A DNA stretch of 64,000 bases. Source: Membranipora membranacea (Eukaryota; Bryozoa; Gymnolaemata; Cheilostomatida; Membraniporidae). Below are positions 1 to 64,000 of the stretch, piece after piece (position 1 is the stretch's first letter; the number at the start of each line of letters is the position of its first letter). The translations under genes and the position numbers were made by a program. The notes beneath the pieces are model-generated. The model was not told where the DNA came from. It was given only the letters and a program-made list of their open reading frames with translations, and ran no database searches. Location of the stretch: assembly GCA_914767715.1 (NCBI GenBank), contig OU612067.1, forward strand, positions 27,068,162 to 27,132,161, written 5' to 3'.

Positions 1-1728
1 CTCATTGCAAATAGTGACTATGTGCTGTAAATATTTTGAACAACATTTTTCAACACTCAAGACTTTCAATGTTCGAAGTTCAGCATTCATGCTTCATGGT
101 ATGGATTGCAAAGGCAGTGAAAGTGTAAAGTATCTCAGCTTGTTACAGCCTCTGCCCTCTACCACATTTATGTTGTGGGTTGTTGGTTCATATCTCGTTG
201 TCTGATCTGCCTGCAAGCTAAGAATAGCTTGGCCAGATACATGGCAACCTAACACCTTTATAACTCAGTTTTTGGCTGGATAGAACTGGTTTTTAAACAA
301 CATTTAACTCCTTTACCAACTGCAACTGCTTGGAAAACAAAACTGTGATTTCAGGTCATGAAATAATATTGATGATATCCTACCGATATATTGCACCATT
401 TGATAACATACCGAACCATTAGCAAGCGGTCTTTATAAGTTTCTGTATCAGCCTCACCGATAAGCGTCTTTACCAGGTCCACATCATGGTAGTCGTTGCC
501 CCATGCCCACCTGATCAATAGCAATATACAAAACATTAATGCTTTGATTAGAGGAGAGCTCATCATTACCCTGGCTGGCCCAAACTTACCTTGCACAGGG
601 GTGTCATTAGCTCAACATATGTAGCTGTACTTGTACCTATAATCCAACGTTTAATAAAAAACCTGATTCAAACTATTAAAAAAGGATTAAATTCAGGATA
701 GATCATAGGAGTTCGGAGTAGAAAGGTTAGACATGTTAAATGTAGGGTGTAGGGTGTCTCGTCCACATTGCATGACTACAAAATATGAGTGGGATGTGTT
801 CTGGCCTTACTGAGTTGGGTTGAAACAGTTTATGACTTGGTTGCGACATGGTTATGCCATGATGCCGGTGGTGGTTGTTGCTTAAAAATTTTTGATAAGT
901 AATAATAACACAATATGTGGTGAGATATAATATGATGAAACGACTTTGGTTTTGGTTATGACATGATGCTGGTGGAGTGCATTGAGTAAAGTAACAGGGA
1001 TTTTGAGTATAAAATGAGCCACCAGCGGGGAAAGGGGAAGAGGTGCTGTGGCACGCAGAGAGAGAGAGAGAGAGAGAGTTTGGCAGAATCACCACCCAGA
1101 GTTATACTTAATTTGTTCGACTCTATATAGTGAACTCATATCATGTAATAAAAATTATAATTACAGATAAACTATTTTAAACAGTAAATAAATTATTTAA
1201 ATCTATACAAGCTCGGTGAAGTTTGTTTAACTTGAGTTAGTTAGGAATCACAGGCGTTCTGCCCCAACAGTGCACATCAGTTAGAACCCTATACAATATT
1301 TAAAAAAGTTTTGGCGTCCAGCTGCACATGACGAAAATATGTTGACACTCTTACCAATCATTTAGAGGAGAGGGGGAGGTGGTCAGTGAGCATTTGTTTT
1401 CGGTTTATCTTTAAATGTTGCCAAGATCTTGAATCGGATGAGCCCAACAAAAAAATTCATGTGTCGCTTATTTGACAAAGTGAGAAAGGCTGTTGTCATC
1501 AATGTGAATAGTGACCAGTAATGGAGTGATAGAATAATATCAGGGGGGGTCTAATATGTACCATTTTTGAGATTCCATGAATTTAGTGAGATGTATTTGG
1601 CGATGATTTAGCCCAGACCAGAGCTGTTCACATTCAGTAACTTGGCAGCTTTCCATTAATGAACAGAAAGTCAATATAATACGCTGACCCCTGTATCTCA
1701 TTCGTAAACACTAACCTTGAGTCTTTGA
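1..1728 (+). repeat. Segmental duplication, copy 1
   Basis: Nearly identical by eye to 5458-7180. It carries intron 4 sequence, exon 4, intron 3 and about the last dozen bases of exon 3 of the sulfotransferase. Differences are a few substitutions and the length of an (AG)n run near 1057-1078. The left end is cut by the window edge. Confidence 0.92.
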
Positions 1729-3337
1729 ATATTGCTAATACCATACTGATCATATGCCGACAAAATGTAAATTGGGAAGCCTGTTTTAGGGTAAGTCATA
1801 ACTAATTTTGCATCCTTCCCCGACCCCGCAAAATATTTGATAGGTTCATGATTGTACTGAGAAGAAAAGGCTTATACCACGGGCGCCAATGAAAAAGATT
1901 GATCAAACTCCAACCTTGATTCGGTCTTAATAATATCCAGTTTGCCGACATCTTTATAGAAGAGCACCTGCCAGGTGGTCCATCCACACTTTGGTATAGG
2001 AGTGAAGAGTAGGGAGAACCTGCTTGTATTAGAGGTCCAGGTACGTGAGGCCCGCCACCTCTCCAATCCCTCATAGAAAAGGTCTTTTTCACTGCTGTAT
2101 GTGCCGAAGAAGAATCACGATATTAATTATTATTGTGTTAATAGTAAAAGTTGTTTATTTCATTCATCTTTCCAAGTCCTAATAATTTAATTTAACACAA
2201 ACAAAGTGAACCACAAAAAAACACTATAAGGTGAATCGGGTGCTCATACACTCACTCTGTAAGTGATTGGCAGACTGTGTTAGTATATTCTGCGTTCCTG
2301 TTCATCTCTCGCTCAGCGTTGTAGACAGGCTCTGTACTTGTTTGAGTTGTGACAGGTTCTGTTTTAATATCCGGCGATAATTCAGCTTCAGATTCATCTG
2401 TCTTGTTCATCTGAAAACAAACAGATCAGACAAAGCATGTGAATCACCTGAATTAACATTGCCCTCCGAAGTGAGGGTAGTATGGCTCTAACCAATGCAG
2501 TACAAATGAGCAAAAAAGGTATATCTTAGAGGATTAAAAGTATTTGCAAGAGGACAAGATCGCTTTTTGCTTTTGCTCACCGCACATGCACAAATACGAC
2601 CAGCTAACATTTTTACTTTTTATAAACTCCCACCTTAGCTAGATAAAAATAGAGGAAGTCCAACATTTAGTCACTCCAAAGTTTGATCCTGTTTGATCCT
2701 GTTTGATCCTGTTTGCCTGCATTCGGAACAACCCCCTCCACTGATAAGTCGTAGTGGGGGAGCAATTCCTAATGCAGGAAATCCGGATGAAACTTGATTT
2801 AACCTAAAACTAGCTAAACCAGAGACTATAGATAATAGTGTATAGATATATAATTATAGTCTCTGGCTAAACTAAATATTTTTTTCCTTAGGAAAAACAA
2901 AACACTGGCAGTTTACTGAATGACTTTGAATTGTGTTGAAATTAATAAGAAATAATAAGTAAGGTATGTTTGATGTTTGAGCTAAACCAGAGACTATAGA
3001 TAATAGTGTATAGATATATAATTATAGTCTCTGGCTAAACTAAATATTTTTTTCCTTAGGAAAAACAAAACACTGGCAGTTTACTGAATGACTTTGAATT
3101 GTGTTGAAATTAATAAGAAATAATAAGTAAGGTATGAATATTATATTCCAGATTATTCTAACTTACCTGCACGCTCACGAAAGGAAAGCTGTCGAAAAGT
3201 TGGGTCCAATTACTCCCTGAATCATAGTTTATTTGAGCTTTCATCGAAGTCATAGATAGATAAGCACATGCCATAATAAGTAAAAAGACAATAAACAGTA
3301 CTGATCTTTGATGAAATCTTCCGCAGGATGACGCCAT
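412..3337 (-). CDS. Carbohydrate sulfotransferase paralogue S2, partial (last exon beyond left edge)
   Basis: Exons on the minus strand, 5' to 3': 3337-3167, 2410-2256, 2091-1915, 510-412; the catalytic last exon lies off the window. Exon 1 encodes a type II signal anchor: a short basic N-terminus, then VLFIVFLLIMACAYLSM. Exon 2 gives a Thr/Glu-rich stem. Exon 3 has the 5'-PAPS-binding motif IPKCGWTTW. Exon 4 ends in LLMVR, the start of the 3'-phosphate-binding motif. This is the architecture of Golgi carbohydrate sulfotransferases of the chondroitin/HNK-1 type (known family), which transfer sulfate from PAPS to glycans. Phases join throughout. Oddity: the exon 3 donor reads GTTGGA (weak), whereas the neighbour has GTTAGT. 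A second donor copied from the neighbour lies about 200 bp downstream, beyond an in-frame stop at 1872-1874. It may therefore be splice-impaired. Substrate unknown. Confidence 0.72.
2684..2720 (+). repeat. Short 12-bp tandem repeat
   Basis: The unit GTTTGATCCTGT is repeated about three times in intron 1 of S2. Confidence 0.75.
2812..3136 (+). repeat. 157-bp direct repeat pair in S2 intron 1
   Basis: Units 2812-2968 and 2980-3136 look identical and are separated by 11 bp. Each begins with a foldback: CCAGAGACTATA and its reverse complement flank an AT-rich loop. Possibly a small foldback element that was tandemly copied. Confidence 0.88.
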
Positions 3338-4556
3338 TTCACCCGATCCGGGAACGTTATAATCTTCAAGTTTTGTCAGTGTTTTCTTTCAATCAACAGT
3401 AATGGTCCGCATCAAACATAAACCCTCATTAACCCTAGTGATGCTGTATTACTGCATACGTATTTGCAGACTTTCTTTATCAATAACAAGTTATACAAAT
3501 ATACACAATGGTGAGCCAGAGTTACTTAACAATCTAGTGGGCAAAGGCCTTGACACTTATTAGTCAATAGCTCCATGGCCCCTTTTGTCAACAGACAAAG
3601 ACAAATCAATAGTTTGAATGTTGAATCAATAATTTCTGATAGAAAAGAGCTGAAACAATAGAAGATTACAGTGCATGATCTTCTCTTTTCAGAGCTTCAT
3701 TCAATCCATGACGTCTGCTTATGTGAAAACAGACACAAACGAAAGTCAATTTCCCAATAATTTTGCTTTAGCAGATGCTTTGCTTTTCATAGATGAAAGG
3801 TTATCCGTTCTGATGATTTTCTTGATTGACACAACCAAAATAAACTACATAGTGTACAGTCAGACCAGAAACAGATACAAAACTGAATGAGCACGTTAGC
3901 TCATTGTTTGTCATTTAATAAGGAGTTATCCTCACTGTACCAAGGGTAGGAAAACTCCTTTTACTAGTAACATGCTTCCTTAAGAATTAAGAAAGTGATA
4001 AATAAAATAAATAGGATAATTCACATAACTTGTTTTTGTGCTCAATGTGTTTTATTTTCTTGATTACTATCCCTTGAACCTTCAAGGTAAATGAGACGTA
4101 ATCACTCCAACCACGAAAACTCTTGAAGGAAATTAGTACTAGTTTTTTACATTTCTGTTTAACAGTTCAACCAGGGAATTATTTCACATCATAGACCAGG
4201 GAATCTGAAAATTATACCAGCTGTCAATAAATAGCCCCTTATATAATCAAATTAGCAGAGATGTTTGAAAAATACAGAATGATTAATGTAAAATAATAAA
4301 TATTTAGAAAAAAGACCTAGTTTTGAATGTTTGCCTACCTACAGCCGCCAGACAACATTTGACACCGTTGTGAGTGAGGTCATTGAATAATAATTTGGTG
4401 GCCGCTCATCTATAAGTTGGCCATGTTGCCATCCTGATATTGTGTGTGGTGTGAGGCTGTCACATAACATTTGATGCGTTCGTTAATATTGTTACATGGG
4501 AGACCCCAGAGGAAGGTGAGCTGAACAATACTGTGCAAGCTGAGGGTAGCACATCT
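3338..4556. other. Intergenic region between S1 and S2
   Basis: Contains the 3' flank of S1 and the 5' flank of S2. A 71-codon open frame at 3675-3890 has no family resemblance or splice context, so I see no gene here. Confidence 0.5.
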
Positions 4557-7500
4557 TCATACCGAGGAAGCTTCTTGCTCAGACTCAATATTAGCCTGAA
4601 GTTGTTTAGTTATCGCACCTCCGGATTGGACGGTTTGACCAATTTGGTGATTTGTAGCTGACACTGGACGTTGTTCAGTTAAACCACCTCCGGATCGGAC
4701 GGATTGACCAATTTGGTGATTTGTAGCTGTCACTGGACGGGATGATGATATTGAGATGTTCTGCGGCGGACTGGTGGCTGTTTCAGTTCGTACTTCAGTA
4801 TTATTGGGTTGCTGTTGGCCAATCTGCTGATTTAGAGATAATTGTTGAGAAGATAAAGATACTGTTTTGTTTTGTGGCTGACCTTCAGCAGTTTTTGATT
4901 TTACTTCTTTAGTGTGATTGTGACCAGGTGGTGTAGAATCAAAACCAAACAGAAGGAAATCGTATCTATATAGAATTTGGAGTTGTTTAACTTGTTCTAT
5001 GCTGAGTTGATTGTACCAATAGTCCAGAGCCTTGCCTTTACTGCGATGATTGTTCACTGTGAGGGTTGCATTCAGTTTTAACCTCTTTATCATAAAATTG
5101 GAGTTGTCCTGAAATCTGTCATATTTACCAATCATAGTGTAATTAGCTCTACAAGGTAGCGATAGATGGCTCTGCGGAGCCCAGTGATGATCCAGCCATA
5201 TACCCGATTTTCTGGACGATATAGAAGCTGATCTATTCCTTGCCTTTATTAGTATGCATTGCACAAATTGCGGGAACGTTAGAGTAGCGTTAGATTGTAT
5301 AGTCAACCAGCTACATGGGTTGTGATAGCTTTTTGTGTAGAGTCCGTTATCTCTCAGAGCTTTATCATTGTAAGCAGACACCAACCTTTCGTAAGGATGT
5401 CTGAAAAAATAAATTGAATTATTGGATGAAAATTCAACACCATTTCAATACAGTCAACTCATTGCAAATAGTGACTATGTGCTGTAAATATTTTGAACAA
5501 CATTTTTCAACACTCAAGACTTTCAATGTTCGAAGTTCAGCATTCATGCTTCATGGTATGGATTGCAAAGGCAGTGAAAGTGTAAAGTATCTCAGCTTGT
5601 TACAGCCTCTGCCCTCTACCACATTTATGTTGTGGGTTGTTGGTTCATATCTCGTTGTCTGATCTGCCTGCAAGCTAAGAATAGCTTGGCCAGATACATG
5701 GCAACCTAACACCTTTAAAACTCAGTTTTTGGCTGGATAGAACTGGTTTTTAAACAACATTTAACTCCTTTACCAACTGCAACTGCTTGGAAAACAAAAC
5801 TGTGATTTCAGGTCATGAAATAATATTGATGATATTCTACCGATATATTGCACCATTTGATAACATACCGAACCATTAGCAAGCGGTCTTTATAAGTTTC
5901 TGTATCAGCCTCACCGATAAGCGTCTTTACCAGGTCCACATCATGGTAGTCGTTGCCCCATGCCCACCTGATCAATAGCAATATACAAAACATTAATGCT
6001 TTGATTAGAGGAGAGCTCATCATTACCCTGGCTGGCCCAAACTTACCTTGCACAGGGGTGTCATTAGCTCAACATATGTAGCTGTACTTGTACCTATAAT
6101 CCAACGTTTAATAAAAAAACCTGATTCAAACTATTAAAAAAGGATTAAATTCAGGATAGATCATAGGAGTTCGGAGTAGAAAGGTTAGACATGTTAAATG
6201 TAGGGTGTAGGGTGTCTCGTCCACATTGCATGACCACAAAATATGAGTGGGATATGTTCTGGCCTTACTGAGTTGGGTTGAAACAGTTTATGACTTGGTT
6301 GCGACATGGTTATGCCATGATGCCGGTGGTGGTTGTTGCTTAAAAATTTTTGATAAGTAATAATAACACAATATGTGGTGAGATATAATATGATGAAACG
6401 ACTTTGGTTTTGGTTATGACATGATGCTGGTGGAGTGCATTGAGTAAAGTAACAGGGATTTTGAGTATAAAATGAGCCACCAGCGGGGAAAGGGGAAGAG
6501 GTGCTGTGGCACGCAGAGAGAGAGAGAGTTTGGCAGAATCACCACCCAGAGTTATACTGAATTTGTTCGACTCTATATAGTGAACTCATATCATGTAATA
6601 AAAATTATAATTACAGATAAACTATTTTAAACAGTAAATAAATTATTTAAATCTATACAAGCTCGGTGAAGTTTGTTTAACTTGAGTTGGTTAGGAATCA
6701 CAGGCGTTCTGCCCCAACAGTGCACATCAGTTAGAACCCTATACAATATTTAAAAAAGTTTTGGCGTCCAGCTGCACATGACGAAAATATGTTGACACTC
6801 TTACCAATCATTTAGAGGAGAGGGGGAGGTGGTCAGTGAGCATTTGTTTTCTGTTTATCTTTAAATGTTGCCAAGATCTTGAATCGGATGAGCCCAACAA
6901 AAAAATTCATGTGTCGCTTATTTGACAAAGTGAGAAAGGCTGTTGTCATCAATGTGAATAGTGACCAGTAATGGAGTGATAGAATAATATCAGGGGGGGT
7001 CTAATATGTACCATTTTTGAGATTCCATGAATTTAGTGAGATGTATTTGGCGATGATTCAGCCCAGACCAGAGCTGTTCACATTCAGTAACTTGGCAGCT
7101 TTCCATTAATGAACAGAAAGTCAATATAATACGCTGACCCCTGTATCTCATTCGTAAACACTAACCTTGAGTCTTTCCTAATACTTTCCAGTTTGCCGGC
7201 ATCTTTATAGAAGAGCACCTGCCAGGTGGTCCAGCCACACTTTGGTATAGGAGTGAAGAGTAGGGAGAACCTGCTTGTATTAGAGGTCCAGGTACGTGAG
7301 ACCCACGATCGCTCCAATCCCTCGTAGAATAACCTCTTTTCCTTGCTACATTTTTGGGAAGTAAAATTATCATAAAATGATTGTTTATTCTGTAAGCAAT
7401 ATGGAAGTGGTTCGTTTGCTTTACATATTTCCAATTCAACCAGCAAGCTATCTTCCACAAAGTTTAAAGGCACAGGTCATCTTGACCACTCGAAGTAAAT

Positions 7501-9053
7501 AAGAAAATAACTTTTTAGGGTTGAACAGAGTGGAAAGTCTGTTGAGGCTATATTTAGTAACTGAGATGTTCGGACATAATATGCCACTTGAGTTACTGTA
7601 GTTTAGACAGGCCAGCTGTCTATCACAATTAGAGAGTATAGACCCAAACCTGAAGGTCTCTGAAGTGTTCATGTTAGAAAGGAAGAACGGAAAAAGTCAG
7701 GTGGAAAAGGCGGGTAGGAGGTCGAATGGTAGCTGTATGACCTTAGCCTATTTGATATAATCATGAAGATGATCTCTGTAATCACAGATTAATCCTTTAA
7801 TGTATCAATTTCAACTAGATTAAACTAATAAATCTGTCAAATTTATAGGGTAGCTTGTCAAAACAAAGGTGAAGTGAGGTAAACAAATTACTATCCTAGA
7901 GGAGGAAACCTAATTATAGCTTGGTTTACCAAGTTTGAGGGGGGGGGGGGGCTTAATATTGGACAGCACAGCACTAGCTAAGTTGGGGGTTTATATAATG
8001 CAACAAGGTTGTGTAAAAGTTAACTAGCAAGAGATTTCCCTATTTCAAGTGCAAAATGGTGGAACTTTTCCCTCAATAACAATGTTTTAAGCCCATCAAT
8101 ACACTCACTCTGTTAATGACTGGCAGACTTGATTGGTGTATTCTGCGTTCCTGTTCATCTCACGCTCAGCGTTGTAGACAGGTTCTGTAGTTGTCGGAGT
8201 TGTGACAGGTTCTGTTTTAATCTCAGACTGCTTTCCACCCTGGGATTCATCTGTCTTAGCGGGATGAGTCACCACTGCAGCCAGCTCTAATTCTATTTCA
8301 TAACTTTTTTCACCTTTTTGTGGCTGCAAACAAAGTTATTATCACCTATTATCACTAATTTACAAAGTTTAGTAAAAAACGTCATTGTGTAATGGTAAAG
8401 ACTTGGTTTAACTAAGTGCTTAGAGTTTGTTGGGGTTGTGATGGCACATATATTTTTTACATTCTGATAGGGGGTTAATATTGGATTATAAATAAATGAT
8501 CGTTTTTTAACAATGATATACAGAATGCTGAATACAGAATAACGTTCTATAAGGAAACACATGTGTCATCATTGCTGTAAAGAATTATTATACTGTGGAT
8601 TGATTGGTGCTTCCAGGTTAGATTTATGACTGATAGGAAAACCACCATTTCTGCAGTTTTTACTGCTTACATGGGTTCATCAAGGTAGGTTTGTAAGGAA
8701 CTGACTAAGCTTTGCAATTGACTGTGTTTCAAAGTTGTCCGTTGTGTTCTATTAGACTTTATTGGCTTCGATACAGTGTACAAATTGAGACCAAAGTTGG
8801 TATATTAATCAACGGAAACAATTAACCACCAAATGACTGAGGCAAAACAGCAGTGTGCTTCCCAGAAGATCAAATATTACCAGCTCACCTGTAAATGCCT
8901 TGACTGGTTGTTGATGATATCATAATAGGGTTGTTGTATAGTGACATCCCCCTGTGTGCTGTCTTGAAGATTATAATGTATGAGAGACAGACAGGCTATC
9001 ATTAGAAGCAGAGCCGATCCTTGTTTTAATCTTGCCTGATACATGCTCGACAT
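4557..9053 (-). CDS. Carbohydrate sulfotransferase S1, Golgi type II membrane enzyme, complete
   Basis: Five exons, 9053-8889, 8323-8109, 7345-7166, 5967-5869, 5400-4557, join in phase to 500 codons plus stop. Residues about 13-28 (SALLLMIACLSLIHYN) form a signal anchor, followed by a Thr/Glu-rich stem. The 5'-PAPS motif IPKCGWTTW sits in exon 3. The exon 4/5 junction creates VRHPYERLVSAY, the 3'-phosphate-binding motif. Later blocks (HWAPQSHLSLPC, YTMIGKYDRFQDN, QLSIEQVKQL, DFLLFGFD) match the C-terminal order known for the sulfotransferase family 2 catalytic domain. It should transfer sulfate from PAPS to a glycan in the Golgi lumen; the acceptor cannot be told. Unusual: about 120 residues of Gln/Thr/Ser-rich tail follow the catalytic domain, including a duplicated 23-residue unit. 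The start at 9053 is the first ATG before the anchor. Confidence 0.85.
4610..4745 (-). repeat. Two-copy 69-bp coding repeat in S1 tail
   Basis: Two tandem copies of about 69 bp (23 codons) encode RPVxATNHQIGQ followed by a Gly-rich stretch and a Gln. They are in frame at the C-terminus of the sulfotransferase and lie outside the catalytic domain. Confidence 0.75.
5458..7180 (+). repeat. Segmental duplication, copy 2
   Basis: Partner of 1-1728. One end lies about 57 bp outside exon 5 of S1 and the other falls inside the 3' end of exon 3, so the duplicated block starts in an exon. It is probably the donor copy, because it sits in an intact gene. Confidence 0.92.
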
Positions 9054-9540
9054 ATCTGCACTCTTCAGTAGTTGTTACCTAATAACGAAAAATAAATAAA
9101 GTTCCAAATTACACCTTTCGTACACAGAAAGGTGTATCCTACTGACCTGATGAAACTTGCACGATACACAGCTTGTGATGCCCTAGTTTGGGAATTCTAA
9201 ACGTGCTGCCCAGAGTTAGGTGTGTGCCACTATACCCCTCCCCTCACAAAGGCCGTTGGAGCTCTTAGACTAATGACATTTGATTAATAATTTAAAGCAA
9301 GCATACATAGAGTAAATCTTCCTTAGTAAAGAGAAGCTCAGTGTCACATATAATTGTTGTAAATGAGATAAGCGGAGCTTTGGTGACAGTGAGGAGTATT
9401 GTGTTTTATCGTTATCATCAAAACTCTAAAGCATAGGGATCAATAATTATCAGAACTCAATTAGGTTTGATTGTCGTCTCCAAACAATTATGTTATTTTA
9501 GGAAATAAATGTTCATTATTATCGTTCAATTCATTCAACT
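9054..9540. other. 5' flank of S1
   Basis: AT-rich non-coding sequence between the S1 start codon and the LINE fragment. It presumably holds the S1 promoter and 5' leader, but I found no clear TATA box or other motif. Confidence 0.4.
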
Positions 9541-10576
9541 CAGGAGGAGAGGAGTGCCTGAAGGATACATCAAGACCATCCAAGACATGTATGAGAACTT
9601 TTCGGCCCAAGTCAGGACAAACACTGGGAGCACAGAAGCCATAGAAATAAAGGTCGGATTACATCAAGGATCGGCATTGAGTCCTTTGCTCTTTATCATC
9701 ATTATGGATGTGATTACTGAGAGCATTGGCGAAGATACACCGTGGGCGATGTTATTTGCCGATGACTTGGTACTATGTGATGGCAACAGGGAACATCTGG
9801 AGAGAAGATTGGAAGTATGGAGGGAGAGAATGGAGAGTGTGGGACTAAAGCTAAGCAGGTCAAAGACAGAGTATTTACCACCAGTAGGTGAGGATGGCAA
9901 CATCATGATGAGGAAGTACAACTCAGAAGAGAAGGAAATCCTACCTGGGCGCATGCAGTTTAAGTACCTGGGCACCACCATCCATCAGGAAGGAGGGTGT
10001 CGCAAGGAGATTGAGCTGCTTGTTTCAAAGGCATGGAACAAATGGCGGGAGCTGAGTGGAGTACTCTGCGACAGGAAGATGCCTGCGAACTTGAAAATCC
10101 TCATCTACAAGACTGCTATACGGCCAGCTCTGACGTATGGGAATGACTGAGACCTGGCCTGTAACAGGAACCCTTATAGACAGGGTTAGCTCCTGTGAAA
10201 TGCGAATGCTAAGGTACTGCATGGGGATAAGCTTAGAGGATCATCGAAGGAATGAACAGATAACAGCCGAAGCAAATAAATGCCAATCAGGGATGTCATG
10301 AGGAAAAAGAGGCTAGAATGGTATGGTCATGTGTGTCGACGTGAGAGTGATGAAGATATCAGGAGAGTGTACGAGATGAGGGTAGAGGGAAGCAGAGGGC
10401 GTGGACGGCCAAAACAGCGCTGGAGTGACACAATCAATGCCGACCTTCGCTGGCTAGATCTAGAACGAGGTGATACAAGTGACCGAATAAGGTGGAGAAG
10501 TTTGGTGGAACTAGGAGTCAGCAAAAACCCGCCACCCGATCAGGACATGGCGGTGAAAGGTGAACAAAGGTGAACA
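9541..10576 (+). mobile_element. 5'-truncated LINE reverse transcriptase relic
   Basis: Encodes the C-terminal half of a non-LTR retrotransposon reverse transcriptase. Visible are the QGSALSPLLF block, the catalytic FADDL (YxDD-type) motif with the second and third catalytic Asp, the thumb region with FKYLGTTI, and a tail block (RLEWYGHVCRRESDEDIRR, then GRGRPKQRW) typical of these elements. It is broken: the frame stops at 10148-10150 and the tail continues in another frame from about 10280. Endonuclease and N-terminal RT are missing, as expected for 5' truncation at insertion. RTE-like clades are possible, but I cannot assign the clade. Confidence 0.85.
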
Positions 10577-13440
10577 TTCTCAGTCAATTTATTTGTGAGA
10601 GGGAAAAACCGTGTAGCTTTCTACGCCTATTATGTACATAAGCGGAAGTGCAGAAGTAAAAGATCTCTTACTACTTACTCAGTATGAATAACGCGACGAG
10701 CTCCCACTCACTTATTCCACCATTGTGCTTCTAAGTGATTGTGCGCAACGCAATGCAGCTTTATTTTAACTGGCTGGTGAAGTTTTCTTCACCTTAGTAG
10801 ATGAAGTAAGCTTGCCTATGCTTTGGAGACACAATAACTAATGCAAACAATTGGTAAAGCTAACATTTACCTTGCATGGCTTTCATAAGTATTCACAGGA
10901 GCAATAGTTGGCCATTCACACATGCCAGAAATTGTTTAATATTGTTAGACTAACTAAACTTCACACCCACCTCAGCGAGCCAATTATTAGTGCAAGCCAA
11001 AACTAGCTAAACAAATCTCTAGCTTATTATATACCTTCCTCTGGCTAAGCTAATCTTTTTGTAGCCAAAACTAACTAGTTAAACCAAACTCTAGAAAACA
11101 TCAACTCCTCGAGGGTAGTAGATTGTTATATAGTCCTAAGCTGTGACTGATTAACTGCTGGACATAGTGCCATGAAACTCACAAAGCTAAATAATTTTAT
11201 TATCATTTTTACACTGCCCCATCACTTCTTCTAATCTTAATTACCGTATGCAACACCGCATCCTATAACCACCATTACCAAGTTTGTTTTGGTCGTTTGA
11301 TTCCCATGAAGCATCTTCTATTGCTTCATTTTTGTTCCTGTGCCATTTATGATTTTTTTGCCTGAGAATGAGAATGGTGATTTATTGAAGAAACTGATCT
11401 AGGGCTAAACTCGATGAAGGATGATTGAGTCACGAAGCCACATTCGATTGCCTAACAAGACCTTTCAGAATTTCTAAAATTTGCTTTGCATATCTGTTTG
11501 ACATACCTCGTGGTGAGGGAAAACAAGAGGACGTCAGAAACGGTGCTAAGAATGTATCACAAGTATCCCAAGTACCCAATAAAAATAAAATAATATGACA
11601 GGATGATAATTTGATGATCTGTCAATCATCTGAATTCTCTTATTCCTAGACGTAATTACCATTAGATAGATGATTAATCAAGATCGGTAATTTGCATAGA
11701 ACCCCACAGTATTCCTGACCCTCAATTTTTGCCCTTGGCCTGAACTTACAATAAAACTTGGTCTTCCGTAGGACCTATTGTTGGACTGCAATGTAGACCA
11801 CAGGACCATACAGATTTACCAAACAACAAATTATACAGGTCGCACCCATCAATGATTAACCAGTTTTTTGGTTACACTAGTTTGTGGTTATCCCTAACAT
11901 TGTATATCTCCAGTTACATCATGTATAATATATCATAAGTTATACTCCCTGTCTGCCCTAGTACCATGGAAATCGACAGGTCCGATCTTAGAATCTAATG
12001 AATGTAGCAATCATCAACTCCTGTACTCATCACGTGAAAATTTGATTGTTTGTGGCTAGTGGCCTACATTATGCATTTGTGGAGAAACTACTCCTTCACA
12101 GAAACAGTATATATTCCGCCTACAGACAACCTGGTGACAATTTCTCTCACTACAGAACAGCAACAGTGCCTTGCCTGTCATTGAGAAAGGCAACCTCCAT
12201 GACTCAAGGTTGCAGGATATCAAAACCAGGAATCCATTGTGGCCCAATTATATCCAAACGATTGGTTTTCATTGTTTCTCAAATTAAGGAACTAAGATTT
12301 GGTGAACAATTCAGTATGTACAGGAGAGGAAATATATAACTAGATGATCGATGGGACCTGGGACCTGGTTGATGTTACAATATTACTTATCAATGATTGT
12401 GTTTATCAAGTCTTATCATCTTGCGAGGGGCCTTCGCGGGGGGGGGGGGGGTGGCAAAAGTCTTGGGGGCTCAGACTAATCATCTGGTGATTTTAACACA
12501 AATAAATCATCATTAATCAACCGGGCATGTTAATATACCAGCAGAGGTCGTTCAAGAACGCCCCCAACAATTTCATGATTGTACTTTTCACCATTAAGAC
12601 AATCCTTCAAATCAGAAATAAAAAAATGAATCATGTTGGTTAAAATCACAAGGTGATGTCCTTGGTGGAAGGCCGACAAAGACAGAGGACTTAAATGAGA
12701 GACCAAAATGTTCACGCTAAGTTGCTAACTGACAAATCTAGGTACCAATAAAGCCTAGCGGTCAGGGGACCGAAGCAAGATTCTTGTTCCGGACCTTAAC
12801 ACTATCGGGTTTCTGCTACGACCAGTCCCCTCATACTTTAAACAAGTTTTAGCGTGAGAATGTAACGAGTTTGAGATTGTTATCAGGGAAGACAAGGAGG
12901 ACAAGAGGATAATCTGTGTGTGTACAATTCATAGAAAAGCTGAGAGATGCTTATCTGGACACAACACAGCCCACTGCCAAGCAGCCTGTTCGACCCGAAG
13001 GCCCAGCAGCCTGTTCGACCCGAACCGAATGGCTAGCAGGGTGCTCTATTGGGCTTTGAAGATGAGTTAGTACAAAAACTTAATGATAATAGACCTAAAT
13101 ATTGGTGTCTCATTATCCGGTCAGAGTAACAGTTACAAACTGATCGCTCTACAGGTAATCTTAGCACAGCCATGAGAGTAAGAATAAGGCAACAGAATCT
13201 CACCTTTGTTGTTGAGTCAGGACAAAACAGCAGATGTCTGTTTTAACAAGAAGTTACTGAGACTCCAACATATTTCATAAGCTATCACGACCACCACTGA
13301 GTTTAAGAGATTCATGTTGGATAGCAACAATATTTTTTTAAATCCATTCGATCTTTTAATAACGTCATCTTCTCAGTAACCTTGGCAACAGACTAATTTC
13401 GACTCACAATTAACTTTGGCGGAATATCGCCATATGAGAA
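10577..13440. other. Intergenic region without recognisable gene
   Basis: No open frame here has family resemblance or splice structure. It contains a poly-G run near 12440-12452, a weak tRNA-like segment near 12745-12800, and near 13190-13280 a stretch resembling the region at 28910-29020 upstream of peroxidase copy A. The last suggests a relic of an older copy's 5' flank. Confidence 0.4.
12438..12482 (+). repeat. Poly-G run with flanking shared motif
   Basis: About 14 G followed by GCAAAAGTCT and later CAGACTAA. A similar arrangement occurs near 62500-62535, so this may be the end of a dispersed repeat. Confidence 0.4.
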
Positions 13441-13544
13441 TTATCTATGTAGATGCTCTTCTAATTGCGATATCAAGACATGAGATCACAGATTCTAAAT
13501 CATGAAAAGATCCAATACTGCAAAAAAAAATGCCATATATCAAA

Positions 13545-13935
13545 AGGGTACCCGGCCATAATGCCATGGCCAAAATGCCATTGGGACAAAATGCCATTGC
13601 CATAATGCCATTGTCATAATGCCATGGCCATAATGCCATAGGTGAATACACCACTGCACAATATACCAATGCCAAAATACCAGTTGTACAAAACGCCAGT
13701 TGTGTCAACATACCAGTGGATATAAAGCCAGATGTGTCAAAATACCAATGGATATAAAGCCAGATTGGACATAATACCATGCGGGACAACATACCATATT
13801 CCAAAATACCATTGCCAAAATGCCAAAATATATAACCAAGGGAGATCAAGCCACGTTGTACTAGTCACATTGCAGCTGCGGATTGCTCGATCAGAGTAGG
13901 GGGTGGTTCAGTTCAGTTATGGCAAGTTAATTGAC
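13545..13935 (+). repeat. Inverted repeat left arm with ATGGCATT-type minisatellite
   Basis: Degenerate short tandem units of the form CATAATGCCATTG, followed by unique sequence ending in TCAGAGTAGGGGGTGGTTCA. The whole arm recurs in reverse complement at about 16030-16378. The open frames through the repeats encode only low-complexity peptides. Confidence 0.85.
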
Positions 13936-14579
13936 TCTCTAAATTTGACCAACTTTATGTCTTGGTTTGAAGGGTTTTGACTGGTCTTTTCTGATGCTAT
14001 TACCGGCGTCATGAAGGCTAGCATGATTGCACTCTGGCCCTACCAACACCCCCGGTATGAACTTTCTGAACAAGCCTATGCAATTTCTTAACAAGGACCT
14101 CTCTCTTCACTTGTTACTGGTTTTCATAAATTCAAGTTTGTTGGATCAAGCGTTGTATTCATGGTTTGTTATCATATTGAAAATATTTTGAATTGAGTAT
14201 GAAATTAATAAAAGTTTCTAAACTTTATATTCAAAAAGCATTTGTAATGGCATGATTTTTAGTTTTTCAAAAATATGAGAACTGTGACCCCTGTTTTAAT
14301 TCCCTTGATGTCAGACAGAGTCCTATCTGACTATCACTTGCGTTGCCCCAGAACTCTAATTCTAAATTCTGCTCAACGGCTGGACCGAGTGCTTGTATCA
14401 CCATCAGGGTTAAATCTAATTCCTTTTTCAGGCTTCTAAAATGTTCATAGATAGTTATGCTGTTCCTCTTTCTTCTAAAAAAGTTCTGGAATATGAGCTG
14501 TTAATCTTCTGGTTAAAAATGTTGTTCCAGGTCTCAAAAGGGTATTCTCATAGTTTATGACAAGACAGTTGGTGATACA

Positions 14580-15240
14580 CCATTCATTTATCAGAGGTAA
14601 ATTGCTCTTCGTACTTTCAGGTTCAGTGCTAAAATTATTAGTATTGCCAGCAAAAAAATTTCAATTTAGATCAGCTGATACATTCAGAAAGTCAACATTA
14701 TAAATTATAAATAGTGCTGGCCGAGAACTGAACCCTGGGGAGCACCGATCATGACAGGCAGTAAACCGATTTAATTCACTTACCAATACAAACTGTTTTC
14801 TATTTAAAAGATAATTTTTTAACAGTCGCTATGAGGGGGATAATATCTGAAAAAAATATCTGTTTACTTATTAGAACGGTGTGATTTATTGTATCAAAAG
14901 CTTTTGAAAGATATAAAATTAAACCCTGGGTCATTCTTCCATCAATAAAATGGCCGTAAAGTTGTTCCATTATAATATTGATTGTGTCAGTTGTACTGCG
15001 CCCATCTAATGCCAAATTTGTTACAATGATTTTCAAATTTCCTCTTTGGTATTTGAATGCTTTTTGCTTATTTTGTGAAGTTTAGTACCCTCTTTGGTGA
15101 GTGTAAATAACTGCTTAGTCATCCAAGGTTTCTTGATAGTAGGACGTTGATGCTTTCTGGCACTAATTTTGTTGCTGGCATTATCAATGCATGAGCTTGG
15201 TTTTCCATTAAAAGTTGGTGTCAGATATTTCTGTAACAAT
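14580..15240 (-). pseudogene. LINE reverse transcriptase relic (jockey/CR1-like)
   Basis: Minus-strand fragments in several frames. Near 15239-15033 a KPWMTKQL block matches the linker before the RT domain. Near 15036-14800 GRSTTDTINIIME and LSKAFDTINH match RT fingers. Near 14752-14730 the DNA still reads as GAPQGSVLG. Frameshifts and missing segments mean it cannot be active. It lies between the inverted-repeat arms. Confidence 0.75.
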
Positions 15241-15984
15241 TGTATAATTTCTTATAATAACACATTAATTTATTTTAGTTGTGTTCATCCGTAAGGAATT
15301 GTTGATCTGAAATGTTTAAATCTAAGGTGCACATTTTTATGTTCGGATTTAATAATAGTAATAGATAATATAAAATAATTATTTTGGTTTCACAAATTCC
15401 GGTTCGGGATCTAATAAGAATATAAAAATATTGGCTTCAACTCAACTTGCTTTAGTTTTTTGAAGCTAAGTCAAAATTTTTTTCTGGATTCAAATCAATG
15501 TTGATGTCACTAACAATAAGTCAGTTCGTGGGGAGCTAAATCCTCCAAAAAGCTGCCAAAGAGCCCAAGGGTGCCGGTAGACAGCGAGCACAGCGCACAC
15601 ATCTCGTCAAGACTCACCATCTGCACGCGTAATGCCTCATTGAAGAACTTAAGTTTTATTTGAGCCTATTTTCTCTGCTACAACAATGCAAAGATTATTT
15701 TGTACTCAGGTAGGGTTGGTCTGTACATGTGGTTTGTTTTATTTGTGAATAAATTTGTAAGTTACACTTCATGCGTATCACTATCCTCTGATCCCATTTT
15801 CTCTTTTGCTGCACATACCATTTGCTATTTATATAACATGGCAAGACAAAATCATTGCACCTCCAACACAGCAGACGGATGGTTCACAAACATGCCTTTA
15901 GTTGATATTTGAAGAATGGTTGGGAAATATTTATTACAAGTCACTAGCTCTCAGTTTGTGGATCCCAACAAACCCCAGATATAA

Positions 15985-16062
15985 TTGAAATTGAACGAAG
16001 AAACTTCGAGACTTGAACAGTGAAGGAGATGGCTCTAACCAACTGAACCACCCCCTACTCTG
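15985..16062 (-). other. tRNA-like segment, possible SINE head
   Basis: On the minus strand GGTTCAGTTGGTTAGAGCC resembles a pol III A box and GTTCAAGTCTC resembles a B box, about 35 bp apart. No clear acceptor-stem pairing is visible, so a tRNA-derived SINE head is likelier than a tRNA gene. Confidence 0.4.
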
Positions 16063-16378
16063 ATCAAGCAACCCGCAGCTATAATGTGACTAAAAAAATA
16101 CAACGTGGCTTGATCTCCTTTGGCTATATTATTTTGGCATTTTGGCAATGGTATTTTGGGATATGGTATATTGTCCCGCATGGTATTATGTCCAATCTGG
16201 CTTTATATCCACTGGTATTTTGACACAACTGGCGTTTTGTACAACTGGTATTTTGGCATTGGTATATTGTGCAGTGGTGTTTTCACCTATGGCATTATGG
16301 CCATGGCATTATGACAATGGCATTATGGCAATGGCATTTTGTCCCAATGGCATTTTGGCCATGGCATTTTGACACGGA
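16030..16378 (-). repeat. Inverted repeat right arm with minisatellite
   Basis: Reverse-complement partner of 13545-13935, matching over most of about 350 bp with small indels. The two arms flank about 2.1 kb that contains a LINE relic. Confidence 0.85.
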
Positions 16379-17733
16379 ATCATCAAAAGTTATGCAATGC
16401 TTAGGTTGAAGGTACTTTCCTGAAATTACCATATGACCACTCATTGGGTATTCTGCGCCCTACCCACCAAACAGAGCCAACACATTGGCTAGATTGTGCG
16501 CCTCATCCAAACATGTTCATCACACCCTTAGTAAAGATGGTAGGTTTGGCGTTTAATTTAAACAGGGAGTTCAGACAGCGTGTGAGGAAAAAAGACAGTA
16601 TGACAGCAGAACATGTCATCACCTGAGAAAAAGGAACTGTGTGTATTGCTGACAAAACAGAGGGAAGCAGCGACTCAATTAACTCTCTAAACTCAGTAAC
16701 AAATTCAACAATCCTGACACTAAAGAGGAAAAGGAATGGACACAATTAACTTTCTGGGAATAAATTTGAGATACTGATTAAACAAACAACTTCATGCAAT
16801 TGGGGAGAAAAATTTGTTTTAGTCATCGCTTGACGCAGCCAGGAGTTGCGCGCTCATATGCATCACAGCCGCTCACAAGCACAAATCTACGCTAGCGACA
16901 ATACAGGTAGGTGGATGAGAGATAAATTGAGGGAAGTAGTATGGATAATGGCTACTAGTTCAGTTCCCAGTCAAATATAAATATTTTTGTACAGTAGATG
17001 TAAATTTGTGATAAGAGTCTGTACTCTTCACTTGGACAGGCAGATATGTTTGTTGAAATAATGAGCAGCAACAATCCTTTCGGCAGAGACTACAAAGTTC
17101 CTCTGTAACAAGACAATATCGATTGAACAGAATAATCGCTCGACTCACTGCCGAACACTAAGAGCTGCCTGATGGGACCCCCTGGAAATTGAAGACAAAT
17201 AATTTAAAAATAGATGTTACATTAACGATTGCTACAGAATACAGATCGATTGAATCCAACAGTATGAATATTACTATTAATTACAGTAGCAGGAGATACC
17301 CCTAAATATTACTCAAATTGTCTTGTGATATTGATCAACTAAAATATCCATGATGGATTCCTATAGCCATACCAGAACTGGCAGAAACACTGAAACCATA
17401 GAGTTTTGATTTTTGTTTCTGGTTTGGATCTTTTGACATTTCTGCTTGAGTAGTGCAGCCAGCAATGTGTAGCTTTAAAAAGCGTGATAAATAGGCTGGT
17501 ACGGTACTTATCTAAATTTGATATGCAGGCAGACCACTGCAGTGTTAGGGTTCGTTTAATTAAAGGGAAATCGAAAAATTGATAAAAGCAATTGAAAAAT
17601 GAAAAAAAGTATTTTCTTGCATAATGATAAAACAAGATGTAAGGTTCATGGTCATAGCAGACTTCAATCATCTGATCAAAAATTCAACTATTCTAAACAT
17701 TGCTACTGATCCCTTTTCTTGCCTGCCCCTGCC
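16379..17733. other. Intergenic region without recognisable gene
   Basis: AT-rich sequence between the inverted repeat and the last exon of peroxidase copy A. The short open frames on both strands lack splice context and family resemblance. I see nothing else. Confidence 0.4.
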
Positions 17734-18013
17734 TCAACCTTGCCGTGGTCCTGGTTTAGCAGTGCGCGGTCCAGCAGTGAGGGGCCTAGGTCCTACTGGA
17801 CGTGGTCCTGGCCCAGCAGATGGTGTTCCAAGGACTGGAGCAGGAGCTGTTCCTCCCGCATCACTTATACTTTCAAGAGTGATAACACCAATATTCTCTA
17901 TCAACTTAGTGAAAGCCTGAAACAGCAGGTGATTATTGTCAGTACTTTTGAAACAATAAACAAAAAAGAGAATGGGAATAGCCCATGTCACTTCGTGAAG
18001 ATACATGGGTAGG

Positions 18014-18017
18014 TTAA
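18014..18017. repeat. TTAA target site duplication, left
   Basis: TTAA directly abuts the left terminal inverted repeat and matches the TTAA at 24806-24809. Confidence 0.85.
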
Positions 18018-18619
18018 AGGGCAACCAAGGTTTCACATAGCTCAGAAGCTAACTTATAATGCAGTATTACACCCTTATGACCCAGCTTTTGACCCAGAAT
18101 AATCCAGATTGTACAATATCAGATGTTATTTATCCAATATACATACATTCCATAAATGTGATACAATAATTTATGTCAGAAAACAGGTGAAATATGAAGA
18201 GGTGTTTTACACAAATGGCACACTGATTTCTGTCAGAGTCCATTAAATGATTAATTGCGCATGTGCAGTGACCTGGAAAATGATAGGGAACGGCTAATAA
18301 CGAGGATTAACGAGTAGTATCATATTGTTTATTATGCTGTGCTGGCTGTGCGGTACATTTATCAAATACAGATTGGCTGTTTCCGGTTTCCTGCTTGAGA
18401 TTGTGGATCTTAGTCTAATTTTGGGATGTATGGTTGGTAAGTATGAGCACCCCTGATATGAAAGTAAGTCAGAATATCTCGGTATAACTTTCTTTCCTCG
18501 TGTGTATCTGAAAGTTTGAGACTGTGGTGGAATTAGTTTTCCTAACATTATCCTTTGAAAAGTTGAATAGTACACCATTTATCTACTTTGTTTCGTATCT
18601 GCTAAGTTGCATTTTTACC

Positions 18620-19423
18620 ATGCATGAGTGTGATGATGGGATGGAAGTTGATGGTACTAGTTGTGAGCCTGCCAATATGATTGATAATGATGACATTGAT
18701 TGTGGTGAGAGTGAATGTGCTGATCAGCATGCTGTTGTTGCTGAATCTGTGAGAGGTGAAGGGAGTAGTAGTAGTGGACCCAGACCTTATTCATTTGCCC
18801 CTGTGAAGGCCTGTTCTGGGAAATATATGGCACTTTCAACCCCAACCTTGTCCCAGGGAGTTTTATTTGCCCTGGCTGAAGAAGAGGAGGATGAGGGTGA
18901 TGACAGTGATAGTAGTAGTAGTAGTAGTAGCAGCAGTACAACAACATCTTTCAATACCAGTGTAAATCTCATGGATGGCCCAATAAATATGCCTGGTTGT
19001 CTGTGTGGTCGATGCCTATGTATGGAGAAAGAATGTGAGAATGTGTGTTGCCTGCAAGAAAACTTTGATGGTGTTATATTTAGGAATGGATTTGTGCCTG
19101 GCCCTGATTCTTTTGTGTGTATGTCTGTGGAGATCCAACACATTCTTGACCCCATCACGCTTGGCCTGGCATGGCAGCGTCAGCAGATGTTGAAAGGCTT
19201 GAAGGACCAACTGTCATTTAGAGTTATTAAGAACCGAGAGTACCGCCACCATGCTTACGTTTGTTATGTGCAGCTGGTCCATGGGTTGATAGGTAAAAGA
19301 CACCGTAAAGTGATTCCATCATGTGTGGTCAACTATATTAGGCAGTTGTGGCCAGACCCTAATGGGCGATACGTTGGATTCCGTGCGCCTGAACAGGTAG
19401 AGGCAATTCAATCGATTGAATGA
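18620..19423 (+). CDS. P2X7 cytoplasmic (ballast) domain-like protein inside transposon
   Basis: 267 aa, single exon as read. I take the ATG at 18620 (context TTTACCATG) rather than the upstream 18524, which would add a hydrophobic stretch ahead of the acidic part. Residues about 1-115 are acidic and Ser-rich with poly-Glu and poly-Ser runs. Then CLCGRCLCM, ECENVCC, an HxLDP-like segment (HILDPITLGLAW), YRHHAYVCYVQLVHGLIG, RKVIPSCVVNYIRQLWPDPN and GRYVGF follow in order. This matches the Cys-rich, zinc-binding C-terminal domain of P2X7 receptors, which is known to occur alone in invertebrate proteins. There is no channel part. It is encoded within the Kolobok-like element and converges on the transposase gene. 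Its function in the element is unknown; accessory DNA- or protein-binding is a guess. Confidence 0.8.
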   Translation: MHECDDGMEVDGTSCEPANMIDNDDIDCGESECADQHAVVAESVRGEGSSSSGPRPYSFAPVKACSGKYMALSTPTLSQGVLFALAEEEEDEGDDSDSSSSSSSSSTTTSFNTSVNLMDGPINMPGCLCGRCLCMEKECENVCCLQENFDGVIFRNGFVPGPDSFVCMSVEIQHILDPITLGLAWQRQQMLKGLKDQLSFRVIKNREYRHHAYVCYVQLVHGLIGKRHRKVIPSCVVNYIRQLWPDPNGRYVGFRAPEQVEAIQSIE

Positions 19424-19770
19424 TCATGTGATTGATATGAAGTGAGAGAGTGGCTGTTGTTCTGATTTTATATATATAAATGTATGTATATACGTTGATG
19501 ATGGAAACAATTGAATGATCATCTGATTGACATGAAATGTGAAAGTGACTGTCGTTCTGAGTTTATATATATAAATGTATGTATATACGTTGATGATGGA
19601 AACGATTGAATGATCATCTGATTGACATGAAATGTGTAAGTGACTGTTGTTCTGAGTTTATATATATATAAATGTATGTATATACGTTGATGATGGAAAC
19701 GATTGAATGATCATCTGATTGACATGAATTGAGTGAGTGGCTCGTTTATATAAATATATGTACATACGTT
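19409..19770 (+). repeat. Tandem repeat, unit about 96 bp, about 3.7 copies
   Basis: Units start with ATTGAATGATCAT at 415, 510, 605 and 702 (plus 19000), so the periods are 95, 95 and 97 bp. Each unit contains a TATATATAAATGTATG block. The first unit includes the stop codon of the P2X7-like ORF, so the repeat grew from the 3' end of that gene. It fills most of the gap to the transposase gene. Confidence 0.88.
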
Positions 19771-19897
19771 GTATTAACTAACAAGGAAAAATGTATAACA
19801 AAAATTTATGTTCATAGTTATTTGTTGTGTTAACGTTGTAGATTATGGAGACAAGTCAGGCAAAAAACCAGTCTACAAATCAGGTCATGGTGTGAAG

Positions 19898-22800
19898 TCA
19901 GAATCTGGTCATATACTTCTCCTTAAGTTCTGCCAAAGATGGTTTCACTGCTGCTTTCGAGATCTTGGTAGAAGGTATCTAAAACATACATAATTTAATA
20001 ATAGTATTACTTAATTTGAGACGATTGATAGGTTATCAGACTATTATTATTGGTGTATCGACAACCTCCTTGGCATAAAAGTCACTTATTCAGTTCAAAA
20101 TGCTATTTTCAGAGTTGCTCCCCCATTGACCAGAGTGGGGGCAACTCTGAATGTAGGCTTTATCTAATATTGATTTCTCTCTGCACGCTCGGTTGAGACA
20201 AAAATAAGATGATAGCATTAAATAACCACATACCACTGAACAATTTTTGGTGTGCTCCGATGCTGTAGCCATGATCCTTGCCCTGATCCTCTCTCTGAAA
20301 CTGTATGTCCTTTGTACATACACCTTCCTTAGCCTGTAAGCCTTTGAGGCCTTCGACCAGGTCATCCTCATCACTGGATCTCCATTCTCATCTGTAAATT
20401 ATAACAAATTCAATATATTGACCTTGATGTGTTATTGAAAATGCAATTTACCAGAATTCTCTGGGAGCTTATTTTGTTATCTGAGCAGTCATGATATCAG
20501 TTTGATGACATACCTTTCTTCACATCTCGGTTACAATTCTCGTTATGATCCAGAATAGCCAATTGAACACGGCCATTGTATGCTGAGGGCTCGTAATCAA
20601 TTCTTTTGGATGCATAACTCAGCAACAAGCTGTGGAGGACTTCTAGTACTCCTGTATGCTGGCCATGTGCCGTCTGCCTTAACTGACTCAGAAAGTTGGC
20701 ATTAGAGATATGGCTCAGCAGAACTCTGTGAGCAGGACCGTCTTTTTCAAGCCATGCAATACTCCTGTCAGCGTCCCTAAAAAAGTTTCATGATGAATGA
20801 GCAATTTGGTAAAGCTGATGCAGTGAACGCGCTATGATATTGAAATTGTTATGAAAATTATTCTTTGCTTTTTTTTATAGGTTGTGAAGAATGATGGAGC
20901 ATTATTGTATACTGATGATGGCAGCAACAGAATGGATTGCGCTCAATGGATTATAGACCTTAACCAAACGCTACTACGTATGAATTCTCAGCTTAATCGT
21001 GAAATACCTAGATATGGTGTCATGGAGACACTTCTTAAACTTTGTGGTGAATGGAAAGCCACTATGGACATCAATGACGTGAAAGGCGACACTTGTGAAC
21101 ATTTCAACCAATAACTCAGCATCACCCCCGCAGTTTGCAGCCGACCACCAGAGGTGATTAGTGATCTCCGGGATCCAGGGTAGCAATTTTCTTTCTTCCT
21201 ATATCACAGAAAACAAAACGGATTATGTACCTGAAAATAACACAAACGCGGACTAAACCATACATCCCCAGGTACGGACTGATGCTATGCTCTGGACCCT
21301 TTTATTTTCTGTTACTCCTATCATCCCTGTTACTCGCTATCTGAAATATGAAAACAAGATTTGCTGACTGCTCTGTTACTGTTACTTGATTTATCATTAA
21401 TAATATAAATTTGATGATGTCCTTCAAACTCTCAATGTCACCTTTGTTTTGCACTTTTTGTTCAGGTTTTTAGTAATGTTTTTGGCCATATGCCAAACAT
21501 CAAGCCCGTGCAATATATTTGGTTCATTTTTTCTCATGTGAGCCCGGATTGAAATTGAGCCATCAGTGGTGATGCTCTTCAGTTTAGCTCCCAGGTCAGC
21601 CTTGGCTTCGGTGACAAGCTCCACAAAAGCCTCCTTCTCAGCCATGGTGCTGGAGCTGGTTTCAGCGCACTGCTTAGTCAAGTTGTAGGCCACTTCTCCA
21701 GTACGCTTTAAAATTAATATAAGATCTATGTGAAAACTATGATTGTTGGAAATTCAGACTTCTAGGTTGTCGAAAAGTTGTCGTTGCCAATTTGCAGCTT
21801 GTCGAAACTTCCCATCATAAATGGTAATTGTGCAGAAAGTTTCCATCGGCCAGACATGTTTACCATGGAGTCAATATAAGCTAGAGGTTAGCGATGACTT
21901 AATGTTAGCTAGCTCAAGGCTAAATCTTACTAACTAATGTTGGCTAACTTTTCCCTCTGTCAATACTTTTCCCCTCTATGCTAGTCTAAGTGCTCAGACT
22001 CCAAGGCGCAGGGAGTTACTTGCGCAAGTAACTCCCTGCGCCTTGGAGTCTGAGCACTTAGACTACCTCTATGCAGTAAATAGTGGTAAATGCATGCAAG
22101 CTGTTTTGAACCAGTGATAAGTCACTACTTACTCCATCAACCATAGTGTAGGTGCAATAGCGAGCACAGTGTCCTGGGGAATCATATCTCCCGTCGCCTG
22201 CCAACACAATATCACCTGAAAATAAAGTGTTCAATTAAAAATTTAATCAGCAAGCAGTTTATCCATAACATGACATATTCCAGTTCAGCATTGTGTCAAC
22301 AACCACTACCTACTTATCTCCCAAGTTAATATGACTGCTGTACCTTTCAGTTTGAGGTTTTCTTTAACTTTTCCGATTACTTCATTAAACTCGGCAGAAA
22401 CAGCCGGCAGCACAACATTCTTCTGGTAGTCGTGATAAGTTGATGAGCTAAGAAATTGGATGTTCTCATCCTCCATGAACTTTGAAATCCCTGTATATGA
22501 TTGGCCGCTGCAAAATCAAGAGGAATGTGGACCTATTGGACTGGCTTCTTGTACGAATTAGAAGGAATTTAGAAGTCTTTCCTTAGCGTAGATTGCTATT
22601 ACCAGGGACAAGCTTTGTCCTAAATTCACTAAGGCTAGTAGATTTTGAATTTCTCAGTTATATACCAAAGCAATTTTGTAATGGATCATGTCAAATAAAC
22701 ATACGTGAGGAATATGGAGCTAGAGATGTCCACATTCCCCATAGCTTTTCTTCCTAACGCAGGCTGAGAGTGCCACGTCCGCTGATACGAGCACTTGGTA

Positions 22801-24477
22801 CATCTAGTCCATACGATCAGCATGCTGCCCTTATGTTCACTAAAACCATACTTGAGGGTGCTGTTACATCTGTCACATTTAATCTGTTGAAAGTCAAACA
22901 TTATCTTTTATCAGCTGGAATTTTAAAATTCAAGTGTGCACATTCCGCTCTTCTCTGACATGTGAATTCGAACGCTTGAGAAGTTGCCTTTCCCTTCACA
23001 TTAATACTTGTAATAATAATCAATATCAATCTTAATCAAGACTTACCAAGTTAAATAGCTCAGCTATAGCAGACTGGTAAATAATATGCTTTCGTGTGGG
23101 ATCTATCTCCTGTACGGAGCTTTCGAAAGAATCTGCTTCGTCTTCAGCGTAACCTGAAGGTGTATAGCTGCTGTCCTCAGGGTCCAACACTGGATAACAA
23201 TACAGAAGCAGAAAATGTATGCAAGTTTTTTTCTGTGTTATTGAACTCCAGCATCCCTCGGATAACACTCCATCCTGTTCAAAGCTTGAGCTCTAGACTA
23301 TCTAACTCAACTCAAAACTTTACTTTTTCTGCTCAGTGAACTTTCAACTTCCAGAAATGGCTGATACATGTATTACCAGTAACATATCAATATATTTGTT
23401 TAGCTGGAGAAAAAATTCTATTACCATCATCAGAAACATCCACATCTGAAGCCTCAGAGTACACAAATCCCATGGCAGCATCAGTTGGGGCATAGTTTTC
23501 CTGCAATATGAATAACAGTTATTCAGCTGTAGATTTTCCAGTCTTGACTTATTTTCGGTCAGCCTAGCAGAGCTAAGGACACATCCATAAATTCTAATAT
23601 GCATCGTTTACATTTGAATATAGCAACAGAGCGCTGTTTGGATAGTAAAGATTACTATAACCGTCACAAAACAGAAACATGTCATCATTAAATAGTTCAC
23701 TCAATCTACCTTAGCAGGTATCTCTTGCTCCTCCATCAAGGTCTTGAGACGCTTGGGGCCAGGCTCTACAGGGGTTGAGTGCATGAACTCAGGTTTGGTA
23801 TACTGCAAAACATAGATGAACTAATTGTTGCTGCGGTTTCTTGAATTATCTTATGTGTTAAAATGGTCATCAGTACATGGTGTGTTTTCAATCATCAGCT
23901 ACTCATGAAGGGAACAGGGGTGAAGTAAACTTGCTAATGAATTGTGAGTTGGTCACTCCTTTAGGATCTTGTCTATGGAACTTGAAAAACAACTGAGTCA
24001 AGATGATGTTATGTTTTACGCAGGAGTTATGGCGTAGTATGCATGGTTTTTTAACCTCACCTTTACACTATCAGTCTGTGTGTCAGCTGTACACATATCC
24101 AACACAGTTTGAGTAGACATACTACTGTTTGCTGTTATCTCATCTGTTTGAGTTGACATGTCTTTTTGTCCTGAAAATTGTTGAGGGACAACCCCATGTC
24201 TTATGTGTTTTGCTAGAGAGCAACCCTTCTTTACAGTGTACACAAAATCTTGTTGATCAAAATGCAGGGAACATATTTTGAACCTAGTAAACCCTATATT
24301 GCAGAAGTTATGCAACTCAAAATCTAGGTACCATCAGGGAGAATGGTACCATCCACTTTGATAAAGATAAAGATGAGCTAGTTTTGCAGGTATAGAGTGG
24401 AATGTTATGTCTGAGCTAGATGTTGAGGATTTGCAGTGTTTGAAGAAACATGTCTTGGTTGAAGAGAATGCCATCAT
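19898..24477 (-). CDS. THAP-domain transposase, Kolobok-like, 13 exons
   Basis: Exons: 24477-24357, 24293-24061, 23802-23710, 23500-23425, 23189-23047, 22883-22705, 22507-22344, 22215-22133, 21705-21442, 21198-21008, 20776-20514, 20391-20234, 19978-19898. Together they give 682 aa with every junction in phase. Exon 1 (TCFFKHCK, FHSIP) and exon 2 (ICSLHF, GVVPQQF) form an N-terminal THAP zinc finger of C2CH type. Later landmarks are a CxxC pair (IKCDRCNSTL, TRCTKC), GDGRYDSPGH, TTDGSIS, HGLDVWHMAKN, LLPWIPEITNHLWW and HTGVLEVLHSLLL, as in Kolobok-type transposases (recalled family pattern). The Asp residues in GDGR and GLDVWH are candidates for the catalytic centre. Weakest call: the exon 1 donor (CAAA|GTGGAT), which leaves a short THAP loop. 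The gene should mobilise the surrounding element. Confidence 0.82.
21982..22065. mobile_element. 84-bp perfect palindrome flanked by 9-bp direct repeats
   Basis: Two 42-bp arms meet without a spacer at TTGC|GCAA (22023/22024) and match exactly. CCTCTATGC lies immediately outside both ends (21973-21981 and 22066-22074). It sits in intron 8 of the transposase gene. The 9-bp direct repeats point to insertion of a tiny foldback element rather than local inversion. Confidence 0.85.
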
Positions 24478-24805
24478 TTATTGTTATTGCTAGAGGAATT
24501 ACACATCAAATTTGCCGCGATCAATACTACTGGTACAATAGAATGATAAGTGATGCAAGGCATTCAGTAATCATAATGACTTTTTATTGTTGTTGTCTGC
24601 ATGCATTCAGTAAGTTCTCAGACTAACAGAAAAATCCGTAGTATTTCCAGGTCACTTTACAGCCTCAAACAAATGAAGATTATTTTTATTTCAAGAGCTC
24701 GTAACTCCAATTTATTAATTTAAATTTATCAAAAAAGTGATATCACAGTCATGATAGAGTACCTCAGTCATTATAAGCTCAATAGATTGAAACCATGGTT
24801 GCCCT

Positions 24806-24809
24806 TTAA
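24806..24809. repeat. TTAA target site duplication, right
   Basis: TTAA directly abuts the right terminal inverted repeat and pairs with 18014-18017. Confidence 0.85.
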
Positions 24810-26776
24810 GTAGTAACACCGTACTGCTTTCCAATAGCAAATACGCAAGTTTGCAGCCAAATCCGATATAAGTATAAGCTAGTAAAGTATAAACTAGTAT
24901 GACGACAACAAAACTTACCTGTCCGAAGTCGTTCAGCCATATTACATTATTGAAAGCATACTCTCTGACTGTGTCGGCTGTCTGAGACTCTGCTGCAGAA
25001 ATGGATTAGTTTCAGCTCTAAGAAAATGGAAGAAAATGTGACCATGGATTTAAGTTTCGCAAGCACAGACATCTCAAAGACATTGAGGAACTGGTTCATA
25101 TAATAATGTAATATGGCCAAAAAGAGCAACTGAGAAGAATTACTCAGAAGACATCTATTTAGTCTCAGCATCTATTAGACTGGTTTTACTGACTGAATCA
25201 TACCTTCCAGTTACATTGCTAGGATTGATATCTCTGAGAAGACACATATCAGTGTTTAACATGAGTTGTCTGTTTGAAGTGTACTGCCACCTTGCATTAC
25301 TCCCTGTAGTTCCTCGACCTGCATTTATCTGTGGTAGATTAGAGACATATTGAATAGAGTTTAACATTATTACCTATCCACCAATTTCTTTCACTCAGAA
25401 TCTGAGTTTCCATGATTGCTCTGGGGTTTTCGAGAACAAGTTTGCTCCCTCTGTGAATGCGGAGTGTCACAATAAAAAATAAAAAATTACCGTTTTGTTG
25501 CAATTAAACATAATGAAGGTGAGAGTTATTTAACCCTGTCTAGAGAGATGACAACTCTATTTATAGTGGGTAATTTAAACTGAGACGTTTGCTGTGCATT
25601 TCTACAATAGGATAAAAAAACAACATTAAACAAAACTTCTGTCTATCTGTTCACAATATATATTGAGATTTTACACCCAAATTGAACTAATCTGAATCAA
25701 TGGTGTACCAGGGTCATATAATCATACACACACCTGTTCCCAGTTCCTGTTTAACATGTCAATATAGAATCTGTTGTCTAGCTTGTTCTCACCCTGTGGA
25801 GTCCATGGATCGATGTATCCAGATGCTTGTCGACTGGCATGACCCAGCGTGTGAGCTCCTATATAATATAACAGCTTGTATAAAAACCAAAAAAAATAAC
25901 TTGTCAGTAAGTTTAATTTGACTTACATCTGTAATCAGACAAAAAGAAAACCCCTATGCTTGCTTATTGTAATTGTAAATCTATGAAAATTGTAGTAAAA
26001 TCAAATGAAGTGCACTTCCATAGAACATAGTCTCGTTTCCCAAAATATCATCATGAATAAGCTTACCTATAATAGCAACACACTCTCTCTCTGAGAAATT
26101 GAATACATCCCTGCACCAGGCAAGAACATTTCTCAGACCCATTCTAGATTCGGGGAAATCCTGAGCCCTCTCTCTTGGGAATCCATTGCAGTCTATTCTA
26201 CCATATCTCATCACCATTGGTAAATCTGTGACCTGGCTGTTACCTATACAACCATGTAGTTTTTATTACAGGGTAAAAAATCAGAATCAAAATTTGAAAA
26301 CAACAAACCCAACACAAATACAAACTCAACTTGCATTTAGGGAAAGATATCACATGGGAGTAACTCACCAGAATTAAGTCTGCACTGTTCAGCCGCCACT
26401 TGACCACATTTAGCGTAAATGTCAGCTCTACTGATACCGCTCATCGTAAGCACGATTCAATTGACCAATAGCTGGCTGTAATCCTGAAATCTTAAGTTTG
26501 GAAATGATGATCTTATATACATTATGAATACAGAACGTTGAAACTTCGGTTGTATATCTTAGAAGTAAAAAAACGTGAAGCAACGTGAAAACGAAGGTTT
26601 TGTTTCAATCCAAGTCATATGCTTGGCTGAAAACATAAGTGCAGATCACACAAACACAGCAAAATTAATCCTGAGTCATGCATAACAAGTAGGGTATTAT
26701 AATGTTACCAGATGTGAATAATTCTGAGAGATGAATTGTTCAATTACTATAATTGTATGTTGCCGTGCTTTGAATA

Positions 26777-27282
26777 GACAGTTCTCTGAGCGCTGATTTA
26801 GGCCTCAATTCGGAGTTTCCTCTCTCCAGTTTGGTACTTTTAACCCATACGGCATAGGAAAAATGTGCTGAAAAGAGGGTTATCTTGAAAACCGCTTATA
26901 ATAGGATAAACATTATTTTTGATTCAGAATCTGCAACATTGAAAACTCAATATGGACATAGTTTGGGAAATAATTTTAGTATTTGGATAGTCAATTATAG
27001 CATTTTCTGCCTGTTTTGCGGACAACTTGGCAGAATTTTTCACAATTTTCGTCACTAAAATTAAGATTTATCAACATTCAAGCCTCCAATGATTTGGTAT
27101 CCCTGTCTCAGGGTTTACAATGTTACAGATTCTGAATCAAAAATCATTTTTATCCTAACAAAAGCGGTTTTCAAGATAACCCTCTTTCAGCAGGTTTTTC
27201 CTATGCGGCATGGGTTAAAAGTACCAAACTGGAGAGAGGACAACTCCGAATTGAGGCATAAATAAGAGCTCAGAAAACTGTC
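26777..27282. mobile_element. MITE copy 1, long terminal inverted repeats
   Basis: Begins AGACAGTTCTCTGAGC and ends GCTCAGAAAACTGTCT. The arms remain complementary for about 190 bp (for example AAGAGGGTTATCTTGA against its complement) around a short centre. No coding capacity. It lies in intron 2 of peroxidase copy A. It is flanked by AT on each side. Confidence 0.85.
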
Positions 27283-27814
27283 TATAAAAAAATAAAATAC
27301 CACAGTCCTACCTGCATCAACACCATCGCCATGTTTTGACTCAATGAGGGTGGTATCTATACACCCGTCACATCCGCACACACAATCATGGAATATCAGT
27401 CTAACAAATGCAGGGATATTTCTTTGGTTTTCAAGAATCAGTGCTTCACATGCAGTGCCAAGTGCCTGATCCTAAAATTAATAATTACACGACGATGACA
27501 GAGGAAAGCCAAGCAGAGTAGTTTGTAACCCTGAAAATATTGTGTGACAATTCTACCTTTTGAACTTTTCACCTGTAATATTTGACACTAAGTTGGAGTG
27601 ATTGAATTTGAAATAATATACAGAAGTTTGAGAAGAGCCCATACAATCTTGAACATTCAGGGAGACAGTACATTAAATGTGATGTGATGGACCCTGGTCA
27701 TTTGTACTATTACCCGCTGTGTAGTGACAGCTAAAGCACCTGATGTGTAGTGACAGCTAGAGCACCTGCCGCGCACAACGTCATCACAGTATATAGCTGC
27801 TGACTAAATCCCAT

Positions 27815-30524
27815 TGTGCTCTCTAAAGCTAAAGCTAAAGCTTATCCTCTTATAGTTGCTCTGTAACAGAATTCAAAGTGATACAAAATTATGGTGTTAT
27901 GAAATAAGTTATTTTCATTCTTTGCATGGAGGCAACACTTATGTGTTATGAGATATTCACAGTTTTTTTATGAAGTCACCGCATATATTTAAATTATTGT
28001 TTGGTATGTGGCGGAGAGAAGAAATCTGACCTGCAGATTTTCTACTTCTTTTGGTTGATCGCACTATAATTCAATAATATTATTACAAATTTTTCATTAA
28101 ATTGTTTATATATCAAAATGATCCTTACTTTACACCAGTCTGTTCTCACAATGTTTACTGAGTGTACTTGATGGACCAATGGAAGCACATTATGACATTG
28201 TGTCGCAGAGGCAGCTATTTCAGTTATGATGTTGAGTCCATTGCCTATATCCCCTGTTTCAGCACGAACTAACAATATTATAGTTGTACAGCCAGGGGTT
28301 GGAAATTTTAAACAGAGAGATCAGTGTTTCAGGTTGAATACGGACGGAATTACCACATCGTCCTGTTGCATGATGCCGTCCCAATGTTATTAAACTGGAA
28401 CGGCATCCTTCGGACAGGACGATGTGGTGATTCCTTCCGTATTTATCGAAACCCCAGGTTTAAGATTCCTCCGCCCATCTCATTAACCGCAGGCACTTAA
28501 CGATGTTCATTAAAGTGTCCACTCAGTATATTCTTACTATGTGATGACGTCAATAAATCCAGGTTTGTGTATTAGGAGTCAGTAATCCTTTAGTAAATAG
28601 GGCTAAGTAGCAGAACACACCCACACCCTTCAATGATATCAAAATTGTAAGTGCCAACGATTATGGTATATCTTTCCCACATACGTAATCTTCCATGAAC
28701 TGTGTTTAGCGTAATATTATTTTGAATGATGAGAAGCCTATATTTTATCAGTAATAAATGCTTGAAAATATAAATATTCTTATAGAAATATAAAACAACA
28801 ACAACAATATTAATAACAATGAATAAATGAATAGTATCATAAATTTTCCTGCTAGGTTCAACATCTGGCCAACAATAGCGCTATGCAATATCTGAAAGCA
28901 ACGACAAGAAAGAATAAGATAATAAAGTCTCACCTTTGTTGCTGTACGCTGCCTCAACAGCTGCCTGTTCTGCCAAGCTGCCTGTTCTGCTAAGCAGTTA
29001 CTGAGGCTCCTAGATATATTGTAAGCTTACTACCCCAATTGTCTGAAGATTGTAACTGATCAAGTTGGGGTAGCAGCCAGGTCTCTTATATCATTTTGAT
29101 CTGTTTATCGCAACATCTTCCGTAAGTTTGAGGCCCCTCACTAATGGTCCGTTTAAAGATTAAAAGTATCATTATTGATAGGGTTGTGACAAGATGGAAT
29201 TTACATCTTTAGTTGTGACTCATAGGACACCAAATCCTTACGATGGTCACAGCAACCTATTTTTTGCTCAAATATTAAATCATGGGGAAAAGTCAAATGG
29301 GTTATTCAGCGACTGCCCAGGCTAGGTCCTAGTTTTGAGCCCAGGCCCTAGTTTTGAGTCCAGTCAAGCATCCCATTTTTTTAACACTGTTAATCAATTT
29401 CAAAGCAGAGAAGAAAACAATTTTCCAATCAGTATTAAATTGTCCATTGGTCATTAAGTTGCTTTCAGTGCTCATAAAATGTGGTACGCAGTGCGCCACA
29501 ACATATTCTTTGGCTGTATAAAAGACTCTACCTATGTATCCAAGTTTATTTCATCTAGCTGTCCAAACAAAACTGGGACGAAGAAGTCGTGTTCTATCGC
29601 CTATCATCAATTCAATCCATAAGAATAAAATGGGAAAAGGCAGCCTGGATAGCTATTTTTAGAGTTCATAAGTTAACAATGACTGCTATATAACGGTATA
29701 CTTTAACTACAATCATGTTGCACCTCTTCAGAGAAAACACTGATTGTCTATGAAATTGATTTGGTAACCTGCAGATTGAGTGAAGCCTAAAATCGTTTAT
29801 GAGAAGCTCAGGATGACAGATTAATGCCAGTTTCAGTTTTTGTGAGCTTGCTGCACACCCAGTATTGGAAGTCTCTTTTTGTCACACATTTTCAGGAAAT
29901 TTCTAGTCTCTAGAATGTATCACGTTCTCAGTATGAGGATCTATGCACCTTGCGACCAACTTTAGGCCCAGCCCATAGACCTTATAATATTATTAAGTCT
30001 ATAGGCCAGTCCCAGAATTACACACCTGACAATTAAATGAATTAATGCTTTAACCTCACCTCTCCACCGTCCCACCAATTAATCCCAATGATATTGAGCT
30101 GGGAAGTGTGGACAGAGATGTCACAAGTCGTCTCCTCTAATCTAAGTAAATATTACTTCCCTAGAAAAATTAAATGTTCAGATATGGAACTGCGATACAC
30201 TTTTTTTTTCTACTATTGTATTTTTATGTTGATTTGTGAAGAGACTTCGGGCACAGCCCATTTATGTACAAGAAGCGCAGCCAGTGCGCTTGTTTAACAA
30301 TCGACAGTATAAGCAGAACTAAGATTGTCCCCATGCAGACAGATCGCTGCAGTGTACAGGGTTTGCTTTTATGGAACTTATGAAAATTGGAAGACGATAA
30401 TGCACAGAATAAAAAAATGAAGTAAAAATCAATGATTAATAAAACAAGACAGAAAGTCTTGGTCGTCATATTTATTGAACTGTCAACTAATTCCTGTGTA
30501 TGTAGCCCTAGCTACAGATCCATC
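27815..30524. other. 5' flank of copy A and 3' flank of copy B
   Basis: No intact gene. A possible 5' non-coding exon of copy A ends at a donor (CAACAAAG|GTGAGA) near 28934. A foldback lies at 28338-28442. The rest is AT-rich with no recognised feature. Confidence 0.4.
28338..28442. repeat. Nested foldback (about 105 bp)
   Basis: The outer arms ACGGACGGAATTACCACATC and the later GATGTGGTGATTCCTTCCGT are complementary with two mismatches. An inner GATGCCGT/ACGGCATC pair forms a second stem. It may be a small foldback element or a structured transcript; nothing decides. Confidence 0.6.
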
Positions 30525-33266
30525 TCAGCGCCTTCCTCTACCTCCTCTACCTCTGCTCCCTCCTTGGCCTCTACCAGGTCGTGCAGGGCGTGGTCCAGGA
30601 CCACCAGGGCGTGGGCCAGAGGCTGGTCCAGGGGCTGGTCCGGGGGCTGGTCCAGGGGCTGGTCCAGGTGCTGGTTCCGGTTCCTCAGCATCAGTTATAT
30701 CCTGAAGGATGTCATCACCAGTGTTCTCCATCATCTTGGTATAAGCCTGAAATGGAAGAAAATTTTTTTTGATGTGGGTACTCTTGCTAAAGATATAAAT
30801 GATTACAGTTCTTTATTGATTTATGTAGATTCAGGGTGCAGGTGGTGGCTCCATGCCATTTTCCATTAGCATATAAACGGATAATACCTGCAAACAGTAT
30901 GAACGAGCGGATAATTCAAAGATGACATTAACACTTACTAGTCCAAAGTCGTTGAGCCATAATGCATTATTACCAGCATACAATCTGACAGTGTCGGCAG
31001 TCTCTGCAGAATCTGCTGCTGAATTAGCGTTAGGTTCAGCTCTACAAAACGGAATCATATTATATCAACTAAGATGAGATCATATGGCGTCATCAAAGAG
31101 CGCAATGGAGCAAAGGTAAATTGTACTCACAGTGAAATTGAATCTCTCATACTAGACCGATGTTTATTACTATGAATTCATCCTGCCTCTAGGTTCTGTA
31201 ATAAAAATTAACCCAGCTGAGGTATTGTTTTAATATTTTAAGCTTACCTTCCTTCCTCGTTAGGATTGATATCTCTGAGTAGACACATATCAGTGTTTAA
31301 CATAAGTCGTCTGTTGGAATCGTATTGCCATCTTGCATTATTCCCTGTTGACCCTCGAACTGCATTTATCTGTAGAGGAGGAAAAGGATATTCAGGAAAT
31401 AATTAAAATCTTTTCATTTTATGTCTACCAAAAAGAGTTATCTAACACTGTCTAAAGAGAGGACAACTCTATATATGTATATTAAACAATTTTACATGAG
31501 AGTTATTTATGTTCCAAACTTCCTGATTTTAAACAATCGTAAACAGGGGTCATATAACCATACACACCTGACGCCAGTTCCTGTTTAGCATGTCTAAATA
31601 GAATCTGTTGTCTAGATCGTTCTCACCCTGTGGGATCCATGGATGGATGTATCCGGAAGCTGATGGATTAGCTCGACCAAGTGTATGAGCCCCTATATAA
31701 TACAAAAGCTTGTATAGAGACAAGAACTAGAACCTATGGATGTCACTAAGTTTGTATCTGCCAACATCACAAATAATTATAATGATCATATGTCACATGA
31801 AAAGTGTACCTACAAAATTAAAAGTTTCCCATTTCTTTCCAAAAAAAGTAACACAAAATATCCCTTGAAGAGATGCTATGCTTACCCATAATAGCAACAC
31901 ATTCCCTATCAGAGAAGTCAAATACATTTCTGCACCAGGTAAGAACACCCTCTAGACCCATCCTAGGGTCAGGGAAATCCTCAGCCCTCTCTTTTGGTGA
32001 TCCATCACAGTCTACTCTACCATATCTCATTACCATTGGTAAATCTGAGGCCTGGCTGTTGCCTGTCAAATCATATAATTATTTGAAAACATGCTATAGA
32101 GTCAGAATAACAAATTGTCAAAATAAAAACCAAACATTGTAAATAACTCGACTTATTGGATATAACAAGGGAGATAACTCACCAGCATTTTGTCTGCCCT
32201 GTTCAGCTGCCACTTGACCACATTTTGCGTAAAAGTCAGCTCTACTGATGCCGGTGTTAGCAAACTGCTGATCGTAAGCACGATTCAATCGATCAATAGC
32301 TGGCTGTAATCCTGAAATCAAAAGATTATCTTATATATATAATTATATATATATATATATATTTATATGCTGATTTCAGAATGTTTAAACTTCAGTTGTA
32401 AATCTTGGAAGCAAAAAATGTGGAGCTATGTGAATATGCAGACTGTATTCCTGAAGTCATAATGTTTAATAATATCAAATTTTAACGCTTGTATTGGTGT
32501 CCTTAGTACAATTATCTACTGTACCACTTCTTTGAGATATTAATTGTTTAAGATGCTTAGTATGTTATTGTTTTTTTTTGATTAAAAAATAATTAGGTTA
32601 TTCCTTTGTTTTTTCTAACAGTTTTGCCCTGCTTTGCTCAAGTTCAGGCTAACATGGGCCACACGTGATAGGCTTCAGTCTCACCTGCGTTGGGCTGGTC
32701 ATTATTACTGGCCGTGAGGGTGGTGTCTATACACCCGTCACATCCGCTGACGCAATCGTGGAATATCAGTCTAACAAATGCAGGGATGTTTCCTTGATTC
32801 CCATCAATAAGCGTTTCACATGCAGCTCCGAGTGCCTGATCCTAAAATTGATCAATGGATGAGTATGAGAGAGGAAACCGAAGAAAACTGATTTTTTTTT
32901 ACCCCCGAATATCATGTACAGAGATGCTAAAATATCTTAAACCAACAATTTATACTTTGCAATTCAAATTTTCCATGTCATATACACCAACCGTCCTGCA
33001 CTTCATCTTGGAATTGCTCAATGATGTATGAAATCAGACACCTTCCAGAAAGTTTGAAAAGCGACTAAATAATCCGGGAAAATGAATTTATTTGAGAACA
33101 GATAGAATCAGGCCTCGGCTGAAAAAGTTTGGTCCGCTTTGATGATCTACATGAAATGTGGTGTGATGGATGTTGGTCATGTGATATATACCTGCTCTGT
33201 AGTGACAGCTAGAGCACCTGCTGCACACAACGCCATCAAAGTAAATAGCTGCTGACTAAATCCCAT
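30525..33266 (-). CDS. Secreted plant-type haem peroxidase, copy B
   Basis: Exons: 33266-33192, 32841-32685, 32311-32183, 32062-31886, 31692-31568, 31369-31248, 31041-30939, 30746-30525; 369 aa, all in phase. Exon 1 is a signal peptide (QLFTLMALCAAGALAV). Exon 2 has the distal site RLIFHDC (Arg and catalytic His) followed by SGCDGCID. Exon 3 has [17 protein letters not shown] and exon 4 [10 protein letters not shown]. The exon 4/5 junction makes GAHTLGRA with the proximal haem-ligand His; LDNRFY supplies the expected Asp partner. These are hallmarks of the plant/fungal/bacterial peroxidase superfamily, which oxidises small substrates with H2O2. The tail is unlike C-F: PAPGPAPG repeats, then Gly/Arg, ending in RGRR. 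Most divergent intact copy; substrate unknown. Confidence 0.88.
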
Positions 33267-33556
33267 GGTGCTTTTCTTAGCTAATTAGTTATCCTCTGCC
33301 GGCTGTTCTGTAAAAGTACAGAAAGTTAGAAATTAGTCTTTTGATAAATTGTTTTTTTTACCGAAACAGCGAAAAGGAAGAAATATTTGATTACTCCGAT
33401 GATTTGACTTTAAAGATTGAAAAATGAAAATAGTGAATCAATAAATATCAGAAATCCATCCTGCCTACATTATTTCATATTTTTCAATCCTCAACTGTAT
33501 AGAAAAATTCTTTTATTGCCCAAAGTAAGCTTGGCAAAAAAGTCTTCTGAGCTTAC

Positions 33557-33620
33557 CTTTGCCCTAGCTCAGCTGAAATAACTGACCACAAATAGATTTC
33601 AGTTTCCCTTTTTATACATC
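33557..33620 (-). promoter_or_regulatory. Copy B core promoter and 5' non-coding exon
   Basis: On the minus strand TATAAAAAGGG (about 33606-33616) is followed about 50 bp later by GGCAAAG|GTAAGCT, a good splice donor at 33557. This matches the TATA plus non-coding first exon layout of copies C-F, although the sequence differs. A TGACGTCA (CRE-like) site lies just upstream near 33658-33666. Confidence 0.55.
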
Positions 33621-35663
33621 AGAAATCGAGCCCAAAGTATTTAGTCACGGAGCTAAATGACGTCAAAGAAGGTTTCAGTTCAGTTCTTGAACCCAATGGA
33701 TTGTAAACATTACTCATAGGTGTATTCATTCAAGATCATGTGCTGTCTATTTATAGACAGCAATTCAATATGTATATGCGTACATAAAGACATAATCCTT
33801 TTATTTATTACAGGTTTATTTATTGAATGGGAGACAAATCAGCTTGTTGCTAATGTGAGACTTGTGCATGCTATAGGTCAATGCTTGCAGAAAAATTGAA
33901 CTCCTGGCAAGGAGAAAGCTAATGTAGTTTATATCGGTCAATTACTACATACACTGGTCAATGTTTGATGAATAGGCCTTGATGACATTTAATGAAAAGC
34001 AGCAGATTACTAGGCTAGACTGCGCTGTTTTGCATGAAAATCCTCTGATGACATCAATTCACACAGACCATGCACGCAATGAATCATTACTTTTGTGTTT
34101 GCGGTTTATAATCCTTAGTAAATAGGGCTTAATGTATCAGAACACACCCAAACTCATCGGACCAAAAAGTCTTTGCCAACTGGGTTCTTTCATTCACAAC
34201 AATAAATTCTACGGATTACATAATGATCGATATGATCATGTGTCTATTCCACACGAACATGATTTTGCCTTAGTTCGATAAACATGAATAATTCATTTAA
34301 CCATTCCATTTATGTCATACTTTCACATACTCTCCTGCAAAAAACGGAACAGCAGCTGCTACTTGTTTTTCTAATTAGTTTTTCTCACATCAGATTCTCC
34401 TTGTAAAAAATATTGTCCTTGACAGCAAATTTTGAAACTGAATAGGTGAATGTGTGAACGAATGTCAAACAAATTTGTTAAGTCCTTAAAATCTAGGGCA
34501 TGGTACTAGATTTGGACAATCAAATATTTAATAAGAGAATTTTATAAATGAGCTATGTAAATGTATGAAGATTATTTCTCGAACAACAGTTTGCTGGTCA
34601 ATAATGCAAAATAATCTACTCCAAATAAGAAGGCCAATGTTCGTATAAATGCTATCGGGCATACATCCGTTGATACTAATATATATCAATGCATTCATCT
34701 ATTCCTGGAAGATAGCCGCTGGTTCGTGTTTAGAACGAAAACATCATTGGCAGCAAGACCAGACCAGTACCCACTATCCGAGTATGGACCAGACCAGTAC
34801 CCACTATCCGAGTATGGGGCGAAGGGGAAGCTACGAAAACTGGAAGTGGAAGCTCGTTGCAAGGCAAAGCTAGTGGTCTGATTGACTGCACATTGATTGA
34901 ATTGAAATCAAAGAAATCGACCATCGGTCTGAAATTGCTTCAGTACATACTAATTTACCCGTGATGCAAAACTGGATTCGAATATGTCACCTGATCCGAT
35001 TTTTGGCGCAAAGTTCCCAAATGTATAGTGTATGACCATGACCATTATTACCATTATCACGTAAAAATCATTTCAACCATGACTATGTTTTTGAGCTACG
35101 GAGATAATCTAAGATTATAACGTTGCCAAAGCCCAACATTGTTTTGTAGGTTGTGGTATAAGAAATACATGTGAGTAATTAATTGCAGCGGATCTTTTTA
35201 AAAATTCAATGCGCTTTAATGGAAGGGAGGACAACTTTGATCTATTAACTGCAGCTCTTGTGAAAGCCTTTCGTGACAGAGATTAATTATTGAATCTACT
35301 AACAGGTGTGTTGACATGTGATGAACTTCCTATCAGATGGTGGAAGGTGTACTTAATGTCTGGCCTGTAGAGATTAGGGGGTGAAATTATTCACTATTAC
35401 AAAGCAAAGCGTGTAGGAGGAAGTCAAAAGGAGATGGATTGATCCTAGATTCTGACATAGACACTTAACCCAGAAATATCCAGCTGCACACAAGCGAGAT
35501 GCGACGCCAGTCGCTGACAATAGCCTACAAAGTCGCACCTACTTCTGTATCTTCACAAAGTAAGGATATATCTTTACTCTGTGATCTTTTCTTATCCTCA
35601 TTTATATTTGCGCCTGCAAATGTGGATGGCTTATGAGGAATTGGGGGGGGGGGGGGGGTCATA
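33621..35663. other. Intergenic region B-C
   Basis: No gene. Contains a two-copy tandem of about 31 bp near 34757-34817 (unit includes CCACTATCCGAGTATGG). From about 35220 onward lies intergenic sequence shared with 42640-42900, 49120-49420 and 56930-57240, marking the duplicated array unit. Confidence 0.5.
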
Positions 35664-36171
35664 GACAGTTTTCTGAGCTCTGATTTAGGCCTAAATTCAG
35701 AGTTGTCCTCTCTCCAGTTTGGTACTTTTAACCCACGCTGCATAAGAAAAACGTGCTGAAAAGAGGGTTATCTTGATAACCGCTTGTATTAGGATAAAAT
35801 TTATTTTTGATTCAGAATCTGCAGAGTTGAAAACTCATATGGACATAGTTTGGGAAATAATTTGAATATTTGGATAGTCAATTATAGCGTTTTCTGCCTG
35901 TTTTGCGGACAATTTGGCAGAATTTTTCATGAGTTTCGTCACTAAAATTAAGATTTACTAACGTTCAAGCCTCCAATGATTTGGAAACCCTGTCTCACAG
36001 GGTTTTCAATGGTGCAGACTCTGAATCAAAAATCATTTTTATCCTAGCATAAGCGGTTTTCAAGATAACCCTCTTTCAGCAGGTTTTTCCTATGCAGCGT
36101 GTGTTAAAAGTACCAAACTGGAGGGAGGACAACTCCGAATAGAGGCATAACTCAGAGCTCAGAAAACTGTC
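35664..36171. mobile_element. MITE copy 2, long terminal inverted repeats
   Basis: Same family and length (508 against 506 bp) as 26777-27282. The paralogous site in the next array unit near 49481 lacks the element and reads ATCATTGAGG, while here the site is TCAT-element-ATTGAGG. This gives an AT target duplication by direct comparison. Preceded by a 16-G run at 35643-35658. Confidence 0.88.
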
Positions 36172-36518
36172 TATTGAGGAATGAGGTGATTATTATGCAA
36201 TAAATCATATTTAAACTGCTAAAACCCTCTCTAAGCTGTGTTCCTGAGAAATAAGAAAAATCTTCTGTATAATTTTTTGATTGTTTATTGAAATAATCCT
36301 TAAAAAAAGGTTTGAACCAAGGGATTGGCTAAATAATAAAAACTTATTTTGTTGGAAGCTGCATAAAAGAACCTAATTTGTATATGAAAGTGTGATTTGA
36401 GTTGTGATTTGTCTGAACAAGAACTTATGATTTAGGCAAAATGTAAGCCATGGAAAATGAAGAGCTTGATGCACAAAGGTGCAAAGTTCTAGTTATGATT
36501 ATTTATATTAAGGAAAGT

Positions 36519-39095
36519 TTACTTCCTTCCTCTAACAGGACGTCTGCCAGGACCTGGTCGGCCTCCAGCACCTGGCCCCCCTTGACCAGGTCTTGGTGGA
36601 GGTGGTGGAGGTCTTGGGACAGGACCTGGTGCTGGACCTGGTGGAGGGTTAGGGGCATCTGTTGGAGCCTCTGTTGGAGCCTCTGTTGGAGCCTCTGTTG
36701 GAGCCTCTGTAGGAGGTTCTGTAGGAGGTTCCGTTGCAGCTGGTGTTGGAGCTGAAGTTGGAGCTGGTGTTGGTGCCGGTGTTTCATTGTCACTGATATC
36801 CTCCAGATCATTACCATTCTCCATCAGTTTAGTGTAAGCCTGAAAGAGAATGTCTTAGAATGATAAATGGGTCTATGAACACTGTCAGGAATGTGATGGA
36901 AACTAATTTCATGGACTTCGGCACAGGACTCAATAAAGAACTTCAGCTGGAGATGTTTACTACATCCGATGGAGTGAAAAATTCGAAAATGATATCTGGA
37001 CGCTATATTTTCCTCATTATTGTGTCGAAATTATCAAGAAGTCTATGCTCTTCTTGCATATGAAGCGAGTTTACATACATACCTCTCCAAAATCATTGAG
37101 CCATCTTGTGTTACTGAGAGCGTATTCAGTGACTATACTAGCTGTTCTAGAGTTGTCTACTGTGTTTGCGTTAGTCTCAGCTCTAAAAAACAGGAAGTTC
37201 AAACATAAAGAAACTGAGGCAAATTATGTCCATTTACCTACAGTATCTTGCCCGAGACATATGGAAATTTGGGCCCAATTAGAAAATTGCTGCATTGCTA
37301 TATTTTCCAGCAAGAGATTCGCACACTATTCACAATAATGAGAGAAGGTTCTGCTATCTAGATGATCAGACTTACCGTCCATACTCATCAGGGGAGATAT
37401 CCTTGAGAAGACACATATCAGTATTCAACATTAGACGTCTATTTGAGATGTACTGCCATCTGGCGCCACTCTCAGCCTCTCTTGGAGCTACGTTACCCTG
37501 AAGAACATATTAAGCAAGGTTAGCTAAATTTCGCATTTCGGGAAAACTAAGAATGATATTGATTGCAGTGCATTTGAGTGCATGGTTTGATCTAACTCAC
37601 AAGTGGCGGATGGCGGTGGAAGAAGATAATCCCTAATTTTTGAGAGCTCATATAACTCCATGCAAACCAACTGGCTAGATGTTTTGATGCCACAACTCTC
37701 TATTTAAATTTTTGACTGGTTGCTCTGCTGGGCAAAGCCCAGCTGTGTCAGCAGTGGTTTAAAGTGAACAATAACCTAGTATGTGTTTGACCTACCTGAA
37801 CCCAGTTTCTGTTTCTCATGTCAATATAAAATCTGTTGTCTAAATCATTCTCTCCTCCTGCAATCCATGGAAAGTTGTATCCTGTATTCTGTGTGCGAGC
37901 TCTTCCCAAGGTGTGGGCTCCTAAAACGATACACATATACATTAAAGCAATTTTGTACAATAATCATAACCATCAAATATCTTGTCTCTGCTCAAAAATA
38001 GAAACACAAAACACAAATGATTTTTTTGCAGTTGATAGAGGAACTTACCCATTATGGCAACACACTCCCTCTCTGAGAAACCAAAAACATCCCTGCACCA
38101 GGTAAGTACACCTTCCAGACCCATCCTAGGATTGGGGAAATCCGCGGCCCTTTCTCTTGGTGATCCATCACAGTCTATTCTACCATATCTCATCACCATT
38201 GGTAAATCTGAGGCCTGGCTGTTACCTGATAAATATCAAAATACCTGATCACAGTCCATTCAATTGTCTAGGATTTAAGTTTTATTATGCCGGCTGGGAT
38301 ATTTAACATACACGTGATGGTTTTTACTGTAAACTAAGTTTGAGAGCTTTGTGTCTTCTGCTTTGCTAACTAGGGGAGACAACTCACCAGCATTTTGTCT
38401 TGCCAGTTCTGCTGCCACTTGACCACATTTAGCATAAAAGTCAGCTCTACTGATGTCGGTGTTAGCAAACTGCTGATTGTATGCTCTATTCAGAGTGTTT
38501 ACAGCTGCTTGTAAACCTGAAATGATATAGAGAGGAAACATATTGATTTGAGCCGTATTTGAGACAAATGAATGCATTCTACATAAAGAAATATCAGAGC
38601 AAGGAGAAGCACCAAATTACTTTGTGATGACAAACTCAATAATTGGATGGTCTCATAAATTTTGCATTTATGTATTATTTTACCTGCATTCACTACATCA
38701 CCATGAGTTGGCTCAGTGAGGGTGTTATCTATACACCCGTCACATCCGCTCACACAATCATGGAATATCAGTCTTACAAATCTTGGGATATTCCCTTGAT
38801 TTTCATCAATGAGTTCTCCACAGGCAGCTCCAAGCGCTTGATCCTAAAGGACAGAAAATAACAAGTATGTGAGAAATAACTTTCCAACTTGTATTCTGGG
38901 AAACATTCTTCGGTCAGTATTATTTATATAAAAATATCAATCAGCAAATAAAGACTTAGAAGTGGTGGAATGTTAAATTGAAATTGAAAATAAAAAACCA
39001 TGTTAATTGCAATAATTTACCTGCTGTGTAGTTACAGCTAAAGCACCTGCTACACATAACGCCATCACCGTAAAAACCTGCTGACTTAGTTCCAT
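36519..39095 (-). CDS. Secreted plant-type haem peroxidase, copy C
   Basis: Exons: 39095-39021, 38843-38684, 38516-38388, 38225-38049, 37920-37796, 37497-37376, 37182-37083, 36839-36519; 402 aa, all junctions in phase. Signal peptide ([15 protein letters not shown]), distal [38 protein letters not shown], proximal GAHTLGRA across the exon 4/5 junction, [13 protein letters not shown], and [19 protein letters not shown]. The ADFY..G..A.E and GR.D blocks recall ascorbate-type (class I) enzymes, whereas FHDC..GCDG and the secretory signal recall class III, so the class is uncertain. The tail exon has repeated TEAP units, then a Pro-rich stretch with six Pro in a row, Gly/Arg and a final RGRK. Probably an extracellular H2O2-dependent oxidase. 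The first exon is preceded by a non-coding exon (donor at 39339). Confidence 0.92.
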
Positions 39096-39338
39096 ACTGC
39101 TCTGTATGTCAGTTTTCTATACAAAATATGTGTAGTTCTTTCTAAAAATACAAAGGTATAAATATAAAGCCCATAATAAATATGCAAGCTGTGAATTGTT
39201 CAACTGATATTCAAGCCAGAATTTATATAAGATATACATAAGAGTAGGTTGTGACATAAAAAATTCACAAAACCTGAGTTGAGATGATTTGTACAATGTT
39301 TCCATGCTTTTATAACAAGCCATTTGGTTGATGCTCAC

Positions 39339-39545
39339 CTTTCAGAACAGCCACTGAGATCCCAATTGATGACACTTGGTAAAGTCTTCCCTTTTATATG
39401 AAAGAAGTGTAAACAAATTATCAGGACCTCAGCATTTTATGACTGTCATTTAAGAACTCTGATGACATCAGTTTTTGAGCTCACACCAGTAATCTGTATC
39501 TTAGTGCAACGGTCAGTGTTATTTATACACAGTCACGTGACAGTC
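39339..39545 (-). promoter_or_regulatory. Copy C promoter and 5' non-coding exon
   Basis: On the minus strand: TCACGTGA (39533-39540, E-box), GATGACATCA (about 39455), TATAAAAG (39391-39398), then a short leader ending at the donor CTGAAAG|GTGAGC (39339). The block is conserved in copies D, E and F and in an orphan near 54-55 kb, while nearby intergenic sequence is less conserved. The intron to the coding exon is about 240 bp. Confidence 0.75.
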
Positions 39546-41868
39546 TAATTATAGATTTACCCTAACTACCTGCTTCTAACAACGTCAATGTACTATGACC
39601 AACCCATGTAGGGATAGCAACTAGAGGTTACCTGTTTCTAATCACAGGTGATTTATAGCAAAATGGCTGATAATAAGCCAATCAAACTGAGGATCAACCA
39701 TGGCAACCATGGTGATGTTAACTCTGGGAATAACACATTTGCAGGATACAGCCAAAGGGTCCAGCGATCTTATGGTTAAGAGTCAAATATTTCTATATTG
39801 TGCTAAAGCTTACTATTACTGTCTACTCTGTCTCGGAGATCCTTGTCAGATCATCAACGCGTAAATATATACATGATTCATGGCTAAATGCATGGAAGAA
39901 CCTTTAAGCATCTTAAGAGCGTATTAAGTGACGGCGATTGAATAAATTTGGATTGCACGGAATGAAATAGCTTTTTTTTCTTTATGATTGGAGATTAGCT
40001 GCGGGTCATCCGAAATTGCATCAGGCTATGTTGACAAATATACTACAAAATTGAGGGCTGGCAAAATATTTTGATTACAGCGTTATAGTTATGATAACTT
40101 TAATGCAAATCTTGCGACTCAGCCCGCTTGTTCATTTGACATTTACTGGCAATAGTCAGCCTCTCTCCATAAGAAAAAATTGCTGCAGAATTTTCTTTGC
40201 TGGTTAGCAAATAAAACTGATCATGTCACTGAGAGCTTAGTGCACTGATGGTGGTAGTATAACTTATCAACTTGCTAGGTTATTTCTACTGGCAGATTTT
40301 TTTGATTAATTTCAATTTCTGTACAATGATCAGCTTCTTTCCATTATTTTGCTATAATTAACCTTTTGTAATTACCATCTCTAGAGCAAAACCAACTTTT
40401 AATGAAAAATTATTTTTTTACATGATGGAATCTATTTTAGGCCCTCTTTTTCTTTGAATCAATTAAGATATTATAGAGGATTACTATTTCTGGACTTTTT
40501 TTGTACAGATGATCGATGGAATCTAGTCTTGGCCTCATAATCTCTTTTTTTTATGAATCTATGACATATTATAAGGTGATTCTTATATTCTTGGACTTAG
40601 CACGTTTCTTTGCATAGCCGATCGATGGTGATTAATCGTCAGGAGATTATGATATGTTTCCGATCAGATTCATGCGTGCGTGATAGTGATACCTGAGATG
40701 ACATATAGTATGTGTAACTTACAGATTTGCCGGACATCCTTGTTCTCAAGATACAAGCTACTACCAGACAGATTGGGTCGAGTAACAAATTGGTCTCAGA
40801 ATAGGATTTAATTTATGCTTTTTTGTCGTTTTTTTGCATTCCAAATGGATAAAAACAGACCTGAAGTTGAATCAATGTTTGCGGGAAGTCACATGATTTA
40901 CAATTATCATCTACAAAAGACATCACTACTACGTAAATAGTTTCCACTCATCCTGAATTTGCTAAGGGTATCTCTCAACTTGATCAACTCTTCCATGGTG
41001 GCTTTTCTTTGCATCAAGCGTTGGTTCTTGGCGTGCTTTATATTTTGTTTCTATCTTAATTTCCCTGGCTGCCAGACCAAAAAGTGTGATCTGCTCCAAT
41101 GATAGCTTATATAAAAAAGTGCCAATTTATGGTCTCATCTGTTCAGCGCCCCCTATAATAAGGGACAACTCCTGACACAATTAATTATATTTCCTATTCC
41201 TTGCCAATCCTGTCTATTTATGTCCATTCTGATTTAGAAAATTCAATCAGGAACTTGCCCTTATTGAGCGAAACCAATGAAAATATAAAAAAAGTTTAGC
41301 CTACAAAATTGTCAGGACCATACGAAATTGAACCCTCTTTTGTGAAATTCATTGGAAAGGAGGATAACTACTATCTTTGGTAACGTGGATATTTTTCATT
41401 TTCCTTTGTTTAAACTACAATTTATGCATAAAGAGTATAAAATATAAGATAGTGTTCTGGTAATAATTTGAAATCAGTCTCCTCACATGGCTGGCCATGA
41501 ATCATTTCATATAGTTATATATTAATACCTTCATGATGTCACTAGGCTATCATAGTTACAGTATGTTGACCGCAGCACGGTAGTATAGCTATAGTTCAGT
41601 ATCGATGAAAATAAGGATAGCTACCCATCAATTATCATGTTATATAACACAACATGCAGTGGAATGGTCAGGTGTGTCTATTAATAAACGACGCTTGGAT
41701 AAAGGTTCAGCTGAATTTGAGATTAATTACCGGATGAATGTTGGCATAGAATTAAGCAATTATTGGTGTTATTCTTTAATGTAATAGCCTACTATTACAA
41801 ATTAGCTACTGAAAACCTTTTGTTTGATTTAATATCACACTGAATGTTTGATAACCAATTTTCCTCAG
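39546..41868. other. Intergenic region C-D, first part
   Basis: No gene. Blocks here recur between the other copies: 40700-41000 with 47580-47870 and 61650-61930, and 41460-41760 with 48170-48400, 55480-55790 and 62140-62430. They mark the duplicated array unit. Confidence 0.5.
41043..41180 (+). repeat. 138-bp dispersed repeat, copy 1
   Basis: About 95% identical by eye to 54666-54803. It includes CCCTGGCTGCCAGACC and GTTCAGCGCCCCCTATAATA. The flanks differ, so it looks like a discrete mobile unit. Confidence 0.75.
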
Positions 41869-41970
41869 GATCAGGCACTTGGTGTGGTATGTGAAGAGCT
41901 CATCGCTGATAGTCAAGGCAATAATGCATCGGATATATATTTAGACTGATTTGTGGATGGCCTTGTCCTT
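41869..41970 (+). pseudogene. Fossil peroxidase exon 2 on plus strand
   Basis: After an acceptor (TTTTCCTCAG) the plus strand reads DQALGVVCEELIADSQGN, the start of exon 2 of the peroxidase family. It then decays: the [12 protein letters not shown] core is lost and a stop follows. The intron sequence before it (GAATGTTTGATAACCAATTTT) matches that before 62574, so both come from one ancestral plus-strand gene. Confidence 0.8.
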
Positions 41971-43485
41971 CGAGGGGGCAATTTAGCCCTGATTATGGAC
42001 TAAATGTAACATTTGTGTGGGAGAATTGGAACAATAAGAAGGCATATCACATAGTCTTACAGAGGTAGGCTGTAAACTAAATATTCATTTTAACCTGTAA
42101 ACTTCTGTAAACATCTGAGCCAGATGCTCCCAGATTTGGCCGATCCTATTCATTTGCATGGGTGCCAGTGGCTTAAATTTTCGGTTGCAATCAGAAATTA
42201 ATTATATATAAAACGCAAGATTTGAAAATCATTGAATGAAGAAAGACTACACTTCTTGTAAATAGAATCTAATTTTTTCGTGATAAGGTTATTTAACTGA
42301 CCATGTTTATGAGCTAAACTAAGTTTGCGGAAGGATCTCAGTTTTTCACTTTTGGCTGTAGTCATGACTATTCCTGAACAGGGAGCCTGTAATTGCTTTT
42401 TCCCTGTCCTTAAATGGTTTATGTTCCATGTTGAAATCTAGCATTCTCAGAGAGGTAGCTAAACAAATTTATATCCCATTACCAGACAATTAATTCAAAA
42501 GTTGCCATGCAACCTATTAAAGCGGCAAATACAAAACATATGTTAATACTATATATAGAATTTAGAGTATACGGTACAAGAAAGATAAATTTGATTTATC
42601 AATTGCAGCACATATTTTTTCATTCTCAGAACTTCGATCCAAGGGAGGACAACTTTGATCTATGATCTATTAACTACAGCTCTTGTGACAGTCTTTTGCG
42701 GCAGACACCAAACATTGAATTAAATAAGAGGTGTGTTGACTTGTGATGGACATCCTATCAGATGATAAAAGATGTGTTTAATATGTGGCCTGTAGATATT
42801 GGGGGTGAAATGATTCCCTATTATAAAGCAAAGTGTGCAGAAGGAAGTGCCGAAACAAGTTGGATTGATCCTAGATTCTGACTTGGACACTTAACCAAGC
42901 TTGACCATGGACATACAGGTTATAGACTGCAAAATGAACTGCCAGACATCTATTCCTATTCCTATTCCTATAAATTTAGCTATTGGTTGCAAGAAATATC
43001 TAGCTACACACAAATCAGACGCAAAACTATTGACAACAGATAACAAGGTCTCACTAACCGCTATATGCGATTCTCATTGAATTTTTTTACTGCTTAGTAA
43101 TTTGTGAGAGTTTAGGCAGTCCTTGAGTGTTGAGTTATTAATACGTAGTAGGCCTATCTAATAATTACACTCTCAAAACTGTGTGGTACTAAGTGTTTCT
43201 GAGAAACAAGCACAGGAAACCTTTGCGTATTATTTTTTTTGATTTTTTATTGAAATAATCTCTAAAAATACATCAATTTGCACCAAGAGATTTGCTAAAT
43301 GAAAAAAAACTTATTTTGTTGGAAGTTGCATAAAAAAACCTAATACGAATATATAAACCTGATTTGAATTACGATTTGTCTACCAAAATTTTGTGATTTA
43401 GGACAGTATTGGCAAAATGTAAGCAGTGGAAAGTAAAACGCTGCATAACAAAGTTGTAATAAGGAATATTTGAATAAAGAGAGGG
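41971..43485. other. Intergenic region C-D, second part
   Basis: 3' flank of copy D; no gene. The stretch 42640-42900 is shared with the other array intervals. Confidence 0.45.
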
Positions 43486-45922
43486 TTACCTCCTTCCTCT
43501 ACCAGGACGTCTGCCAGGACCTGGTCGGCCCCCGGGACCTGATCCTCCTTGACCAGGTCTTGGCGGAGGTGGTGGAGGTCTTGGGACAGGACCTGGGGCG
43601 GGCCCTGGTGCTGGTCCAGGTGGAGGGTTAGGGGCATCTGTTGGAGCCTCTGTTGGAACTTCGATTGGAGCTTCTGTTGGAGCTTCTGTTGGAGATGGAG
43701 CTGGCATTGGTGCTGGAGTTGGAGCTTGGGTTGGGGCTGGTGTTGGAGCTGGTGTCTCATTGTCACTAATATCCTCCAGATCATTACCATTCTCCATCAG
43801 TTTAGTGTAAGCCTGAAAGAAAATGTCTTAGAATGATAAACAAGCCTATGTAGACTGTCATGAATGTGATAAGAACTAATATGATAGTCACAACCACCAG
43901 GTTCAAATAAGAGTACATCAGCAGGATAGATTCTCTATCCAATGAAGTGAATTATTTTATATTGACATTTGGGAGCTATATATCTTTCTCAATTTTGAGG
44001 TGATCCTATCAAGAAGTCTATGCTCTTGCATATGGAGTTAGTTTAGTGAAATCCATACCTCTCCGAAATCATTGAGCCATTGTGTATTACTGAGAGCGTA
44101 TTCTGTGACTATATCAGCAGTTCTAGAGTTCTCTACTGAGTTCGGGTTAGTCTCAGCTCTAAAAAATAGGAAATGGTGCCATAAAGAAATTAAATATTTA
44201 GTAATATGGCCAAAGCATAAAAATTATGGCAATTTCCCCAGGGCATCTTTGACTATGCTTGTGGGTCGAATTAAAAAAATGCAACAAAGCTATCTATTTT
44301 TGGGCAAGAGGCCCAACCACTATTCACAATAATAAGGAAAGACTTACCGTCCATACTCATCAGGGGAGATATCCTTGAGAAGACACATATCAGTATTTAA
44401 CATGAGACGTCTGTTAGAGATGTATTGCCACCTGGCACCACTCTCAGCCTCTCCTGGTGCTACGTTTCCCTGGAGAAGATGATAAGAGGTGTAAGCTCAA
44501 ATTCAGATTTTGAGAGGACTAACAGTAAATGTTGATTCAATCACCCCTCCAGAGTTATACTTATATAGAGTACAAATCTTAAAATGACTTAAAAGAGGAC
44601 AATTCCCTTGTATGTGGTTGACCTACCTGAACCCAATCTCTGTTTCTCATGTCAATATAAAATCTGTTGTCTAAATCATTCTCTCCTCCTGCGATCCATG
44701 GAAAGTTGTATCCTGTATTCTGTGTGCGAGCTCTTCCCAAGGTGTGGGCTCCTAAAGCCATACACATATACATTAAAGAAAATTTGTACAATAGTCCTAG
44801 GCGTAAAATATGCAGTCTCTGCTCCAGCATAATAAATGAGACGACAATTTATTTTCCTTTTGATAACTCAACTGAATTTTTACGGTAGACATAGGAACTT
44901 ACCCATAATAGCAACACACTCCCTCTCTGAGAAACCAAATACATTGCTGCACCAGGTAAGTACACCTTCCAGACCCATCCTAGGATTGGGGAAATCCTGA
45001 GCCCTCTCTCTCGGTGATCCATCACAGTCTACTCTACCATATCTCATCAGCATTGGTAAATCTGAGGCCTGGCTGTTACCTGATAAATATCATAACTCCT
45101 GATCACAGTCCTTCTATTGTATCGGCTATAACTTTTGTAATGCTGGTTTGGAAAAACAATTGATAGTTTTTAGCTGTCAACTAGGGTTGAGAGTTTTTGT
45201 GTGTATATGGTATGAAATATCCTATATAAACAGGGGAGATAACTCACCAGAATTTTGTCTGCCCTGTTCAGCTGCTACTTGACCACATTTAGCGTAAAAG
45301 TCAGCTCTACTGATGCCATTGTTTGCAAACTGACTGTACGCACCATTCAAAGTGTTAGCAGCTGCTTGTAAACCTAGTATAATAAAGAGGAAAAATATTA
45401 ATTTGAGCCTCAATTGAGATGAATTAATGCATTGTACATTAAAGAAGCAGAAGGAGAAGCACCAGAAGTGCTGACAAAGTCAGTAATTGGATTGTCTCAT
45501 AATTTATGTGCTGATAAATTTTACCTGCATTCACTACATCTCCATGAGTTGGCTCAGTGAGGGTGGTATCTATACACCCGTCACATCCGCTCACACAATC
45601 ATGGAATATCAGTCTAACAAATCTTGGGATATTCCCTTGATCTCCAACAATGAGCTCTTCACAGACAGCACCGAGCGCTTGATCCTAAAAATCAGAAAAT
45701 ATCAAGTATGTGAGAGAGTTTTTTTTATCTTGTTGCAAACATTCTGTTGTCAGTATTTATTTTTTAAATATCAGTTTACAAATAAAAGCTTAGAAATGGT
45801 GGATTTTAAAATTTTGAATGAGAAAAACTGTAATTATAGTAATTTACCTGCTGTGTTGTGACAGCTAGAGCACCCGCTACGCATAATGTCATCACAGTAA
45901 AAATCTGCTGACTTAGTTCCGT
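43486..45922 (-). CDS. Secreted plant-type haem peroxidase, copy D, start codon ACG
   Basis: Exons: 45922-45848, 45684-45525, 45373-45248, 45079-44903, 44751-44627, 44469-44348, 44158-44059, 43812-43486; 403 codons in phase, no internal stop. Distal RLIFHDC, proximal GAHTLGRA and LDNRFYIDM are intact, and a TEAP/PAPS-type tail ends in RGRR. Exon 4 reads PMLMRYG and TWCSNVFGF. Oddity: the initiation codon used by C and F is ACG here (45920-45922), while the following residues ELSQQIFTV are kept. The next in-frame ATG is codon 11, inside the signal peptide hydrophobic core, so secretion or translation may be impaired. The rest of the gene shows no decay, so the change is recent, or ACG is used. 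Confidence 0.82.
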
Positions 45923-46210
45923 ACTGCTCCTGTGTGTCAGTTTTCTATAACAAAAAATGTGTGCTTTGGTATGTCTGGTTTCTATACCTATTAAAAATGT
46001 ATACTTGTTTCTAAAAATACAAAGGACGTGGAAATAAAGCACCAAATAAACATGCAAGTGAATTGTTTAATAGGTATCCAAGTCAGAGTTTACAAGAGAT
46101 TTTATCAAGTTATGTTGTGGCATGAAAAATACACAGAACTTGAAAGGAAATTATATACACATGCACTATTTTTCCACGCATTTTTATAAGCCTTTTTTGC
46201 TGATGCTCAC

Positions 46211-46400
46211 CTTTCAGAATGGTCACAAAAGATCTCAATTGATCAAACTTGGTAAAGTCTTCCCTTTTATATGAAAGTAATGTCAACAAATTATCAGGAC
46301 ATGGCTGTGATTAAGCTCATGATGACATCAGGTTTTGAGCTCACACCAGTAATTTTCTTAGTATGACTGTCAGTGTTATTTATACACAGTCACGTGACAG
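46211..46400 (-). promoter_or_regulatory. Copy D promoter and 5' non-coding exon
   Basis: Same layout as copy C: TCACGTGA at 46390-46397, GATGACATCA near 46320, TATAAAAG at 46264-46271, donor at 46211. The non-coding exon has no ATG, so it gives no substitute for the lost start codon. Confidence 0.75.
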
Positions 46401-49400
46401 TCTAATGATAGATTCACCCTCTAACTACCGCTTCTAATAATGTCAGTGTACTATGACCAACCCATGTAGGATGGCAATTAGAGGTGATTTCTTATTAATC
46501 ACAGGTGAATAACGCCAGGCTGGCTGATAATAAACCAATCAAACAGGGGATCAACCATGGAAACAGTGGCTATGTTTATCTGGGAATAACTTGTTCTCAG
46601 GATATAGCTAAAGGGTCCACTGATCTCATGGTCAAAAGTCAATTATATACATATTGTAATAAACCTCAAGCTGATTATTTCTGTTTACTCTGTCTCAGAG
46701 GTCTCTGTCAGATCATCAAGGTGAAGATATTCACATGATTCATGGCTAAATATGTGGAAGACCCTTTAAGCATCCTAAGTGTGTATTATATGACATCAAA
46801 TTTACTGGATTGCACTGAGACCAACAACTATACTGGACCAAGAGTTAGCCAGGGGGTCATAGTGTTTTCCATATGATTATAATTTAGAAGTGGGTTCTTA
46901 AAAATATATAGTAATAGTAATATATATGTATAGGGGTTACAAGGTATATTATTATTTTGAAAGATTGAGAGCTAGGCAAAAAGGTTTATAGCTTTCTATT
47001 ATAACATTCCTATTTACAGCAGATGTAAAGAGTGATAACAAAATAGAAAAGTCAGCAAATCAAACTGCTAAGTTAATGAATGCTTATGGGCAACAGCCGA
47101 CATCTCTCCATTAGAAGAAAGAACCATTGAAGCCTTCACCCTGGAAATAACTTGCTGGATAAAATAAAACTGGTACTGGCACTGTGGCCTATCAACTTGA
47201 TAGGGAATATTTACTGGCAGCTTACTGATGTCTGAAAGGTAAAGAATAGGAAAAAAAGATCGGCAATAACTTTACAGGAGGGTGGATCAAATACTATTTA
47301 AATTTTCTATATCAGTACAATGATCAGTATGGTCCCCTTTTATTATTTTCTACCAAAAAACATTGTCCACACCTTCTTTAGAGCAAAACTGGCCATCTGT
47401 CGACAAACTATTATCTATGTGATGGAATCTTATCTTGACCTAATATAATTTTTTCTTTTTAATGAAGCCATCTACATATTATAAGATGATTATTCTATTC
47501 TCAGACTGAGCACAAATCTTTTCATGGACGATCATTCGAGGGTGATTAATGATCAGATGGTGATACACAGTAGGACATATAAATTACTATGTCTAATGTT
47601 CAGATTTGTTGGACATCCTTGTTCTAAGAATACAAGCTGCTACCAGGATTGTTTGAGTCGAGTTACAAAAATAGTCCCAGATCAGGATTTAATTTATGCA
47701 TTTTTTGTATTTTTGTATTCAAAATGCATAAAAACCAGCTTGAAGATGGATCAATGTTTGCAGGATGTCACATTTACAATCATTATCTAGATATAGACAT
47801 CACTACATCAGTAAATAGGTTTTACTAATCCTGAATTTGCTAAGGGAATCTCTCAACTTGATCAACTCTTCCATCGTGACTTTTCTTTGCAACAAGCAGT
47901 GGTTATTGATGTACTAGTTAATTCTATCTCCAATCATGTCTTTTTATGTGCCTTCTAATTTATAAATTTTAATCAAGTACTTGCCATCATTAAGTGAACC
48001 GAAATTGTCACTAAACCAATTGAAAATAAAATGTGTACAAAATTGTCAGGGCCATAGAACCCTTTTTGTGAAATACTCTGTTTGAAAAACATAGATGTTT
48101 ATTAATTTTTCCATCGTTTTCATTAAAGCGTGTGCATAATTGAGGGAAGAGAGTATAAGACAGTGTCCTGCTAATAATACGAAACCAGCCTCCTCACACG
48201 CCGCTGCCCATGAATAATTTTTTATATATTGATACCTTCATGATGTCACTAGTGAAACAATCTTCACATCAATAAGGACAGCACACCTGGCAATCACCAT
48301 GTTATATAACACGAGTAGTGAGGAAGCCTACAGGACAGTGTCTATTAATAAACGAAAATGATGCGAAAAGGTGCAACTGAATTCTGAGATTTTGGCTTAT
48401 TGGTGTTTTTCAGCAATGGAGTTATAGCCTTCAAGGTTGCCATCAGAAAACAATTACCGATGCCTAAACATACATATATAAATACTCTGGGGGTTAGAAA
48501 CTATGGCTATTTCCAAAAAGATCGGTAATAACTTTACATGAGTGTGTTTTAAATACTATGTCAATTTTCCAATATCCTTACAAGTTCAGTACAGCTCCCT
48601 TTTATTATTTGGCTACATCAAAATTTTGTCCATACAAACTGGCCGTCTGTCAATAAACTACTATTTCTGTGATGGAATCTGATCTTGACCTAATATTCTT
48701 TCACTTTTTTATGAAGCCATCGACATATTATAAGGCGATCATCACATTTTCAGACTGAGCATGTTCTTTGCAAAGATGATCAATGGTGATTAATCATCAG
48801 GAGATTAGCATGTGTTCCCAATAAGATTCATGTATGTGATAGTGATGAATGAGTATTAGTATGTGTAATTTTTTGATCTGCTGGACATCCTTGTTCTAAA
48901 GTTAAAAGCTACCACTGGGATCGTCTCAGCCGAATCTTTCAACAGACACAAAAAATAATCTAATATTTTTTCTTTTTTTTACATTGAAAACGCCTAAAAA
49001 CCAGCTTAACGATGATGCAAAGTTTGCTTGATGTCATAAAACTGTACAATTATCCACTACAAAAATACATCATTACAGCCTAAATAGTCTTCACTCATAC
49101 CAAATTTGCTAATGATTTGGCTTCAACTGTCTGGCCTGTAGGGATAAGGGGCAAAAATTATTCACCGTTACCAAGTAAAGCGTGTAAGAGGAACGTCAAA
49201 ACGAGATGGATTGATCCTAAATTCTGACATAGACAGATTGAATATGGTCATAGGTTATAGATTGTAAAATTTACTGACTTGTATTCTTATTCCCACAAAC
49301 TTAGTTGCAAGAAGTATCCAGCTTCACACAAGTGAGATTCAAAGCTAGTTGCTGACAACAGCCTACAAAGTCTAACCTACTCCTTTATCTTCACAGAGTA

Positions 49401-49827
49401 AGGATATATCCTTACTCGGTGATGTTATCCTCATTGAGATTTTCGCCTGCAAAGATGGACGACTAATGAAGAATTGGGGATCATTGAGGAATGAGGTAAT
49501 TATTATGCAATAAATCATGAATAAACTGCTAAAACCTTCTCTAAGCTGTGTGGTACTTTGTGTTTCTGAGAAACAAGCACTGAAAAACCTTCTGTAAAGT
49601 TTTTTGATTGTTTATTGCAATGATCCCTAAAAACATCAATTTTAACCAAGAGTTTGGATGAATAATAGAAATTTATTTTGTTAAAAGCTGCATCGAAGAT
49701 CCAAATTCATATAATATATGAACATGATTTAGATTGTGATTTGTCAGACAAGGAAAAAAGAAAGCCACAGAAAGTAGAAAGCTTGATGTACAAAATTCTA
49801 ATAATGAATGTAAATGTATAGAGAGGG
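46401..49827. other. Intergenic region D-E
   Basis: No gene. It carries the shared interval blocks, one of them twice: the segment around TTGGACATCCTTGTTCTAA occurs near 47605 and again near 48880. The MITE-free site for 35664-36171 is near 49481. No peroxidase exon fossil was recognised here. Confidence 0.5.
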
Positions 49828-52475
49828 TTACTTCCTTCCTCTACCAGGAAGTCTGCCAGGACCTGGTCGGCCCCCAGAACCTGGTCCCCCTTGACCAGGT
49901 CTTGGTGGAGGTGGTGGAGGTCTTGGGACAGGACCTGGGGCAGGTCCTGGTGCTGGTCCTGGTGCTGGTCCAGGTGGAGGGTTAGGGGCATCTGTTTGAG
50001 CTTCTGTTGGAGCTTCTGTAGGAGCTTCTGTTGGAGCTTCTGTGGGAGGTTCTGTTGGAGCTTCTGTTGGAGCTTCTGCTGGAGCTTCTGTTGGAGCTTC
50101 TGTTGGAGCTTCTGTAGGAGCTGGTGTTGGAGCTTCTGTTGGAGCCGGTGTAGGAGCTTCTGATGGAGCTGGCGTGGGAGCCGGTGTTTCATTGTCACTG
50201 ATATCCTCCAGATCATTACCATTCTCCATTAGCTTAGTGTAAGCCTGAAAGGAAATGTCTTAGAATGATAAACGGGTCGATGAACCAATGTGATGGAAAC
50301 TAATTTCATGGGCTTTGGCACAGAATTTAATAAAGAAAGTCAGCTGGAGATGTTTACTACATCCGATGGAGTGAATAATTCGAAATGATATTTGGACGTC
50401 ATATTTTCCTCATTATTGAGTTTAAATTATAAAGAAGTCTATGCTCTTGCATATGAAGCGAGTTTAGTGAAATACATACCTCTCCAAAATCATTGAGCCA
50501 TCTTGTGTTACTGAGAGCGTATTCAGTGACTATATTAGCCGTTCTAGAGTTGTCTACTGTGTTCGTGTTAGTCTCTGCTCTAAAAAACAGGAAGTTCAAA
50601 CATAAAGAAACTGAGGCAAATTATGTCCATTTACCTACAGTATCTTGCCCGAGACATATGGAAATTTGAGCCCAATTAGCAAATTGCTGCATTGCTATAT
50701 TTTCCAGCAAGAGATTCGCACACTATTCACAATAATGAGAGAAGGTTTTGCTATCTAGAGGATCAGACTTACCGTCCATAATCATCAGGGGAGATATCCT
50801 TGAGAAGACACATATCAGTATTCAACATTAGACGTCTGTTTGAGATGTACTGCCATCTGGCGCCACTCTCAGCCTCTCCTGGTGCTACGTTACCCTGAAG
50901 AACATATTAACCAAGTTAAGCTAAATTTCGCATTTCGGGAAAACTAACAATGTTATTGATTCAATCATCCTTAAAGAGTGTATGGTTTGATCTAACTCAC
51001 AAGTGGCGGATGGCGGTGGAAGAAGATAATCCCTAATTTTTAAGAGCTCATATAACTCCATGCAAAGCTACTGGCTAGATGTTTTGATGCCACAACTCTC
51101 TATTTAAATTTTTGACTGGTTGCTCTGCTGGGCAAAGCCCAGCTGTGTCAGCAGTGGTTTAAAGTGAACAATTATCTAGTATATGTTAGACCTACCTGAA
51201 CCCAGTTTCTGTTTCTCATGTCAATATAAAATCTGTTGTCTAAATCATTCTCTCCTCCTGCAATCCATGGAAAGTTGTATCCTGTATTCTGTGTGCGAGC
51301 TCTTCCCAAGGTGTGGGCTCCTAAAACGATACACATATACATTAAAGCAATTTTGTACAATAATCATAACCATAAAATATCTTGTCTCTGCTCAAAAATA
51401 GAAACACAAAACACAAATGATTTTTTTGCAGTTGATATAGGAACTTACCCATTATGGCAACACACTCCCTCTCTGAGAAACCAAATACATCCCTGCACCA
51501 GGTAAGTACACCTTCCAGACCCATCCTAGGATTGGGGAAATCCGCAGCCCTTTCTCTTGGTGATCCATCACAGTCTACTCTACCATATCTCATCACCATT
51601 GGTAAATCTGAGGCCTGGCTGTTACCTGATAAATCAAAAGACCTGATCATAGTCCACTCAATTGTCTAGGATTTAAGTTTTATTACGCTGGTTGGGATAT
51701 TTAGCATACACGTTATGGATTTTACTGTAAACTAAATACGAGAGCTGTGTGTCTTCTTTATATGCTATGAAAAACAGGGGAGACAACTCACCAGCATTTT
51801 GTCTGCCCAGTTCAGCTGCTACTTGACCACATTTAGCGTAAAAGTCAGCTCTACTGATGCCGATGTCAGCTAACTGATTGTACGCCCTATTCAAAGTATT
51901 CACAGCTGCTCGTAAACCTGAAATGATTAAGAGGAAACATATTGATTCGAGCTGTATTTGAGACAAATGAATGCATTCTACATTATAGAAGTATCAGAGC
52001 GAGGAGAAGCACCAAATTTTTATTTGTGTTTACAAAGTCAATAATTGGATTGTCTCCTAAATTGTTCGGTAATAAATCCTACCTGCATTCACTGCATCAC
52101 CATGAGTTGGCTCAGTGAGGGTGGTATCCATACATCCGTCGCATCCGCTCACACAATCATGGAATATCAGTCTTACAAATCTTGGGATATTCCCTTGATT
52201 TTCATCAATGAGCTCTCCACAAGCAGCTCCAAGCGCTTGATCCTAAAGGACAGAAAATAATAAAGTATAGGAGAAAATAAATTGAGTTCTTGCAAATATT
52301 CTCTGTCAGTATTCAGTATTTAGACATATTTATTTATGCATTAAAGTTTAGAAGTGGTGAAATTATTTTGAAAATTAGAAAAACTATAGTTGCAATAATT
52401 TACCTGCTGTGTAGTTACAGCTAGAGCACCTGCTACACATAACATCATCACAGAAAGTAGCTTCCATAGTTCCAT
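49828..52475 (-). CDS. Secreted plant-type haem peroxidase, copy E, longest tail
   Basis: Exons: 52475-52404, 52242-52083, 51917-51792, 51625-51449, 51320-51196, 50894-50773, 50579-50480, 50244-49828; 432 aa, in phase. The signal peptide starts MELWKLLSVMMLC, one codon shorter than in C or F. Distal RLIFHDC, proximal GAHTLGRA and [13 protein letters not shown] are all present. The last exon is 417 bp and holds about fifteen TEAP/PAPS/TEPP four-residue units before the Pro-rich block and terminal RGRK, the longest tail in the array. Introns 4-7 are close to those of copy C (for example 51001-51180 against 37610-37790), so C and E are sister copies or have undergone gene conversion. Confidence 0.92.
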
Positions 52476-52717
52476 GCTGCTTCTTTAGGTCAGTTTTCTA
52501 GACCTTATAAAAATGTGTGCTTGTTTCTAAAATCACATAGATATAAACATAAAGCGCCTGCTGAATATGCAAGCTGTGAATATTCAAGCCAGAATTTACA
52601 AGAAATATTATTACATTGTGTTGTGACATAAAAAATGTACAAAACTTCAAATGAAATTATTCATACAGGTACAAATTTTTCAGGCTTTTTATACAAGCCT
52701 TTTTTGCTGATGCTCAC

Positions 52718-52897
52718 CTTTTTGAACAGAGACAAAGATTTCAATTGATCACACTTGGTAAAGTCTTCCCTTTTATACGAAACAAATGTCAACAAACTAT
52801 CAGGACATGGCTGTGATGACATAAGGTTTTGAGCTCACACCAGTTATCTGTATCTTAGTGCAACAGTCAGTGTTATTTATACACAGTCACGTGACAG
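52718..52897 (-). promoter_or_regulatory. Copy E promoter and 5' non-coding exon
   Basis: TCACGTGA at 52887-52894, TATAAAAG at 52770-52777 and donor at 52718. The upstream GATGACATCA is altered to GATGACATAA in this copy. Confidence 0.75.
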
Positions 52898-53439
52898 TCT
52901 AATGATAGATTGACCCTCTAACTACCGCTTCTAATAACATCAGTGTACTATGACCAACATAACTAAAGGGATAGCAATAAGAGGTGACTTCTTTTTAATC
53001 ACAGGTGAATAACGTTTGGCTGTCTGATAATAAACCAATCAAATTGAGAATCAACCATGGCGAACATGGTTATAATAACTCTGGGAATAACTTGTTCTCA
53101 GGATACAGCCAAAGGGTCCTATGATCTTGTGGTCAAAAGTCAAATATATCTATAACATAATAAGCCCCAACCTGATTATTTCTGTCTAACCTTCTAAGAG
53201 CTCCTTGTAAGATCATCAAGGTGTAAATATATACATGATTCACGGCTAAATATGTGAAAGAAGGTTTAAAAATCTTGTATGATTAGAGTTAAGATTTGGG
53301 TCGTCCGATATTACATAAGGCTATGTTGACAAAAATAATACAACATTGGGGGCTTGGCAAAAATTTTCATTACAGCGTTCTTAATTCCTTGTTATTTCTA
53401 CTTTTACTATCATTGTGCAAATCTGCCCGAAACTTTGCA
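52898..53439. other. Upstream flank of copy E
   Basis: Sequence similar to the flanks of C, D and F for about 350 bp, then diverging into an AT-rich repeat tract. No gene. Confidence 0.45.
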
Positions 53440-53970
53440 TATATTATATGCAATTATATATATTAAATGCAGTTATATGCATTATATGCAAATATATGTT
53501 ATATGCAAATATCTGTTATATGCAAATATATATTATATGCAAATATATTATTATATACAAATATATATTATATGATATTGTATATCATATGCAATTATAA
53601 ATAGTATGCAATTATATATTATCTGCAATTATAAATTATATGCAATTATATATTATATGTATTATATGCAATTATATGCATTAAATGCAATTATATGCAT
53701 TAAATGCAATTATATGCATTATATGCAAAACTGAAGTTTGGTTGATTATATGCAATTGTATATTATTTACAATAACATATTATATTCAAATATATAGTCT
53801 ATTTAATTTTATAAAAATAATATATGATGTACAATTACATTTTATTTATAACTATATATTATTTACAATAATACATTATGATTATGTATTATATGTAATT
53901 ATATGCATTATATGTATTGTGGCATTTATGATTGCGGCATTTCTAGTATATATATATTTAATAAATATTC
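53440..53970 (+). repeat. AT-rich tandem array (ATTATATGCA-type units)
   Basis: Dozens of degenerate short units such as TATATGCAATTATATGCA. The apparent open frames through it encode low-complexity Ile/Tyr/Cys peptides and are not genes. Confidence 0.9.
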
Positions 53971-54063
53971 ATATTTATATAGGTACTGTTTTTCAACTGT
54001 TTTTCTCTAACCCTGTTTTTCTGATGCTCACTTTTCAGAACGGCCACGACAATCCCAATGGGG

Positions 54064-54803
54064 TTATGTTTTTCGGAGTGATCTCCTTTGATTATTTACA
54101 GATGAGATCATACTTTTGCAAAGTTCTATATAAGCCATAAAGAAAGCAGATGAGACCTTTTGATGTAAAAACTCCTTGGTTTCAGCTAGCTAAAATTGAT
54201 TTATTTATTTGGTAATCCGAAAATTTGACCAATATGCCAAAACAAAAAAGTCTCCGAAAATCTTAATTTTTAATACAATTAAAATTAAATAATAATATCT
54301 TTAAATATAAAAACTTGATCATACACAATGGAATTAGGTGTGAGGAAGAGTGGTGTCTTATAACAAACAGCTAAATTTCTTTTGCAAAAAAATTCCATAT
54401 ATATATTTAGTTATTGTATTAAATATTTTTTGTATTGCAATAACATTAGAAATTTAGATAATATTCTGAATTTTTTTTCTGTAATCAATACTTTCAGGTT
54501 TGATGCATACAATATTCAAATTTCAGAACTGAATTATTATTATTTCTCATAAATATAATAATAAATTTATTATATTTTATAATATAATAAATATGAAATT
54601 ATATTTGCATTGATTTTTTGTCCCATTAAGTGGGTCAGCGTAATCCGCCTATTTAATTCCGCTCATTTTGTTTCTATCATAATTTCCCTGGCTGCCAGAC
54701 CAAAAAGTGTGATCTGCTCCTATGATAGCTCATATAAAAAAGTAAAGATTTATGGTCTCATCTGTTCAGCGCCCCCTATAATAAGGGGCAACTCCTGACA
54801 CAA
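54064..54803. other. Insertion splitting the orphan promoter
   Basis: About 740 bp, mostly very AT-rich, ending with the 138-bp dispersed repeat. CCAATGGGG at the left break and CCCCATTG at the right break may be remnants of the insertion site. No coding potential seen. Confidence 0.55.
54666..54803 (+). repeat. 138-bp dispersed repeat, copy 2
   Basis: Partner of 41043-41180, with the same start and end motifs (TTTTGTTTCTATC and CTCCTGACACAA). Confidence 0.75.
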
Positions 54804-55914
54804 CCCCATTGATTGCATAACTGGGAAAGTCTTCACTTTTATATGAAGGAAATTGTCGAGATATTATCAGGGCATCAGTGTATTTTTTATGTGTTTCAAG
54901 AACTCATGATGCCATCAGGTTTTGAGCTCACACCAGTAATTTTAATCTTAGTGTGACAGTCAGTGCTATTTATACACAGTCAGGTGTCAGTCTAATGATA
55001 GATTTACCCTCTAACTACCTGCTTCTAATAACGTCAATGTACTGTGAACAACATGTAGGGATAGCAATTAGAGGTGACTTGTTACTAATCACAGGTGATA
55101 TATAACAAAATGGTTAATGATAAGCCAATCAAATTGGGGATAAACCATAGTGACCATAGTTATGTTTACTCCGGGAATAACTTGTTGTCAGGATACAGCA
55201 CAAGAGTCTGATGATCTCTGTATAGTCCTGGATTAGGATTTAATATATGCATTTGTTTTTTTGCATTGAATTTTTCTATTCATGTGCCTTCTGATTCAGA
55301 AATTTTTATCAGGAGCTGGCACATCATCGAGTGAACCGAAATTTACACAAAACATATTGAAAAAAAGTGTTAAATATTTTCAGGTCTGGGAAACTGGACC
55401 CTCTTTTGTGAAATTAATTTGGAAAGGAGGATAACTACCTTTCTGAAAACATGGATGTTTATACATTTTCCATCGTTTTAATTACAGCGCAGACATATAA
55501 AGGGTAGAGAGTATCAGTGTCCTGGTAATCATAAGAAATCAGCCTCCTCACAGGGAACTGTGGTCATCAATCATTTCATATATATTAATACCTTCATGAT
55601 GTCACTAGGTGCTTATTGTAACAGTATGTTGACAATACATTTACGTAGTTTAGTTGTAGTACAGTATCCATGACTTATAGGACGACTACCCCTCAATTAT
55701 CATGGAATGGTATGGCCATGTCTATTAATAAGCGAATGTGATCCTCGGATAAAGGTGCAACTGAACTTAGGATTTTGGGAATTAAACAAACACCTGATTA
55801 GTTTGGCTTATCGATGTCACTCCACAATGAATTAGCTCACTAACATTAAATAGCTACTGAAGAATTTTTGTTGGATTTGGTAAAGCATTGTAAGTTTAAA
55901 AGCAGAATTTTCAG

Positions 55915-55950
55915 GATCAGGCAGTAGCTGCATTTGTTACACCTTTATAC
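55915..55950 (+). pseudogene. Fossil peroxidase exon 2 start, plus strand
   Basis: An acceptor TTTTCAG is followed by GATCAGGCAGTAGCTGCATT, reading DQAVAAF, the opening of exon 2. Similarity ends after about 30 bp. Confidence 0.55.
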
Positions 55951-56337
55951 CATTATTGATGATTAGATGTGGCGGTGTATAGATACGAGAGAACAAATAG
56001 AGACACAGTGAGATAAGTCAGACTCAGATAGATAACAAATTTTTTTTGACAACTTAGCGTAATGCTATCGTACATACACAGAAAAGAAAAATTGGATGAA
56101 AAAAGCTGAAGGAAAAATCTGCATTGTTAATGCACCTCGAGACTCTTGAACTTGTTTTCATTTACATTATCTGTACCCTTTATTTTAATGTGTGTCCATG
56201 TTGACTAGTCACAACAAATAATATATTCACTCCTTTTCCTTTCCCTTTTCCCTTCTACAGCAAGACAGTTCTTTAACTGCAAAGATTTGACATTTTAAAA
56301 CCGCTTCAGCTTGCAATTATGGTCTTTGCTATTTCAG

Positions 56338-56432
56338 ATTTGCAGCCAACTATTGATACATTGTATGAGGCATACGATCAGTTAACAAACACTGACATCA
56401 GTAGAGTTAGCAGTGGGGTCTTGAAAATTATC
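56338..56432 (+). pseudogene. Fossil peroxidase exon 3, plus strand
   Basis: The plus strand after ATTTCAG reads, with one frame slip, QPTIDTLYEAYDQLTNTDIS followed by RV, matching exon 3 (LQPAIDRLNRAYDQQFANTG in copy B). The ADFYAKCGQ part is lost. It lies about 420 bp after the exon 2 fossil, the right order and spacing for one plus-strand gene. Confidence 0.75.
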
Positions 56433-57688
56433 ATTTGACCATTGTTATTGGATCAATTTTTAAGACAATTTACCTTTGCATTAGCGTAGGACAGTGTTAG
56501 AATTCAGGGGGATGCAAGTGGATGGTGTGCCCCTTCCTACTTTGTCTAGGGGTATGCATCCCCGATACATCATAACCATTACGATTTCAAAATATGGCTA
56601 AGATTAATGCATTTTCCTTTGTAATCACCATAGGGCTATAGCTATGACATTCATCATCAGTTTTTTGCGTGAGTAAAAGTCACTTTCTAAAGTTAAGGTT
56701 ATCTAGCTATCATTGTTTATAAGTAGCTCAATTTGCGGAAGGATCTACATTATTGACGTTGGCTTTTAGCTGTAGCTGAAGCCCTAAGCTGTTGTATCGA
56801 CTCAGTAAAAGCATGGCTGTGATCTGTTTCCTTTGGCCAATGTTTGCAAAGTCTTCACTATTCCTTAACAGGGAGAATGTAACAGATTTGACAGACCTTA
56901 TTTATGGTTTCTAATAATAAAAGGTATGTTGACTTGTGATGATGTTCCTATCAGATGATGGAAGGTGTACTTAATGTCTGGCCTGTATAAATTAGGGGGT
57001 TTGATTATTCACTATTTTATGAAGCAAAGTGTGTGGGAGGAAGCGCTTAAACAGGATGGATTGATCCTCGATTCTGACTTGGACACTTAACCAAGCTTGA
57101 CCAGTTACATATAGGTTATAGACTGCAAAAGGAATTGACAGGCATATATTCCTATTCCTAAAAACTTAACTATTGGTTGCAAGAAATATCCAGCTACACA
57201 CAAGTCAGACGCAAAACTAGCAGTTGACAACAGTCTACAAAGTGTAACTAATCGCTATATGCGATTCTCGTTGAATTCTTCACCTGCTTAGAAATGTGTA
57301 AGAGCTTAGGCAGTCCTTGAGTGTTGAGTCATTAATAAAGTAGTAGGCCTAAGTAATAATTATAATTAGACTGCTCAAACACTCTCAAAACTGTGTGGTA
57401 CTAAGTGTTTCTGAGAAACAAGCACAGAAAACCTTTTCTATTATTTTTTTGATTTTTTATTGAAATAATCCTTTAAAAAATCAATTTGCACCAAGAGAAT
57501 GGCTGAATGATAAAAACTTATTTTGTTGGAAAGTGCATAAAAGAACCTAATACAAATATAAAAACCTGATTTGAATTATGATTTGTCTGCCAAAATTTTA
57601 TGATTTGGACCGTTTTGGCAAAATGTAAGCCATGGAAAGTAAAACCCTGCATGTAAAAAGTTGTAATAATGAATATTTATATAGTGGG

Positions 57689-60081
57689 TTACTTCCTTCC
57701 TCTACCAGGACGTCTGCCATCACCTGGTCTTGGGGCGGATCCTGGTGCTTGTCCAGGTGGAGGGTTAGGGGCATCTGTTGGAGCCTCTGTTGGAGCTTCT
57801 GTTGGAGCTTCTGTTGGAGCTTCTGTTGGAGCTTCTGTTGGAACTTCTGTTGGAGCTGGTGTTGGTGCTGGTGTTGGAGCTGGTGTTGGAGCTGGTGTTT
57901 CATTGTCACTGATATCCTCCAGATCATTACCATTCTCCATCAGTTTAGTGTAAGCCTGAAAGAAAATGTCTTAGAATGATAAACAAGTCTATGTAGACTG
58001 CCATGTATGTGATGGGAAGTTATTTGATAGGCATCGTCACAAAGTTCAATAGAAGAAAAGCTGTAGATGTTTACTACATCCAGAGAAGTGAATTATTTGT
58101 TATTGACATTTGGGAGTTATATATCTTTCTCATTGTTGAAGTGATACTATCAGGAAATCTATGCTCTTGCATATGGAGCTAGTTTAGTGAAATACATACC
58201 TCTCCGAAATCATTGAGCCATAGTGTGTTACTGAGGGCGTATTCGGTGACTATAATAGCCGTTATAGAGTTCTCTACTGAGTTCGGGTTAGTCTCAGCCC
58301 TAAAGAATAGGAAATGGTGACATAAAGAAATTAGATATTTGGTAACATGGCCAAAGCATGAAAATTATGGCAATTTTCCCCAGGGCATCTTTGACTATGC
58401 ATGTGGGTCGAATTAAAAAAATGCAACAAAGCTATTTACCTTTGGGCAAGAGGCTCAACCACTATTCACAATAATAAGAAAACACTTACCGTCCATACTC
58501 ATCAGGGGAGATATCCTTTAGAAGACACATATCAGTATTTAACATTAGACGTGTGTTTGAGATGTACTGCCACCTGGCGCCACTCTCAGCCTCTCCTGGT
58601 GCTACGTTTCCCTGGAGAAGACGATAAGCGACGTAAGCTCGAATTCAGATTATGAGAGGACTAATAGTAAATGTTGATCCAATCATCCCTCCAGAGTTAT
58701 ACTTATATAGAATAGAAATTTGTTGTGTTAAACTGACTTAAAATTGGACAATTTCATAATAATGTGGTTGACCTACCTGAACCCAATCTCTGTTTCTCAT
58801 GTCAATATAAAATCTGTTGTCTAAATCATTCTCTCCTCCCGCGATCCATGGAAAGTTGTATCCTGTATTTTGTGTGCGAGCTCTTCCCAAGGTGTGGGCT
58901 CCTAAAACCATACACATATGCATTAAAGCAAATTTGTACAATAATGCTAGGCATAAAACATGCAGTCTCTGCTCCAGCATAAAAAATGAGTCGACTATTT
59001 ATTTTCCTTTTGATAACTCAACTGAAATTTTTACAGTAGATATAGGAACTTACCCATAATAGCAACACACTCCCTCTCTGAGAAACCAAATACATTGCTG
59101 CACCAGGTAAGAACACCCTCCAGACCCATCCTAGGATTGGGGAAATCCTCAGGCCTCTCTCTCGGAGATCCATCACAGTCTACTCTACCATATCTCATCA
59201 CCATCGGTAAATCTGAGGGCTGGCTGTTACCTAATAAATATCATATGTCCTGATCACAGTCCTTATATTGTATCGGCTATAACTTTTATAATGCTGGTTA
59301 GGAAATACATTTAATAGTTTTAAGCTGTCAACTAGGGTTGAGAGCTTTTGTGTGTATATGGTATGAGATATCCTATATAAACATGGGAGATAACTCACCA
59401 GCATTTTGTCTGCCCTGTTCAGCTGCTACTTGACCACATTTAGCGTAAAAGTCAGCTCTACTGATGCCAGTGTTTGCAAACTGACTATATGCCCCATTCA
59501 AAGTGTTAGCAGCTGCTTGTAAACCTAGTATAATAAAGAGGAAAAATATTAATTTGAGCCTCAATTGAGATGAATTAATGCATTGTACATTAAAGAAGCA
59601 GAAGGAGAAGCACCAGAAGTGCTGACAAAGTCAGTAATTAGATTGTCTCATAATTTATGTGCTGATAAATTTTACCTGCATTCACTACATCTCCATGAGT
59701 TGGCTCAGTGAGGGTGGTATCTATACACCCGTCACATCCGCTCACACAATCATGGAATATCAGTCTAACAAATCTTGGGATATTCCCTTGATCTCCAACA
59801 ATGAGCTCTTCACAGACAGCACCAAGCGCTTGATCCTAAAAATCAGAAAATATCAAGTATGTGAGAAAAAACTTTCCAACTTGAATTCTGGGAAACATTC
59901 TTTGGCCAGTATTTTTTATAATTAAACATCAGCTTACAAATAAAAGCTTAGAAATAGTCGGATTTTAAAATTTTGAATGAGAAAAACTGTAATTATAGTA
60001 ATTTACCTGCTGTGTAGTGATGGCTAGAGCACCTGCTACGCACAATGTTATCACAGTGAAAATCTGCTGACTTAGTTCCAT
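57689..60081 (-). CDS. Secreted plant-type haem peroxidase, copy F, shortest C-F tail
   Basis: Exons: 60081-60007, 59835-59676, 59524-59399, 59230-59054, 58901-58777, 58611-58490, 58299-58200, 57955-57689; 383 aa, in phase. Signal peptide [15 protein letters not shown]; distal [51 protein letters not shown] present. The tail has TEAP units but lacks the poly-Pro and PGQGG blocks found in C-E, then ends GRRPGRGRK. Many intron and exon details (TWCSNVFGF, exon 3 one codon short) are shared with copy D, so D and F are closest relatives. Unlike D, it keeps the ATG start. Confidence 0.92.
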
Positions 60082-60323
60082 AATGCTGCTGTATGGTAGT
60101 TTGTGAAAATGTGTACTTCTTTCTAAAAACACAAGGATTCGAAAATAATTGGCATAATAAAAATTATATTTGGAATTTTTCAACTGGTGTTCAAGTCAGA
60201 ATTTATAAGAACTATTAAAAGATAGTTGTGGCGTAAAGAAATTCACAAAACTTAAAATGCGATTATTTATACAGATACTATCTTTCAACCGTTTTTCTCT
60301 AACCCTGATTTGCTGATGCTCAC

Positions 60324-60527
60324 CTTTCAGAATGGCCACGACGATCCCAATTGATTGTACTTGGGAAAGTCTTCCCTTTTATATGAAAAAAATGTCAACA
60401 AATTATCAGGACCTCAGCATTTTATGACTGTCATTTAAGAACTCTGATGACATCAGGTTTTGAGCTCACACCAGTAATCTGTATCTTAGTGCAACAGTCA
60501 GTGTTATTTATACACAGTCACGTGACG
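60324..60527 (-). promoter_or_regulatory. Copy F promoter and 5' non-coding exon
   Basis: TCACGTGA at 60518-60525, GATGACATCA near 60445, TATAAAAG at 60376-60383 and donor at 60324; same order and spacing as in copies C and D. Confidence 0.75.
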
Positions 60528-62573
60528 GGCTAATTATAGATTTACCCTCTAACTGCTTCTAATAACCTCACTGTACTATGTCCAACATAACTATAGGGAT
60601 AGCAATTAGAGGTTACTTGTTTCTATTCCTAGGTTAGTTGCGGTAAAATGGCTGATAATAGGCCAATCAAATCGGAAGTTAACCAGGGGCCCATTGTTAT
60701 ATTAACTCTGGGCATACCTTGTTCTCAGGATACAGCCAAAAGGTCCTGCATAGTATACAAACTCAACCTGATTATAACTGTCTACCCTGTCAGGTGTAAA
60801 TAGATATATTATGACTCATTGCTAGATATATGTAAGACGGTTTAAACACCTTGTGACTGTTTTATATGATGTGATTAGGTTTTCCTGAATTGCACTGAAA
60901 ACAAAACTTAGCTAGTCTATATGATAAAGTTTAGCCACAAGATAGTTCAAAATTTCATAGAGCTATATTGAAAAAAAAAAGGTTTCGAGGGACATAAGCG
61001 TTCTAAATGATTGAGAGGATGGAAAAATATTTCATTACAGTATTCTTAATTTCTGGTCATGATAACCATAATATGAGAATACAAATCTGGGCAGTCCTGC
61101 TACTCAATCTGCTCTTATAGTGGATGCTTATCGGCGACAGACAGCCTCTCTCAATAAGAAATAGAAATCATTGAAGTCTTTTCGCTATGAGGAATTGGCT
61201 GATAAGAATAACACTAGTCCTGGCACTACGAGCTTTATGCACTGATGCTGATAGTATGCCTAGCAATTTGATGATTTATATTGGGAGGCCAAGATAACCA
61301 AACAAGATTGGCATTTACTTAAAATGGGGTTGTTTAAAATACTGTATGAATTTTTGCTATCAGTGCAATGATCAGCACCGCTCCGTTATATTATTTTGAT
61401 AGAATTAAAAAATTGTAAACCTTCACTATAAACAAACTGGTCTTCAGTAAACAAACTATTATATCTATGGTGGAATTTAATCTAGGTTTATAAAATCTAT
61501 TATTTTTTTATGAAGACGGTAAAATATAGGGAGATTACTATATTGGGCTGGAAATTTTGGTTTTGTATCGATGATCGATGATGGTTAATTGTCAGGAGAT
61601 GTGTCCCCAATCAGATTCATTCATCTGTGATAGTGATACATGATATGACATTAATAGTATGTCTCACTTTCAGATCTGTTGGACATCCTTGTTTTAAGGA
61701 TACAAGCTGTTAGCAGGATGTTTGGGCCGAGTCTTTCAACAAAACACAAAAATAGCCCAAGGTTAACACTTATATTGTGCATATTTTCTATTTTTTTGCA
61801 TTGAAAGTGAAAAAAAACCTGCTTGAAGATGAATCAATATTTGCAGGACATCACATAATTTTACAATCCAATATCATCATCACTACATAAATAGTTTTCG
61901 CTGATCCTGAATTTGCTAACAATTTGGCTTGATTTGATCAACTCTTCCATAGTGGCGCCGTGGTGTTGATGTTTATACTAGCTTATTCTATTTCCTCTCC
62001 ATAGGAAACTCTGTAGGAAACCTTTTCATGAAATTAAATTTTGGAAAGGAGGTTAACTGCTCTAGCATTTGAAAACAAGGCTGTTTTTTTCATTTTCCAT
62101 TATATAATTTACAGCGCATGCATATGAAGGGTAGAGAATATCAGACAGTGTCCTGGTAATAATACGAAATCAGTCTCCTCACAGGCCACTGGTCATCAAT
62201 CATTTTATATATATTTATACTTTTGTGATGTCACTAGGCCTGCATGTTACAGTGATACAGTATCCATGGCAATAAGGAAAGCTACCAATCAATTATCATG
62301 TTATGTTACAGAGAAGTGGAATGGTAAGGTCTTGTTTATTAATAATCAAGGACGGTGCTTGGATTAAGGGTGCAACCGAATTTGAGAATTATTACCAGGT
62401 TAATATTGGCGTGGATTAAGGAATTACTAGATCTGAGCGGCTTCTTGGTGTTATTCTACAATGAAATTGGTTGGATGTAATAACAAGAGGGCGTTGGATG
62501 GGGGGGGGGGGGCAAAAGTCTGGGTGTTTAGACTAAGTAACGCATTGAATGTTTGATAACCAATTTTCTTCAG
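60528..62573. other. Upstream flank of copy F
   Basis: No gene. Shared array-interval blocks; a poly-G run of about 14 near 62499-62512. Confidence 0.45.
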
Positions 62574-62700
62574 GATCAGGCACTTGGTGCTTGATGTGAA
62601 GAGTTCATTGCTGATAGTCAACCAAGAATCATTAGACTGATATTCCATGCTTGTGTGAGCAGATGTGGCGGGTGGAGGATGGCGGAGATGGCGGAAGGAG
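62574..62700 (+). pseudogene. Fossil peroxidase exon 2, plus strand
   Basis: After the acceptor (TTTTCTTCAG) the plus strand reads DQALGA, a TGA stop, CEEFIADSQPR, then RLIFHACVSRCGG. The distal Arg and His positions are still visible, but the Asp of HDC is Ala and the frame is interrupted. The minus-strand open frame over the same bases is a shadow. Confidence 0.82.
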
Positions 62701-63120
62701 CAGATGTTAAGACAGGCTACCTCATAGTGTGAACAAATAGGGAGAGATCTGGTGGACATCCTTGTTCTAAAGATACAAGCTACTACCAGGACGTTTGTTA
62801 GGCGGGTCTTTCACCAAACAACAAAAATAGACCTTGATTAAGATTAGATTATCAGGCACTGACCATGAATCATTATTATATATTAATACCTTCATGGTGT
62901 CTCAAGACATTGCGTGTTACAATAAAACTATCTTCACACTAATGAGGACGGCAGGCCCTGCAACTATCATGTTATATAACGCAAGTAGTGAGGTAGCCTG
63001 CTGGTATCTATTAATACACCAAAATGATGCATCGATAAAGGAGCAACAGGATTTAAGGTTACCGAGTGGCCATCAATATAGCATAAGGCAAATTAATTAT
63101 AAAGTATTTACATGTTTATG

Positions 63121-63165
63121 AGCCTGGCGCAATGGGTAGGGCATCGATCTTTCGTTCAACTCTAG
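63121..63165 (+). other. tRNA-like A and B boxes, possible SINE head
   Basis: TGGCGCAATGGG matches a pol III A box, and about 30 bp on CGTTCAACTC resembles a B box. No acceptor stem was seen, so a SINE fragment is likelier than a tRNA gene. Confidence 0.35.
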
Positions 63166-63371
63166 GCTACTGGAAACCTTTTGTTGAGATTTTTGCATTG
63201 ATTGACATTGACCTGGAGAGCTTTCAGGGTTGATTATGTCAGCCTCCAGATAAATATATCTCCTGATTCATAAATAGGCCATATCAATAGATGTATAGCT
63301 ATTTTCAAAAATTCTTCTCAAAAAGACTGTCATGTTGGTGTATTCTCTCTGTCCCTCCTTTAGCGTTAATA

Positions 63372-63490
63372 GTCGACAATCGATACATTGAATGGGGCAT
63401 AAATTCAATTCACAAACATCGGCACCAGTAGAGCTGAGTTTTCAGCTTAATTTGGTCAAGTTGCAGCTAAACAGGGCAGAGAAAATGCCG
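63372..63490 (+). pseudogene. Fossil peroxidase exon 3, plus strand
   Basis: Decayed exon 3: matches scattered over the span include AACATCGGCACCAGTAGAGC, GGTCAAGTTGCAGCTAAACA and GAAAATGCCG, followed by the expected donor GTGAGT at 63491. Several frame changes. A shared interval block separates it from 62574, so it may belong to a different fossil copy. Confidence 0.72.
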
Positions 63491-64000
63491 GTGAGTTATC
63501 TTTCCTGCTGATTTCATCAAGACCTTATAGTAAGCTTGCTATATGACACCCACCACAAATACCAAACTGTCAACAGCATAGCCAAAGAGTGAAACTTTAA
63601 TCAGTTCTATGGATTTCATCAGGTAACCGCCAGAGACCAGTTTAGAACTGTTGTTAGTTGGTGACTGAGAAAATCTTTTTTTTGACGGCGTGCTTTTTTA
63701 GCCTGGGCAGGCTGACTTAGAGTGGATTGGGAGGAAGTTGGATTGCCTGGGTTAATCTGTCATAACCTCTTCAAGGTCATGACAGTCCCCATCTATCACA
63801 AATATCGCATGTGTTTTTGCTGGTTTGACCAGAAGAGTAACAGTTACTTCTTGGTTTGACCATGGAGTTAGAGACACTTTGTCTTTAACACTTTGTCTCT
63901 AACTCCTTGGTTTGACTGACTGAATCAACTGATGTATCATTTAGTACGTCATCCTGTTGCTAAAACTACTAGTTACTTAAGATAAATAAGCAGAAGTTGA
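63491..64000. other. Right-edge sequence without recognised gene
   Basis: No exon of the family beyond the fossil donor was recognised. A short foldback lies near 63863-63903 (GAGTTAGAGACA with TGTCTCTAACTC). Confidence 0.4.

Follow-up and report, generated by a model that had tools for sequence, protein, structure and literature searches.

A Kolobok-type DNA transposon of the bryozoan Membranipora membranacea carries a gene with a P2X7 ballast domain

The window, a stretch of 64,000 nucleotides (C3:27068162-27132161) of a 339-Mb assembly with 18 contigs, contains at positions 18018-24805 a complete cut-and-paste DNA transposon of the Kolobok type. Two genes lie between its ends, one for a transposase and one for a protein with the C-terminal domain of P2X7, here called KolX. 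The name was chosen because KolX has been published as similar to the C-terminal part of P2X7, not from a comparison with KolX sequences. The features are as follows, with the exons of the transposase modelled by hand from open frames and AG/GT borders.

18014-18017, no strand: left TTAA target-site copy, likewise present in the full-length copies L009 and L010
18018-18035, plus strand: left 18-bp terminal inverted repeat, AGGGCAACCAAGGTTTCA
18620-19423, plus strand: KolX gene, single exon, 267 amino acids and stop
19413-19728, no strand: 95-bp tandem unit in 3.3 copies between both genes, beginning in the last KolX codons
19898-24477, minus strand: THAP/DDE transposase gene, 12 exons, hand model
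24061-24477, 23710-23802, 23425-23500, 23047-23189, 22705-22883 and 22344-22507, minus strand: transposase exons 1-6
22133-22215, 21442-21705, 21008-21198, 20514-20776, 20234-20391 and 19898-19978, minus strand: transposase exons 7-12
21982-22065, no strand: nested insertion within a transposase intron, a perfect palindrome of 84 bp with 9-bp CCTCTATGC on both sides
24327-24344, minus strand: 18-bp insert in the THAP exon with an in-frame TGA, which breaks the transposase of this copy
24788-24805, minus strand: right 18-bp terminal inverted repeat, AGGGCAACCATGGTTTCA, one mismatch against the left
24806-24809, no strand: right TTAA target-site copy

The inverted ends match at 17 of 18 positions, and the 18-bp end was found twice in the window, where 0.05 matches are expected by chance. 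Both ends and both TTAA duplications, as proposed in an initial annotation of this DNA, were confirmed. The left 283 bp of the element had 17 matches in the genome, and 14 regions around such matches were examined, the window's own copy being excluded. Two of them, L009 on C5 and L010 on C4, are collinear with the whole unit at 98.7% and 98.3% identity, respectively. In both, similarity ends at the 18-bp termini, TTAA is present and the flanks are unrelated, which supports the boundaries that had been drawn around the unit. TTAA and the 18-bp ends are thus common to all three full-length copies, which sit in three unrelated sites. The TTAA target-site duplication is a criterion for Kolobok elements, and the ends AG...CT correspond to the 5'-RR / YY-3' termini by which the superfamily is defined (PMC9587614). 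KolobokP elements are bounded by long direct repeats (about 450 or 660 bp); no direct repeat was found at the two ends of this element. Three other long copies are broken. In the stretch examined, C7:19070376 can be followed to element base 3642 and no further; C7:3624681 survives in fragments; and C2:32001022, which is interrupted several times, extends as far as element base 6753 and has an empty site where the window copy holds the palindrome (21982-22065). Another KolX of the window family was found at L034 on C1. Rfam gave no matches over the whole window.

The transposase gene had been described as having 13 exons with closed frames, and this is the one part of the initial observation that did not hold, whereas ends, TTAA duplications, boundaries and the P2X7-like reading frame did. 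Twelve exons were modelled, and in the window copy codon 48 is an in-frame TGA. As modelled, this copy would not make a full-length transposase. The stop lies in the 18-bp insert of the THAP exon. This insert is missing from L009, L010 and the C2 copy, the three others that can be read at this position; it consists of GGTACCAT, ten bases starting CAGGG, and GGTACCAT again. Elements of the hAT type generate 8-bp duplications, and the insert would be consistent with what an element making such duplications, e.g. of hAT type, leaves behind on excision. The transposase model of L009 is open over 696 residues and matches the Mutator-like domain PF20700 (E 2.8e-13) and the THAP domain PF05485 (24.2 bits, just above the cut-off of 23.9); its catalytic residues (DDD/E) were read by eye only. 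L010 carries a different stop, at codon 474, so that the transposase is open in one of the three full-length copies. A genome search with PF20700 gave 114 matches among 183 candidates scored, but the window transposase was not one of them, and the search is therefore unusable for counting pairs of transposase and KolX.

The second reading frame had been annotated as intact and as bearing the pattern of the P2X7 ballast domain, and here the annotation was right. The protein has an N-terminal acidic and serine-rich part with the motif PYSFAP and a C-terminal ballast domain, which matches Pfam P2RX7_C (PF20478) with 45.8 bits (cut-off 23.5, E 8e-12). All three full-length copies keep the frame open, for 267, 269 and 270 amino acids, with the differences lying in a serine run. 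From stop to stop it covers 303 codons in the window; the longest frame among 200 first-order Markov sequences as long as the element had 222. Single KolX proteins stayed below significance against PDB, the window protein giving no match to E 0.01; with L009, P2X7 ranked first at E 0.031 and complement factor H chains came next, from 0.045 upwards, so a profile was needed. A profile (alignment A1) of eight KolX proteins of this genome, including that of the window, gave four matches to E 0.01 among all PDB chains; all four were P2X7, the best at E 4e-11, and they span the cysteine motif and the C-terminus. Thus, the profile comparison with the P2X7 domain that had been suggested for this frame turned out positive, and judged by these similarities the C-terminal half of KolX is homologous to the P2X7 ballast domain. 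The ballast region of the window protein folded alone reached a mean pLDDT of 33, and the prediction was discarded. A possible second KolX exon at 20881-21114 (plus strand, 77-amino-acid reading frame with an acceptor-like start, antisense to transposase exon 9) was rejected. Its frame has one stop in L011 and many in L013, it had no Pfam match to E 1, and a frame that long occurs in every one of 200 Markov sequences matched to the element in length.

Genome-wide, at least 44 P2RX7_C matches above the cut-off were found across all families; 14 control genomes had none, a result of little weight. Twenty KolX loci were examined, the window's own (L040) among them, so that 24 of the 44 matches lie outside this set; two of these 24 are inside the C2 and C7 copies described above. 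The proteins were sorted by eye into the window family F1 and the groups F2, F2b, F3, F4, F5 and F6. Downstream of KolX and on the opposite strand, convergent C-terminal exons of a transposase were found at 13 of the 20 loci (E <= 0.016), five of them belonging to F1, whose transposase served as query. L048, which extends L036, adds one pair, giving 14 of 20, and at the remaining six (L027, L028, L031, L033, L035 and L041) there was no transposase in the stretch examined. Every one of the seven groups has at least one locus with a convergent transposase, in the case of F2 by L030 alone at E 0.016. Ratios of dN/dS (NG86, from small counts) were 0.43-0.48 for three young F1 copies against L034, 0.26 for F2 (L027/L028) and 0.34 for F5, as compared to 0.58-1.16 for six F3 pairs and 0.79 and 1.05 for two young F1 pairs; the F4 pair and one F1 pair had zero synonymous change. 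By this measure, constraint on KolX appears visible between older copies, with little or none between recent ones.

Many more sites in the genome carry the ends of the element. TTAA with the 18-bp end, at up to two mismatches, was counted at 1,837 sites in forward and 1,809 in reverse orientation, whereas the same pattern read backwards occurs in neither orientation. If the ends pair, there are up to about 1,800 elements. The first 100 end sites listed are all on C1 and all exact; among them are 13 inward-facing neighbours spaced 385-8,465 bp, 12 of which are less than 2.4 kb apart. Most elements with these ends are thus probably short, by extrapolation and with the proviso that other families may share the ends. 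L016 and L020, the two short two-ended copies examined, have both ends, but the element sequence in them amounts to no more than about 290 and 120 bp, and neither gene is present. They are read as non-autonomous derivatives, and for this reason they do not undo the pairing of transposase and KolX. The initial annotation had named copies with the same boundaries and no P2X7-like frame as evidence against it; taken literally, such copies exist, as the numbers of ends against 44 P2RX7_C matches also indicate. It had also asked whether every full-length copy holds both reading frames. All three full-length copies without large insertions hold both genes, but in two of them the transposase has a stop.

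Taken together, the window unit is very probably a member of a young, Kol0-type Kolobok family with KolX. This identification is drawn from the shared ends and TTAA, the transposase profile, the PDB matches to P2X7 only, the pairing at 14 of 20 loci, the dN/dS values between older copies and the published description of Kol0. The six KolX loci with no transposase in the stretch examined and the slight or absent constraint among recent copies count against it. The earlier description of a Kolobok element with a P2X7-ballast gene is borne out by TTAA and ends, PF20700 and THAP (L009) and P2RX7_C. Kol0 families of Kolobok have been reported to encode a transposase and KolX, a protein that resembles the C-terminal part of P2X7, i.e. 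its ballast domain (Kojima & Bao 2022, PMC9587614). According to the same authors, P2X7 originated when KolX was fused to a P2X4-like gene, Nanor derives from KolX by domestication, and the transposon link had not been pointed out before (PMC9587614). A transposon source of the P2X7 domain, which was the main idea of the initial annotation, was thus already published in 2022 (PMC9587614). The window element shares with Kol0 (Kolobok-1_XT type) the TTAA, the 5'-RR...YY-3' ends, a DDD/E transposase and KolX as second protein (PMC9587614). However, it appears to form a family of its own, with 18-bp ends. The Kolobok and T2-MITE elements of Xenopus are similar in that many short TTAA-flanked elements starting with AGG stand beside few transposase-bearing copies, and in a transposase with THAP, DDE and H2CH motifs (PMC6004289). 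Their ends read AGGRR, in contrast to AGGGC here, and the passages available from that paper mention neither KolX nor P2X7, with "p2x" occurring 0 times in its main text (PMC6004289). Stand-alone ballast domains had been described earlier (Rump et al. 2020, PMC7016195). Those of P2X7 (ballast/ZCD) and of NANOR-like proteins share with the window protein the C-terminal domain, the cysteine motif and a conserved tail, but the window protein has no channel part and its gene sits in a transposon. Stand-alone genes number fewer than 10 per species there, as compared to at least 44 matches here (PMC7016195).

What KolX does for the element has to be weighed against several alternatives, and no experiments on KolX were found in the literature searched. 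It would on balance act in transposition itself. It stands beside the transposase across very divergent families, which argues for a standing accessory protein. In such a mechanism, the transposase would bind the element ends via its THAP domain, excise the element and insert it at TTAA. KolX would be a transpososome or nuclear cofactor that docks by its N-terminal tail, and its ballast fold might bind nucleotide, nucleic acid or a partner. The window copy would be mobile only with help from another copy, and the short elements with the same ends would presumably be moved by another copy's transposase too. It is possible, at clearly lower probability, that KolX is the element's own but serves outside transposition, regulating expression or countering host silencing. 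It is a separate gene with a long disordered-looking acidic and serine-rich part, and no sign of contact with transposase or ends was seen here, which would suit such a role; however, the role is without positive support.

The initial annotation described the P2X7-like gene as transposon cargo, but "cargo" is probably the wrong word, because KolX is convergent to a transposase in each of the seven groups examined (in one only at E 0.016). Chance capture of a host gene by this one element is a very improbable origin of KolX. The short copies with the same ends and no KolX suggest that it is not needed in cis, but those examined are also without transposase. Moreover, KolX is convergent to a homologous transposase in seven widely differing groups, and it is unlikely that seven captures would all have taken the same orientation. 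KolX is also encoded by Kol0 families of other animals (PMC9587614). There is next to no likelihood that the reading frame is part of a host P2X7-like receptor gene rather than of a transposon. The domain match is indeed to P2X7, but the frame is enclosed by the ends and has travelled with them to three unrelated sites. The genome contains at least 13 P2X receptor matches (PF00864), and none of these 13 is closer than 500 kb to any of the 44 P2RX7_C matches; the closest pair is 546 kb apart on C4.

In an alignment of 12 KolX rows and one P2X7 fragment, the invariant columns are, in P2X7 numbering, R546, Y550, G559, P570, C572, R578, P582, Y588 and G590. The count leaves out L028 (broken frame, with Met at the R578 column) and L033, L035 and L043 (near-duplicates or partial); L030, L031, L038, L040 and L046 were never in this alignment. 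In rat P2X7, R546, H547, R574, R578 and K583 contact GDP, and R546 and R578 are conserved beyond deuterostomes (Rump et al. 2020, PMC7016195). The window KolX has equivalents of R546, H547 and R578 by alignment. Group F5 is without three of the seven cysteine columns, a fourth being Cys in L045 and Gly in L043, and F6 is without one. The arginines equivalent to R546 and R578 are nevertheless retained in F5, as is the Y-x-G-F tail; the profile span of this group, 129-191, is common to 11 of the 44 P2RX7_C matches, three of which were examined as loci. A PYxFxP-like motif lies near the N-terminus of F1 (PYSFAP), F4 (PYAFAP) and F5 (AYAFMP). Residue 165 of the window KolX is Phe; three other F1 copies were compared, and all have Cys at both the 165 and the 167 positions. 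Phe165 falls in one of the seven cysteine columns of the 12-row alignment, where the 11 other rows have Cys. A loss in the window KolX of a cysteine present in all relatives is not a firm claim, as A1 places the neighbouring Cys167 in this column.

New here is that the equivalents of both R546 and R578 persist in a cysteine-poor KolX. A few piggyBac families have been reported to encode proteins without most of the cysteines (PMC9587614), whereas the cysteine-poor F5 adjoins a Kolobok transposase. Since F5 stands beside a transposase and is short of cysteines yet keeps R546, R578 and the tail, one may tentatively propose that the working core of KolX is the pocket around the arginines that contact GDP in P2X7, and not the zinc cluster, a reading which for now is doubtful. 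If true, the guanine-nucleotide site of P2X7 would be inherited from a transposition cofactor that sensed nucleotide or gripped DNA ends. No P2X7-like fusion of a P2X receptor with a ballast domain was found in this genome, and a genome with P2X receptors in which no such fusion was found supports the view that the tail of P2X7 is a transposon protein domain adopted by vertebrates. Natural KolX proteins with a full and a reduced cysteine cluster could be used to test the first role of the ballast domain.

The Kolobok element of the window harbours a smaller repeat, and further features were located in the surrounding sequence (window coordinates):

4560-5444, minus strand, sulfotransferase-family frame (PF03567, E 5e-23)
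9509-10147, plus strand, reverse-transcriptase frame (PF00078, E 2.5e-15)
13554-16374, inverted repeat with arms of about 190 and 114 nt
21982-22065, perfect 84-bp palindrome of two 42-nt arms without a spacer
about 30604, 36658, 43637, 49991 and 57774, 12-bp tandem arrays that resemble one another (made of TCTGTTGGAGCT or its variants)

The palindrome is bordered on either side by the 9-bp CCTCTATGC and was found in the element copy of the window and in two further full-length copies of the same genome (L009 and L010). Comparison of these three with the long, interrupted copy on contig C2 revealed that the latter is devoid of the palindrome and displays an empty site.

Upstream of the element, the arms of the inverted repeat are 93-96% complementary, lie about 2.3-2.4 kb apart and are built from short, tandemly repeated units, GGCCATAATGCCAT being one example, and this region looks like a further mobile element with long repetitive ends. 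The 12-bp arrays recur at a spacing of about 6-8 kb, and among the frames seen in their region, two begin alike with WRMVMIWRI... and both carry a PAPTEAP-like repeat. The arrays may mark a cluster of tandem genes.

In the F5 group of KolX sequences (L045, L046 and L047), a Kolobok transposase adjoins a KolX with a reduced cysteine cluster. Of the 44 P2RX7_C matches (a lower bound) of the genome profile search, 11 show the profile span of F5 KolX.

A separate search of the Membranipora membranacea assembly with the P2X receptor profile (PF00864) identified seven near-full matches, each covering 356-360 of 361 profile positions within one open frame (391-495 codons), and therefore these seven receptor genes are probably intronless.
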